A stretch of DNA of 47,810 nt, taken from Mesoaciditoga sp. Its GTDB lineage: Bacteria; Thermotogota; Thermotogae; Mesoaciditogales; Mesoaciditogaceae. The notes under the pieces were generated by a model. It saw nothing but the letters and a program-made list of their open reading frames with translations, searched no databases and was not told the DNA's origin. The position numbers were made by a program, and so were the translations under genes. Below, piece after piece: positions 1-47,810 of the stretch. Within the stretch, counting starts at the first letter, position 1. The number at the start of each line of letters is the position of its first letter. Where the stretch lies: assembly GCA_015491995.1 (NCBI GenBank), contig WGFY01000055.1:1-47810 (forward strand), in the 5' to 3' direction.

Positions 1-602
1 AAATTGGAGATCCTATGAAAGCCGTTTACCGATTTAAGGAAGCAACTTCATGGATTGCTTCTCCAATCTTGAAACGCCATCTTGTTTCAAAAGTGTCTAA
101 AATTCTTATGATAGATGAAAAAGACATCATGTACGATCTTCAAACGAATAAAAGTGATAAGATCTCTTATAACAGCGAAGATATTCGGATGACGTTAGAT
201 GATTATGTCGTTTACTTGCTTTTTTTGAATGAAGAGATGCGTTCAAGAATCGTGAACTTCATCGATCCGGATGTGATTACTCCATTTGCTAAGAAAGCAT
301 TGGAGATAATAAATTCTGGGGTAACACAACCTCAAGATGCCATGAAACTCATGACAAGAGAAAATGGTGAAAGATTTTTCCAAATCTTCACTCGCAATGA
401 TTCCAACTTAGACGCTGAAAGAATATTTGAACTTTGCGTTTCAAAATTGAAGGAACGAAAGATGAAGCACCAGATTGAAATACTGGAAAGGGAGATGGTT
501 TCTACGTCCAATCGCGAACAAAAAGCAAAGTTGATAAAAAAAGCAATGGAACTCCGTTCCCTATTGAAAAAAAAGGGAGGTGCTTCAAATGGCAGGAAAT
601 AG
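1..602 (+). CDS. dnaG: DNA primase DnaG, C-terminal part (5' truncated by window edge)
   Basis: The reading frame is open to the left edge (codons from base 3 encode I-G-D-P before the first ATG at 15), so this is the 3' end of a longer gene. About 200 residues are visible. They are helix-rich and end in a charged segment, as expected for the helicase-interaction domain of bacterial primase; the catalytic Toprim part lies outside the window. The identification rests on this character and on the gene directly downstream: the last 14 bases overlap the start of rpoD, the classic dnaG-rpoD arrangement of the macromolecular synthesis operon. The primase makes RNA primers at the replication fork. 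The C-terminal domain alone is weakly conserved, so the context carries much of the call. Confidence 0.8.
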
Positions 603-1755
603 CACAACTCTTCTCAAAAGAAAGATAAGCAATCTTATAAAAAAAGGTAAAAAACAGGGTTACATAACTTACACGGATATAGACAACGCCATTCCTCTTA
701 ATTACGAAGATTTTGATTCTAATCTTTTAGAGAGCATATACGATATCATCGAAAAAGAAAACATAAAGATAAAAGATGACTCAACTGATACGGTGGATGA
801 AATAGAAGAATTGGGAAATGCAGAAGCTTCTGAAGTGAAGAGATATCTTTCTTATCTTGAAGGGCAGAAACCAGAGATATACGATAACGCTAACCTTAAA
901 GATCCTGTGAAACTGTACTTGAAAGAAATAGGAAGAATTCCCCTTCTTTCCCCAAGCGAAGAAAGAAGGCTCGCAAGGAAAGCTGCAAATGGTGACGAGA
1001 AATCCAAACAAAAACTTTGCACTTCCAATCTTAGGCTTGTAGTCAGCATAGCAAAAAAATATATGGGAAGAGGGCTTTCTTTTCTTGATTTAATTCAAGA
1101 AGGAAATATAGGTCTTCTGAAGGCAGTCGAAAAATTTGATTGGAAAAAAGGGTACAAATTTTCCACCTATGCCACTTGGTGGATTAGGCAGGCCATAACG
1201 CGCGCGATCGCAGATCAGGCACGAACGATAAGAGTTCCAGTTCATATGGTTGAAACTATAAACAAACTGAACAAAGTTATAAGAGATTACATGCAAAAAC
1301 ACGGAGCTTATCCAACAGTTGACGATCTTGCAAAACTAATGGAAAGATCACGCGAAAAAATAGCAGAAATTTTAAAGGCAGCAAGAGAAACGATATCACT
1401 GGAGTCCACTGTTGGTAATGATGATGAATCCACAATTGGAGATTTCGTTGAAGATTCGAATGTTTTGTCTCCGGAAGATGCAGCCTCTCAGATGATGCTA
1501 CATGAACAGATAGAAAAGGTGCTTAACACCCTTAGTCCAAGAGAAGCTATGGTCCTGAAGATGCGATACGGTTTAATAGATGGAAAGGCAAAGACACTTG
1601 AAGAAGTTGGGCAATATTTCAACGTAACACGTGAAAGAATAAGACAAATAGAGGTCAAAGCTTTGAGAAAGTTGAGACACCCCAGTCGCAGCAAACATTT
1701 AAAAGTTTTTATGGGTCTTGCAGAAGCTGAGGAAGATGAACAAAAAAACGCTTAA
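589..1755 (+). CDS. rpoD: RNA polymerase primary sigma factor (SigA/RpoD)
   Basis: Predicted 388-residue primary sigma factor. Region 1.2 begins at [16 protein letters not shown], region 2 contains [16 protein letters not shown] and the core and -10 binding stretch with [15 protein letters not shown], and region 4.2 near the C-terminus holds the helix-turn-helix [25 protein letters not shown] for -35 recognition. The ATG at 589 is chosen because GGGAGG at 575-580 lies 8 bases before it; a GTG at 580 overlaps that ribosome site. An acidic, poorly conserved N-terminal stretch of about 90 residues precedes region 1.2, a short region 1.1 equivalent. It overlaps dnaG by 14 bases and ends inside a strong terminator stem. 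It directs housekeeping transcription from the TTGACA/TATAAT and extended -10 promoters seen in the window. Confidence 0.97.
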
Positions 1756-1797
1756 AAGAGGGAGAGCTTTCTCCCTCTTTTAAGCAATTTTTTGTTC
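1750..1797. terminator. Bidirectional rho-independent terminator between convergent rpoD and rmlA-like operons
   Basis: A perfect 16-bp stem (1750-1765 with 1770-1785) encloses the loop GCTT. On the plus strand it is followed by AATTTTTT; on the minus strand the stem is followed by the complement of A1742-A1748, a T run. It should therefore end both the dnaG-rpoD transcript and the minus-strand operon that finishes at 1799. The rpoD stop codon lies within the stem. Confidence 0.93.
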
Positions 1798-1798
1798 A

Positions 1799-2878
1799 TC
1801 AACTTAGATTTATAAAACTGTAATCCCCTACCACAAAATTGTGGACTTTAGGCTTGATCTTCGCACTGGATATCGTTGCGTTCTTGCCAACTATACTTGC
1901 ATCTATCCTAACATCAACATTTCTAACAGTGGAATTTTCCATGAGAATTGAGTTTTCAACCTCTGAGTTTTCAATTGTGACGTTTGGTCCTATGGAAGTG
2001 TAAGGGCCTATATATGAGTTGATTATCGAGGCACCTTTTCCAATTATGACGGGACCTCGTATAAGAGAATTGGAAATTTCAACTCCTTTTTCAACAACAA
2101 CTGGTCCCTCCATTTTGTACATGTTAGACGATATCGCATCGGGCTTTTGAGAACTTCGAATGTCTTCCAATATGCGCCGGTTAGCTTCCAAAAGATCACC
2201 CGGTCTACCGGTATCTTTCCACCAACCGTAAACAACATGCCCCTGAATTTTGTCTCCATGATCGATTAAAAATTGAATGGCATCTGTTATTTCAAGCTCC
2301 CCACGCCAAGAGGGCTTTATGTTGTCAATTCCTTCGAAGATCCTAGAATTGAAGAGATAGACTCCTATGATCGCCAAATTAGACGGGGGGACTTGAGGTT
2401 TTTCCACCACTTTTACCACTTTTCCGCTTTTCATCGTGGCTATTCCAAACCTGGTCGGATCTTCGACCGGCGTTAAAAGAATGGATGCATTCCATTCCAA
2501 CCTTTGAAATTCTTCAACGAATTTCGACAAATCCTCTTGAATCAAGTTATCTCCAAGGTACATAAGAAAATTATCCTTCCCAATGAAATCTTGTGATATC
2601 TTAACGGCATGTGCCAACCCCTTGGGATCTTTTTGAACCATATAAGTTAAACGAACTCCAAAATTGCTTCCATCCCCAAGTGCTTGCTTGAAACTTGAAA
2701 TGTTATCAGGATTAACTATCATCCCTATTTCGGATATGCCTGTGTTACGTATCTTTTCAATGCTGTAAAGTATCACCGGTTTATTGGCAACGGGGATCAG
2801 CTGTTTGGCACTTGTAAAAGTTAAAGGTCTAAGCCTTGTTCCTCTGCCTGCACACAATATCAAAGCTTTCATGGACAT
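1799..2878 (-). CDS. Glucose-1-phosphate nucleotidyltransferase (long RmlA/StrD type)
   Basis: 359 residues. The N-terminal half is a nucleotidyltransferase fold with the signature ALILCAGRGTRLRPLT (residues about 5-20), KQLIPVANKPV and the metal/substrate region YLGDNLI. From about residue 240 the chain turns into left-handed beta-helix hexapeptide repeats (GPVVVEKGVEISNS, GPVIIGKGASI, and others), typical of the long thymidylyltransferase-like proteins rather than short homotetrameric RmlA. It probably joins a sugar-1-phosphate to dTTP or UTP to make an activated sugar for cell-surface glycans; the nucleotide preference cannot be read from sequence alone. Its ATG overlaps the stop codon of the upstream flavoprotein gene (TAATG), indicating translational coupling. 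No other dTDP-rhamnose genes are present here. It is the last gene of a four-gene minus-strand operon. Confidence 0.88.
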   Translation of the reverse strand: MSMKALILCAGRGTRLRPLTFTSAKQLIPVANKPVILYSIEKIRNTGISEIGMIVNPDNISSFKQALGDGSNFGVRLTYMVQKDPKGLAHAVKISQDFIGKDNFLMYLGDNLIQEDLSKFVEEFQRLEWNASILLTPVEDPTRFGIATMKSGKVVKVVEKPQVPPSNLAIIGVYLFNSRIFEGIDNIKPSWRGELEITDAIQFLIDHGDKIQGHVVYGWWKDTGRPGDLLEANRRILEDIRSSQKPDAISSNMYKMEGPVVVEKGVEISNSLIRGPVIIGKGASIINSYIGPYTSIGPNVTIENSEVENSILMENSTVRNVDVRIDASIVGKNATISSAKIKPKVHNFVVGDYSFINLS

Positions 2879-4227
2879 TACTCACAAGCATGCATTTTTG
2901 AGTATGCGTCCAGTGCAGCGGTTACTATCGGGTAAATTACTGGCGATGATGTGAGAAGAGGTTGTGTGCCTATTTGAAGAGCAACCAAATTTGTAACGGA
3001 CATTCTACTCTGAATCGCTACACCTATGACGTTCGTCATCTCGCCGACGGATTTTCCTCCCGTTATTTGTCCCCCTAACAACACACCGCTTTCTTTTGAA
3101 AATACGAGCTTGACTTTAACTTTGCTTGCGTCTGAAAGTGTTCCAGGATGCCTATCCATGGCGGTGGAACTTCCACAAATGGATTCAAAACCGCTTTCTC
3201 TTGCATTCGTTTCGGTGCTACCGGCAGCTCCCAAAGTTCGACCGAAAATACAGGTAGAGAATATTCCTATATTCCCTTTAATTTCTTTTATCAGCCTAAC
3301 GTTAAAGAGGTTGGTTCCAGCAATCCTAGCATCAAATGCCGCGGTTGATGCGAGCATTAATCTGCTAGGCCTTCGTGAAAAGAACTCTTTGTGTTCCGTA
3401 CAATCACCAACAGCGTAGATGTCTTTTGCGCTTGTTCGCATGTATTCATCTGTCCATATTGCACCTGTCATTCCTATGAAAATGCCGGCGTCTTTTGCAA
3501 TAGAAGAATTTGGGCGGTACCCTATTCCAAGTATCACGCCATCAACTTCTATGTGTTCTCCAGATTCGAGTAATATGCCGTCAACTTTGCCGTTTCCAGT
3601 TATTTCTTTGACTCTCGAAGAGGTCATGATATTTATATGATTCTCTTCTAAAAGCTTTTGAACCTCTGAAGAGAATTCAGGATCGAATGCAACCGGAAGA
3701 ACACGATCCATGGCTTCAACCACGATAACTTGTTTTCCCATCTTACGGATCTCATCACTTATCTCCATTCCTATAAATCCGGCACCGACAATTGCCACTT
3801 TGTCCATTTTTTTCAACGCATCTTTCATCTTCGATATCTTGGCTATGTCTTTTGACACGGTGAAAACCCCGTCAAGCTCAACACCAGGAATTCTAGGAAG
3901 AATTGGATTTGAGCCAGTTGCAAGTACCAATCTATCGTACTCTATTTTTTCTTCTGAAGCGGTTACGATTTTTTTTCCATCAACATCGATTTTCTTCACC
4001 TCGTCGATGATGATTTCAACTCCTTTTGATTCAAGTCCTTTTGTACTTAGCAGGTCGCTCTCCACGGAATCCAACGTTGCCAGTGTGTAAGGTATACCAC
4101 ATGGTATGAGAGTTTGATTCTCCTTTTTCACAAGGGCGATCTTCTTTTTTGGATACGCTGCTAACGCAGTTGAAGCTGCCGCTGCTCCGGCTGGACCTCC
4201 TCCAATTATTACCACATCAAATTTCAA
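2878..4227 (-). CDS. CoA-disulfide reductase/NADH oxidase family flavoprotein
   Basis: 449 residues from a TTG start at 4227 placed 8 bases after GGAGG (in-frame upstream codons would overlap the ribosome site). An N-terminal FAD Rossmann motif IIGGGPAGAAAAS, a second NAD(P)H motif VAIVGAGFIGMEIS in the middle, the FAD-binding ATG stretch LVLATGSNP and the DIYAVGDC motif near residue 285 define the pyridine nucleotide-disulfide oxidoreductase class II fold, with a C-terminal dimerisation domain. One cysteine in IPCGIPY (about residue 44) matches the single redox cysteine of CoA-disulfide reductases and related NADH oxidases and persulfide reductases. The substrate could be CoA disulfide, polysulfide, oxygen or peroxide; the sequence does not decide. 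It lies 19 bases after the PEGA protein gene and is coupled to the nucleotidyltransferase. Confidence 0.87.
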   Translation of the reverse strand: MKFDVVIIGGGPAGAAAASTALAAYPKKKIALVKKENQTLIPCGIPYTLATLDSVESDLLSTKGLESKGVEIIIDEVKKIDVDGKKIVTASEEKIEYDRLVLATGSNPILPRIPGVELDGVFTVSKDIAKISKMKDALKKMDKVAIVGAGFIGMEISDEIRKMGKQVIVVEAMDRVLPVAFDPEFSSEVQKLLEENHINIMTSSRVKEITGNGKVDGILLESGEHIEVDGVILGIGYRPNSSIAKDAGIFIGMTGAIWTDEYMRTSAKDIYAVGDCTEHKEFFSRRPSRLMLASTAAFDARIAGTNLFNVRLIKEIKGNIGIFSTCIFGRTLGAAGSTETNARESGFESICGSSTAMDRHPGTLSDASKVKVKLVFSKESGVLLGGQITGGKSVGEMTNVIGVAIQSRMSVTNLVALQIGTQPLLTSSPVIYPIVTAALDAYSKMHACE

Positions 4228-4246
4228 AATATCCACCTCCAAAATT

Positions 4247-6079
4247 TTATTTTAGTAACATGTATATTAAACCAATGATCAGTGCAACTCCACCGATTAT
4301 CACCATTTGTTTCAAATAGGTGTATCCACTTTTGTTTATTATCACGTCTAAAGATTTTGTCATCGTTTGCTCATAGCTTTCGACACTGATTTTAACTTTG
4401 TAAACGCCATTTGGCATAGCTTGACCGCTAATAGAATTTCCATCCCAAGTGATCTTTGTGGTTCCATAGAGTGCGTTAACATCGCGATACCATATTCTTT
4501 TTCCGCCTGAGAAAATTTCCACTTTCAGCTCTCCACTTCTACTAAGATTCATGTAAAAAGTGGTCGTATCTTCATACCAGTCCCCATTGGGACTGAATGG
4601 ATTAGGCTGGGCTTTAACGGAAAGCGTCAAAGGTTTAAGCTTCAAATACATATTTGCCTGAAAGGTTTTTTGAAATTCAAAGCTCATAACTTTTTCAACT
4701 GATAAATATTCAGGGTTTGAAAATTCAACGGAATGGGAACCTATTGGGACATAAATTCCCATATCTGAGCTTTCGATCTTTCCAAAAAGCTTACCATCTA
4801 CTTTCAAAAACAAAGGATAGATGTTCGAGCTTACCTTTAACAAACCAGCGGCAGAAAGGGTCATGGAAAGATAGTTATCTCCTGGAAACACCTTGTAGTC
4901 GATCTCTTGAGTGATGTACCACTCTTTTTCAAATTTCAATCGGTGGTATCCAACTCTTACTCTTGTGAGGTAAAGAATTCCATCGTATCCGGTGCCACCT
5001 GCGAAAACCCCGTCAACGTACACTCGAACGTATGGTTGGGAGTGAATGTATATGCTAGCGGTGAGTGGTTTGAGACCGACGTTTATGATCACCGTCAGAT
5101 TTGGCTTCACGAATATTGAATCGTTGTAGTAAAACTCATATCCTTTTTTTTTCACCACGATGCTATGATAACCCGCTGTTACAGTTAGCTTTTGCTCTCC
5201 ATTGCCAATCTTTTTACCATCCACGTACACGGTTGAATCCGAAGGAGATACCTTTACTTTCAAAAAACCAACAAGGTTTTCCTCAGAAGGCATTAGCGTT
5301 ATGTTCAACAGCTTGATTTTGCCAACTCCAACGAAAACCATTCCATTCCAATCTTTGTATCCTTTCATCGAAAGTGAAATGTTGTGATAACCGGCAGGAA
5401 TTTTGACTGTTTGTGGTGTTATTCCGTAAGTCTTTCCATCTATCTTCAGCTTGGCCCCATTTGGAATGCTTTGAACTTGTAGAAGCGTTTTTTTGCCTGT
5501 ATTCAAGTAAAAGTATGTCCAAGCCGTCCATCTTTGTGGAACTGCAACAATGGATTTCATCAGATTCAATTTGAATTTCACGAACTCCTTTTTTTCAACA
5601 CTCCCAACTGCCGCAAATGGCACTTTAGGGGATATTTTCACATTTTGAAGGAAATTCAACGGTTTGGATGACAAGATGAACTCCATCAATTCCACGCCAG
5701 ATTTCACACCTGAAGTCGTGAACTTGTAAGTGGAATAAGATGGTATTTTGTGGCTTCCAGGCACCATGAAATTTCTACGTTGATAGTAATTTGGAAAAAG
5801 TTGGGTTATTTCCCCGTTTTGTGGAATGTCAAGTATGTAAAGATACCCCGCCTTTGTGTTCTTGACATTGAAGTGTATTGTTTCACCAATTTCGTACTCA
5901 CTGCCATTTGATTTGTTCATAGTAACGGTTAAAAATTTGTTTGGCTTTACCTCTATCAACCTCGCAGATGCCAATGCTTCCACCTGTGGTGGTGTCTTAG
6001 ACGGTACTGTTTTGTTGGAAAGTGCAAAAACCGTTAACGACAAAGCAAAAATGAGAGACATAATAAGTACTTTTTTCAT
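4247..6079 (-). CDS. Exported PEGA-domain protein with DUF4384-like and FlgD-Ig-like domains and a C-terminal membrane anchor
   Basis: 610 residues from ATG 6079, which lies 8 bases behind GAGGGG. A signal peptide (MKKVLIMSLIFALSLTVFA) is followed by a DUF4384-like domain (about 45-165: YEIGETIHFNVKNTKAGYLYI, GEITQLFPN). Four PEGA-like beta modules then follow at about 210-265, 285-335, 350-405 and 425-480, each with the pattern V.VDGK..G and a later GYH or GSH. At about 495-585 an Ig-like unit opens with NPFSPNGDWYEDTTTF and closes with WDGNSISGQAMPNGVYKVKI, as in FlgD-type Ig and gliding-secretion modules. A hydrophobic helix at the end (MVIIGGVALIIGLIYMLL) anchors the chain. Known PEGA and DUF4384 domains are extracytoplasmic. 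A structural envelope role is likely; the exact function is not known. Confidence 0.8.
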   Translation of the reverse strand: MKKVLIMSLIFALSLTVFALSNKTVPSKTPPQVEALASARLIEVKPNKFLTVTMNKSNGSEYEIGETIHFNVKNTKAGYLYILDIPQNGEITQLFPNYYQRRNFMVPGSHKIPSYSTYKFTTSGVKSGVELMEFILSSKPLNFLQNVKISPKVPFAAVGSVEKKEFVKFKLNLMKSIVAVPQRWTAWTYFYLNTGKKTLLQVQSIPNGAKLKIDGKTYGITPQTVKIPAGYHNISLSMKGYKDWNGMVFVGVGKIKLLNITLMPSEENLVGFLKVKVSPSDSTVYVDGKKIGNGEQKLTVTAGYHSIVVKKKGYEFYYNDSIFVKPNLTVIINVGLKPLTASIYIHSQPYVRVYVDGVFAGGTGYDGILYLTRVRVGYHRLKFEKEWYITQEIDYKVFPGDNYLSMTLSAAGLLKVSSNIYPLFLKVDGKLFGKIESSDMGIYVPIGSHSVEFSNPEYLSVEKVMSFEFQKTFQANMYLKLKPLTLSVKAQPNPFSPNGDWYEDTTTFYMNLSRSGELKVEIFSGGKRIWYRDVNALYGTTKITWDGNSISGQAMPNGVYKVKISVESYEQTMTKSLDVIINKSGYTYLKQMVIIGGVALIIGLIYMLLK

Positions 6080-6096
6080 AATTATCACCCCTCAGA

Positions 6097-6120
6097 TGGA
6101 CATCCTCAAGTGGGTGTCCA
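6097..6120 (-). other. Intergenic hairpin between gpm and PEGA gene
   Basis: TGGACATCC at 6097-6105 and GGGTGTCCA at 6112-6120 form a 9-bp stem with one mismatch on the minus strand and a 6-base loop. No T run follows, so it is more likely an RNA-stability or processing stem in the polycistronic mRNA than a terminator. It lies directly before the ribosome site of the PEGA protein gene. Confidence 0.45.
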
Positions 6121-6125
6121 AGGAA

Positions 6126-7349
6126 TTAAGCCCCGTATTTTTCGAGTCTTAAAGCGTTGGCAAGTAAGAAAGACATAAGGTCCCTCGCCTCGATCGTTCC
6201 AAGGCTTCCTCTTGCACACTCTTTTTCATTGAAAGCTTTTGATAGTCCATAGCGAGAATACTTTGAACGCAACAAAAGAGGCACTGGGTGCCAGCTATGC
6301 CCACCCATCAGAGTAGGAGTTGAATGGTCACCTGTGATGGCGAGCACATCAAATTTCACAGACATGATCTCTGGGATAACTTTATCTACTATTTCTATGA
6401 CGTTCATTTTTGCCATGAAGTTCGAATCCTCTCCATAAGAGTCCGTATGTTTAACATGAAAATAGAAAAAGTCGTAATTATCGTAATTGTCTTTTAAAAC
6501 TTTTATTTCAGATTTTATCGTTTCCATTTCACCTTCCACGGCTGGTACATCCAGAACATCCATTCCCACGAGCTTTGCAAGACCTTTGTACATTGGATAT
6601 GTTGCGATGGCGGCACTTCTTATTTTGTATATTTCCGGGAATTTTGGTATGTTGGGATAATTTGAGAAGCCTCTTAGCAAACATCCAGAGATCTTTTCTT
6701 TCCCATTCAAAAGTTTGGCAACACGAGTGATGAACTCGTTGACAATTTTTGCCGTTTTTTCAGATCCCTGATCCAAAGCTTCAGCGTACATCACCGGTTC
6801 ACCTACACGTTGAGGATCGGCATCTGTTAGCTTGTCCTCAAGTCCATCTCCTGTGAGTTTCAAAACAAACCTGTGTTCTTTTCCGGGGAAGACATGTACT
6901 TTTATGCCATCAATTTCTGATATTCTTGAATTTATGAACTCACATACTTTGACATTTTCCTCAGTTGCAGGCCTTCCTGCTCTTCTATCGACAACTATTC
7001 CATCTTTAAAAGTTGCAAAATTTCCTCGCGCTACGACATCTTTTTCAGAAACTTCCACTCCCACTCCTAAAGCTTCAAGTATTCCTCTGCCTATTTGATA
7101 TTTGATTGGATCGTATCCAAAAAGTCCTAAATGACCTGGCCCGCTACCAGGTGTCACTCCAGGAATTACGGGAACACTTTGTCCTAAATCCGATGCTTTG
7201 GCGATCATGTCCATGTTTGGAGTGTTTGCAGCTTCCAATTCGGTTTTCCCGCCAATCTCCGGTACACCACCAAGTCCATCCATGATCAGCATCAACATTT
7301 TGGAATTGTTTTTAACGGCAAGCCTGCTTACAAATTCTTGTTTGTCCAT
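6126..7349 (-). CDS. apgM: 2,3-bisphosphoglycerate-independent phosphoglycerate mutase, archaeal type (ApgM)
   Basis: 407 residues of the alkaline-phosphatase superfamily. The metal site begins at LMLIMDGLGG (Asp24) and the phosphoryl-accepting serine is in TPGSGPGHLGLFGYD (Ser69). Later metal ligands are seen in FYFHVKHTDSYGED and AITGDHSTPTLMGGHSWHPVP. It interconverts 3- and 2-phosphoglycerate in glycolysis and gluconeogenesis. The archaeal-like ApgM form, about 400 residues, is distinct from the roughly 510-residue bacterial GpmI and is known from several thermophilic bacteria. ATG 7349 has AGGAGG 8 bases upstream. It is the first gene of the minus-strand operon and has a good promoter at 7394-7422. 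Confidence 0.94.
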   Translation of the reverse strand: MDKQEFVSRLAVKNNSKMLMLIMDGLGGVPEIGGKTELEAANTPNMDMIAKASDLGQSVPVIPGVTPGSGPGHLGLFGYDPIKYQIGRGILEALGVGVEVSEKDVVARGNFATFKDGIVVDRRAGRPATEENVKVCEFINSRISEIDGIKVHVFPGKEHRFVLKLTGDGLEDKLTDADPQRVGEPVMYAEALDQGSEKTAKIVNEFITRVAKLLNGKEKISGCLLRGFSNYPNIPKFPEIYKIRSAAIATYPMYKGLAKLVGMDVLDVPAVEGEMETIKSEIKVLKDNYDNYDFFYFHVKHTDSYGEDSNFMAKMNVIEIVDKVIPEIMSVKFDVLAITGDHSTPTLMGGHSWHPVPLLLRSKYSRYGLSKAFNEKECARGSLGTIEARDLMSFLLANALRLEKYGA

Positions 7350-7393
7350 TTTTGTTTCCTCCTTTTATGCCAATTTTCATCCTTATTTGTTCA

Positions 7394-7422
7394 ATTATAC
7401 CTCAAATGATATGCTCATCCAA
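7394..7422 (-). promoter_or_regulatory. Sigma-A promoter of the apgM operon
   Basis: On the minus strand, TTGGAT (7422-7417), a 17-base spacer and a perfect TATAAT (7399-7394). The predicted start is near 7387, giving a leader of about 38 bases before the apgM ATG. This drives apgM, the PEGA gene, the flavoprotein and the nucleotidyltransferase. Confidence 0.75.
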
Positions 7423-7482
7423 CTCTCTAAGATACGTGAAAAAAGCAAAACCCATGCATTTCAACGGCATATTCATCTCAAC

Positions 7483-7510
7483 TTCATTTTGACACATAGT
7501 GTTGTATAAT
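7483..7510 (+). promoter_or_regulatory. Probable degV operon promoter
   Basis: A perfect TATAAT at 7505-7510 with TTCATT at 7483-7488 (16-base spacer). A better-looking TTGACA at 7489-7494 is only 10 bases from the -10 box and cannot act with it as a standard pair. The predicted start near 7517 would give a leader of about 120 bases, long enough to be structured. Confidence 0.55.
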
Positions 7511-7605
7511 GCAGATGTCTTTTCAACATTCATCCCCGTCTTGATTCAGCTTCACGCCGAATTAGCCGAATTAAAGGTTCTTCTCGTAACGGGGGTTTCT
7601 TTAGA

Positions 7606-7623
7606 TTTGAAAGTGGTGATAAA
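7606..7623 (+). repeat. 18-base leader repeat, copy 1 (degV)
   Basis: TTTGAAAGTGGTGATAAA, identical to 43582-43599. It lies 16 bases before the degV ATG, just upstream of the ribosome site. In one frame it reads as a tiny ORF TTG-AAA-GTG-GTG-ATA-AAG-TAA. Confidence 0.6.
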
Positions 7624-7639
7624 GTAAGAGGTGAGGAAA

Positions 7640-8494
7640 ATGTTGGCAGTGGTAACGGACAGTGGTTGTGGAATTACCGACGGATTTGCCGATGAACTCG
7701 GTGATTCTTTTCTCATGGTTGGGATGAAGGTCTTCTTGGGTACTCAGGAATATGAAGATGGCAAAATAGGCAAAGAGAAATTCTACAACCATATTTTGAC
7801 AGGGGAAAATGTCAGCACATCCCAACCTTCTCCAGCAGATTTTGAGAGAGCTTACAGAAAACTTTTGAAAGATGGATATGATGAGATACTATCCTTTCAT
7901 ATATCATCAAAGGTCAGTGGAACAATTAACGCGGCAAGAATAGCGGCAAAGAGTGTTGAACCTTCAAGGATACACGTTACCGATAGCATGAACATTTCCG
8001 CAGGTGCATATCTTATGCTTAGAAGAATAATGGAATATGTGAGAAATGGTATGCCTTTGAAAGAGGCTTTGAAAATGATAGACACGATTCGTAAGAACAC
8101 GTTGATACTGTTCACGGTTTCAACACTTGACTATCTTATCAAAAACGGTAGAATAGGAAAAGCAACTGGACTTGTCGGTTCGATATTAAGATTGTCACCG
8201 ATCTTAACCGTAAAAGGCGGGGAAACAGCCGTATCTTCCATAGCAAGGGGAAGAAAGAGGTTGATCGGTAAAACGGTCAACATATGCAAAGATTTTTTAA
8301 GGGAGAAAGAACATGTTAGAATGGTTTTTGCTTATTCATCCTCAAGTACTTTTAAAAACATGGAAAAGCTGAAAAAAGTTGTGAATGAAAATGTTGAAGT
8401 GAGAGATGTTCCACAGGAAACTTTAAAAATGTGGCCAACGATAGCGGTACATACAGGTCCAACCACAATAGGCATTGCGTGTTATGGTGAATGA
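7640..8494 (+). CDS. DegV family fatty-acid-binding protein
   Basis: 284 residues from ATG 7640 (GAGG at 7628-7631 lies 8 bases upstream; the in-frame GTG at 7631 overlaps it). The N-terminal VTDSGCGITDGFADE, followed by the STSQPSPADFERAYRKLL segment and LSFHISSKVSGTINAA, is the DegV/FakB signature; TSQPSP corresponds to the loop that contacts the fatty acid carboxylate. RIGKATGLVGSILRLSPIL in the second domain is also typical. In Firmicutes such proteins present fatty acids to the FakA kinase for phospholipid synthesis. No fakA-like kinase is present in this window, so the partner is unknown. It is the first gene of a plus-strand run reaching pyrH. Confidence 0.92.
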   Translation: MLAVVTDSGCGITDGFADELGDSFLMVGMKVFLGTQEYEDGKIGKEKFYNHILTGENVSTSQPSPADFERAYRKLLKDGYDEILSFHISSKVSGTINAARIAAKSVEPSRIHVTDSMNISAGAYLMLRRIMEYVRNGMPLKEALKMIDTIRKNTLILFTVSTLDYLIKNGRIGKATGLVGSILRLSPILTVKGGETAVSSIARGRKRLIGKTVNICKDFLREKEHVRMVFAYSSSSTFKNMEKLKKVVNENVEVRDVPQETLKMWPTIAVHTGPTTIGIACYGE

Positions 8495-8526
8495 GAGGAC
8501 AGCACTCTTGAGTAGGAGAGATGCAC

Positions 8527-8841
8527 ATGGAAAATGAAGCGGCTTTAGAGCTACGCAAATTCATAATAGAGAAGGGTTCAAAAATTTTGAAGGAGTCGAT
8601 AGATTTTCACCTGCAAAATCACACTGATTTTGCAAACACTTTTTCAAATCGTATGCATTTACGTTCATTAGGATCAAGGATCAAAAAGCTCAAAAAATTG
8701 ACAGATGCAGATGCTTATCTGCTTGGATATATGCTAATGGTGTATGCTCAAGAATCCGGAAGCAAAAGAGCGGAAGAAGCTTTTGATTACTTTAACAGCC
8801 GTATACTAAAAAAAATAGACAACATGTTTAGAGAGGAATGA
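8527..8841 (+). CDS. Small hypothetical helical protein
   Basis: 104 residues from ATG 8527, 8 bases after AGGAG (8514-8518); the ATG at 8521 is only 2 bases away from it. I do not recognise the family. The sequence is highly charged and predicted mostly helical, without a signal peptide, membrane segment or cysteine cluster; the central segment RSLGSRIKKLKKLTDADAYLLGYML and the tail EEAFDYFNSRILKKIDNMFREE look like amphipathic helices. It sits between degV and yqeY and overlaps yqeY by 4 bases (ATGA), so it is translated with them. A protein-protein or RNA-associated role is possible but not shown. Confidence 0.75.
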   Translation: MENEAALELRKFIIEKGSKILKESIDFHLQNHTDFANTFSNRMHLRSLGSRIKKLKKLTDADAYLLGYMLMVYAQESGSKRAEEAFDYFNSRILKKIDNMFREE

Positions 8842-9287
8842 AAAACGTGAACGTTGTTGATAAGTTACACTTGAAGTTGAAAAAGGCCATGCTTTCTCAT
8901 GATGAAATTGAAAAAAGGGTTCTAAGGATGCTAATTTCGGCGGTGAAAAACAAAGAAATCTCAACTTCCAAGCCTGTCACAGAAAGTGAATTTGATGTGA
9001 TCGTGAGAAAACAGATAAAAGAACGTGAAGAGGCGATGAAAGATTACAAACGTGGCGGAAGAGAAGAGGCCTTTGAAGAAGAAAGGAAAGAAAGAGAAAT
9101 CCTAAAAAAATTCTCACACCCAGAACTTTCGGATGAAGAGTTAGAAAAACTGGTGTCCGAAGCCATTGAAAAGCTTGCTGTAAGTTCTCCCAAAGAGATT
9201 GGAAAAGTTATGGGATTTTTGATGAAAAGCATAAATGGAAAAGCTTCAGGTGATCGTGTGAGAAAGATCGTTGAAAAACTTTTGTGA
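8838..9287 (+). CDS. yqeY: YqeY/GatB-domain protein
   Basis: 149 residues matching the usual length of the YqeY family. Typical stretches are LKKAMLSHDEIEKRVLRMLISAVKNKEI at the start, the charged middle KQIKEREEAMKDYKRGGREEAFEEERKE, and the C-terminal IGKVMGFLMKSINGKASGDRVRKIVEKLL, which resembles the tail domain of GatB and of some glutaminyl-tRNA synthetases. The family is thought to bind tRNA, but a biochemical role is not settled. Its ATG overlaps the previous gene's stop (ATGA at 8838-8841). A hairpin follows it at 9300-9325. Confidence 0.9.
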   Translation: MKNVNVVDKLHLKLKKAMLSHDEIEKRVLRMLISAVKNKEISTSKPVTESEFDVIVRKQIKEREEAMKDYKRGGREEAFEEERKEREILKKFSHPELSDEELEKLVSEAIEKLAVSSPKEIGKVMGFLMKSINGKASGDRVRKIVEKLL

Positions 9288-9299
9288 AGTGGAAGTAAG

Positions 9300-9325
9300 A
9301 AGTTTCTCGATCTCTCGAGAAACTT
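9300..9325 (+). terminator. Hairpin after yqeY, possible weak terminator
   Basis: A perfect 11-bp stem (9300-9310 with 9315-9325) around TCTC is followed only by TGTAAAAT rather than a U run. It may reduce read-through into kdd or protect the upstream mRNA end. Termination efficiency is doubtful. Confidence 0.5.
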
Positions 9326-9364
9326 TGTAAAATACAAATAGAATGATCATGAGGAGGAAGAAAA

Positions 9365-10402
9365 ATGATTGGAAACAGGTATGGTACACACAGAGTTATA
9401 ACCCCAAAAGGAGTCTTACCTCAACCAGCGTGGAAGATAAACAACAAAATGGATATCTTGTATGATAACGAAATACTTGTGGATGTTTTCATGTTAAACA
9501 TCGATGCGGCGTCTTTCACCCAGATAAAACAAGAAGTTGGGGCGGATGAAGAAAAAGTTGCTGAAAAGATCATGAAAATAGTCAACGAACGTGGGAAAAT
9601 GCATAACCCAGTTACAGGTTCTGGAGGGATGTTAATAGGGAAAGTTGCGAAAATCGGCGAAGCGCTTAAGGATAAAGCTAAAATAAAAGTGGGCGATGAA
9701 ATAGCAACTCTTGTGTCACTTTCTTTGACGCCATTAAAAATATATAAGATCAAAAAAGTGCACCTTGATACCGATCAAGTTGAAGTGGAAGCGAAGGCGA
9801 TAATTTTTGAAAGTGGTGTGTATTCCAAACTGCCCTCTGATATGGATAGAAGGCTTGCGTTGGCCGTTTTGGACGTTGCCGGGGCTCCGGCACAAACGGC
9901 AAGATTGGTGAGGCCGGGAGATACTGTAGCGATAATAGGCGCTTCCGGAAAATCAGGTACACTATGTTCATACGTTGCCAAAAAATATGCGGGACCAACT
10001 GGAAAAATCGTGGCGCTTGTACATTCTAAGAAACACTCCAAACACCTTGAAGAATTGGGAATAACCAACATCGCAGAGATAGATGCCACAAATGCAGTTG
10101 AAACTGAAAAAGTTGTCTCTGAATTCACGAGCGGTGAAATGGCCGATGTTACGATCAACGTTGTAAACATTGCCAACACCGAAATGGCCTCCATCTTATC
10201 GACGAAAGATTACGGAACAGTTTACTTCTTTTCCATGGCAACTTCTTTCACGAAAGCGGCTCTGGGAGCTGAGGGCGTTGGCAAAGATGTCAACATGATA
10301 ATAGGTAATGGATACATGACAGATCACGCTGAAATTGCGCTTGAAACTGTTAGAGAAAGTGTGGAATTGAGACGAATGTTTGAGTCTCTCTACGTTAACT
10401 AA
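9365..10402 (+). CDS. kdd: L-erythro-3,5-diaminohexanoate dehydrogenase (lysine fermentation)
   Basis: 345 residues, matching the family's usual length. YGTHRVITPKGVLPQPAWKI at the start, NPVTGSGGMLIG near residue 80 and LSLTPLKI near 120 closely match the Fusobacterium-type Kdd sequence as I remember it. The Rossmann segment DTVAIIGASGKSGTLCSYVAKK (about 182-203) binds the nicotinamide cofactor, and the C-terminal YFFSMATSFTKAALGAEGVGKDVNMIIGNGY is family-typical. It converts 3,5-diaminohexanoate to 5-amino-3-oxohexanoate plus ammonia, reducing NAD(P)+, in the anaerobic lysine pathway. The other pathway genes (kamA, kamDE, kce, kal) are not in this window. AGGAGG lies 8 bases before the ATG. 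It is followed by tsf without a clear terminator. Confidence 0.93.
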   Translation: MIGNRYGTHRVITPKGVLPQPAWKINNKMDILYDNEILVDVFMLNIDAASFTQIKQEVGADEEKVAEKIMKIVNERGKMHNPVTGSGGMLIGKVAKIGEALKDKAKIKVGDEIATLVSLSLTPLKIYKIKKVHLDTDQVEVEAKAIIFESGVYSKLPSDMDRRLALAVLDVAGAPAQTARLVRPGDTVAIIGASGKSGTLCSYVAKKYAGPTGKIVALVHSKKHSKHLEELGITNIAEIDATNAVETEKVVSEFTSGEMADVTINVVNIANTEMASILSTKDYGTVYFFSMATSFTKAALGAEGVGKDVNMIIGNGYMTDHAEIALETVRESVELRRMFESLYVN

Positions 10403-10462
10403 AAAGTTAGATTGATATGGTAAGATCATGTGAAACTCAAGGATTGAAAGGAGGACGATTAA

Positions 10463-11056
10463 GTGGAAATATCTGCAAAAATGGTGAAAGAGCTTAGAGA
10501 CCAAACAGGTGCTGGCATGATGGATTGTAAAAGGGCGTTAGTTGAAGTAGACGGAGATATAGATAAGGCTAAAGACGTTCTCAGAAAAAAGGGGCTTAGC
10601 AAGGCTGGAAAGAAATCCGGAAGAGCAACTGAAAATGGTGCGGTAGTGGATTACATCCATTTCAACAATCGAGTTGGAGTCATGGTAGAATTGAACTGTG
10701 AGACGGATTTCGTCGCACGAACCGATGAATTCAAAAAATTGGGTAGAGACATATGTAAACATATAGCGATGGAAAACCCGAAATACGTCTCAAGAGATGA
10801 GATCAGCTCTGAAATTCTTGAAAAAGAGAAAGAAATATACAAAGCACAACTCATAGAGTTAGGAAAACCCGAAAAAGTACTCGAAAAGATAATAGAGGGT
10901 AAAATAGAGAAATTTTATTCCGAGAACTGTTTGATGGAGCAAAAGTACTTTCTTGATGATTCTAAAACAATTGAAGAGATGATCAAAGAGGCCATTGCCA
11001 AAATAGGAGAAAACATATCTGTTGGAAGATTCGTAAGATTCGAAATCGGTCAATAA
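10463..11056 (+). CDS. tsf: Translation elongation factor Ts
   Basis: 197 residues, the short EF-Ts form seen in some thermophiles compared with about 280 in E. coli. The UBA-like N-terminus [20 protein letters not shown] is followed by the core motif [18 protein letters not shown], which contacts EF-Tu. It exchanges GDP on EF-Tu. The start is GTG at 10463, 8 bases after AAAGGAGG. Unusually for bacteria in general, rpsB is not directly upstream; kdd is. A strong terminator-like hairpin lies right at its end, before pyrH. Confidence 0.97.
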
Positions 11057-11079
11057 GGTGAGCAAAAGCTCACCTTTTT
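11055..11079 (+). terminator. Terminator/attenuator between tsf and pyrH
   Basis: GGTGAGC (11057-11063), loop AAAA and GCTCACC (11068-11074), with two extra A-T pairs, are followed by TTTTT to 11079. pyrH starts only 24 bases later, so pyrH is either read by partial read-through or has a promoter hidden in the tsf coding region. Confidence 0.88.
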
Positions 11080-11102
11080 CTTGAGATAGAGAGGTGTTAC
11101 TG

Positions 11103-11810
11103 ATGTACAACAGGGTGCTTTTGAAACTTAGTGGAGAAGCTTTTTCTGGTGAAGGGAAAAAGGGTTTGTACCCCCTTATGGGAGATTACATAGTCAAAGA
11201 AATCGTCAAAGTTGTAAAAAAAGGGATAAAGCTTGGCATAGTGGTAGGTGCAGGTAATCTCTTCCGCGGGGAAGAACTTTCTTATGTTGGCTCCTTATAT
11301 GCAGATCAAATAGGGATGATGGGCACCGTGATAAATTCGTTATATTTGTGTTCAATTTTAAAGAAGAGAAACATAGACTCAGTCGTAATGTCTCATGTGA
11401 CAAACTTGCCATCTGTGGAAAGACTCACTTACAGGGCTATTGAAGAGGCTTTTTCGAAAAACCAAGTGGTCATATTCGGTGGTGGAACGTCAAATCCCCT
11501 CTTTACTACAGACACCGCTGCAGCTCTTCGTGCTGCCGAAATGGAAGCTGAGGTTTTGATAAAAGGTACAAAAGTTGATGGGGTTTACTCAAAAGATCCA
11601 AAAAAATTCTCTGGTGTTGAAAAATTCTCTCATTTGACCTTTGACGACGCGATAAAGCTTGAACTGAACATCATGGATACATCGGCATTCGCACTTTGCA
11701 AAGCACATTCTATACCCATAATGGTTATGGATTTTTTTAAAAGCGATAATTTTTTACGTACGGTTATGCAAGAAAACATCGGAACTTTGTTGACCAATGA
11801 CAAAAGATAA
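11103..11810 (+). CDS. pyrH: Uridylate kinase (UMP kinase)
   Basis: 235 residues of the amino-acid-kinase fold. N-terminal RVLLKLSGEAFSG binds phosphate, GIKLGIVVGAGNLFRGEEL and DQIGMMGTVINSLYL are UMP-site segments, and VVIFGGGTSNPLFTTDTAAALRAAEMEAEVLIKGTKVDGVYSKDP is the conserved ATP and UMP region. It phosphorylates UMP to UDP in pyrimidine synthesis. ATG 11103 is taken because GAGG (11091-11094) lies 8 bases before it; the GTG at 11094 overlaps this site. pyrH commonly follows tsf in bacteria, as here. Confidence 0.96.
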   Translation: MYNRVLLKLSGEAFSGEGKKGLYPLMGDYIVKEIVKVVKKGIKLGIVVGAGNLFRGEELSYVGSLYADQIGMMGTVINSLYLCSILKKRNIDSVVMSHVTNLPSVERLTYRAIEEAFSKNQVVIFGGGTSNPLFTTDTAAALRAAEMEAEVLIKGTKVDGVYSKDPKKFSGVEKFSHLTFDDAIKLELNIMDTSAFALCKAHSIPIMVMDFFKSDNFLRTVMQENIGTLLTNDKR

Positions 11811-11817
11811 AATTATG

Positions 11818-11845
11818 AAAAAGCCGATCTTCAATAAAGATCGGC
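11818..11845 (-). terminator. Terminator of the small outer-envelope protein gene (minus strand)
   Basis: GCCGATCTT (11823-11831) and AAGATCGGC (11837-11845) form a perfect 9-bp stem. Read on the minus strand it is followed by TTTTTCATAATTTT, a proper U tract, ending the transcript from 12347. On the plus strand no T run follows, so it may only cap the 3' end of the pyrH message. Confidence 0.8.
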
Positions 11846-11879
11846 CAAAAGATATCAAGGTGTTGTACGCTGAAAACTT

Positions 11880-12347
11880 TTAGAATCCTAACTGAACACC
11901 AAAACTTCCCATTGGAACGATGCCAAGCGAGATGGGAGAGTAGATCACTTGATATGATATTTCTCCATAGATTCGAAGCGGTTTGAAATTCAGCGCAACT
12001 CCGGCATGGACATATCCATGGGATTTTAATTCGTTTTCGCTGAATTTCCCGTTGGAGAAGAACCAGCTTGGGCTAAATCCTGCGTAAAAGTCTAAAGACG
12101 ATAGGGGAATGTTCACATTCACATATGTGTAAAGCTGTAAAAAATGAGTGGGATTTAGATTGGATAAGCTCAAGTGCCCCATTATATCTGCTGAAAGGCC
12201 TGTGCTTCCCGCTGTTATTCTTCCCTCTAAAAATGTTCTGTTCCATCCACCGAACTCCTTCATCAACCCTCCTCCCAAGTAAACGCCACCAAAGGCCACG
12301 CTTGAAAGCATAAGGGCAACAACAACAACTATGAGAATTTTTTTCAC
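11880..12347 (-). CDS. Small exported beta-barrel-like envelope protein
   Basis: 155 residues with a clear signal peptide (MKKILIVVVVALMLSSVAFG). The mature part alternates polar and aromatic residues in short strand-like runs (VYLGGGLMKEF, FLQLYTYVNVNI, FYAGFSPSWFF, RIYGEISYQVIY) and ends in GVQLGF, a terminal aromatic residue as in outer-membrane barrel signals. The start is GTG at 12347, 8 bases after GGAGG. Such short barrel-like proteins occur in the outer envelope of Thermotogota, but I recognise no named family. It has its own promoter (12384-12392) and terminator (11818-11845), so it is probably a single-gene unit just after the peptide transporter operon. Confidence 0.72.
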   Translation of the reverse strand: MKKILIVVVVALMLSSVAFGGVYLGGGLMKEFGGWNRTFLEGRITAGSTGLSADIMGHLSLSNLNPTHFLQLYTYVNVNIPLSSLDFYAGFSPSWFFSNGKFSENELKSHGYVHAGVALNFKPLRIYGEISYQVIYSPISLGIVPMGSFGVQLGF

Positions 12348-12383
12348 CTTCTATTCCTCCTTTCGTAAAATAGGGTTAATCTT

Positions 12384-12392
12384 ATTTTATCA
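12384..12392 (-). promoter_or_regulatory. Extended -10 promoter of the small envelope protein gene
   Basis: The minus strand reads TGATAAAAT, an extended -10 (TGn plus TAAAAT), with no good -35 box. The predicted start is near 12377, leaving a leader of about 30 bases. It lies close after the oppF stop codon. Confidence 0.5.
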
Positions 12393-12395
12393 TTT

Positions 12396-13382
12396 CTATG
12401 TTGGATTTGGGAAATGGCATTTGACAAAGTGCGTACCAGATATTTTCACGAGCTTTGGTTCTTCTCTCTTACATATTTCTTTCGCATATGGACAACGCGT
12501 ATGAAACCTACATCCACTTGGAGGATTTACAGAGCTTGGAATCTCCCCTTGAGGAATCATTTTACCCCTTCTAACGTGTGGATCAGGATCCGGTATGGAA
12601 TTCATAAGAAGAAGTGTGTAAGGATGAGCCGTTTTGTTGAATATATCTTCTTTGGTTCCCATTTCCATGATCTGACCCAGATACATAACGGCCACATAAT
12701 CGGCCATGTAATCGACTACGGCAAGATCATGTGTTATGAAAAGGTACGTTAGCTCTAACGATTTCTTTAACTCTTTCAGCATCTTCAATATGATGGCTTG
12801 AACGGAAACGTCTAAAGCAGAGGTAGGCTCATCTAAGACGAGAAATTCCGGTTTCAGAACCAAGGCGCGCGCCGTGGCGATCCTTTGCCTCTGACCACCG
12901 CTAAATTCATGTGGATATCTGAACATATGCTCTTCGCGCAATCCCACGCGTTCAAGAGTCTCTTTTACTTTATCGAGAATTGCATTTGATGACATGTGGA
13001 AGTGTATCTTCAACCCTTCTCCAACTATATCCTTGACGAGTTTTCTTGGATGCAAGGAGTTGTAAGGATCTTGAGAAATGATCTGCATCTTTTTTCTGAA
13101 AGAGCGTAATTGTTTTGAATTAAACTTCGTTAGATCTTCATCTTCATAAAATATCTTTCCAGATGTAGGTTCTATCAGCCTTAAAACGGTCCGTGCAAGG
13201 GTGGTTTTTCCAGAACCGGATTCTCCAACGACGGCGAAAATGCTTTTTGTTGGAATCATGAACGTGACATCATCCACAGCTTTGACATGTACTGAGTGAC
13301 TGAAATATGATTTGCTAATCGGAAAATATTTCTTCAGATTTTCAACTTTCATCAACATTTCAGATTTTACTTCGATTTCCAT
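12396..13382 (-). CDS. oppF: Oligopeptide ABC transporter ATPase, OppF type
   Basis: 328 residues from ATG 13382, which has AAGGTG 6 bases upstream; a longer open frame extends upstream inside oppD but lacks support. Walker A is GESGSGKTTLAR, the signature SGGQRQRIATARAL, Walker B LVLDEPTSALDVS and the switch His is in FITHDLAVVDY. The C-terminal oligopeptide extension PPSGCRFHTRCPYAKEICKREEP has the cysteine pattern of the OppD/F family, which in several members binds an iron-sulfur cluster. It powers peptide (or oligosaccharide) uptake together with OppD. It overlaps oppD by 23 bases and is the last gene of the operon. Confidence 0.93.
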   Translation of the reverse strand: MEIEVKSEMLMKVENLKKYFPISKSYFSHSVHVKAVDDVTFMIPTKSIFAVVGESGSGKTTLARTVLRLIEPTSGKIFYEDEDLTKFNSKQLRSFRKKMQIISQDPYNSLHPRKLVKDIVGEGLKIHFHMSSNAILDKVKETLERVGLREEHMFRYPHEFSGGQRQRIATARALVLKPEFLVLDEPTSALDVSVQAIILKMLKELKKSLELTYLFITHDLAVVDYMADYVAVMYLGQIMEMGTKEDIFNKTAHPYTLLLMNSIPDPDPHVRRGKMIPQGEIPSSVNPPSGCRFHTRCPYAKEICKREEPKLVKISGTHFVKCHFPNPT

Positions 13383-14355
13383 CGTGTTCACCTTCTCGAG
13401 TGTAAAGATGGCATGCCACGTAGTGGCCCTGCTTAACTTCAAAAAGAGGCGGTAACTCTTCAGCACATATTTTCATGGCATGAGAACATCTCGGATGAAA
13501 TCTACACCCACTTGGTGGGTTAACAAGATCCGGAACAGTTCCGGGTATTCCAACGAGTTCTTTCGATTGTCCAACTCTTGGAACCGCTTTCAAAAGTCCT
13601 TTTGTGTAAGGATGCAGGGGCTCATCGAATATATCAGTTGTCGATGCGTATTCAACAACATTTCCAGCGTACATGACCGCTATTTTGTCACAGAACTCGG
13701 CAGCCACACCCATGTCATGGGTGATCAAAATCACAGCGTTCCCCATTTCGCTGACCAGGTCGTCTAACAATTTCATTATCTGCGCTTGTATTGTAACGTC
13801 AAGGGCAGATGTTGGCTCGTCAGCGATCAGAAGTTTTGGATGTGATGAAAGAGCCATGGCTATCATGGCCCTTTGGGCCATACCTCCGCTGAGTTCATGT
13901 GGGTAAAGATTGATAACCCTTCCCGCATCAAGACCAACCAATTCAAGCATTTTAAAAACATCTGGATACGCACTTTTTATGGATATCTTTTTTGTCCTTG
14001 CAATACTTTCTGCAATTTGAAACCCCACTTTCATAACTGGGTTCAAAGCGGACACAGGTTCTTGAAATATCATGGATATTTCTTTTCCCCTCATGTCGTA
14101 AAGCACACTTGAATTCATCTTTTGCATGGATTTCCCTTCAAAGTAAACATTTCCTTCAACTATCTCTCCAGGCTGTTCGATCAGACCCATTATCGAAAGG
14201 GAGGTTACCGACTTGCCACACCCTGTCTCTCCAATTACGCCTAACCTTTCACCATGATTCATCCATAACTCAACACCGTTAAGTGCTTTTATAACACCAC
14301 GGTATGTGTAAAATACGACTTTTAAGTTTTTAACGTCCAGGAGATTCCCACGCAT
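13360..14355 (-). CDS. oppD: Oligopeptide ABC transporter ATPase, OppD type
   Basis: 331 residues. Walker A GETGCGKSVTS, Q-loop MIFQEPVSALNPVM, signature LSGGMAQRAMIAMAL, Walker B LLIADEPTSALDVTIQ and H-loop LITHDMGVAAEFCD are all intact. The C-terminal family extension carries PPSGCRFHPRCSHAMKICAEELP. ATG 14355 follows GGAGG at 7 bases. It forms an ATPase heterodimer with OppF on the permease pair encoded just upstream. Confidence 0.94.
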   Translation of the reverse strand: MRGNLLDVKNLKVVFYTYRGVIKALNGVELWMNHGERLGVIGETGCGKSVTSLSIMGLIEQPGEIVEGNVYFEGKSMQKMNSSVLYDMRGKEISMIFQEPVSALNPVMKVGFQIAESIARTKKISIKSAYPDVFKMLELVGLDAGRVINLYPHELSGGMAQRAMIAMALSSHPKLLIADEPTSALDVTIQAQIMKLLDDLVSEMGNAVILITHDMGVAAEFCDKIAVMYAGNVVEYASTTDIFDEPLHPYTKGLLKAVPRVGQSKELVGIPGTVPDLVNPPSGCRFHPRCSHAMKICAEELPPLFEVKQGHYVACHLYTREGEHDGNRSKI

Positions 14356-14359
14356 GCCG

Positions 14360-15259
14360 TTACCTCCTTAATCTCGGATCCATTATGTCCCTTATTCCGT
14401 CGCCAAGGAAATTGAATCCAAGCACAACCAAGGCTATAGCTATACCGGGAAAAGTCGAAATCCACCATTGTCCTACCAGATAACTTCTTCCATCGCTAAC
14501 CATTGAACCCCATTCAGGCAGAGGGGGTCTTACTCCAAGTCCAAGAAATCCTAAACCAGCTGCCGTTAATATTATGGTTCCCATTCTTAGAGTGAGCTGA
14601 ACCAATATCGGAGAAAGACACATTGGCAAAACATGAAAAAACATTATCCTGATATTTCCAGCTCCAACAGAACGTATTGCTTCGATGTAAGGCTGTTTTT
14701 TTACTTTCATGGCTTCGGCTCTGGCAAGTCTTGCAAAAACCGTCCAACCAACAATTGAAATGGCGATTATGGTATTCGTAAGGCTTGGACCAAGTGCGGC
14801 CGCAAACGCCATGGCAAGCACTAAGCTAGGGAATGCCAAGAACATGTCAGTAGTTCTCATTATGATTTCATCAACTATCCCACCAAAGTATCCAGAGATA
14901 ACCCCAAGCAATGTTCCTGCTCCACCGCTTATCAGTGAGACCAGGAAAATTATCCATATTTCTATACGCGAACCGTAAATAACTCTGCTGAATATATCTC
15001 TACCGAATTGATCAGTTCCAAAAAAGTGGCTCCAATTCGGTGCTTGCAATCTTTCGGCCATGTTGTTCAAGAATGGATCGTAAGGCGCAATCAAAGGAGC
15101 AAATATCACTACAAACAAAAGTATGCCTATAATGACACTTCCTATCATGGCAAGCTTCGTGCTTTTCCATAAATACAAAGAATGTTTCCAATCCTCTATT
15201 ATGGGTTCTCTACGCTTTATGAACTCTTTGAATTTTCCTTCTTTTGTAATAATCGTCAT
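14360..15259 (-). CDS. oppC: Oligopeptide ABC transporter permease, OppC type
   Basis: 299 residues, six predicted membrane helices with the OppC N-terminal domain (LAPYDPF...HFFGTDQFGRDIFSRVIYGSR). The EAA loop that contacts the ATPases is AEAMKVKKQPYIEAIRSVGAGNIRIMFFHVLP. The C-terminus LGFNFLGDGIRDIMDPRLRR is family-typical. Its gene lies 18 bases after oppB and 4 bases before the oppD start, in one operon. Confidence 0.94.
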   Translation of the reverse strand: MTIITKEGKFKEFIKRREPIIEDWKHSLYLWKSTKLAMIGSVIIGILLFVVIFAPLIAPYDPFLNNMAERLQAPNWSHFFGTDQFGRDIFSRVIYGSRIEIWIIFLVSLISGGAGTLLGVISGYFGGIVDEIIMRTTDMFLAFPSLVLAMAFAAALGPSLTNTIIAISIVGWTVFARLARAEAMKVKKQPYIEAIRSVGAGNIRIMFFHVLPMCLSPILVQLTLRMGTIILTAAGLGFLGLGVRPPLPEWGSMVSDGRSYLVGQWWISTFPGIAIALVVLGFNFLGDGIRDIMDPRLRR

Positions 15260-15277
15260 AAGTCGTCACACCTCCAA

Positions 15278-16294
15278 TCAAATCCGCATTCTTGGATCTA
15301 ACGCAGCATAGGTTAAATCAACGGCCAAGTTAGCCAGTGAGTACGCCAATGCGATGAAAAATGTTCCACCCATTATCGCCGGGTAATCCAGTACCAACAG
15401 AGCATTCACTATGTATCTGCCAAGCCCTGGCCATCCAAATATTGTTTCCGTTAACACGGCTCCTTCAAGTAAACCACCAAAAGTCAATCCTATAACGGTT
15501 ATAACCGGTATTAAAGCATTTCTGAGGGCATGACGATAAATAACAATTCTCTTGGATAAACCTTTCGCCTTTGCCGTCCTTATGAAATCTTGTCTCAAAA
15601 CGTCTAACATACTTGCCCTGGTTATCCTTCCTATGGATGCAGTCGCGGCGTATCCAAGCACGATCGAAGGAAGCACTATGTGACGTAATCCATCCCAAAA
15701 CGCAGCCCAATCACCGGTAAATAAAGCATCAAATATGACCATTCCCGTTATACGTTTGGGTGGAATGGTGAACAAGCTCAGCTGTCCCGCGCCAGGCAAC
15801 CATCCAAGCAAATAATAAAATATCAGCAACAAAATAAGACCGGTCCAAAAAACCGGCATAGACACACCGAGAATGGAAAATATTCGAGAGAAGTGATCCG
15901 CCCAACTGTTACGATGGACGGCAGAAATTATTCCAAGTATCACCCCCAAAATGATTGAAAATATGATTGAAAATATGGCAAGCTCAAGAGTTGCTGGGAA
16001 GTACTCGGATATATCTTGTATCACTGGACGGTTGGATTTCAAAGATGTTCCAAAATTTCCATGGAGCAATCCAACCATGTAAATCTCAAATTGCTCCCAA
16101 AGTGGCTTGTCGAGTCCAAGCTGATGTTTCATTTGATCCACAAGCGCTGGTGGAGCATTTCCACCAAGCAAGGCTCCAACTGGATCTGCCGGAATAACGT
16201 GAGCTATGAAGAATACGATTATGGATACCCCAAACATAACAAGAGCCATCAGCGACAAGCGTTTCAATATGTACATTCCCAATTTCAAATTCAT
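15278..16294 (-). CDS. oppB: Oligopeptide ABC transporter permease, OppB type
   Basis: 338 residues. MYILKRLSLMALVMFGVSIIVFFIAHVIPADPV is the typical OppB first helix and loop. The EAA loop is RASMLDVLRQDFIRTAKAKGLSKRIVIYRHALRNALIPVIT, and the C-terminus ends AVDLTYAALDPRMRI. ATG 16294 is chosen over two upstream in-frame GTG codons that overlap the GAGG ribosome site. A hairpin at 16320-16347 separates it from the binding-protein gene. Confidence 0.93.
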   Translation of the reverse strand: MNLKLGMYILKRLSLMALVMFGVSIIVFFIAHVIPADPVGALLGGNAPPALVDQMKHQLGLDKPLWEQFEIYMVGLLHGNFGTSLKSNRPVIQDISEYFPATLELAIFSIIFSIILGVILGIISAVHRNSWADHFSRIFSILGVSMPVFWTGLILLLIFYYLLGWLPGAGQLSLFTIPPKRITGMVIFDALFTGDWAAFWDGLRHIVLPSIVLGYAATASIGRITRASMLDVLRQDFIRTAKAKGLSKRIVIYRHALRNALIPVITVIGLTFGGLLEGAVLTETIFGWPGLGRYIVNALLVLDYPAIMGGTFFIALAYSLANLAVDLTYAALDPRMRI

Positions 16295-16319
16295 CACCAC
16301 CTCATGTCATCACTTAAAA

Positions 16320-16347
16320 TGAAAGGCGCGACGATGCACGCCTTTCA
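16320..16347 (-). terminator. Intra-operon hairpin after the binding-protein gene
   Basis: TGAAAGGCG (16320-16328) and CGCCTTTCA (16339-16347) form a 9-bp stem with a 10-base loop. On the minus strand TTTTAAG follows, a short and weak U tract. It probably acts as a partial terminator or 3' protection stem, giving more binding-protein mRNA than permease mRNA, a common arrangement in ABC uptake operons. Confidence 0.6.
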
Positions 16348-16372
16348 TAAAGTTCAACAAAGGATATTCAAA

Positions 16373-17941
16373 TCATTTGTAAATTTCTGTCAGATCGCAG
16401 ACAAGTGCATACCCTTGTACAGCCTTATCAAAGCCCTTAACTTCACTTCTTACCCCCCAATACTGAAGTGGTTGGTAAAGCATGGCAAATGGCCCATTTA
16501 GGAACCAGTAGTCGGTGAGATCTTCGTACATCTGTTCACGCTTGGCAGGATTTTTTTCAAATCCAGCCTTTTCGGCGAGATTAGCAGCGTAATCGTCATA
16601 CCACATAAGACGCCACGCAAGCTGTTTTACCCTATAATCCGCGAACGGTTTTGCAAGCGCATCGGCATCTGGAAAATCAACGCCCCATCCGGCGACTATC
16701 ATTTGCAAGCCTTGCTGTCTGAATTTGGAATACATTTGAGAAGCTTGCATGATGGTTATCCTCGCTTTAATTCCTATCTTTGCAAGAGCAGATTGAACTG
16801 ATATGGCTTCATTTCTACGTCTTTCAGTTGTATTTGTGACAAGCTCGACTTCAAAGCCATTCGGGTAGCCACCCTCTTTAAGTAGCTCTTTTGCCTTGGC
16901 TATATCCATGTGAAAAGGTGTTTGGGAAACGTACCCAAAATAACCATAAGGTATAAAACCTTGATTATTTATCGCGTATCCTCCAACTACATCTTTTATA
17001 ATGGACTGATAATCTATGGCGTATTTAACTGCCAATCTGACTTTGGCATTTTTGAACGGTCCCCATCCGGCATTCATTCCGACATATTCATCGGATTGTC
17101 CGGGAGTCGTGACGATTTTAACGTTGTTAGAGCCTTTTAACGAGTTTATCTGATCTGGGGTTAAGTTCCACGCCACATCTATGTCCCCTCTTTTAAGGGA
17201 AAGCAGCTGATTTGTGGATTCTGGAGCGTCCCTTATTATAATCCTCTTGATCTTTGGAGCACCTCTCCAATATCTGTCATTTGCTTCAAGTACGATCATC
17301 GAATTTCTTTTCCACGTTTTCAAAATGTAAGGTCCGGAGCTTGCACTATGATCCGTAAGCCATCTGGAACCCATATCACCGTTAACACTGTGTGCCTCTG
17401 TGATTTTAGGATCAACAATTCCGCCCCAGCTTTCTGCCAGTATGGACATGACCACATTTTGAGCATACGGCTTATTCGTGATGATTTGAACCGTATAATC
17501 ATCTATCTTCTTGATGGTTTTATTCATGTTGTCAGCTGTGAGCCCTATTGATTCGTACAACCACACAGGAGATTTGTTAAGCTTTAACACACGCCTATAC
17601 GAGTAGATCACGGCGTCTGCCGTTAAAGGATCACCGTCGAAGAAGGTTAAACCATGTCTAATATGGAAGGTCCATGCTTTTCCATCTTTTGATATCTCAT
17701 AACTTTTTGCAATTTCTGGAACGGTTTTTATCACTCCATTTGAGCTTTCAAGCTTGAAAAGTCCACTGTAAGTGTTCATGACCACCACACTGGGAAGCAC
17801 TTCATAGCAAACTGCGGGATCAAGCGTTATGAATATTCCCGTGTTGGCGCCTATAACGAGCGTGTCTTTTGGAATGGTGGAAAAACCTACAATACCCATT
17901 AAAAGTATCAGGCCTACAAGTACAAAAGTGAATTTGTGCAT
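16373..17941 (-). CDS. oppA: Peptide ABC transporter substrate-binding protein (family 5)
   Basis: 522 residues from ATG 17941, just after GGGGGTG. A signal peptide (MHKFTFVLVGLILLMGIVGFS) lacks a lipobox cysteine, so the protein would be free in the periplasm-like space or anchored by the hydrophobic N-terminus, as in many Thermotogota. Family-5 features include PEIAKSYEISKDGKAWTFHIRHGLTFFDGDPLTADAVIYSYRRVL near residue 80-125 and the C-lobe segment KVRLAVKYAIDYQSII. It captures oligopeptides (in some relatives oligosaccharides) for OppBCDF. First gene of the minus-strand operon. Confidence 0.92.
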   Translation of the reverse strand: MHKFTFVLVGLILLMGIVGFSTIPKDTLVIGANTGIFITLDPAVCYEVLPSVVVMNTYSGLFKLESSNGVIKTVPEIAKSYEISKDGKAWTFHIRHGLTFFDGDPLTADAVIYSYRRVLKLNKSPVWLYESIGLTADNMNKTIKKIDDYTVQIITNKPYAQNVVMSILAESWGGIVDPKITEAHSVNGDMGSRWLTDHSASSGPYILKTWKRNSMIVLEANDRYWRGAPKIKRIIIRDAPESTNQLLSLKRGDIDVAWNLTPDQINSLKGSNNVKIVTTPGQSDEYVGMNAGWGPFKNAKVRLAVKYAIDYQSIIKDVVGGYAINNQGFIPYGYFGYVSQTPFHMDIAKAKELLKEGGYPNGFEVELVTNTTERRRNEAISVQSALAKIGIKARITIMQASQMYSKFRQQGLQMIVAGWGVDFPDADALAKPFADYRVKQLAWRLMWYDDYAANLAEKAGFEKNPAKREQMYEDLTDYWFLNGPFAMLYQPLQYWGVRSEVKGFDKAVQGYALVCDLTEIYK

Positions 17942-17960
17942 ATATACACCCCCTTTGAAT

Positions 17961-17984
17961 TTTAGTGTACCTTCGTACACTAAA
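17961..17984. promoter_or_regulatory. Perfect 10+4+10 palindrome at the opp transcription start
   Basis: TTTAGTGTAC (17961-17970), CTTC, then GTACACTAAA (17975-17984): perfect 10-base arms. It covers about +1 to +22 of the predicted transcript from the promoter at 17989-18017. It can be an operator for a dimeric repressor or a 5'-terminal RNA hairpin. No regulator gene lies next to it. Confidence 0.65.
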
Positions 17985-17988
17985 TAAT

Positions 17989-18017
17989 ATGTTACCATAA
18001 TTAGTATTATTAATCAA
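17989..18017 (-). promoter_or_regulatory. Promoter of the opp operon
   Basis: On the minus strand, TTGATT (18017-18012), a 17-base spacer ending in TGG, and TAACAT (17994-17989). This is a good -35 with an extended -10. The predicted start is near 17982, inside the palindrome. Confidence 0.68.
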
Positions 18018-18115
18018 TATAAATTTATGAAATTAAAAATAAAGAAAATGTTTGTAATTAAAAATTAACCAAAGAAGCTTATCGTACTGCCTTACGAGAA
18101 AAATTCAAAATGAGC

Positions 18116-18144
18116 TTGACTTGAATGGAATTCTATGTGAGAAT
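18116..18144 (+). promoter_or_regulatory. Promoter of the yggS-dnaA-trmB gene run
   Basis: TTGACT (18116-18121), a 17-base spacer ending in TGT, then GAGAAT (18139-18144) as a weak extended -10. The predicted start near 18151 is about 26 bases before the yggS ATG. Confidence 0.55.
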
Positions 18145-18176
18145 AGTTATGAAAGTATTTTAAAGAGGTGAGAAAG

Positions 18177-18845
18177 ATGTCTTTTATAACTGCCAATGTG
18201 AAAAAGATACTAAAAGAACTTCCAGAAAATGTTGGACTAGTTGCGGCAGTCAAAACCAGAACTGCCGAAGAGATAGATGAGGCAATAAGGGCTGGCGTGA
18301 AGGTAATCGGTGAGAATTACGTTCAGGAATCAGAAAAAGTTTTTCCGCTTGTTAAAGAAAAAGCCGAGTGGCATTTTATAGGTCATCTTCAAAAAAACAA
18401 GATAAACAAGGTTATACGAATTTTCGACATGGTGGAAACCGTAGATTCTTTTGAAATTGCGAAAGAGCTTGATAAAAGATGCGCTAAGTTAGGGCAGATC
18501 ATGCCAATCTTGATAGAGATCAACAGTGGAAGGGAAATTCAAAAATCAGGCGTAATTCCTGAGAACGTCGTAAATGTTGTTAAAGAAGTATCCAACTTAG
18601 AAAACGTGAAAATTCTTGGACTTATGACCATGGGAGCACGTACAGGAAGCCCGGAAGAATCAAGACCGTATTTTAAGATCACGAAAGAAATATTCGATGA
18701 TATGAAGGAAATGGATCTTCCAAATGTGGAGATGATATATCTTTCCATGGGAATGTCAAATTCTTACAAGATAGCTATAGAAGAAGGCTCCAACATGGTG
18801 AGGATAGGAACCATGATATTTGGAGCAAGGGATTACCAAAAGTGA
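18177..18845 (+). CDS. yggS: Pyridoxal-phosphate homeostasis protein (YggS/PLPBP family)
   Basis: 222 residues from ATG 18177 (GAGG at 18165-18168 lies 8 bases upstream). The PLP lysine is in LVAAVKTRT; IGENYVQESEKV, WHFIGHLQKNKINKVI, ILIEINSGREIQKSG, LGLMTMGA and LSMGMSNSYKIAIEEGSNMVRIGTMIFG are all hallmark stretches of the single-domain PLP-binding protein. It buffers PLP and affects amino-acid and keto-acid pools; no catalytic activity is established for the family. It overlaps nothing but is 10 bases from the next gene start. Confidence 0.95.
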   Translation: MSFITANVKKILKELPENVGLVAAVKTRTAEEIDEAIRAGVKVIGENYVQESEKVFPLVKEKAEWHFIGHLQKNKINKVIRIFDMVETVDSFEIAKELDKRCAKLGQIMPILIEINSGREIQKSGVIPENVVNVVKEVSNLENVKILGLMTMGARTGSPEESRPYFKITKEIFDDMKEMDLPNVEMIYLSMGMSNSYKIAIEEGSNMVRIGTMIFGARDYQK

Positions 18846-18855
18846 GGTGAAAAAG

Positions 18856-19332
18856 GTGTGGCTTCTCATATCGGATTCGCATGATAACATCGACAAAGTT
18901 GATCGCGCAGTTGAAATAGCGGTGAGAAACAAGGTAAGCGCGATCTTTCACTTAGGGGACTTCAACTCTCCCTTCATTCTTCCACGCATTTTAAAAGGCA
19001 ATTACGAATTTTTTGGAGTCTTCGGAAACAACGATGGTGACTTGCTATATCTTCAAGAGAAGGCTGAAAATAAAATCATGAGATCTCCAGCAGAGGTAAA
19101 ATTTGATGAAAAAAGAATATTCATGATGCATCAACCATTTGCATTGAATGCCGCAAAAGCATCTCAGATTTACGATTACGTTTTTTTTGGTCACACTCAT
19201 AAGACGACTATTGAAAAGATAGGCAAAACACTTGTGATCAATCCAGGAGAACTTTGCGGTTACCTCACCGGCAAATCGACATGTGTATTGCTTGATGATA
19301 AAAGCGGAGAATTCGAAGTGGTGAAACTTTGA
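18856..19332 (+). CDS. Metallophosphoesterase, YfcE/MJ0936-like phosphodiesterase
   Basis: 158 residues from GTG 18856, 8 bases after GAGG. All metal motifs of the small calcineurin-like phosphodiesterases are present in order: DSHDN, HLGDFN, GVFGNNDGD, MMHQP and FFGHTHKT. The strand and length match YfcE. Substrates of the family in vitro are phosphodiesters such as bis-pNPP and in some members 2',3'-cyclic nucleotides; the physiological substrate is unknown. Its TGA overlaps the TTG start of the exporter gene (TTGA). Confidence 0.9.
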   Translation: MWLLISDSHDNIDKVDRAVEIAVRNKVSAIFHLGDFNSPFILPRILKGNYEFFGVFGNNDGDLLYLQEKAENKIMRSPAEVKFDEKRIFMMHQPFALNAAKASQIYDYVFFGHTHKTTIEKIGKTLVINPGELCGYLTGKSTCVLLDDKSGEFEVVKL

Positions 19333-21044
19333 TATGGAACTTCTTTAAAAAAAATTGGATTCGTTATGTGATCGGAATGCTTTTTCTGGTTTTGATAGAT
19401 TATTTGCAAATACTGGTCCCGAAATTGATTGGCAAAACCGTGAATCTACTCACGTTGCCTGCCGGCAATATGCACCTTGTTTTTTTGTATTCAATGGGTA
19501 TACTTGCAATCGCTGGTGGGGTAATGATAGGTCGTTTTTCGTGGCGCTTACTTATCATAGGAGGGGCTAGAAAATTTCAAAGATATGCTCAACAGAAGCT
19601 TTTTGAAAAATTACTCAGATTTCCAATCTCTTTTTTTGAATCGAGAGGAGTAGGGGATCTTATGGCCTATTTCACCAACGACATCATGGCCATACGTGCT
19701 TCACTGAGTCAGGGTGTGGTCATGGCCACAGATGCGGTGGCCATGACCATTTTCGTCTTCTTTGGAATGCTCACAAGTGTGAATCCCCGGCTTGTGCTCA
19801 TATCACTTATTCCACTTCCATTCGTAGCTCTAGCATCATGGATATTCGGTGGGAAAATACACGTTAGGTTCAAAAAGGTGCAGAAATCGTTTTCTTCGAT
19901 CAGCCAACGTGTTCAAGAGAGCTTCACAAATGTGAAAACCATCAAGTCATACGGTGTTGAAAAGAATTTCGAGTCTCTCTTTTTTAATGAATGTGATGAA
20001 TTCGTCAACGGCAACGTTTCCCTACTCAAGGTTTCAGCCGTTTTTGATCCACTTATAGATTTTCTCGCAGCTGTAACATCATCCATAGCACTTTTCTATG
20101 GTGGACACATGGTCATAAACGGGGTTGTAAGCCTTGGAGATTTTGTCGCGTTTATAGCTTATCTTGGAATGCTAGTCTGGCCATTCATAGCCCTGGGGTT
20201 TGTTGTGAATGTTCTACAACGTGGGAGAGCATCTCTGGAAAGATTAAGGATGATAATGAGCGAAAAGGAAAAAGCTTTTGAAGGTCGTAATTTCCCAAAT
20301 GCTTTCGAGAGCATAACCGTTAAAGGGTTGGACTTTTCTTATTCTGATCGAAAAGTCCTGAAAAAAATCGATCTATCCATAAGGAAGGGTCAAAAAGTTG
20401 CGATAGTTGGAAGAACAGGATGTGGAAAATCCACACTTGCAAAGTTGTTGGTGAAGCTTTACGATATCAAAAGAGGGAGCATGCTTTACAACGGATTGGA
20501 TATAAACGACATAAGTACAAAAAGCTTAAGAGAACGTGTGTTGCTTGTCCCACAAGATGCTTTTCTTTTTAGCAGTACGATTGCAAAGAATATCGCATTT
20601 GGTACTAAGAATTTCTCTCATGAAAAGATCGAGCAAGCTTCCAAGGTGGCACATTTTCATGAAGAAGTTGCTAAGTTCGACAAATCATACGATACGATGG
20701 TTGGCGAAAGAGGCGTTACGCTTTCCGGAGGGCAACGCCAGCGTCTTACCCTCTCAAGAGGGGTGTTCAAAAAAGCGCACATCGTTATACTTGATGACGT
20801 ACTTTCAGCCGTTGATTCAGAGACAGCTTCAAAGATACTCAAAGACCTCTCATCGATATTAAAAGGCATGACGACAATCGTGATCACACACAATTTGGCA
20901 TCTGTTAAGGATAGTGATGTGATCTTCGTCATGGATGGTGGAGAAATAGTTGAACACGGAGATCATAAGTCTCTCATGAGTTTAAAAGGGGTATACTATA
21001 GGTTATTCATGATTCAACAGATAGAACATGAAATAGGTGCTTGA
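19329..21044 (+). CDS. Heterodimeric ABC exporter half, degenerate-site subunit (TM287-like)
   Basis: 571 residues: six-helix ABC exporter domain (about 1-320) fused to an ATPase. The start is TTG at 19329, overlapping the previous stop (TTGA); no in-frame ATG is near. Walker A is GRTGCGKST (about 361-369) and the signature is a canonical LSGGQ (about 465), but Walker B reads IVILDD, with Asp replacing the catalytic Glu (about 488). This is the same substitution known in TM287 of Thermotoga. The partner encoded at 22470 has the Glu but an altered signature LSTGQ, so the pair should form one consensus and one degenerate ATP site. Likely a multidrug or lipid-like exporter; substrate unknown. 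The membrane-domain arginine- and phenylalanine-rich loop QQKLFEKLLRFPISFFESRGVGDLMAYFTND is typical of the fold. Confidence 0.92.
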   Translation: MIWNFFKKNWIRYVIGMLFLVLIDYLQILVPKLIGKTVNLLTLPAGNMHLVFLYSMGILAIAGGVMIGRFSWRLLIIGGARKFQRYAQQKLFEKLLRFPISFFESRGVGDLMAYFTNDIMAIRASLSQGVVMATDAVAMTIFVFFGMLTSVNPRLVLISLIPLPFVALASWIFGGKIHVRFKKVQKSFSSISQRVQESFTNVKTIKSYGVEKNFESLFFNECDEFVNGNVSLLKVSAVFDPLIDFLAAVTSSIALFYGGHMVINGVVSLGDFVAFIAYLGMLVWPFIALGFVVNVLQRGRASLERLRMIMSEKEKAFEGRNFPNAFESITVKGLDFSYSDRKVLKKIDLSIRKGQKVAIVGRTGCGKSTLAKLLVKLYDIKRGSMLYNGLDINDISTKSLRERVLLVPQDAFLFSSTIAKNIAFGTKNFSHEKIEQASKVAHFHEEVAKFDKSYDTMVGERGVTLSGGQRQRLTLSRGVFKKAHIVILDDVLSAVDSETASKILKDLSSILKGMTTIVITHNLASVKDSDVIFVMDGGEIVEHGDHKSLMSLKGVYYRLFMIQQIEHEIGA

Positions 21045-21059
21045 ATCTTCACATCAACT

Positions 21060-21089
21060 TTGTAATTGTAACTCATTTTTTGGTATCAT
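21060..21089 (+). promoter_or_regulatory. Promoter of dnaA
   Basis: TTGTAA (21060-21065), an 18-base spacer ending in TGG, then TATCAT (21084-21089): extended -10. The predicted start near 21096 gives a leader of about 30 bases. It allows dnaA to be expressed apart from the upstream exporter gene. I saw no DnaA box cluster in the 82-base gap. Confidence 0.62.
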
Positions 21090-21126
21090 AGAGGTACTTT
21101 TTATTTCTCTAAACCAAGGAGTCAAT

Positions 21127-22470
21127 GTGGAAATTTCTGAAAAGATCTTGGAAATTTTAAGATCTAAAATCTCCAAAAAATCGTGGGAAATGTGGTTCGG
21201 AACTTTCAGCGTGAAGTCTGTAACAGAGGCGCTGATCACTTTTTCCGTGGGAAATCTTTTCATTAAAGATTGGCTTAGCCAAAAATACGACAAGCAGTTT
21301 AAAAGTAGCATAAGGGAGATCTTCACCAAGAACATTCCATACGTTATAGAAGACGAAATGGCAGAAACAGAACTTACAGAGAAGAAAGAAAAAAAAGAGC
21401 GTTTGATCAGAAAGCGACCGGTTGTTTACAGCGATTTTAACAAAGAATACACCTTCGAAAATTTTGTTGTGGGACCATTCAACGAAGAAGCCTACGACGG
21501 GACCCTTGAAGTTTCAAAATTTTCTGGAAAGATGAATCCGTTTTTCATATACGGTGGGGTTGGACTTGGGAAAACTCACTTGCTTCATGCCATGGGAAAT
21601 TATTTGATTCAAAATTCTCCAGATACGCGTGTGATGTACGTCACTGCTGAAAAATTCATGAATGATCTGGTTATGGCCATAAGAAAGAATTCAACTCAGG
21701 AATTCAGAAAGAACTTCAGAGAAAAAATAGACGTTCTCATGATAGACGATATCCAGTTCCTTATGGGGAAAAACGGCATTCAGTCAGAGCTTTTCCATAC
21801 ACTTAATCATCTCTTAGATCATTCTAAACAAATCGTGCTGTGTAGTGATCGCACCCCAACACAGCTCTCAGAATTTCAGCCTCGTCTCGTTTCAAGATTT
21901 CAAATGGGGCTTGTTGTGAAGGTGTACGATCCGGATATTGAAACTGCAGTGCAAATTGTTAGGACTTTTGCAAAAAGAAGTGGGATACTCTTGACTAATG
22001 AAATGGCACGCGAAATAGCCAACTCTTCAAATAACGTTCGAACGATTAAGGGAATAGTGACAAAGCTTGTATTTAAAAGTTCAAAAAGTGATATAAACGA
22101 TGTTGTAATTTCAAACGCCGTTAAAGATGTGATCGGCAATCATCCAATTATGAAAAGCGCGAATTCTGAAAAAGAATTGTTCTTTCAAGTACTTTCAAGT
22201 GTTTTCGATGTTTTACCGGCTGAGTTAGATGCAAAGCTCAGGACTGCTAGACTTTCATCTGCAAGGCAAATAGGAATGTATTTTGCCAGAAAATACATGC
22301 ACAAGACATTTTCCGAAATCGGGAAATGGTTCGGAAGGGATCATTCATCCGTCGTTTATTCCTGCAAAAAAGTCGATGAATCGATCAGAAAGGGAAATCT
22401 CAAGGTAAGAGAAAAGATATTTCTTCTTCAGAATCTTCTTCATAAACAACGTGGGGAGTCGGCCGGTTAA
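21127..22470 (+). CDS. dnaA: Chromosomal replication initiator DnaA
   Basis: 447 residues from GTG 21127, 5 bases after AAGGAG (an open frame extends upstream but lacks a ribosome site). Domain I covers about 1-75 (ISEKILEILRSKISKKSWEMWFGTFSV), a short linker follows, and domain III is an AAA+ ATPase with FENFVVGPFNEEAY, Walker A GGVGLGKTHLLHAMGN (about 140-155), Walker B VLMIDDIQFL and the sensor region CSDRTPTQLSEF. Domain IV ends with the DNA-binding signature FSEIGKWFGRDHSSVVYSCKKVDE. It melts the origin and controls initiation. No dnaN or gyrB follows; instead the gene stands between the two halves of an ABC exporter and overlaps the next start by one base (TAATG). Confidence 0.97.
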   Translation: MEISEKILEILRSKISKKSWEMWFGTFSVKSVTEALITFSVGNLFIKDWLSQKYDKQFKSSIREIFTKNIPYVIEDEMAETELTEKKEKKERLIRKRPVVYSDFNKEYTFENFVVGPFNEEAYDGTLEVSKFSGKMNPFFIYGGVGLGKTHLLHAMGNYLIQNSPDTRVMYVTAEKFMNDLVMAIRKNSTQEFRKNFREKIDVLMIDDIQFLMGKNGIQSELFHTLNHLLDHSKQIVLCSDRTPTQLSEFQPRLVSRFQMGLVVKVYDPDIETAVQIVRTFAKRSGILLTNEMAREIANSSNNVRTIKGIVTKLVFKSSKSDINDVVISNAVKDVIGNHPIMKSANSEKELFFQVLSSVFDVLPAELDAKLRTARLSSARQIGMYFARKYMHKTFSEIGKWFGRDHSSVVYSCKKVDESIRKGNLKVREKIFLLQNLLHKQRGESAG

Positions 22471-24413
22471 TGGAAAAATCTGAAAGAGAAGAATACAACG
22501 TATCTTTTTTTGAAAATATTGGCCTATTCGCTTGGGCTTTTAAATACGTTAAACCCTATTGGAAGGTGTTAAGTGTATCGATCGCTCTCATGGTATCGAT
22601 CAGTTTAATGAGCTTGCTTCCTCCTTATTTGATGAAAGATGCCATAAATTTTTACTTACATCCTACAACATATTCCAAATCTTTGAAACCATCTTTTGGC
22701 TCTATCAAAGTTGGAAATCTTTACTTCATACCAAAATCCAATGGTGAGTACACTTTAACCGAAAGCGGAACCGAAGTTCTCATAAAAGGTTCAGGGCAGG
22801 AGTATCTGGTGAACGCTTCCGTTTTGAACGGCACAAGGATACGTGAAATAAGCGTGATAGCCGTGGAAGTTTTTATGATAGATTTTCTTGTTTTCTTCGC
22901 CACCTACGGACAGTTATGGACATCACAGATAGTGGCTATAAAAACCGTCAATGACGTAAGAAATTCACTTTTTGATCATATTTTAAAGCAACCTATGAAA
23001 TTTTTCGATTCCAACATAAGTGGAAGATTGGTAACAAGAGTGACAAATGACGTCCAGAACTTAAACGATATGTTCTCGAAAATAATCTCTTCTATTTTCA
23101 AAGATGCGGTTTTGATAATCGGAATTCTGTATGTGCTCCTCAGAATGGACTTTCGCCTCTTTTCAATACTCTTTCCAATTTTCTTGTTCATAGCAGTTAT
23201 AATTTACCTTTTTAGGTTTTTTTCAAGAAAGGCTTATCGCCTTGTTCGAGCAAAACTCGCAGCCTTGAACGCTTTTTTAGCCGAGCATTTGAGTGGAATG
23301 ATGGTGACCTTTCTTTTTAACAAAGAGAAAGAAAAAGCCAATGAATTTTACAAGGTTAGTGACGATTACTATCATTCGTCTCTAAAAATGGTCACGATAT
23401 ACGCGATATTCAGACCAATTATAGATTTCACACGTTATTTTGCCATAACGTTGATCATATGGTTTGGAGCCAATCTTGTCGTTTCTAAATCACTTGAAAT
23501 AGGCACTCTATTTGCTTTTATCAGTTACATAGGAATGCTGTTTCACCCAATAAACGATATGGCGGAGAACTTCTCCAACCTTCAGTCATCCATGACCTCC
23601 GTTGAAAGAATACGTGCACTTTTAAATTTATCGCTCCCAAGCGATCCCACATCAAACGAAGAAATTTCATCTGGTGAAATAAAAATAAAAGATCTTTGGT
23701 TTGCCTATGATGATGAAAATTGGATTCTTAAAGGAATATCCATGAACGTTAAAAACGGAGAAAAAGTTGCCATCGTCGGTCACACTGGCGCTGGAAAATC
23801 AACGATCTCGTCGATCTTAACGGGTCTCTATGGTTATGCAAAGGGAAGTGTTCATGTTGGCGGAGTCGAGATAAAGAACTGCCCAAATGAAGAGTTAAGG
23901 AATGAAATCAACGTGATCTTGCAAGAAGTTATGCTTTTTACTGGAAAAATAATCGACAACATCACACTTTGGGACAAAAGAATTACCCGTAAAGAGGTTT
24001 TAAAGGCGATCCATGATCTTGATTTGGACAGATTCATGTTGTCTCTTCCAAAAGGAATTGACACCTTCGTCAGAGAAGGAGGGAGCAATCTTTCAACGGG
24101 ACAACGGCAATTGATATCCATGATTCGAGCCTTTGTACGAAAGCCCAAAGTGGTTATAATGGACGAAGCTACGGCCAATATAGATGTTGAAACTGAATCT
24201 ATGATTCAAAACGCTCTTGAAAAGCTTACCGAAGACAGAACGACTGTGATCATAGCTCACAGATTATCCACCATAAGAAACGTGAGCAGGATACTCGTGA
24301 TGAATGAGGGTGAAATAGTAGAAGAGGGCGATCATGAAAAGTTGATGAAAAAAGGAGGACTATATGCAAAACTTTACCGCCTCCAAAGCTTCGAGGAATA
24401 CAAAGTCACTTGA
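22470..24413 (+). CDS. Heterodimeric ABC exporter half, catalytic-site subunit (TM288-like)
   Basis: 647 residues. Between predicted membrane helices 1 and 2 there is an extra segment of roughly 65 residues (about 60-125), not seen in the partner, likely exposed outside the membrane. Walker A is GHTGAGKSTIS (about 437-447), the signature is LSTGQ (non-canonical third residue), Walker B is VVIMDEATANID with the catalytic Glu, and the switch His is in IIAHRLSTI. These features complement the degenerate partner at 19329. The gene is co-translated with dnaA (one-base overlap) and its last 50 bases overlap trmB. Confidence 0.92.
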   Translation: MEKSEREEYNVSFFENIGLFAWAFKYVKPYWKVLSVSIALMVSISLMSLLPPYLMKDAINFYLHPTTYSKSLKPSFGSIKVGNLYFIPKSNGEYTLTESGTEVLIKGSGQEYLVNASVLNGTRIREISVIAVEVFMIDFLVFFATYGQLWTSQIVAIKTVNDVRNSLFDHILKQPMKFFDSNISGRLVTRVTNDVQNLNDMFSKIISSIFKDAVLIIGILYVLLRMDFRLFSILFPIFLFIAVIIYLFRFFSRKAYRLVRAKLAALNAFLAEHLSGMMVTFLFNKEKEKANEFYKVSDDYYHSSLKMVTIYAIFRPIIDFTRYFAITLIIWFGANLVVSKSLEIGTLFAFISYIGMLFHPINDMAENFSNLQSSMTSVERIRALLNLSLPSDPTSNEEISSGEIKIKDLWFAYDDENWILKGISMNVKNGEKVAIVGHTGAGKSTISSILTGLYGYAKGSVHVGGVEIKNCPNEELRNEINVILQEVMLFTGKIIDNITLWDKRITRKEVLKAIHDLDLDRFMLSLPKGIDTFVREGGSNLSTGQRQLISMIRAFVRKPKVVIMDEATANIDVETESMIQNALEKLTEDRTTVIIAHRLSTIRNVSRILVMNEGEIVEEGDHEKLMKKGGLYAKLYRLQSFEEYKVT

Positions 24414-25305
24414 AAAGTGTATTTTATCTCCATTTAATCTGAGAATGCCACTTGTTTTGGAACACAGTGGAAAATTGATCGTTGAAATTGGATTTGGCAA
24501 CGGCGAACTTTTGACCCGCATGGCACATTCAAGAACAAAGGATTTTTTTATGGGGATAGACAATTCCGAGATCTCGTGCGAAAAGTCCGCAAAGCGTGCT
24601 TACGATCTTAAACTCAAAAATCTCAAACTCATCAGAGGAGATGCCAAATTCTTGGTTCGTGAACTTTTCGCAAATGAGAGTTTGGATCTCGTCCTCGCAT
24701 TTTACCCAATTCCTTGGCCCAAAAGCTCACAATCCGATAAAAGGCTTTTTGATAGGAATTTTTTGATGAGTGTCTCTTCAACGCTAAAACCAAAAGGTAA
24801 ATTCGTGATTGTGACGGATGATCATGATCACTTCGAATGGGTAAAAGAAAATTTGAAATCACTCGACATCGATTTTGGCACACATGCACTTCAACCGTTG
24901 AAAAGCACTAAATATGGTAGAAAATGGGAAAACTTGGGAAGAAGTTCATGGTCTATAGTTGTTCATCCAAAACAATTTAAAATAAAAAGAATTTTGGAGG
25001 GTGATGAAATGCCGCATGCGCACTTAAATGATGTTGATATAGAAAAATTGAAGGAAATCTCTAAAAAAAAATTTTGTGATCAAAGACAAAAAACGATCGT
25101 TCAATTCAAAGGACTTTTTAAGGGAGAAAATGGCTACATATTAAGAACAATTGCCGTGGATGGGAAATTTTCGCAAATGTATTATGTCATTGTTAAACCT
25201 CGTGAAAAAGGTTGGCTCGTCAGATTGGATGATGTGGCGAAGGTTTTCAAGACACCAGCTGTCAAAAAGAGTATCGAATACGTGGCAAAAGAAGTGAAAA
25301 GCTAA
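24364..25305 (+). CDS. trmB: tRNA (guanine-N7-)-methyltransferase TrmB with C-terminal extension
   Basis: 313 residues from ATG 24364, 5 bases behind AAAGGAGG; the start lies inside the exporter gene (50-base overlap). The SAM site is LIVEIGFGNGELLTRMA, GIDNSEIS follows, and the catalytic/tRNA motif is LAFYPIPWPKSSQSDKRL, equivalent to the family's FPDPWPK. It makes m7G46 in tRNA. Usual TrmB proteins have about 210-240 residues; this one has an additional 95 or so residues after KPKQF (about 210-313), rich in Lys and Phe, which may add RNA binding. Longer TrmB forms with C-terminal regions are known from hyperthermophiles such as Aquifex. Confidence 0.92.
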   Translation: MQNFTASKASRNTKSLEKCILSPFNLRMPLVLEHSGKLIVEIGFGNGELLTRMAHSRTKDFFMGIDNSEISCEKSAKRAYDLKLKNLKLIRGDAKFLVRELFANESLDLVLAFYPIPWPKSSQSDKRLFDRNFLMSVSSTLKPKGKFVIVTDDHDHFEWVKENLKSLDIDFGTHALQPLKSTKYGRKWENLGRSSWSIVVHPKQFKIKRILEGDEMPHAHLNDVDIEKLKEISKKKFCDQRQKTIVQFKGLFKGENGYILRTIAVDGKFSQMYYVIVKPREKGWLVRLDDVAKVFKTPAVKKSIEYVAKEVKS

Positions 25306-25329
25306 AAAGAAAGTGAAGGTGGAAACGTA

Positions 25330-26625
25330 ATGATCGTTATGCAAATAACGGTTATAACTCTTTTCTTAGTTGCGTACTACTTCATAATCACCAATAAAAT
25401 GGACAAGGCAGGGGTATCCTTTGTCGCTGGGGCTTTGATAATAGGCGTCAACTCAATTGTGAAAACAGTTCCACATTTGACGATTTCGCATGTCGGAAAT
25501 TTTGTGGATTTTGACACGATTGCCTTGCTTTTAGGGTTAATGATCATTATACCCTTTATGGGCGATGCTGGTGTTTTCCAGTTTTTGGCGTTGTTGGTTT
25601 TGAAAATAAGCAAGGGAAATTTGAAAACGCTTTACATTCTTACCGCATTCACGGTAGTTATTTCCTCGGCATTCTTGAACAACGTTTCCACAGTCATGGT
25701 GTTCGTTCCAGTCATACTTGCCATAACAGAATCCATAGATAAAGATCCATTCCCTTTTCTAATGATGATAATTTTTTCTGCTAACTTCGGTGGCGGAATG
25801 ACCCTTATAGGAGATCCACCGAACATGATCGTTGGCTTCGCCAAGCACTTTTCTTTTTTTGACTTCATAGCAAACGCAACACCAGGAATTTTATTAGCGA
25901 TGATGGTGATAATGTTTTTTTGGATGCGTAAAGAACGTAATTACTTCATAACTGTCAAAAAAAATGACGACAAAAATATAAACCCGCTTTCCGCCATAAC
26001 GAATAAAAAGCTCGCCATCAAATCAAGTTTAACTTTTTTAGGTGCAATAGGCGGATTTTTACTTCCTCAGTCTTGGAATATACCACCTTCAACAATTGCG
26101 GTGGTCGCGGCGGCCGTTCTTTTGATGTTGATAGATGCCGATTCAAAAACTATGGAAAAAGTGTACTCAAGGATAGATTGGCCAACCATTTTTTTCTTCA
26201 TGGGTATGTTTGCATTAGTCTATGCTTTAGAAGAAACGGGGATTGCAGACATGGTATCTTCTGGCATGGCCATGATGATTCCAAATAATTTCGTGTTGAC
26301 TTTGGTCGTTTTCTGGTTATCTTTGTTCATGGCCTCTTTGTTAAGCGCGGTTCCGACTGTTATGATAATGATTCCAATCATTCATGGGTTTGAAAGAATA
26401 TTCGGCTCCAGTTCGCTTGTGTGGTGGGCACTTATCATGGGACAGAGTATCGGTGGAAATTTGACGATAGTTGGAGCCGCTGCGAATATGGTCGTTGCCG
26501 GTATGACCCAAAAAACAAAACGTGGAAAATTGGAATTCAGTGCCTACTTCAAGTACGCGTTGCCGGCAGTTCTTATTTCGGGGGTAACGACTACCGCTTA
26601 CCTCGTGATAAAATACATTGTTTAA
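25330..26625 (+). CDS. Ion transporter of the NhaD/ArsB (CitMHS, PF03600) family
   Basis: 431 residues with about 11-12 predicted membrane helices. Family-typical stretches are VDFDTIALLLGLMIIIPFMGDAGVFQFLA, SSAFLNNVSTVMVFVPVILAI (conserved LNNVxT re-entrant region), GGGMTLIGDPPNMIVGFA and the second-repeat counterpart SLLSAVPTVMIMIPIIHGF with GQSIGGNLTIVGAAANMVVAG. These place it in the ion-transporter superfamily next to NhaD sodium/proton antiporters and ArsB-like permeases. Substrate (Na+/H+, arsenite or an organic anion) is not resolved. There is no arsenic resistance gene nearby. It stands between trmB and the flagellar operon, with no clear terminator on its 3' side. Confidence 0.85.
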   Translation: MIVMQITVITLFLVAYYFIITNKMDKAGVSFVAGALIIGVNSIVKTVPHLTISHVGNFVDFDTIALLLGLMIIIPFMGDAGVFQFLALLVLKISKGNLKTLYILTAFTVVISSAFLNNVSTVMVFVPVILAITESIDKDPFPFLMMIIFSANFGGGMTLIGDPPNMIVGFAKHFSFFDFIANATPGILLAMMVIMFFWMRKERNYFITVKKNDDKNINPLSAITNKKLAIKSSLTFLGAIGGFLLPQSWNIPPSTIAVVAAAVLLMLIDADSKTMEKVYSRIDWPTIFFFMGMFALVYALEETGIADMVSSGMAMMIPNNFVLTLVVFWLSLFMASLLSAVPTVMIMIPIIHGFERIFGSSSLVWWALIMGQSIGGNLTIVGAAANMVVAGMTQKTKRGKLEFSAYFKYALPAVLISGVTTTAYLVIKYIV

Positions 26626-26627
26626 AC

Positions 26628-26654
26628 TTAAGAAAGTCATCTTTATGCCGATTA
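26628..26654 (+). promoter_or_regulatory. Sigma-28 (FliA/SigD)-like flagellar promoter
   Basis: GCCGATTA at 26647-26654 differs by one or two bases from the flagellar -10 consensus (GCCGATAA or GCCGATAT). TTAA lies 15 bases upstream (26628-26631), at the position of the TAAA -35 box. It is directly before flgM, whose product inhibits sigma-28, giving the usual autoregulated late-flagellar layout. Confidence 0.7.
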
Positions 26655-26685
26655 TCTTATATGAAAGAGATCGGAGGTGATCTTG

Positions 26686-26970
26686 ATGAGGATCGATGGA
26701 GTACCGGGTGCGCCACAGCCAATGGGTGATAAAGGAAAACGACCTTTCAAGGTAGAAAAGTATTTTGGAGAGGTTTTTATCCACACTCGCGGAAAAGGAG
26801 TCGACTTTGAAACTTTCATTTCAGCTGTAAGAGATTCGATGAAGATGGAAGGTGCAAGGCAAGATCGCGTTAAAGAATTGAAAGAGCTTGTAAATTCCGG
26901 TAAGTACAGCGTTAACACCGAGAAACTTGCAAGAAAAATGATAGACGCAATGGGTGGTAAAGTCTTATGA
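26686..26970 (+). CDS. flgM: Anti-sigma-28 factor FlgM
   Basis: 94 residues from ATG 26686, 8 bases after GGAGG. The C-terminal half RQDRVKELKELVNSGKYSVNTEKLARKMIDAMG matches the FlgM sigma-binding region (RVxxLKxxIxxGxYxVxxxxIAxKMI). The N-terminal third is short and Pro/Gly-rich, in keeping with the flexible secretion part. FlgM holds sigma-28 inactive until it is exported through the completed hook. It overlaps flgN by 4 bases (ATGA). The sigma-28 gene itself is not in this window. Confidence 0.87.
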   Translation: MRIDGVPGAPQPMGDKGKRPFKVEKYFGEVFIHTRGKGVDFETFISAVRDSMKMEGARQDRVKELKELVNSGKYSVNTEKLARKMIDAMGGKVL

Positions 26971-27428
26971 GAAAAGAGCTTTTGAAAGTACTTGATGAGG
27001 AAGAAAAAAAGGTTAAAAAACTTGTTGAAGTGTTGAAGAGAAAACGTGATGCGATAGAAAAAGGCAACTCAAAGAAGCTTGGATTTATTTTAAAAGAAGA
27101 AAAAAAGGAAATTGATGAGATCAACATCTTTGAAAGTAAGAGGATGAAGCTTACCGATAGGCTTTCTGAAGAACTTGAAACCGAACCGACAATTTCTGGA
27201 ATATTATCCAAGATGAAAGAGCCCGAACGACATGATTTAACGATCATATCGGCAAAGTTAACTGAATTGCTTAACGAAGTAAGCCTTTTAAATATGGGTA
27301 TTCAACAGATGATAGCTTATAAATTAGAAGAATTTGACATGGTAATGGATTTGTTGCGAGGTAGACATTTCACTTACGATAAATCCGAGAAAACCATTGC
27401 AGGAACGGTATTTAACAGGAGGGCTTAA
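26967..27428 (+). CDS. flgN: Flagellar chaperone FlgN
   Basis: 153 residues, strongly helical and charged, with heptad patterns (LLKVLDEEEKKVKKLVEVLKRKRDAIEKG...) and the long C-terminal helix LTELLNEVSLLNMGIQQMIAYKLEEFDMVMDLLRG typical of FlgN-type export chaperones. It keeps FlgK and FlgL soluble before export. Sequence conservation in this family is low, so the position between flgM and flgK, overlapping both (ATGA and TAATG), is an important part of the call. Confidence 0.83.
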   Translation: MRKELLKVLDEEEKKVKKLVEVLKRKRDAIEKGNSKKLGFILKEEKKEIDEINIFESKRMKLTDRLSEELETEPTISGILSKMKEPERHDLTIISAKLTELLNEVSLLNMGIQQMIAYKLEEFDMVMDLLRGRHFTYDKSEKTIAGTVFNRRA

Positions 27429-29311
27429 TGCCAGAAGCGGGATTGTTTACCAGCTTGAACACGGCCGTTTTGGGGATGTACACCCAACAGATGGCCATAT
27501 CGGTTGTTTCGCACAACATAGCCAATGCCAACACACCTGGATTTTCAAGACAGAGACCGGTGATCGTTACCACTCCACCCTTGTCCGCACAAACTTTAAC
27601 TCAACCCAACATGCCAATTGCTTTTGGAACCGGTTCAAAAATCAAAGATGTCGAGAGAATTAGAGATTCGTTTTTAGATCTTCAATATAGGCAAGCAAAT
27701 TCAAAATTAGGATTTTGGAATGATGTAAACACGCAATTTCAATACATTCAACAGCTTATGAGCATTCCAGGCGGAAATGGTCTAAGGGCTTATTACGATA
27801 ATTTTTGGAAAGCCGCCCAGCAGGTTGCAACTACTCCAGCAAATGTAGGCGCTAAGTCGGAGTTTGTTCAGTCGGCAAAGGCATTGGTTGAAAAAGCTAA
27901 AAGTATTTACGCCAGCCTTGAGGATATGAGAAAAGATTACACGCATCAAATTGAGTCTGAAGCCAACAATTTGAATTCGATACTGAAAGGTATCTCGAAT
28001 TTGAACGTTAAGATCAGAGAATCATCGGTTCTTGGAAGCCATCCAAACGATCTCTTGGATAAAAGAGATTTACTGCTTGATAAATTATCAAAAGAAACCA
28101 AATTCAGCGCCACAACATCTAAAGATGGAGAGATATCGTTAACGATAGGTGGAAACAGCGTACTTTCTGGTCAAAGATATGTCCCCATCAAATTCCAAAG
28201 GGTGGACGGTAAACCCAACGAGGCGTTTTTAAGCGCCAACAACATGCCTTTGAATTTCAAAAGCGGAAAGATAGGCTCTCTTTTCCATTTACGGGACGAA
28301 GTCGTTAGAAAATACGAAGATGCGCTCAACGGTTTGATTCTTAACTTATCAGATAAAGTCAACACAATTCTAAAACAGTCATACGATCAAAACGGGAATG
28401 TTGGTCAGCCTTTGTTCCTATTCAGCACAGTTCTTGGGCAGCCCACGGCTCTTTTTAAAATAGCATCATCCAATCCACCTGATGGTTATGTTTACGATCC
28501 AAGCAAAAAAATTTCAGATCTATTCTCAGGCGTTACCGGAGAGATCGATCTGAATATAAACGGCGCGAATATAAGACTCAACGCTTCCGATGATTCGCTC
28601 AATTCACTTATCTCCAAGGTGAATTCCGCACGGATAGGAGTGGAAATGTCTCTTTCCCCAAGGGGAAATTTGGTGATCAGGGCAACGAAAAGCTCGAATT
28701 ACGATCTGCTTAGGTACAACGACCAAGATGGAAAAGATAATCCCATTAAAATATCTGCTATTTCCAATGCTGGAAAAGCGTTTTTGCTCGCAGTTGGATT
28801 TAAAATGGATGGGAACTCTTTGGACTTAAAGCACTACTTAAGCGACAGCCAAAATTCCCTTGTTGTTCCTTTCAAAGATCCAGCTATGCACGTTGAAGTG
28901 AACTCGGCATTAATTTCAGATCCCACGCGTATCGCGACGGATTTTGATCCTACTTTTTTATCCGGTTCTTCAATTGGGGTGGTAGCTCCAAGCGGTGCTC
29001 AAAATTCGAATGGAATGCAGATGATAGTCAATTTGAAATCAGTTGACAAAAATGGCACTCAGTCTATGGACGCTTTTTTTGGGACTTTGGTAAGCAATAT
29101 GGGAGTTGAGGGGCAAAGTGCTTCTGCCATGTACGAAAACACGAATTCTCTGGTAAATCAGATCGAATTGGATAGAAAACAAGTTTCAAGCGTTTCTATA
29201 AACGATGAAATGTCTCAGATGTTGCTCTATCAAAACGCTTATACAGCTTCGGCAAGGGTGGTTTCAACTGTGAACTCCATGATACAGACACTTGTAGATA
29301 TGGTGAGGTGA
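27428..29311 (+). CDS. flgK: Flagellar hook-associated protein 1 FlgK
   Basis: 627 residues. The N-terminal rod/hook motif is LNTAVLGMYTQQMAISVVSHNIANANTPGFSRQRPVI; NDLLDKRDLLLDKLSK near residue 205 is a FlgK hallmark, and the C-terminal helix EMSQMLLYQNAYTASARVVSTVNSMIQTLVDMV packs with the N-terminal helix. It forms the first hook-filament junction ring. The start overlaps the flgN stop (TAATG) with AGGAGGG just upstream; flgL follows after 4 bases. Confidence 0.95.
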   Translation: MPEAGLFTSLNTAVLGMYTQQMAISVVSHNIANANTPGFSRQRPVIVTTPPLSAQTLTQPNMPIAFGTGSKIKDVERIRDSFLDLQYRQANSKLGFWNDVNTQFQYIQQLMSIPGGNGLRAYYDNFWKAAQQVATTPANVGAKSEFVQSAKALVEKAKSIYASLEDMRKDYTHQIESEANNLNSILKGISNLNVKIRESSVLGSHPNDLLDKRDLLLDKLSKETKFSATTSKDGEISLTIGGNSVLSGQRYVPIKFQRVDGKPNEAFLSANNMPLNFKSGKIGSLFHLRDEVVRKYEDALNGLILNLSDKVNTILKQSYDQNGNVGQPLFLFSTVLGQPTALFKIASSNPPDGYVYDPSKKISDLFSGVTGEIDLNINGANIRLNASDDSLNSLISKVNSARIGVEMSLSPRGNLVIRATKSSNYDLLRYNDQDGKDNPIKISAISNAGKAFLLAVGFKMDGNSLDLKHYLSDSQNSLVVPFKDPAMHVEVNSALISDPTRIATDFDPTFLSGSSIGVVAPSGAQNSNGMQMIVNLKSVDKNGTQSMDAFFGTLVSNMGVEGQSASAMYENTNSLVNQIELDRKQVSSVSINDEMSQMLLYQNAYTASARVVSTVNSMIQTLVDMVR

Positions 29312-29315
29312 TCTT

Positions 29316-30623
29316 ATGAGGGTAACCCAAAGCATGATGAAAACAACGCTTATAAACGATGTGGATGCCGTTCTTAGAAGATTGGCTAAGCTTCATGATG
29401 AAGCTTCAACTGGTAAAAAATTCGAATTTCCTTCAGAAGATCCTGCTGGAGCTTTTCTCGCTTCAAGCTATGATTCTACCATCAGGCAGTTGAGTTCTTA
29501 CAAATCTTCTCTAAACCAAGTCAATGGGACCCTTAAGGGCTACGATTCCATGCTTTCCCAGCTGACCTCATCTATTCAAAGAATTCACTCGCTTGTCGTT
29601 CAAGCCTCAAATGGAACGAATACACCCGCAGATAGGAAAGCCGTGGCAGATGAAGTAAAAAGAATTAGAGAATTCATAGTACAGCTTGGCAACACCGAGG
29701 TCGGGAATTCTTATTTATTCAGTGGTTCTAAGTCGCAAATACCCATAACCGTTTCCGGTTCAGGAGAAAATGTTTCTTATTTTTACGTGAGTAATTCTGC
29801 AACTTCAAGCTCAAACATGTTGAAAGTAGGAACAACCGTCATTAAAACCAATTTAACTCTACCTGAAGTTTTTAGCTACGCAGGAAATGCCTCAAATAGC
29901 CTTTTATCTTACAAATCATACGGTGGAACCACCATCACGAATTTGACGTTAACGAATGGTTCTAAAACTTTAGATGGATCTATTAAGATAGATCTCAAAA
30001 AAGGAAGTTTAACGGTTAACGGTGGCATTGTGAACGGCACCCTTAACAAGAGTGCCAGTGTTACGTACAGTGGTTCAACTCATGTGATCGTTGATGGGCA
30101 TATTCTATCTGGGAGTACGATAACCGCTGGGAGCACGATCACGATTGTAGGCGGCGGGACCGCTACGCTTAATCTAACCGGTACCGGTAGCTCGAGTGAG
30201 TTGAACTTAGCATCGAGTGATATAAAGATCTCAAATGCTTCTGGAAGCAGTGCAACTGTGGTTTCAAAAAACGCGAAAACGGACTCAAATGTCAAGATCG
30301 GACTTTTAGATAAGATCATAAATGACCTTGACAATAACAACATAGATGGAATTAAAGGAGTCGATCTTGGCGATCTTGAAAAATACGAGAATACACTTGA
30401 ACGTGTTACTTCCGACATAGGTTCCAGAGAGCAAATAAGCCAAGACTTGCTGAACGGCAACGAAAATTTCAACTTTTACATAACTCAGCTGTTATCAAAA
30501 ACTCAAGATGCGGATATGGTGAAAGTCATATCCAATATTTCCATGCAACAAAATGTTTACCAAGCCGCTTTAGAATCAAGTGCTAAAGCACTTCTTCCAA
30601 CACTCGCAGACTTTCTCAGATAA
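29316..30623 (+). CDS. flgL: Flagellar hook-associated protein 3 FlgL with beta-rich insertion
   Basis: 435 residues, against about 300 in most FlgL proteins. The N-terminal coiled-coil part RVTQSMMKTTLINDVDAVLRRLAKLHDEASTGKKFEFPSEDP, with SEDPAGA, and the C-terminal part NISMQQNVYQAALESSAKALLPTLADFLR are flagellin/FlgL-like. Between about residues 200 and 320 lies a Ser/Thr/Gly-rich stretch with repeating short strands (GSIKIDLKKGSLTVNGGIVNG, GSTITAGSTITIVGGGTATLNL), which looks like a beta-helix or beta-solenoid domain exposed on the hook-filament junction. It forms the second junction ring. Confidence 0.92.
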   Translation: MRVTQSMMKTTLINDVDAVLRRLAKLHDEASTGKKFEFPSEDPAGAFLASSYDSTIRQLSSYKSSLNQVNGTLKGYDSMLSQLTSSIQRIHSLVVQASNGTNTPADRKAVADEVKRIREFIVQLGNTEVGNSYLFSGSKSQIPITVSGSGENVSYFYVSNSATSSSNMLKVGTTVIKTNLTLPEVFSYAGNASNSLLSYKSYGGTTITNLTLTNGSKTLDGSIKIDLKKGSLTVNGGIVNGTLNKSASVTYSGSTHVIVDGHILSGSTITAGSTITIVGGGTATLNLTGTGSSSELNLASSDIKISNASGSSATVVSKNAKTDSNVKIGLLDKIINDLDNNNIDGIKGVDLGDLEKYENTLERVTSDIGSREQISQDLLNGNENFNFYITQLLSKTQDADMVKVISNISMQQNVYQAALESSAKALLPTLADFLR

Positions 30624-30636
30624 TGGTGTGATCAAC

Positions 30637-31293
30637 TTGATTTTAAAAAAAAGCTTGTTAACGATAATAATCTTAACATGGTCGATAATCGCGATGGGCA
30701 TCCCCATTGGTTTTTATCTTTCAAATAACCAAGCATCTTTTCTCATCACGGCCACACCGATCATCTTAGAAGTTGGTTACCCAAGAACTTCTCTTACTCT
30801 TGGAAATAGTTCTTATCTAAAAGTAAATTTTCAAGAATCAACACCAGTTGTTTCAGCAGAAATTTCAGCACGCCTCTTTGACAACGCCTTTTTCTCTCTT
30901 TCACTTGGAGAGCATTCGGATTTTGGGAGGTTAGAAAAAGCGATTAACAATGGAAAAATAAAAGAAATTGTAAGGAATTTTGCACTTGTGAACGTTGGAA
31001 TTCGTTTTTTTGAGATGAAAGGTGATTTGGGATATTCTAGATTTTATTCAAGCATCAGTAAAAATATTTCGAAAAACATTTTCTTTCTTACCCCTCCTAA
31101 TTACAGTGGTGAAGCTCCAAATGCTTTTTTCTTTAAACTCGATCGTTCCTTTGACATTGCGAAGGATTACGTTTTCACGCTTCTATTCATGGGCAATATT
31201 TGCTTTTCAGATTCCTTCGTCTTCTCAAATCCCTCATTCGAAGTTGGCATTTCTCTTTTCACAACGGTAGAGGAACTTCAAGCTAACTTTTAA
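30637..31293 (+). CDS. Exported protein of unknown function after flgL
   Basis: About 218 residues from a TTG at 30637 (ATGGTG lies 8 bases upstream; GTG 30628 is an alternative). The N-terminus LILKKSLLTIIILTWSIIAMG is a signal peptide or membrane anchor. The rest shows alternating strand-like segments (ASFLITATPIILEVGY, SYLKVNF, AEISARLFDNAFFSLSLGE, FALVNVGIRFFEMKG) and ends in a terminal aromatic residue (ELQANF), suggesting a small outer-membrane beta-barrel or periplasmic beta protein. I recognise no family. It starts just after flgL and is probably in the same transcript, so a flagellar or envelope role is conceivable, but that is inference. Confidence 0.6.
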   Translation: MILKKSLLTIIILTWSIIAMGIPIGFYLSNNQASFLITATPIILEVGYPRTSLTLGNSSYLKVNFQESTPVVSAEISARLFDNAFFSLSLGEHSDFGRLEKAINNGKIKEIVRNFALVNVGIRFFEMKGDLGYSRFYSSISKNISKNIFFLTPPNYSGEAPNAFFFKLDRSFDIAKDYVFTLLFMGNICFSDSFVFSNPSFEVGISLFTTVEELQANF

Positions 31294-31389
31294 GTTTCGA
31301 TCTCATCACATATTCGTTCATAACGTATTTCGGTTTAACCGTATCATTGTCAACCAACACTTCAATATATTTTGAAATTTATCGTATTG
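31294..31389. other. Non-coding stretch before repeat element A
   Basis: No gene, clear promoter or terminator was recognised in these 96 AT-rich bases between the exported-protein stop codon and the repeat element. Together with element A and the following promoter it forms a 344-base gap. Confidence 0.5.
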
Positions 31390-31592
31390 ACCCTTAACGT
31401 GCGTGAAAGTAACAATTTTAACCAGTGCGAAAAGGCAATCTTTGAAAAGGATTTTTACCGCTTCACAAGCGGCAAGGGAATTTTTTCGAAGCTTAACCAG
31501 AACTGATGACTTTGAGAGGGTATAAAAAACGTTCATTGAGCAAGCTGTTTCACTCTCTGATTAAATTCTTAAACTTGACGCACATTAAGAGT
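31390..31592 (+). mobile_element. MITE-like repeat element, copy A (203 bp)
   Basis: Terminal inverted repeats: ACCCTTAACGTGCGT (31390-31404) against the reverse complement of ACGCACATTAAGAGT (31578-31592), 13 of 15 matching. The interior has no open frame. It aligns along nearly its whole length with 37523-37755; the last 79 bases differ at only four positions, all transitions. Internal hairpins: CCGCTT-CAC-AAGCGG near 31458-31472, and ATCTTT paired with AAGGAT just before it. It lacks a 30-35 base segment present in copy B. No transposase is nearby and I could not establish a target-site duplication. It could be a non-autonomous element or a repeated structured RNA. Confidence 0.72.
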
Positions 31593-31597
31593 ATAAT
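31569..31597 (+). promoter_or_regulatory. Possible promoter at the 3' junction of repeat element A
   Basis: TATAAT at 31592-31597 is formed by the last base of the element plus flanking DNA. TTAAAC at 31569-31574 lies 17 bases upstream inside the element. The predicted start near 31604 would give a 34-base leader for the ferritin-like gene. TTGACG at 31575-31580 is too close (11 bases) to serve as its -35. Confidence 0.45.
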
Positions 31598-31637
31598 AAT
31601 TGTATCGCTTGAAATGTACAAAAAAGGAGGAAAAATT

Positions 31638-32141
31638 ATGAACAAAGGAGTTATAGGCATATTGAAATTCGCCTTGGCAAGAGAAATAGATGGAATGAAT
31701 TTTTACAGGGAAAAGGTGAAAAGCGTTAAAGATCAAAGTGTTAAAGATGTATTCGAGCAGCTTTCTGAAATGGAAAACGGTCATGTGAATTACATAAGCC
31801 AACTCATAGAAAGAGTTTCAAAGGGAGAATCAATTTCAAAAGTAGAGCAGCCAAAACAAAACGTTAAATTTTTCAACGAAAGAGAGAAAGAAGAAATGGT
31901 AGGAAGCAAAATAGACGATACGGCCTCAGATCTTTCCGTGTTAAGAATGGCTTATCTTATAGAAAAAGATTTTATGGATTTCTACAAGGATTCGTCCGAA
32001 AAAATAGATGACACGAAGGCCAAAGAGATCTTGAAGAGCTTATCTTCATGGGAAAAAGAACATCGTGATATGCTTTACACGCTTTACAAACAAAGGTCTT
32101 CAGAGTATTGGAATGAGATGGGTTTTACTCCGCTATTCTAA
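31638..32141 (+). CDS. Ferritin-like/rubrerythrin-family diiron protein
   Basis: 167 residues from ATG 31638, 7 bases after GGAGG. Two helix pairs with diiron ligand motifs are visible: REIDGMNFYREK (Glu), SEMENGHVNYI (Glu...His), then MAYLIEKDFMDFYKD (Glu) and LSSWEKEHRDMLYTLY (Glu...His). This is the four-helix core of rubrerythrin without the C-terminal rubredoxin iron site. Such proteins act in peroxide reduction or iron handling in anaerobes. The partner electron donor is not in the window. It is preceded by repeat element A and followed by a bidirectional terminator. Confidence 0.85.
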   Translation: MNKGVIGILKFALAREIDGMNFYREKVKSVKDQSVKDVFEQLSEMENGHVNYISQLIERVSKGESISKVEQPKQNVKFFNEREKEEMVGSKIDDTASDLSVLRMAYLIEKDFMDFYKDSSEKIDDTKAKEILKSLSSWEKEHRDMLYTLYKQRSSEYWNEMGFTPLF

Positions 32142-32190
32142 ATTGGATGTTGATTTCTACGAGCGATACACCAACATTTCTTTTAAGCAG

Positions 32191-32215
32191 AAAAGCGGCA
32201 TTTCTGCCGCTTTTT
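32191..32215. terminator. Bidirectional terminator between the ferritin-like gene and tRNA-Pro
   Basis: AAAAGCGGCA (32191-32200), loop TTTC, TGCCGCTTTT (32205-32214). T run 32211-32215 for the plus strand and the complement of A32191-A32194 for the minus strand, where it ends the tRNA transcript. Confidence 0.9.
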
Positions 32216-32218
32216 GAT

Positions 32219-32294
32219 TGGTCAGGGCGACTGGATTTGAACCAGCGACCTCCAAGTCCCGAACCTGGCGTTCTACCATCTGAACTACGCCCTG
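32219..32294 (-). tRNA. tRNA-Pro (anticodon CGG)
   Basis: Minus-strand cloverleaf with acceptor CAGGGCG/CGCCCTG, D stem GTTC/GAAC, anticodon stem CCAGG/CTTGG around loop TTCGGGA (anticodon CGG, G at position 37), variable loop and T arm with GTTCAAAT. Discriminator A and an encoded CCA end the gene. 76 bases including CCA. It reads CCG codons. Confidence 0.93.
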
Positions 32295-32305
32295 AAAACT
32301 ATCAT

Positions 32306-32334
32306 ATTTTATCATAGAAAAACTTCTATAGCAA
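32306..32334 (-). promoter_or_regulatory. Promoter of tRNA-Pro
   Basis: On the minus strand, TTGCTA (32334-32329), a 17-base spacer ending in TGA, then TAAAAT (32311-32306). The predicted start is about 4 bases before the mature tRNA 5' end. Confidence 0.7.
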
Positions 32335-32422
32335 CATACAAACCTATATTTTGCACAGATGAGTTGAATTTTGGGCTTTGTTGAAAATGAATGGAATAAT
32401 CCTACACTACACACACGTAAAA

Positions 32423-33667
32423 TCAGGTGTTATTAATTTTCTTGATCTTCACAAAGAATGATACGATCAACATGATACCTCCAAAAATGGTGAGTGCTAA
32501 ACCCACTCCGAACCTATCTGCAAGCGCTCCGAGTATTGGTGCTGAGAGGGCCATGGTCGTGGTAGTAACTTGGGATTCAACGGACAAACCAGATGCCATT
32601 GTCTTGTGTGAAATCATATCGCTTATAATGGACACGTTCATTGGCTTTCTGAAATTTTCAAGTACGTATATCACTAAAAAAAATGCTATTGAAAGCAATT
32701 GAATGTGATAACGTGTCGATATACCGGCGATGCTTAAAAACACCGCTCCGATGATGTAAGTTACGTTGATAGCAGTTGGAAGATTCTTAAACCGTTTGCT
32801 TATTTTCGATGCATATCTTGAGGCAAAACTCGTTAGAAGGTAAATTATAAAATAAACGATTCCAACGATCAGTGATGTTCTTTTTTGTGAACTCATCACC
32901 ACGAATATCGGCAAAGAGAGTGCAAACATTTTCAAAATGGGTTGCAAATACTCTTTAGTGACCTTAAAAAACGAAGAAAACGTGGAACTGTTCAATATCG
33001 CTGTCATCGCCTTGAAGTCCGTGAAAATCCCAATAAAATTTTTAAGAGTCGATCTCATTTGTTTCAAAATGGTCCCTTTTTGCACTTTGGCAAGCTCGCC
33101 ATCCAATTCCTTTGGATAAGTGGACAAGTTGATCAAGTCCAAAAGATATGGGACCGTGGAAGCTATGAATATGTAGCGATAACTTCCGGAGTAAAAAACC
33201 AATCCAGCGGCTATAAGGGAACTTATAGCAGAACCCATTTGTGAAGCTGAGCGTGTATGGCCGTAATATTCCACCTTTACGTCTTCCATTTTATTTATTC
33301 TGAGGTATTCTAATATGAGAGCTTTGTGAGTTCCAGATCTGAAAGCGTCGCCAAACGCAAAAAGCACCATTGCAAGTGCGTAAAAGTAATAACCACGTAA
33401 AAGATAAAAAAACACAAATGACGTTATGTAGGATATGAAAGCCATTATCATGGATTTTCTTCGTCCAAAGGCATCTGCATATATTCCTGTCGGAATTTCA
33501 AGAAAGTTCGTTGAAAGATCTCTGATCGCGTAAAGCGTACCTATGGCAAGAAACGATAGACCCATTTCCCTGAAAAACAAAATCATAAAAGGATCGAAAA
33601 AACGTAAATTTTTCAGAAATCCATACAGGGAGAATTTGTAAAACATCTTATCTCTTTTAAAGCTCAA
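32423..33667 (-). CDS. Major facilitator superfamily transporter
   Basis: About 414 residues from TTG 33667 (AAGGTG upstream; a GTG at 33676 overlaps that site and an ATG at 33646 is another option). Around 12 hydrophobic helices. The MFS loop motif between helices 2 and 3 reads GIYADAFGRRKSMIM and its second-half relative is GALADRFGVGL. N-terminal features (FDPFMILFFREMGLSFLAIGTLYAIRDLSTNFLEIPTG) resemble the MFS group often annotated as drug or metabolite efflux. Substrate unknown. It is monocistronic and divergent from the AI-2E-family gene; the two promoters overlap at 33735-33765. Confidence 0.85.
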   Translation of the reverse strand: MSFKRDKMFYKFSLYGFLKNLRFFDPFMILFFREMGLSFLAIGTLYAIRDLSTNFLEIPTGIYADAFGRRKSMIMAFISYITSFVFFYLLRGYYFYALAMVLFAFGDAFRSGTHKALILEYLRINKMEDVKVEYYGHTRSASQMGSAISSLIAAGLVFYSGSYRYIFIASTVPYLLDLINLSTYPKELDGELAKVQKGTILKQMRSTLKNFIGIFTDFKAMTAILNSSTFSSFFKVTKEYLQPILKMFALSLPIFVVMSSQKRTSLIVGIVYFIIYLLTSFASRYASKISKRFKNLPTAINVTYIIGAVFLSIAGISTRYHIQLLSIAFFLVIYVLENFRKPMNVSIISDMISHKTMASGLSVESQVTTTTMALSAPILGALADRFGVGLALTIFGGIMLIVSFFVKIKKINNT

Positions 33668-33734
33668 TGCTCCCACCTTTTCGTCATGTATTTTCTACCA
33701 AATGTGCCAAATTCAACGAATGCTGAGTGAGTAT

Positions 33735-33743
33735 ATTTTAACA
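33735..33743 (-). promoter_or_regulatory. Extended -10 promoter of the MFS gene
   Basis: The minus strand reads TGTTAAAAT (33743-33735), an extended -10 without a clear -35. The predicted start is near 33728. It overlaps the -35 region of the divergent promoter, so the two may compete for polymerase. Confidence 0.45.
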
Positions 33744-33765
33744 CTTCATTCAAGAATGGTATAAT
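33737..33765 (+). promoter_or_regulatory. Promoter of the AI-2E-family transporter gene
   Basis: TTTAAC (33737-33742), a 17-base spacer ending in TGG, and TATAAT (33760-33765). The TGGTATAAT extended -10 is identical to that before the ABC-F gene at 37813-37821. Confidence 0.65.
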
Positions 33766-33801
33766 CTTTCAAAGAGTTTAAAAAGCGAAGGGCGGTTGAA
33801 G

Positions 33802-34821
33802 ATGCGTCTTAGTTTAGAAAAGAGAACGACGCTCATGGTTTTCATTTACCTGATCGTTTTTTTGATGACGGGAGGGATTTTGCCACGGGTTTTCGATGTT
33901 ATCGTGGTTTCTTTTTTTGTGGCTTTGATGCTGGAGCCCGTTTCCAACTGGATCTACCTCAAAACCAATAAAAAATCCCTTTCCATAACCCTTTCTTTGA
34001 TCCTATTTTACGGATTTGTGAGCCTTGTTATAAGTTTTTTGGTGCCAGTTATATACGATGAGGGAAGGTATTTCATAGATTTCGTTCAGAGATTTTTTTC
34101 CAATGAAGAGTGGAAAAATTTTTCGTATTTCAAAAATTATCCGGATATTAAAAGTTTTGCCGAGCACGCTATGAATTACGCTACTCCAAATTTGACTAAA
34201 TGGATGTCCCAAACACTCGCGAAGTTTGCTCTTGGTGTGCCTTCCATGTTAACAGTTGTCTTTTTTTCTATTTTGGGATCTATCTATGTCTCTTATGGTC
34301 TTGAAAAATTCAAAAAAATTGCGCCGACTTACTTTTTTCCAATGAGCTCATCACGAATGGTCAAAATATTTTTAAAAAGATCTTACCATCATATGCAGAA
34401 TTACATAGTTGGTGTGACTATTGCAGCCATTTTTACCGCACTTTCAATGGGAATGTTTTTGACGATAGTTGGAACAAAATACACGCTTCTTCTTGGAACA
34501 TGGGTTTTCATAACGAATTACATTCCAATAGTTGGCGTTTTCCTTGAAATAATTCCCCTTGCCCTTGCCACGTTGATGAAAGGAACAGCGATGTTCATAT
34601 GGTTTTGGATAGTGCTAATAGCCGTTCATTCGACAGCATTCATCATATTTGTCAAAGCAGTTCAAAGCAAATCAAAACTGAATCCTTTCTGGATGATACT
34701 GGCTATAATAGTTTTCACACAGATTTTTGGACCCATAGGGGCTTTTATGGCCGTTCCTCTTATGATAGTGCTAAAGGATTATTGGGACGTTTTTATCGTC
34801 CCATATTTGAAAACTTCCTGA
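33802..34821 (+). CDS. AI-2E/PerM family membrane transporter
   Basis: 339 residues from ATG 33802, behind AAGGGCGG. About seven to eight membrane helices. Typical PerM/AI-2E stretches are VIVVSFFVALMLEPVSNWI at the start, HHMQNYIVGVTIAAIFTALSMGMFLTIVGTKYTLLLGTWVFITNYIPIVGVFLEIIPLALATLMKG in the core, and IFGPIGAFMAVPLMIVLKDYWD at the end. Family members include autoinducer-2 exporters and Na+/H+ antiporters, so function is open. The 3' end overlaps the convergent membrane-protein gene by 29 bases. Confidence 0.88.
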   Translation: MRLSLEKRTTLMVFIYLIVFLMTGGILPRVFDVIVVSFFVALMLEPVSNWIYLKTNKKSLSITLSLILFYGFVSLVISFLVPVIYDEGRYFIDFVQRFFSNEEWKNFSYFKNYPDIKSFAEHAMNYATPNLTKWMSQTLAKFALGVPSMLTVVFFSILGSIYVSYGLEKFKKIAPTYFFPMSSSRMVKIFLKRSYHHMQNYIVGVTIAAIFTALSMGMFLTIVGTKYTLLLGTWVFITNYIPIVGVFLEIIPLALATLMKGTAMFIWFWIVLIAVHSTAFIIFVKAVQSKSKLNPFWMILAIIVFTQIFGPIGAFMAVPLMIVLKDYWDVFIVPYLKTS

Positions 34822-35305
34822 TGAATTTTTTATACCACAAAATCGCATATTCTACCATTCTTTCATATAGGAGTAAAGCTACCACACTAAGGGCTAAAGT
34901 TGCAATTTCGAAATAGCTTTCTTCTATTTTCATTAGGAATTTCAACAGCAAGTAAAATACGATTGAAAGTGCTACGAGGATCAACCATCTAATCCCTATT
35001 TGTAAAAATTTTCTTCCCGGAACAAATTGCCTTATCAAAGTGTAAGGACCAAAAAGAATGGCGAATCCAATCACCGAAGGCCTGAGTCCAAAGAAAGCAA
35101 ATGCCAAGAACAAGATGGTGAAATAGGATGTAAAGGCTGTTTTCAAACCGAATTGATCCATAACAAATGCCAGGGGCAAAGAGGAAAGCATAAGAAAAAA
35201 CATATCGTCTCCAAAAGATACGGACAAGATCAAGAGCAAAACAGAAAAAGCGGAGTACATTGCTCCAAAGGCTATAGGACGCGTTTTCAACTTTTCAGCA
35301 TCCAC
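34793..35305 (-). CDS. Polytopic membrane protein of the J-protein/DUF5685 cluster
   Basis: About 170 residues (GTG 35305; TTG 35290 is an alternative because the GGGAGG ribosome site overlaps the GTG). Five hydrophobic segments are visible, for example [41 protein letters not shown] and [22 protein letters not shown] recognise no family. The start lies inside the end of the J-protein gene, so translation is coupled to it. It is the last gene of the four-gene minus-strand cluster and its end overlaps the convergent AI-2E-type gene. It might anchor the J-protein at the membrane, which is inference. Confidence 0.7.
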
Positions 35306-35882
35306 CTCCCAAGCAATTACAACACAGATCAGTGCAAATCAACGCTGTGCAGCAATTCAAGCAAGCCGCACCATCGTTCATTTGACCGCCGGTGTATATT
35401 GGGCCTTGTCTTCTTGATGTTTTTCGAATGGTTTCATACGCTTGGGCGTATTCGGTATTATCGGGACGTGCGTCATGAGCTCGCTTTATATATTCGTAAG
35501 CTTTATCATACCATCCGCGCTGAGCGTATATTATTCCGTTCAAGAAATACCAATCGGGATTGGTTTTGTCTGAAATTTTAATCAAAAGATCTTCGGCTCC
35601 GTAAAGATCACCCGACTGCATTTTCTGTCTTACTTGGGCGTAAATGCCATCATCATCCGTAGAATATGTAGACGTGGAGGATGTATCACCATCATCATGG
35701 TTTAAAAGGTACGTGTAAGCTTCGTTTATTTCTTTCATCTTTTCCTCTGCAAGTTTGAGCATATCCGAATTTGATTGGAACTTATCAGGATGATAGCGTT
35801 TTACAAGTTCTCTGTAAGCTTTTCGGATATCATCTTTGCTTGCGCCCTTCGTAACTCCAAGGACTTCGTAAGGATCTTTCAA
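35295..35882 (-). CDS. J-domain protein with TPR-like repeat and C-terminal cysteine string
   Basis: 195 residues from TTG 35882 (AAGGAG 9 bases upstream). Residues 1-62 are a J domain: [33 protein letters not shown], with the HPD motif at 31-33 that stimulates DnaK. A Ser/Thr/Asp-rich linker (about 63-80) leads to a TPR-like helical part ([13 protein letters not shown]...[34 protein letters not shown]). The last 22 residues hold eight cysteines (C-x2-CC-x4-C-x3-CC-x-C-x4-C). The zinc-finger core of classic DnaJ is absent. The tail could bind metal, form disulfides or be lipid-modified. It follows the DUF5685-like gene after 4 bases. Confidence 0.88.
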
Positions 35883-35886
35883 CTTT

Positions 35887-36744
35887 TTACGCTCCTTTCT
35901 TTTGTTCGATGTTTAAAATTGCCGACGTAACTTTGGGTATCCCGTAGAATATCACGTTTTCTATGAGCGTGGAGTTTCTTATTATTTTTCCTTCTAATTT
36001 AGAGAACTCCTCTTGCATTCTTTGAAGGAGAAAGCGTATGGACGACTCCTCATTTTTTTTAACAAAGTCAATCAATTCCAAAAAATCGTCTTGAGAAAAG
36101 TGGATTTTGTACTTCGAGACATAAGGGTTGTAAGAAGATTTTTTTGCGTCTTCTTTCATGTCATCAAGTGCATCGATTAGATAAACCCAACGTCCTATAA
36201 GATGGAGCAGTAGCGCCGTTTCATTGGGAAATTTTGCCCATTTCACCATCGAGCTTAAAGCTTCTCCAAAGGCATCGGCAATCTCATTGGGATCTGAAGA
36301 ACGGGTGATCTCCAAAAAAACCATCTTGTCTATCTTGGGTTTAACAATTTTTATCAAAGACCTATCGGCTTTTCGAAAAAGTGGCGCGATCAAAAAAATG
36401 AAAAAACGTTTCATCATTCTCGAATCTCGCTCTAAGTCTTCCGTCTTCAAACGTGTTCCTAGCTGCGAAATCTCGACTCCAAATTCAACAGCAGGATTGC
36501 GCACCACCACATCTTTTTTTTGAAAAGGTGGAAGTGGGCATCTGGATTTTCCGAATTTCGGCTTATCATTTGAAAATGAATCGAAAAGAATTGCCATGAA
36601 CGTGGCGTCATAGCTCAAAAATAATCTAGACAAAGGCCCATATTTGCTTGACAAAGATGTACAGATACCACAGTAATATGCTCTGTACACTTTCAGCTCT
36701 TTTCCCTTCAGTTCATCCACATCAGGACGAACGTATCCCGTCAA
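35887..36744 (-). CDS. DUF5685-like family protein
   Basis: 285 residues from TTG 36744. The N-terminus [34 protein letters not shown] matches what I recall of DUF5685 proteins, which often stand beside J-domain proteins in Firmicutes. Cys25 and Cys28 (CGIC) and Cys69 could form a metal or redox site. The mainly helical chain carries [18 protein letters not shown] at 190-207, similar in pattern to the second aspartate motif of squalene/phytoene synthases (D-x-x-E/D-D ... R-x-Y-x-P), although the family's Gln, Arg and first DDxxD are not evident. No function is established. It lies between the thioredoxin-like and J-protein genes. Confidence 0.78.
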
Positions 36745-36751
36745 GTGTTGA

Positions 36752-37450
36752 TCATCTCACGGTGAAAATGTTGTAGAAACCAGCTTTTTTCATTTTTTGA
36801 GAAGTGGAAGTGGCGTTGCTTCCGCTCAAAATGTACTTCATGTATGGATCATGCGCATTCGAGAGCGTTTTCAATTGAACACTCATCGGATCGTGAAGTG
36901 CTATGTATTTCGCTTCCATTTGAGAAAGGGTAACGATTGTTGATGTACCCATGAAAGTGTCTTTGGTTTTCAAGTATTCTTTAAAATTCACCTTCTTGAC
37001 GTATTTTTTTTCTGCTATGTACCTCAATACCATGCTAAAGTTGCTTGGGGCAATGTATCCCGGAATATAAGTTATTGGTTTTCCGTTAGGGTCGAAGAAG
37101 AATATCGTCGGTGTCCCACGAACCCCAAAGCCTCCAAAAAGCTCTTTATAGGTGTAGGTTTTCCCTTCGAATGCGGCGCTTTCGCTTGTCGGAAAGATCT
37201 CACCTATGATGAAGTTGTTCGCAAGTATTTTTTGGACGGTTTTGTCAACAAGAGTTTCAGCTTTGAGTTTTTTGCAGTAAAAACAATTCGGATCCGAAAA
37301 AACCACTATGGCATCTTTTTGCTCGTATTTGGCCAGCGTCAAAACGGTGTTAAAATTCTTGAGTAATATCTTTTCCAATGGATAAGAAAATGCGTACGAA
37401 ATCATCATAGAGCTGATTATCAAAAATAAAATCAATGCTCTCTTTTTCAC
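36752..37450 (-). CDS. Exported thioredoxin-fold protein with CFYC motif
   Basis: 232 residues from GTG 37450, 8 bases after GGGAG. A signal peptide (KKRALILFLIISSMMISYAFS) is followed by a thioredoxin-like domain (DAIVVFSDPNCFYCKKLKAETL, Cys56 and Cys59) and the cis-proline loop RGTPTIFFFDPNGKPI. It resembles the thioredoxin_2/SoxW-DsbC-like group, which reduces or isomerises disulfides outside the cytoplasm. The last 80 residues have no clear match. It is the first gene of a cluster ending at 34793 and has its own promoter; the 7-base gap to the DUF5685-like gene supports co-transcription. Confidence 0.85.
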   Translation of the reverse strand: MKKRALILFLIISSMMISYAFSYPLEKILLKNFNTVLTLAKYEQKDAIVVFSDPNCFYCKKLKAETLVDKTVQKILANNFIIGEIFPTSESAAFEGKTYTYKELFGGFGVRGTPTIFFFDPNGKPITYIPGYIAPSNFSMVLRYIAEKKYVKKVNFKEYLKTKDTFMGTSTIVTLSQMEAKYIALHDPMSVQLKTLSNAHDPYMKYILSGSNATSTSQKMKKAGFYNIFTVR

Positions 37451-37497
37451 TTTTTTCACTCCCTTGTCTTTGAATTGCAATACCGATCGATTAAATA

Positions 37498-37506
37498 ATT
37501 ATAACA
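37498..37506 (-). promoter_or_regulatory. Extended -10 promoter of the thioredoxin/DUF5685/J-protein cluster
   Basis: The minus strand reads TGTTATAAT (37506-37498), a perfect TATAAT with TGn. There is no clear -35 at 17 bases. The predicted start is near 37491, about 41 bases before the GTG. It abuts the 5' end of repeat element B. Confidence 0.6.
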
Positions 37507-37522
37507 GATTTTTCAAGGTATT

Positions 37523-37755
37523 ACTCTCCACGTGAAAAACAACGATTTAAACCAGTACGAAAATACAATCTTTGAAAAAGATTTTTATCGCTTCACAAGC
37601 GGCAAGGAAATTTTTTTGAAGCCTGACCCCAGAACTGATAACCATCTGGAGAGCTTATAGGTTATGGCAGGGCTTCGAGAGAGTATAAAAAACGTTCATT
37701 AAGTAAGCTGTTTTACTCTCTGATTAAATTCTTAAACTTGACGCACATTAAGAGT
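37523..37755 (+). mobile_element. MITE-like repeat element, copy B (233 bp)
   Basis: Second copy of the element at 31390-31592, same orientation. Its 3' end ACGCACATTAAGAGT (37741-37755) is identical to copy A; the 5' end ACTCTCCACGTG is a decayed version of the inverted repeat. Conserved hairpins: CGCTT-CAC-AAGCG with U-G closing where A has C-G; ATCTTT-GAA-AAAGAT; and AGAGAGTA (37678-37685) with TACTCTCT (37714-37721). Copy B also has an extra 30-35 base segment closed by GAAGCC...GGCTTC. There is no open frame or transposase. The 377-base gap 37451-37827 holds this element, the divergent promoters and nothing else recognised. Confidence 0.72.
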
Positions 37756-37812
37756 CAAGAGTTAAAATTTTTCACATCTTTCCCAAGGTTTTAGCAGCGC
37801 ATGGTTATACAA

Positions 37813-37821
37813 TGGTATAAT
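37813..37821 (+). promoter_or_regulatory. Extended -10 promoter of the ABC-F operon; probable leaderless start
   Basis: TGGTATAAT at 37813-37821. With a start 7 bases after the hexamer, +1 falls on the A of the ATG at 37828, and no Shine-Dalgarno sequence precedes this ATG. No convincing -35 was found. Confidence 0.62.
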
Positions 37822-37827
37822 TGAGTT

Positions 37828-39687
37828 ATGATTTTGAAATTATCTAATTTGAGCATGAATTTTGGTGATAGGAAGCTGTTTTCAAATGTTAACCTTTTTA
37901 TGGAACGTGGCCGAAAAGTCGTGCTTCTCGGTCCCAATGGTTGTGGAAAAACAACGCTTCTGAAGATCATAACTTCCGAATTGGAACCAAGTGAAGGGCA
38001 CGTGTTATTCTCAGGTCAAAAGATGGGCTTTGTTAAACAGTTTAGATTTACAAAAGATCGCACTCTTTACGAAGAAGGGCTTTCTGCTTTTAAAGATGCT
38101 TTAAACGCTTACGATAGAGCGATGAAGGGAGCCATATCTTCTGATATCGATTCTTATGATACTTTCCTTAGAAAAGCGGAGTCATTGGGAATTTACTCGG
38201 TAGAGAAAAAAGTTAGAAGGATGCTTAAAGGTGTTGGTTTTTCGCAGAATGATTTTGAAAGAAGGCTTTCCACCCTTAGTGCAGGTGAGATCACAAAACT
38301 TCAACTTGCAAAGATACTTTCGGCTGAACCTGATCTGTTGGTTCTTGATGAACCAGGGAACTATTTGGATGTGTATGGGATTCTCTTTTTGCAGGACACT
38401 CTACTTTCCATTCGAAGCATGGTTTTGATCGCAACTCATGATAGAAATCTCATGGAAAAAATCCCAGATGAAATATGGGATATGGATTTTGGGACGGTAA
38501 AATCTTACAAAGGGAAATATTCCAGTTTTTTGATACAAAAAGAGAACTATCTTAAAACTATTCAATCAAAAGAAAAAAGTATTTCCAGAGAAATAAATCA
38601 TCTTCATAATGTAGTTGAAAGGTACAGAAAATGGGGAAGGGAGAAAGCTATACGCCAAGCGAAATCAAAAGAAAAGCAACTGTACAGGCTCGTTAAAGCT
38701 AAGGAAAATCAAAAAATTGAAAGAAGGAAAACCTTTACCACGCTTAATTTTGATACATATGGTGTAACAGAAGGTGTCGTTTTGGGAGTTGAAAATTTGA
38801 AAGTCATGATTGATGACAAACACATAGGGGATTTTTCGTTTCAAATCCATAACGGAGAAAAAGTGGTTTTGCTGGGAAAAAACGGCATTGGGAAAACCAC
38901 GCTGTTGAAAGAAATTGTAAAAAAAGGTCCGCAAGTGGAATTTGGGCCAAACACGATCTTCGCTTATGTGGACACAGTTGGTAGCAACAGAACCCCTGAA
39001 ACTCTTATCTCAACCATCTGGAAATTCGTCCAGAATTGGCCCGATTACGAAGTTAGAAGGTATCTCGGTAGATTTGGATTTGAAGGCGATGATGTCTTCA
39101 AAAGCTTGGATTCTTTAAGTGGCGGTGAGTTTGTCAGGTTTGAGATATCCAAAGTGCTGCTTAAAAATCCCAATTTTCTCATTATGGATGAGCCGACAAA
39201 TCATCTGGATGTTTACATGATGGAATCTCTTGAAGAAACCCTTAAAGGGTACACTGGTACAGTTTTCTTCAGCACTCATGACTTGGAATTTGCAAAACAT
39301 GTAGCCAACAGATTTTTTATCCTTGAAAACAAAGAAATCCATTCTTTTAGTGAGTACGATCAAGCGGTTGAATTTTTGGAGAATTCTTTCATTCAAAAGC
39401 ATTCAAGCAAGCACGGTAATAATGTTGGATTTGAGAGGAAAAAAAGTTTAAGAAACAAGCTTAAATCACTGGAAAGAGAATTAAAACGTTATGAATCGCA
39501 ATTTGAAGAACTTGAAAGGGTATACGAAGATCTTGAAGGTGAGATGAATCGTTGGTCAAGAGATCATATGAAACTTACAAACCTTTCAGAAAAGAGAAAA
39601 AAGGTAGAACAAGAAATGGAAAAGATCATTGAAAATATAGATTCTTTAGAATTTGAAAGAAAGAATTTGGAGGAGGAAGTGCGATGA
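37828..39687 (+). CDS. ABC-F family ATPase
   Basis: 619 residues with two ATPase domains and no membrane segments. First domain: Walker A GPNGCGKTTLLKI (about 35-47), signature LSAGEITKLQLAKIL, Walker B LLVLDEPGNYLDV. Second domain: GKNGIGKTTLLKEI, LSGGEFVRFEISKVLL, LIMDEPTNHLDV. The linker between them is long, charged and helical (about 235-310), as in ABC-F proteins that reach the ribosomal P/E site. A coiled coil of about 90 residues (about 530-619) closes the chain, like Uup. Members act in translation elongation, ribosome rescue or antibiotic resistance. It starts a seven-gene run and overlaps hutH by 4 bases (ATGA). Confidence 0.92.
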   Translation: MILKLSNLSMNFGDRKLFSNVNLFMERGRKVVLLGPNGCGKTTLLKIITSELEPSEGHVLFSGQKMGFVKQFRFTKDRTLYEEGLSAFKDALNAYDRAMKGAISSDIDSYDTFLRKAESLGIYSVEKKVRRMLKGVGFSQNDFERRLSTLSAGEITKLQLAKILSAEPDLLVLDEPGNYLDVYGILFLQDTLLSIRSMVLIATHDRNLMEKIPDEIWDMDFGTVKSYKGKYSSFLIQKENYLKTIQSKEKSISREINHLHNVVERYRKWGREKAIRQAKSKEKQLYRLVKAKENQKIERRKTFTTLNFDTYGVTEGVVLGVENLKVMIDDKHIGDFSFQIHNGEKVVLLGKNGIGKTTLLKEIVKKGPQVEFGPNTIFAYVDTVGSNRTPETLISTIWKFVQNWPDYEVRRYLGRFGFEGDDVFKSLDSLSGGEFVRFEISKVLLKNPNFLIMDEPTNHLDVYMMESLEETLKGYTGTVFFSTHDLEFAKHVANRFFILENKEIHSFSEYDQAVEFLENSFIQKHSSKHGNNVGFERKKSLRNKLKSLERELKRYESQFEELERVYEDLEGEMNRWSRDHMKLTNLSEKRKKVEQEMEKIIENIDSLEFERKNLEEEVR

Positions 39688-41159
39688 TAATAAAAGAGAA
39701 ATTGGAGCTTGAAGAGCTTGTAAAGGTTGCAAGGTATTTTGAGAAAGTCGAACTTTCAGATGGAGCCAAAGTACGCGTTGAAAATTCGAGGAAGAAGGTT
39801 GAGAAATTTCTTCAGTCAGGCGAATCCATGTACGGAATAAACACTGGATTCGGTGCACTTGCAAACGTCAGAATTCCAAAAGAAGAAATAGGTGAACTTC
39901 AAACCAACCTTGTACGTAGTCATTCGGCAGGCGTTGGAATACTTTTTGACGAGGAAACTGTTCGAGCCATGATGTTACTGAGAGCATTTTCTTTGACAAA
40001 AGGATTCTCGGGAGTAAGAGTTGAGATTGTAAAAGGTTTGATAAACATGCTTAACCATAAGATCACACCAGTTGTTCCTTCACAAGGTTCGGTTGGTGCC
40101 AGTGGTGATCTCGCGCCTTTGGCTCACATAGCATTGGCAATGATGGGAGAAGGGGATGTGCTTTACAACGGCAAAAGGGTAAAGGCTGAATTTGCCTTGA
40201 AATCCGAAAAGATGGGATCACTGCGCTACGAGGCAAAAGAAGGACTCGCGCTCACCAACGGGACTCAAGCTATAACCGCCGTTCTTGCATTAACATTATA
40301 CGATGCAAAAAAGTTATTTGAATCTTCTCTCATAACTGCGGCCATATCCATAGATGCTCTTAAGGGTTCAACAGCACCTTTCGATCCAAGAATACATGAG
40401 CTAAGGCCATATAAAGGTCAAGGATACGTGGCCAAAAAATTGCTTGAATATCTTGAAGGAAGCCAAATAAGGGAATCTCATATAAATTGTTCGAAAGTAC
40501 AAGACGCTTACAGTTTGAGAGCAACTCCGCAAGTACTCGGTGCGGTTAAGGATACAATTGATTACGTGGAAAGCGTGATTTCGATCGAAATGAATTCCGT
40601 AACCGATAATCCTTTAATTTTTGAAGACGGGGCGTTAAGCGGAGGAAATTTCCATGGTGAACCTGTGGCAATGGCGGCGGATTTTTTGGGAATAGCCCTA
40701 AGCGAACTTGCAAGTATAGCAGAGAGACGTGTTGATAGACTTGTCAACCCTTTGGTTTCTGAATTGCCACCTTTTCTTGCAACGGGAAAAGCTGGATTGA
40801 ATTCCGGGATGATGATATGGCAGTACACCGCTGCATCCCTTGTAAGTGAAAACAAGATCTTGGCTCATCCGGCGTCAGTTGATTCAATTCCAACATCCGC
40901 TTATCAAGAAGATCATGTTTCAATGGGTACGATTGCCGCGCGCAAAGCAAGGATGATCTTAGAGAATACCGCCAAAGTGGTTGCCATTGAAGGGATGATA
41001 GCATCTCGTGCCATAAAGTTTCATGAACCTCTTAAAACTGGGAAAAAACTTCAAAAGTACGTAGGAATTTTGAATGGGGGTATTAACGAGAAAAAAGGGG
41101 ATACGTACATGGGAAAAGATTTTGAGAACGTTCTTGAATTGGTGAAATCGGAAATATGA
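39684..41159 (+). CDS. hutH: Histidine ammonia-lyase
   Basis: 491 residues, usual length about 500. The MIO prosthetic group forms from Ala139-Ser140-Gly141 in SQGSVGASGDLAPLAH. YGINTGFGALANV and LQTNLVRSHSAGVG match histidine-type lyases (the SH pair favours histidine over tyrosine or phenylalanine), and SVTDNPLIFEDGALSGGNFHGEPVAMAADF is another class signature. It deaminates histidine to urocanate. Urocanase and other hut genes are not in this window; gene neighbours are ABC-F and RNase R, with which it appears co-transcribed. The start overlaps the ABC-F stop by 4 bases (ATGA). Confidence 0.94.
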   Translation: MIIKEKLELEELVKVARYFEKVELSDGAKVRVENSRKKVEKFLQSGESMYGINTGFGALANVRIPKEEIGELQTNLVRSHSAGVGILFDEETVRAMMLLRAFSLTKGFSGVRVEIVKGLINMLNHKITPVVPSQGSVGASGDLAPLAHIALAMMGEGDVLYNGKRVKAEFALKSEKMGSLRYEAKEGLALTNGTQAITAVLALTLYDAKKLFESSLITAAISIDALKGSTAPFDPRIHELRPYKGQGYVAKKLLEYLEGSQIRESHINCSKVQDAYSLRATPQVLGAVKDTIDYVESVISIEMNSVTDNPLIFEDGALSGGNFHGEPVAMAADFLGIALSELASIAERRVDRLVNPLVSELPPFLATGKAGLNSGMMIWQYTAASLVSENKILAHPASVDSIPTSAYQEDHVSMGTIAARKARMILENTAKVVAIEGMIASRAIKFHEPLKTGKKLQKYVGILNGGINEKKGDTYMGKDFENVLELVKSEI

Positions 41160-41175
41160 AAAAGGGGGGAAATCC

Positions 41176-43389
41176 ATGAAAGCGGAAAAACTGCTTGAAT
41201 ATATGGAATCGAAAAATTACAAGCCTTCTACAAGCAATTTCATGGCGAAAACACTCGAGAAACCTCCAAAGGAAATTCGGAAAGCTTTGGAGGTTTTGGA
41301 AGATGAGGATCTTGTCTACCGAACAAAAAATTGGAAATGGCATCTTCCTAAAAAGGATGAATTAATAGGTGAGATCAGGTTTATCAGATCGGGAAGAAAA
41401 TCTTTCGTTACGTCGTTTTCTGGGAAAGAAGCCTTGGTAGAGGTGGCAGATACGCTTTGGGCTCTTAACGGTGACAAAGTTTTGATAAAGACCTTCAACG
41501 TTGAGGGTGACGAGCTCCAGCACGCTAAGGTGATCAAAATTTTAAAACGGACTCTTAAAACGATCGTCGGAGTTTACAGGGCTCAAGGAACGAATTTCGG
41601 ATATATTGTACCAGACGATACGAAGATCGTTTACGAATTCAGGGTTTCTGGAGACGACTCAATGAACGCGTCAAGTGGGGAAAAGGTTGTCGGAGAGATC
41701 GTTCAATATCCTAATGAGAATTCAGAAGGAATGGCAAAGATAACTGCCATTTTGGGAAGGTCAAACTCGCACACCGTTGATATTCCAAGTGTTCTTGCCA
41801 AATATCAGTTACCAGCTCCAGGAGAATTCCCTTCGATGGTGTTAAAAGAAGTTAGAAATCTTTCAAAGCGAATAACTAAAAAAGAATTAAACGGTCGAAA
41901 GAGCTTCATAGGGAAAAAGATATTTACCATTGATGGTGAAGATTCTAAAGATTTTGATGATGCCGTATCCATAGACACCCTTCCGAATGGAAATTACGTC
42001 TTAGGAGTTCACATAGCAGATGTTTCTCATTATGTAAAAGCGGGAAGTGCCATGGACAAAGAAGCTTTCAAACGTGGTACAAGTGTTTACCTTCTGAGTA
42101 CGGTGGTTTCAATGCTTCCTTTTGAGTTGTCTAACGACCTTTGTAGCCTTGTTGAAGGCAAAGACAGACTTACCGTTTCAGTTGAAATGGAAATAGACGA
42201 GTACGGGCGAGTTGTCAGGAAAGAATTCTCAAGGAGTGTCATAAGATCTGTAAAAAGGCTAACGTATAAAAAGGTTAGAATGCTTTTAGAAGAGCCAAAT
42301 GAAGAATTGGAAAACGAAATAGGTTTTCTCAGAACCGATCTTGAAAACATGGCAAAGCTCGCACACACTTTGAAGACAAGCCGTTTGGGGCGAGGGGCGA
42401 TAGAGTTCGAATCAAATGATATCAAAGTGATACTGAGCAAAAGTGGAGAGGTTGAAGATATCGTCTTGAGAAAACAGAGCATTTCAGAAGCCATCATAGA
42501 AGAGTTCATGATACTCGCCAACGAAGCAGTCGCTGAGATATTCGACATTCAAGACTCTCCATTTATTTACCGTGTTCACAATCGGCCGGATCCAGAAGCT
42601 TTGACAAAACTTTCAGAATACTTGAAAGTCATTGACTTGAAATTCAAAATCACAGAAAATGTTCAGCCCATCTTACTTCAAAGAGTGCTCGAACAGATAA
42701 GAGGTCATCCACTTGAATCCGTAATTCAAAGACTCATCGTTCGCTCGATGAAGAAAGCCATATATTCCGAGACAAATGTTGGGCATTTTGGCCTTGCATC
42801 TTTGAATTACACACATTTTACGAGTCCGATAAGAAGATACCCAGATTTGGTCGTACATAGATTGTTGAAAGCTTACATAGACAAAAAAGAATTTGAAAAG
42901 AAGGAAGTTCGAAAACACATGGAAATTCTTCCCCTGGTGGCACGTCAAAGCTCAAAACGTGAGATAATTGCCGATCAAGCTGAAAGAGATCTCATTGCTT
43001 TGAAGAAAATAGAGTACATGCAAAATCACATTGGCGAAATTCTTGACGTTGTCATAACCGATGTCACAGACTTTGGAATGTTTGTGGAAATACCAGAAAA
43101 AGCCATAAGCGGTCTTATACATATTTCGTCTTTAGATGATTATTACGTGTACAATCAGAAATTGAATCAGCTTGTAGGTGAAAGGAAAGGAAAGATTTTT
43201 AGACTTGGTGATAAGATCAAGGCAAAGGTTATATCCGTTGATAAAGGTAGAGGATTAATAGATTTCAATGTGGAGGGAAATGAAAGTGGACGAAAAAGAA
43301 AGAATAAAAATAACAAACAGGTTAAAAAAAATAGAGGGACAAGTAAGAGGCGTCCGAACAATGGTGGAAAGCGAAAGGGAATGCATTGA
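41176..43389 (+). CDS. rnr: Ribonuclease R
   Basis: 737 residues. An N-terminal winged-helix-like region (1-60) is followed by cold-shock domains, the RNB catalytic domain (FTIDGEDSKDFDDAVSIDTL with the metal aspartates; HFTSPIRRYPDLVVHRLLKAY) and a C-terminal S1 domain (GEILDVVITDVTDFGMFVEIPEKAISGLIHIS). The last 30 residues are a Lys/Arg/Asn-rich tail (SGRKRKNKNNKQVKKNRGTSKRR...). It degrades structured RNA 3' to 5'. The tail is encoded by the same DNA as the start of the CsoR-family gene in another frame (104-base overlap). Confidence 0.95.
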   Translation: MKAEKLLEYMESKNYKPSTSNFMAKTLEKPPKEIRKALEVLEDEDLVYRTKNWKWHLPKKDELIGEIRFIRSGRKSFVTSFSGKEALVEVADTLWALNGDKVLIKTFNVEGDELQHAKVIKILKRTLKTIVGVYRAQGTNFGYIVPDDTKIVYEFRVSGDDSMNASSGEKVVGEIVQYPNENSEGMAKITAILGRSNSHTVDIPSVLAKYQLPAPGEFPSMVLKEVRNLSKRITKKELNGRKSFIGKKIFTIDGEDSKDFDDAVSIDTLPNGNYVLGVHIADVSHYVKAGSAMDKEAFKRGTSVYLLSTVVSMLPFELSNDLCSLVEGKDRLTVSVEMEIDEYGRVVRKEFSRSVIRSVKRLTYKKVRMLLEEPNEELENEIGFLRTDLENMAKLAHTLKTSRLGRGAIEFESNDIKVILSKSGEVEDIVLRKQSISEAIIEEFMILANEAVAEIFDIQDSPFIYRVHNRPDPEALTKLSEYLKVIDLKFKITENVQPILLQRVLEQIRGHPLESVIQRLIVRSMKKAIYSETNVGHFGLASLNYTHFTSPIRRYPDLVVHRLLKAYIDKKEFEKKEVRKHMEILPLVARQSSKREIIADQAERDLIALKKIEYMQNHIGEILDVVITDVTDFGMFVEIPEKAISGLIHISSLDDYYVYNQKLNQLVGERKGKIFRLGDKIKAKVISVDKGRGLIDFNVEGNESGRKRKNKNNKQVKKNRGTSKRRPNNGGKRKGMH

Positions 43390-43546
43390 TATAATAACTC
43401 AAATATCGGCTGCCCGCTCAGCTTTGGACGCCATAACTCAAATCGTCGTTAAAGATTATGCGATGTCATGTGTAAATGAATTCTCTTCTGAAGATGGCAC
43501 AGATAAAATGAAAGATCTTATGAAATTGATCTTTAAGTACTTGTAG
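43286..43546 (+). CDS. CsoR/CstR-family metal or persulfide-sensing repressor
   Basis: 86 residues from GTG 43286 (GGAGGG 8 bases upstream; ATG 43280 is 2 bases from it). DUF156 helices: KITNRLKKIEGQVRGVRTMVESERECIDIITQISAARSALDAI...CVNEF. In the sensor site the copper repressor CsoR has Cys-His-Cys at relative spacing 25 and 4; here the equivalents are Cys33, Tyr58 and Cys62. The missing His argues against copper and for a dithiol sensor such as CstR, which detects persulfide. The first 104 bases lie inside rnr. A possible target is not visible; the family usually represses its own operon. Confidence 0.88.
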   Translation: MDEKERIKITNRLKKIEGQVRGVRTMVESERECIDIITQISAARSALDAITQIVVKDYAMSCVNEFSSEDGTDKMKDLMKLIFKYL

Positions 43547-43581
43547 GCGTTCCAAAGACATTATAGGGTAGATGGGGTATC

Positions 43582-43599
43582 TTTGAAAGTGGTGATAAA
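43582..43599 (+). repeat. 18-base leader repeat, copy 2 (ctpA)
   Basis: Identical to 7606-7623, 18 bases before the ctpA ATG and preceded by GGGG as in copy 1. Here the tiny ORF from TTG 43583 runs 12 codons and stops at TGA 43619-43621, overlapping the ctpA ATG (ATGA). Confidence 0.6.
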
Positions 43600-43617
43600 T
43601 TCGAATGGAGGAAAAAA

Positions 43618-44886
43618 ATGAGAAAATATCAAAAAACGTTGGTGGTGATTTTTTTACTGACAAGTCTTGTAACTATTTCTTGGGCGACTCAAAAAATACT
43701 TAGCACAAGCTCGAATTCAGTTTCACAAGTCATGCAATTGATTCAGCGTTACTACTACAATGCCACATCTGTTAACTATCAAAAGATCGAAAATGCAGCA
43801 ATAGATTCCATAGTAAAAAATCTTGGAAGTAGGTTCACTTATTACTTTTCACCTAATGAGGTTAAAGAGTTTGATATACAAACATCCTCAAAATATGGTG
43901 GTATTGGGACGGAAGTAACTTACAATTCTACGCGTAATGCGGTGGAAATCATAAGCCCAATGTACGGTTCGCCAGCAGAAAAATCGGGCCTTAAAAGCGG
44001 TGATCTTATAGTCTCGATCAACGGAAGTAGTGTTAAAAAACTTGGATACATTCCGGCGGTTAACGCTTTAAGGGGAAATCCAGGATCTAAAGTTAACGTG
44101 GAAATTTACCGCCCATCCAAAAAGGCCACCTTCACCTTTGTCATAACAAGAGCACTGATAAAATTGAAGACGGTAAAATACACAACTCTAAACGCATCCG
44201 CTGTTAAAATTGGATACGTTAGAATTACCAATTTTAGCGAAACCACAGGTGATGAATTTTCAAAAGCACTCGATATCTTGTATTCCCAAAATATAAAGGC
44301 GTTGATAATAGATCTTAGAAACGATCCTGGTGGGCTCTTTTCCCAAGCTTTGGAAGTTGCAAGCGATTTTCTTCCGAAAGGTAAACTGATCGTTACGATG
44401 AGAAGCCGTTACGGTGTGGAGCGCCCATTCAGATCTTACGGAAATGTTCATCGAAGGTTGCCAATCGTTATTTTGGTGAATCACGGTTCAGCATCGTCAT
44501 CCGAAATAGTTTCTGCAGCGCTCAGAGACAATGGTTATGCAGCGCTTGTAGGTGAAAGAACATATGGAAAAGCTGCCGTTCAAACTGAGTTTCGACTTTC
44601 AAATGGCGGCCTTTTGTTGCTAGTGACCAATCATTATTTCACTCCAAATGGTAAGGACATAAACTTAAAGGGAATAACACCCGATTATGTGGTGAAAGAA
44701 TCATCCGCAACACCGACTAAAAATGAAAGCTACAAAGAGCTAATTCAAACTGTCGTTGGTTCCACTCAAAGTACGGCAACCATCAACATAAAAAAAGATT
44801 TGCAGCTTCAGAAGGGTATAGAGGTTCTCATCAAAGAAATGAAATCGCAATTGCTTTTTCCTAAGGAGCTACCCAAATCAAAATAA
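43618..44886 (+). CDS. ctpA: C-terminal processing peptidase, S41 family
   Basis: 422 residues. A signal peptide/anchor (MRKYQKTLVVIFLLTSLVTISWA) is followed by an S41 N-terminal part, a PDZ domain (IGTEVTYNSTRNAVEIISPMYGSPAEKSGLKSGDLIVSINGSSV), and the protease core with IIDLRNDPGGLFSQALEVA, the Ser motif NHGSASSSEIVSAAL and the Lys motif VGERTYGKAAVQ. The Ser-Lys dyad is intact. It cleaves proteins near hydrophobic C-termini outside the cytoplasmic membrane and in related bacteria matures or degrades envelope proteins. The amidase gene follows with a short overlap. Confidence 0.94.
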   Translation: MRKYQKTLVVIFLLTSLVTISWATQKILSTSSNSVSQVMQLIQRYYYNATSVNYQKIENAAIDSIVKNLGSRFTYYFSPNEVKEFDIQTSSKYGGIGTEVTYNSTRNAVEIISPMYGSPAEKSGLKSGDLIVSINGSSVKKLGYIPAVNALRGNPGSKVNVEIYRPSKKATFTFVITRALIKLKTVKYTTLNASAVKIGYVRITNFSETTGDEFSKALDILYSQNIKALIIDLRNDPGGLFSQALEVASDFLPKGKLIVTMRSRYGVERPFRSYGNVHRRLPIVILVNHGSASSSEIVSAALRDNGYAALVGERTYGKAAVQTEFRLSNGGLLLLVTNHYFTPNGKDINLKGITPDYVVKESSATPTKNESYKELIQTVVGSTQSTATINIKKDLQLQKGIEVLIKEMKSQLLFPKELPKSK

Positions 44887-45503
44887 AAGCGCTTTTTTTC
44901 ATTTCGATTTTGCTTGTTGCTTCAATGATGATAGGCGAGGTTTTAAGTGGAAAAGTGATCGTGTTGGATCCTGGCCATGGAGGCGTTGATGATGGAGCTA
45001 TCGGACCAAGTGGCCTTTTGGAAAAGAAGATAAACCTTGATGTGGCGTTGGACCTTTGGAAAATTCTTAACCTTCAAGGTGCAACAGTTTACATGACAAG
45101 AAAAACGGATAAAACAGTTTACCTTAAAGACAGAATTGAACTTGCCAATAAAGAACACGCCAATTTGTTCGTATGCATTCATCATAATTCGGTGAAAAAT
45201 GCACCAGAAGTGGATAGAACACAAGTATTCTATTGGAGTACAACTGACACTTCAAAAGTGGCAGCCGATGAGTTGCTTAAATCTTTTGAAAGGATCTTCA
45301 ATTTGAAAGGGCAACTTATAAGAAATGATTTCAAAGTTTTAAGGCTTGCAAAAGTTCCAGCTGTACTAGTTGAAAGCTGTTTCATGTCCTCTCCACAAAG
45401 GGAGAAATGGTTAAGAAATCCTCGCAATTTGTGGAGAGAGGCTTTGGCCATAGATGATGGCATTTTGAAGTATTTTGACGATATTGGAGGTGAAAATAAA
45501 TGA
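44877..45503 (+). CDS. N-acetylmuramoyl-L-alanine amidase (Amidase_3) with probable ATC start
   Basis: About 208 residues if started at ATC 44877, 8 bases after AAGGAG (44863-44868). This start gives a full signal peptide M-K-I-K-A-L-F-F-I-S-I-L-L-V-A-S. The first standard start in frame is TTG 44910, which lacks a ribosome site and cuts away the charged signal-peptide part. Zinc-amidase motifs: VLDPGHGGVDDGAIG (His34), LLEKKINLDVA (Glu), NLFVCIHHNS (His) and PAVLVESCFMSS (Glu). It splits peptide from glycan in murein during division or turnover. It overlaps ctpA by 10 bases and the next gene by 4 (ATGA). Confidence 0.85.
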   Translation: MKIKALFFISILLVASMMIGEVLSGKVIVLDPGHGGVDDGAIGPSGLLEKKINLDVALDLWKILNLQGATVYMTRKTDKTVYLKDRIELANKEHANLFVCIHHNSVKNAPEVDRTQVFYWSTTDTSKVAADELLKSFERIFNLKGQLIRNDFKVLRLAKVPAVLVESCFMSSPQREKWLRNPRNLWREALAIDDGILKYFDDIGGENK

Positions 45504-46660
45504 AGGATTTTATCTTCCAGAATCCTACCAAAGTGGTGTTTGGAAAAGGTAAAATATCCAAACTTGGCAGCGAGGTAAAAAAAGTCGCAAATAAAGTTCT
45601 GATAGTTTATGGAAGAGGAAGCATAAAAGATAACGGCGTGTACGATATGGTAACCAATTCTTTGAAATCATCAAATGTTGATTGGGTGGAACTCCCGGGG
45701 GTAAAGCCCAACCCGATTCTAAGCAAAGTTTACGATGGAATAGAACTTGCAAGAAAAGAAGGTATCGATGCTGTTGTTGCGATTGGGGGTGGAAGCGTTA
45801 TTGATACTTCCAAGACGATCGCGGCCGGATATCATTACAAGGGAGATATCTGGGACGCTTTTACCGGAAAGTACAAAGTTGAGAAGTCTCTTGCCATTTT
45901 TGTAGTTCTTACAATATCGGCAACAGGTTCTGAAATGAATGGTGGAGCGGTGATAACCAATGAAAAAACAAGGCAAAAATACTCTTTTTGGGCCACTACA
46001 AGCTACCCAAAGCTTTCAGTGCTCGATCCATCAGCCCAATTTTCTCTTCCTAAAATTCAGACGGCTAATGGTGCGGCAGATGCCATTGCCCACGTTTTGG
46101 AGCTTTATTTTGATAACACACCAAACACCCTGATATTGGATGAAATTTCTGAAGGCATCATTAGAACTGTCATGAACTCGACTGAGATCCTTCTAAGAAA
46201 TCCAAATGACTACGATGCCAGGGCAAATTTGATTTGGAGCGCAACTCTTGCTCTTAACGGGATCAACGGAACTGGAAGAAGTGGGGGAGATTGGTCCAGC
46301 CACGCCATTGAACATTCTTTAAGTGCTCTCTATGATATAGCACATGGTTCTGGGCTTTCCATAATCTTTCCTGCATGGATGGAATACGTTCGCCATGAAG
46401 ATGTGGAAAAATTTGCAAGATTTTCAAGGAAAATTTTCGAAATCGGTGACGTGGATGATGAAAAAGCAGCGCTTGAGGGAATTAAAAGGCTGAAAAAATG
46501 GTACAAAGATATAGGGTTACCTGTTACATTGCACGATGCAAATATTCCCTTTGATGGAATAGAAAGAGTCGTGGAGAACGCTGCCATGAGAACACCCTTT
46601 GGAAGGCTTAAAAGGCTCGAGCCAAATGATGTGAGAAAGATTTTGGAGCTTTGTGCGTAG
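45500..46660 (+). CDS. Iron-containing alcohol dehydrogenase (BdhA/YqdH type)
   Basis: 386 residues. IFQNPTKVVFGKGKI at the start, the nucleotide-binding GIDAVVAIGGGSVIDTSKTIAAG, LTISATGSEMN, and the metal site GAADAIAHVLELYF plus SSHAIEHSLSALYDIAHGSGLSIIFPAW (Asp and three His) identify an NADPH-dependent group III dehydrogenase similar to butanol dehydrogenases. It reduces aldehydes to alcohols, probably as a fermentation or detoxification step. Its start overlaps the amidase stop by 4 bases; the 3' end has a strong terminator. Confidence 0.93.
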   Translation: MKDFIFQNPTKVVFGKGKISKLGSEVKKVANKVLIVYGRGSIKDNGVYDMVTNSLKSSNVDWVELPGVKPNPILSKVYDGIELARKEGIDAVVAIGGGSVIDTSKTIAAGYHYKGDIWDAFTGKYKVEKSLAIFVVLTISATGSEMNGGAVITNEKTRQKYSFWATTSYPKLSVLDPSAQFSLPKIQTANGAADAIAHVLELYFDNTPNTLILDEISEGIIRTVMNSTEILLRNPNDYDARANLIWSATLALNGINGTGRSGGDWSSHAIEHSLSALYDIAHGSGLSIIFPAWMEYVRHEDVEKFARFSRKIFEIGDVDDEKAALEGIKRLKKWYKDIGLPVTLHDANIPFDGIERVVENAAMRTPFGRLKRLEPNDVRKILELCA

Positions 46661-46670
46661 GCTAAAATGG

Positions 46671-46703
46671 CAAGGGCAATTCACGAATTGCCCTTGTTTT
46701 TTT
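46671..46703 (+). terminator. Terminator of the ABC-F to alcohol dehydrogenase operon
   Basis: CAAGGGCAATT (46671-46681), loop CACG, AATTGCCCTTG (46686-46696), then TTTTTTT. The stop codon of the convergent ABC-2 ATPase gene (46681) is in the stem; on the minus strand a short ATTTT follows, so it may work in both directions. Confidence 0.92.
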
Positions 46704-47637
46704 CTTGAGGTTCACGTCCTGTGAGTCTCACAAACATCTCTTCAAGAGAGGGTTTTGAAGTGTTGAAAGACTTGATTGGAAGTTTAGTTCTTGAAATTTC
46801 ATCCATGATTTCCATCACCACATCTTTTGAAGTGGAAGAAATTTTTACAGATTTTATCTTCTTCTTGACGTTTTTTATCTTCTTCATCTTCTTAAAGTTT
46901 TCATAGCCTAAAGTTGCGAGTGATTCATTTTCAAACTCAAGTGTTACGATCTTTTCATCATCTTCAAAGTGCGATTCTAACTCTTTCAAACTTCCATTTG
47001 CCACTATTTCTCCAGAGTTCATAATCGCTATTCTGTTCGCTATGTCTTCTACCAATTCCATGATATGGGTTGTGAAAAGTATCGTAACGCCTTTATCTCT
47101 AATATGCTTTATGACATTTTTTACTATCAGAGATGTTTGCGGATCAAGGGCAAGTGTCGGTTCATCCATGAATATGATGTTGGGTGAATGCATAAGGGCA
47201 CGTATGATGTTGATTCTTTGTTTCATTCCGGTTGAAAAGGTTTTTAAGGGTTGATTCCTCCACTTCCACATTTCTACCAATTTCAGGAGTCTCTCAGCTC
47301 TTATCTTTGCAGCATGTTTGGAGATATGATAAAGGCCGGCAAAAAAAACGAGGTTTTCCATTGCCGTTAGTTGATCGTAGAAAATCGTGTTTTCAGAAAC
47401 AAGACCCAATTGTTTCCTAACCATTTTCCTTTCTTTTAAATCATAACCCATAACCCTTGCTCTGCCATTTGTTGGACGTATCAAAGTTGTGAGTATTTTG
47501 ATCATCGTCGACTTTCCAGCCCCATTTGGGCCGATAAGGGCAAAACATTCTCCTTTCTTCACATCAAATGATATAGATCTGAGGGCGAAAAGACCCTTAA
47601 AACGTTTTGAAAGGTTTTCAACTTCTATCGCATTCAT
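46681..47637 (-). CDS. ABC-2 type transporter ATP-binding protein
   Basis: 318 residues from ATG 47637, 8 bases after GAGGAG. Walker A is GPNGAGKSTMIKIL, the signature is FSTGMKQRINIIRAL, Walker B is IIFMDEPTLALDPQTS, and the switch His is in TTHIMELVEDI. The C-terminal 90 residues (from about 230) form the regulatory tail seen in ABC-2 exporters (ccmA/NatA/DrrA-like), ending in SLEEMFVRLTGREP. The permease partner must lie elsewhere; the gene here is followed only by the terminator. A tRNA-Ser with its own hairpin is directly upstream. Confidence 0.9.
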   Translation of the reverse strand: MNAIEVENLSKRFKGLFALRSISFDVKKGECFALIGPNGAGKSTMIKILTTLIRPTNGRARVMGYDLKERKMVRKQLGLVSENTIFYDQLTAMENLVFFAGLYHISKHAAKIRAERLLKLVEMWKWRNQPLKTFSTGMKQRINIIRALMHSPNIIFMDEPTLALDPQTSLIVKNVIKHIRDKGVTILFTTHIMELVEDIANRIAIMNSGEIVANGSLKELESHFEDDEKIVTLEFENESLATLGYENFKKMKKIKNVKKKIKSVKISSTSKDVVMEIMDEISRTKLPIKSFNTSKPSLEEMFVRLTGREPQEKNKGNS

Positions 47638-47668
47638 CAACAACACTCCTCTTTACTTAAGAAAGAAG

Positions 47669-47699
47669 AATTCAAGGGCACATTAAGTGTCCTTGAATT
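47669..47699 (-). terminator. Terminator of tRNA-Ser
   Basis: AATTCAAGGGCAC (47669-47681) and GTGTCCTTGAATT (47687-47699) form a 13-bp stem with one G-T pair and a 5-base loop. On the minus strand CTTCTTTCTT follows, a broken U tract. It lies between the tRNA and the ABC-2 ATPase ribosome site, so some read-through could express the ATPase. Confidence 0.75.
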
Positions 47700-47703
47700 G
47701 TCA

Positions 47704-47790
47704 TGGCGGAGGCGCTGGGATTCGAACCCAGAAGGTGCAAAGCACCACCGATTTTCGAGACCGGCCCCTTAGCCGTTCGGGCACGCCTCC
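47704..47790 (-). tRNA. tRNA-Ser (anticodon CGA)
   Basis: Minus strand, 87 bases with encoded CCA. Acceptor GGAGGCG/CGCCTCC, discriminator G, anticodon stem CCGGT/ATCGG around loop CTCGAAA (anticodon CGA), a long variable arm GGTGCTTTGCACC typical of class II tRNAs and the T arm TGGGTTCGAATCCCA. It reads UCG codons. Confidence 0.95.
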
Positions 47791-47810
47791 AACGCTTCTT
47801 AATTGTATTC
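47791..47810. other. Window edge upstream of tRNA-Ser
   Basis: Only 20 bases remain upstream of the tRNA; its promoter would lie mostly outside the window. Confidence 0.5.

Follow-up and report, generated by a model that had tools for sequence, protein, structure and literature searches.

Decayed copies of a modular, structured MITE family with IS4-type ends very probably account for two intergenic repeats at gene-order breakpoints in a Mesoaciditoga relative

Introduction

BOX elements of Streptococcus pneumoniae exceed 100 copies per genome in some strains. They are composite, intergenic and similar to non-autonomous transposable elements (MITEs), with end modules that stay fixed, an internal module that varies and strong predicted RNA folding (PMC3049150). 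QMITE2 of Coxiella burnetii is, by description, a short non-coding element with terminal inverted repeats (TIRs) of 23–29 bp, 7–9-bp duplications and a strongly folding predicted transcript (PMC10969869). ERIC and REP/BIME of enterobacteria are abundant intergenic palindromes whose pairing is conserved in several related genera (see PMC3733652). Among insertion sequences (IS), the IS4-family ISPepr1/IS10-like elements combine a YREK transposase with 5′-CT ends and 7–9-bp AT-rich target duplications (PMC2266710).

The window analysed here, meaning the whole 47,810-nucleotide stretch of DNA, holds two copies, A and B, of a new family of modular structured MITEs that shares these traits and is of a known, BOX-like kind. 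BOX is its nearest counterpart in mode of working, a likeness by analogy that claims no kinship of sequence; it differs from BOX in that its ends match an identified IS4-type IS and that the variable module, in BOX a set of tandem boxB units, is here a single long foldback containing a three-way junction. Unlike QMITE2, it has a conserved core with compensatory changes between genera and families, and, in contrast to ERIC and REP/BIME, its foldback lies inside IS4-type ends. From ISPepr1 it is set apart by the end CTCCTAATG, which does not fit the ISPepr1 consensus YT-AA-YTT, and by NCBIfam scores of the partner transposase below all named cut-offs.

Results

The same non-coding sequence occupies two intergenic gaps in the same orientation, as the original prediction had it, apart from internal deletions by which the copies differ. 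The imperfect 15-base inverted ends reported for A were reproduced on re-checking, with the left end ACCCTTAACGTGCGT (from 31390) identical to the reverse-complemented right end ACTCTTAATGTGCGT at 13 of 15 positions. In a whole-genome blastn search, the B query matched A at E = 8.7e-48, and at least eight other contigs had hits with E < 1e-25; the similarity is therefore not due to chance. The limits of both copies were set from the family alignment, and one flanking A/T per end (in copy A, the outer A 31390 and T 31592) may belong to either target or element.

31391–31591, plus strand: copy A, the 201-bp MITE form without H2 (family alignment, matched to B as above; no target duplication)
31391–31408, plus strand: left TIR of A, CCCTTAACGTGCGTGAAA, one mismatch to the end pattern and 25/30 to the IS left end (window runner-up 18)
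31458–31472, plus strand: H1 hairpin of A (CCGCTT...AAGCGG), which forms in the predicted folds of the long form as well as of A and B and is near-invariant in 27 relatives
31507–31508, unstranded: point at which A lacks the H2 foldback present in long copies (alignment with long copies C62, C53, C73 and C50)
31514–31557, plus strand: H3 region of A (GAGAG...CTCTC), placed by alignment; a hairpin in folds of the long form and B, not in the lowest-energy fold of A
31574–31591, minus strand: right TIR of A, one mismatch to the end pattern and 25/30 to the IS right end
31592–37523, unstranded: block between A and B, with a ferritin-like gene, tRNA, MFS, AI-2E-like, o170, dnaJ-like, o285 and thioredoxin-like genes (tblastn synteny)
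37524–37754, plus strand: copy B, the 231-bp MITE form with an H2 remnant (family alignment; no target duplication)
37588–37602, plus strand: H1 hairpin of B (TCGCTT...AAGCGG), which folds in B and is near-invariant in relatives
37618–37678, plus strand: H2 remnant of B, outer arms joined and core deleted (alignment with long copies; no H2 core match anywhere in the window)
37737–37754, minus strand: right TIR of B, matching the end pattern and 25/30 to the IS right end

The BLASTN check for further copies that had been proposed was productive: the draft genome (a Mesoaciditoga relative, Thermotogota) has about 11 dispersed, non-coding copies of 201–346 bp, A and B among them, and others of these carry target duplications. 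Aligned, the copies have common ends (left CTCCTAAYGTGCGTGAAAG, right CTTGACGCACATTAAGAG, both within 0–2 mismatches of one pattern) and unrelated flanks. Complete copies come in four lengths, 201 bp (A and C63), 231 bp (B and C14), 330 bp (C53) and ~346 bp (C62), which differ by losses inside the central foldback; a long copy (~345 bp) is laid out as TIR, hairpin H1, long foldback H2, hairpin H3 and TIR. Two contig-end pieces, C29 and C50, are halves of one copy, given that TAGCTTTA at the target is common to both. Exact target duplications were found on C63 (TATTTTA, 7 bp), C53 (TTTTTTTA), C62 (TTAAAGTTT, 9 bp from the alignment, of which the script recovered 7/9) and C29/C50 (TAGCTTTA), as well as in G002 (TAGAGTA), while that of C14 is imperfect (7/8). 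When flanks were permuted among copies, 0 of 20000 permutations reached the observed duplication sum. Given that A and B lack target duplications, these two copies are probably old. The family thus described is short, non-coding and dispersed, with TIRs, target duplications on other copies and the ends of an autonomous element. Searches of a phage collection, a plasmid collection and viral contigs gave no match, and no literature on repeats or MITEs in Mesoaciditoga was found.

A second MITE type (~215–235 bp) has the same ends, an unrelated interior and a TTTATAA duplication (L033, G000:C32:45014-45230); it is carried by contig ends C45, C66 and C69, and several assembly breaks fall inside it. 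G000:C49:9681-9987 (L009, L053) is a hybrid with a right end of the MITE family, while both its interior and its left end are different.

A search with the end pattern reached an IS of ~1.26 kb with MITE-like ends in the same genome. It is split here over contigs, the transposase P0001 running from C60:17888 onward for 342 aa up to the contig end and C44 being the 3′ end of the IS; the sole full-length copy, L085 (Mesoaciditoga sp. S142_12), is 1262 bp long and has a disrupted frame. MITE and IS consensus ends agree at 27/30 positions on the left and 25/30 on the right, and unrelated 30-mers of the window reach 18. P0001 matches Pfam DDE_Tnp_1 (1.1e-15) and has an exact Y(2)R(3)E(6)K motif (Y269, R272, E276, K283), with D92, D167 and E276 fitting D(60-110)D(100-150)E; this motif and DDE spacing define the IS4 family (PMC2266710). 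The duplications of 7–9 bp, measured mainly on the MITEs, agree with the roughly one helix turn of IS4 elements (7–13 bp across subgroups). We call the partner IS4-type and assign no subgroup, since NCBIfam scores of P0001 lie under every named cut-off (best for the IS4 model, 96.8 against 250). The IS701 family, which has a 4-bp duplication and no YREK, was ruled out by the 7–9 bp and the complete YREK, and the ISPepr1 subgroup was rejected on the end sequence given above. Judging from these sequences, the IS4-type transposase presumably moves the MITEs in trans. Across genomes, repeat and enzyme co-occur well though not perfectly: the four genomes of genus g2 contain neither the H2 repeat nor the transposase, and G008 has many H2 copies yet no transposase match at 1e-10.

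H2 recurs in five sister genomes, mostly at 75–92% identity. Counted as a 20-base motif with at most two mismatches, for which the reversed pattern as control gives 0–1, its core occurs 235 times in G002 (2.2 Mb), 54 in G008, 10 in G003, 8 in G005, 3 in G000, 2 in G006 and 0 in the four g2 genomes, with a density among relatives of up to about 1 per 9 kb. A covariance model of the core, R1, found G059, from a second Thermotogota family, at 3.3e-11; its training included one G043 sequence and left G059 outside. In the G059 core the stems are changed and the single-strand motifs mostly unchanged, and next to it lies ACTCATAAAATGCGTGAACGTAACGATA, a left end belonging to the same class. Of the 36 clusters in 394 kb of G002, 35 fall outside ORFs (of at least 140 aa), though 87% of the sequence is coding. 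They occur in all gene arrangements, with a weak excess pointing at the downstream gene that we did not count as significant; the context is one of insertion tolerated between genes, rather than of a fixed regulator. In composite repeats of G008 (L064, L073, L081, L084) and G003 (L075, L219), H1/core modules adjoin REP-like palindromes (GTCATCCTGAA..., GTCATTCCGG...).

A long copy folds at z = −5.1 into H1, the long foldback H2 and H3, and the predicted folding of A and B alone is unremarkable (z −1.4 and −1.25). The stem letters originally quoted for the hairpins are right, but the A/B differences offered as preserving pairing are single-sided and so no test of it, and H1 hardly varies. The covariation check that had been proposed came out differently for the two modules. 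H1 (27 sequences, six genomes) is near-invariant, with a double change in 1 of 7 pairs, and does not exceed shuffles. In H2 (44 sequences, alignment A2), 97.3% of cells pair and 22 of 38 pairs are changed on both sides, counts inflated both by deriving the structure from the same sequences and by the relatedness of the copies; no shuffle reaches any covariation measure, and slid-partner controls pair at 28–48%. Chance is implausible as the cause of the double changes between genera, and the folding of H2 is maintained by compensatory changes. The structural hunch was thus right in part, yet the real covariation sits in H2, which is mostly or wholly lost from A and B. On selection at the RNA as against the DNA level, the counts point both ways: G-U exceeds A-C in H2 when cells are counted (43 against 23) but not when pairs are (8 against 11). 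In its predicted fold the core is a three-way junction that carries two UCC-loop hairpins, and its single strands CACGCT, TTCGCTTTC and CAACC are near-invariant. Rfam covariance models matched tRNAs and nothing else in the window; across nine loci no model hit the elements, and the search also picked up an unrelated group II intron close to one of the sister loci. The tRNA genes of the window are on the minus strand at 32222–32294, inside the A–B block, and at 47707–47790.

A requirement of H2 for transposition is unlikely. Given that the H2-less 201-bp form occurs at two loci (A and C63) with the same junction, and that C63 has an intact 7-bp duplication, the H2 core is probably dispensable for movement.

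In G002 and G005, the 5.9-kb A–B block is missing from the junction and one MITE stands there instead: the order is flgK-flgL-orf237-ABC-F-hutH, with one element before ABC-F (in G005, a short remnant). Because the block is absent and a single MITE occupies the junction in these two relatives, the copies mark rearrangement breakpoints. In G002, the conserved part of the block (MFS to thioredoxin-like) lies elsewhere, with an H2 element flanking the thioredoxin gene on the side where B does so in the window; the ferritin-like gene is at yet another place. Recombination between copies would be the simplest account of the A and B breakpoints. Hybrid cores with arms from different subtypes (L126, L211, L214, L230) likewise suggest recombination between copies.

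The original prediction had copy A supplying the first base of a TATAAT box for the ferritin-like gene. The box is present at 31592–31597 and begins with the last base of the element (the outer T mentioned above), but its proposed role as a promoter is unsupported, as no promoter-like site was scored there. The hexamer 17 bp upstream is TTAAAC, 3/6 to TTGACA. An element-supplied promoter was set aside, since nothing was scored at A's right end and the stretch upstream of the ferritin-like gene shows no conservation among relatives. Near the other copy, a TGGTATAAT motif lies just before the ABC-F start (window 37790–37830). Given that this motif recurs before the orthologue in five other genomes of the family, the ABC-F promoter is probably the gene's own, not the element's.

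Discussion

Taken as a whole, A and B are best explained as decayed copies of a MITE, a reading in which we have high confidence. The IS4-type DDE transposase of the ~1.26-kb IS would mobilise both the IS and the MITEs, and insertion would duplicate 7–9 bp of AT-rich target, as seen on other copies. The full element is modular (TIR, H1 hairpin, H2 foldback with its three-way-junction core, H3 hairpin, TIR); internal deletions gave rise to the forms seen in A and B, which have no H2 core. Copies may later have acted as portable homology, with A and B at junctions where the 5.9-kb block joined in or out relative to the sister genus.

The original prediction had offered a MITE or a repeated structured RNA. 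Dispersed copies, TIRs, 7–9-bp duplications and an IS with the same ends uphold the former. The latter, as a structured RNA gene or cis-regulator kept for function at fixed loci, is highly improbable: it could draw on the conserved hairpins, the compensatory changes in H2 and the fact that in G002, G003 and G005 elements of the family precede the same ABC-F gene, but copies with transposon ends and target duplications are dispersed over unrelated gaps with genes in all orientations, the ABC-F site has no element in G006, G008 and four g2 genomes, and the conserved core is missing from A and B themselves. That A and B resemble each other through duplication of a gene remnant or of a whole segment is barely credible. 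One block is indeed flanked by A and B in direct orientation; however, similarity stops at the inverted ends and other copies have unrelated flanks, observations on which a duplicated coding remnant was rejected, and ORFs overlapping A, such as 31506–32141, are chance extensions.

Another reading concerns the foldback, which might be a REP-like mobile palindrome in its own right that depends on another enzyme for movement (e.g., a Y1 REP-associated transposase) and nested into the MITE. H2 is far commoner in G002 than recognised TIR pairs, many H2 clusters there having no recognisable pair with the end pattern used, and its ends vary from genus to genus, as do its surroundings in G043. Against this, every H2 in G000 lies between H1 and H3 within TIRs, the G059 core from another family stands beside a left end of the same class, and H1 and H2 travel together in G002, G003, G006 and G008, so that we regard such nesting as unlikely.

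To our knowledge, MITE interiors are seldom conserved between genera. A folded core kept by compensatory change across genera and families makes selection on the fold of a transposon passenger a question that can be asked directly, in a modular MITE family that has an identifiable partner transposase and whose copies the window places at gene-order breakpoints. A folded-RNA or single-stranded-DNA role for the H2 core is plausible. We entertain only tentatively that the core represents a structured module of RNA (or single-stranded DNA) not described before, which spreads on IS4-type ends, is kept by compensatory change across two Thermotogota families and acts, as a mobile functional part, on the transcripts or chromosomes that receive it. 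At L165:643-838 (G002:C12, ~6942–7138), the apical core of an H2 foldback stands in reverse orientation between the two arms, as though recombination between them had turned it round.
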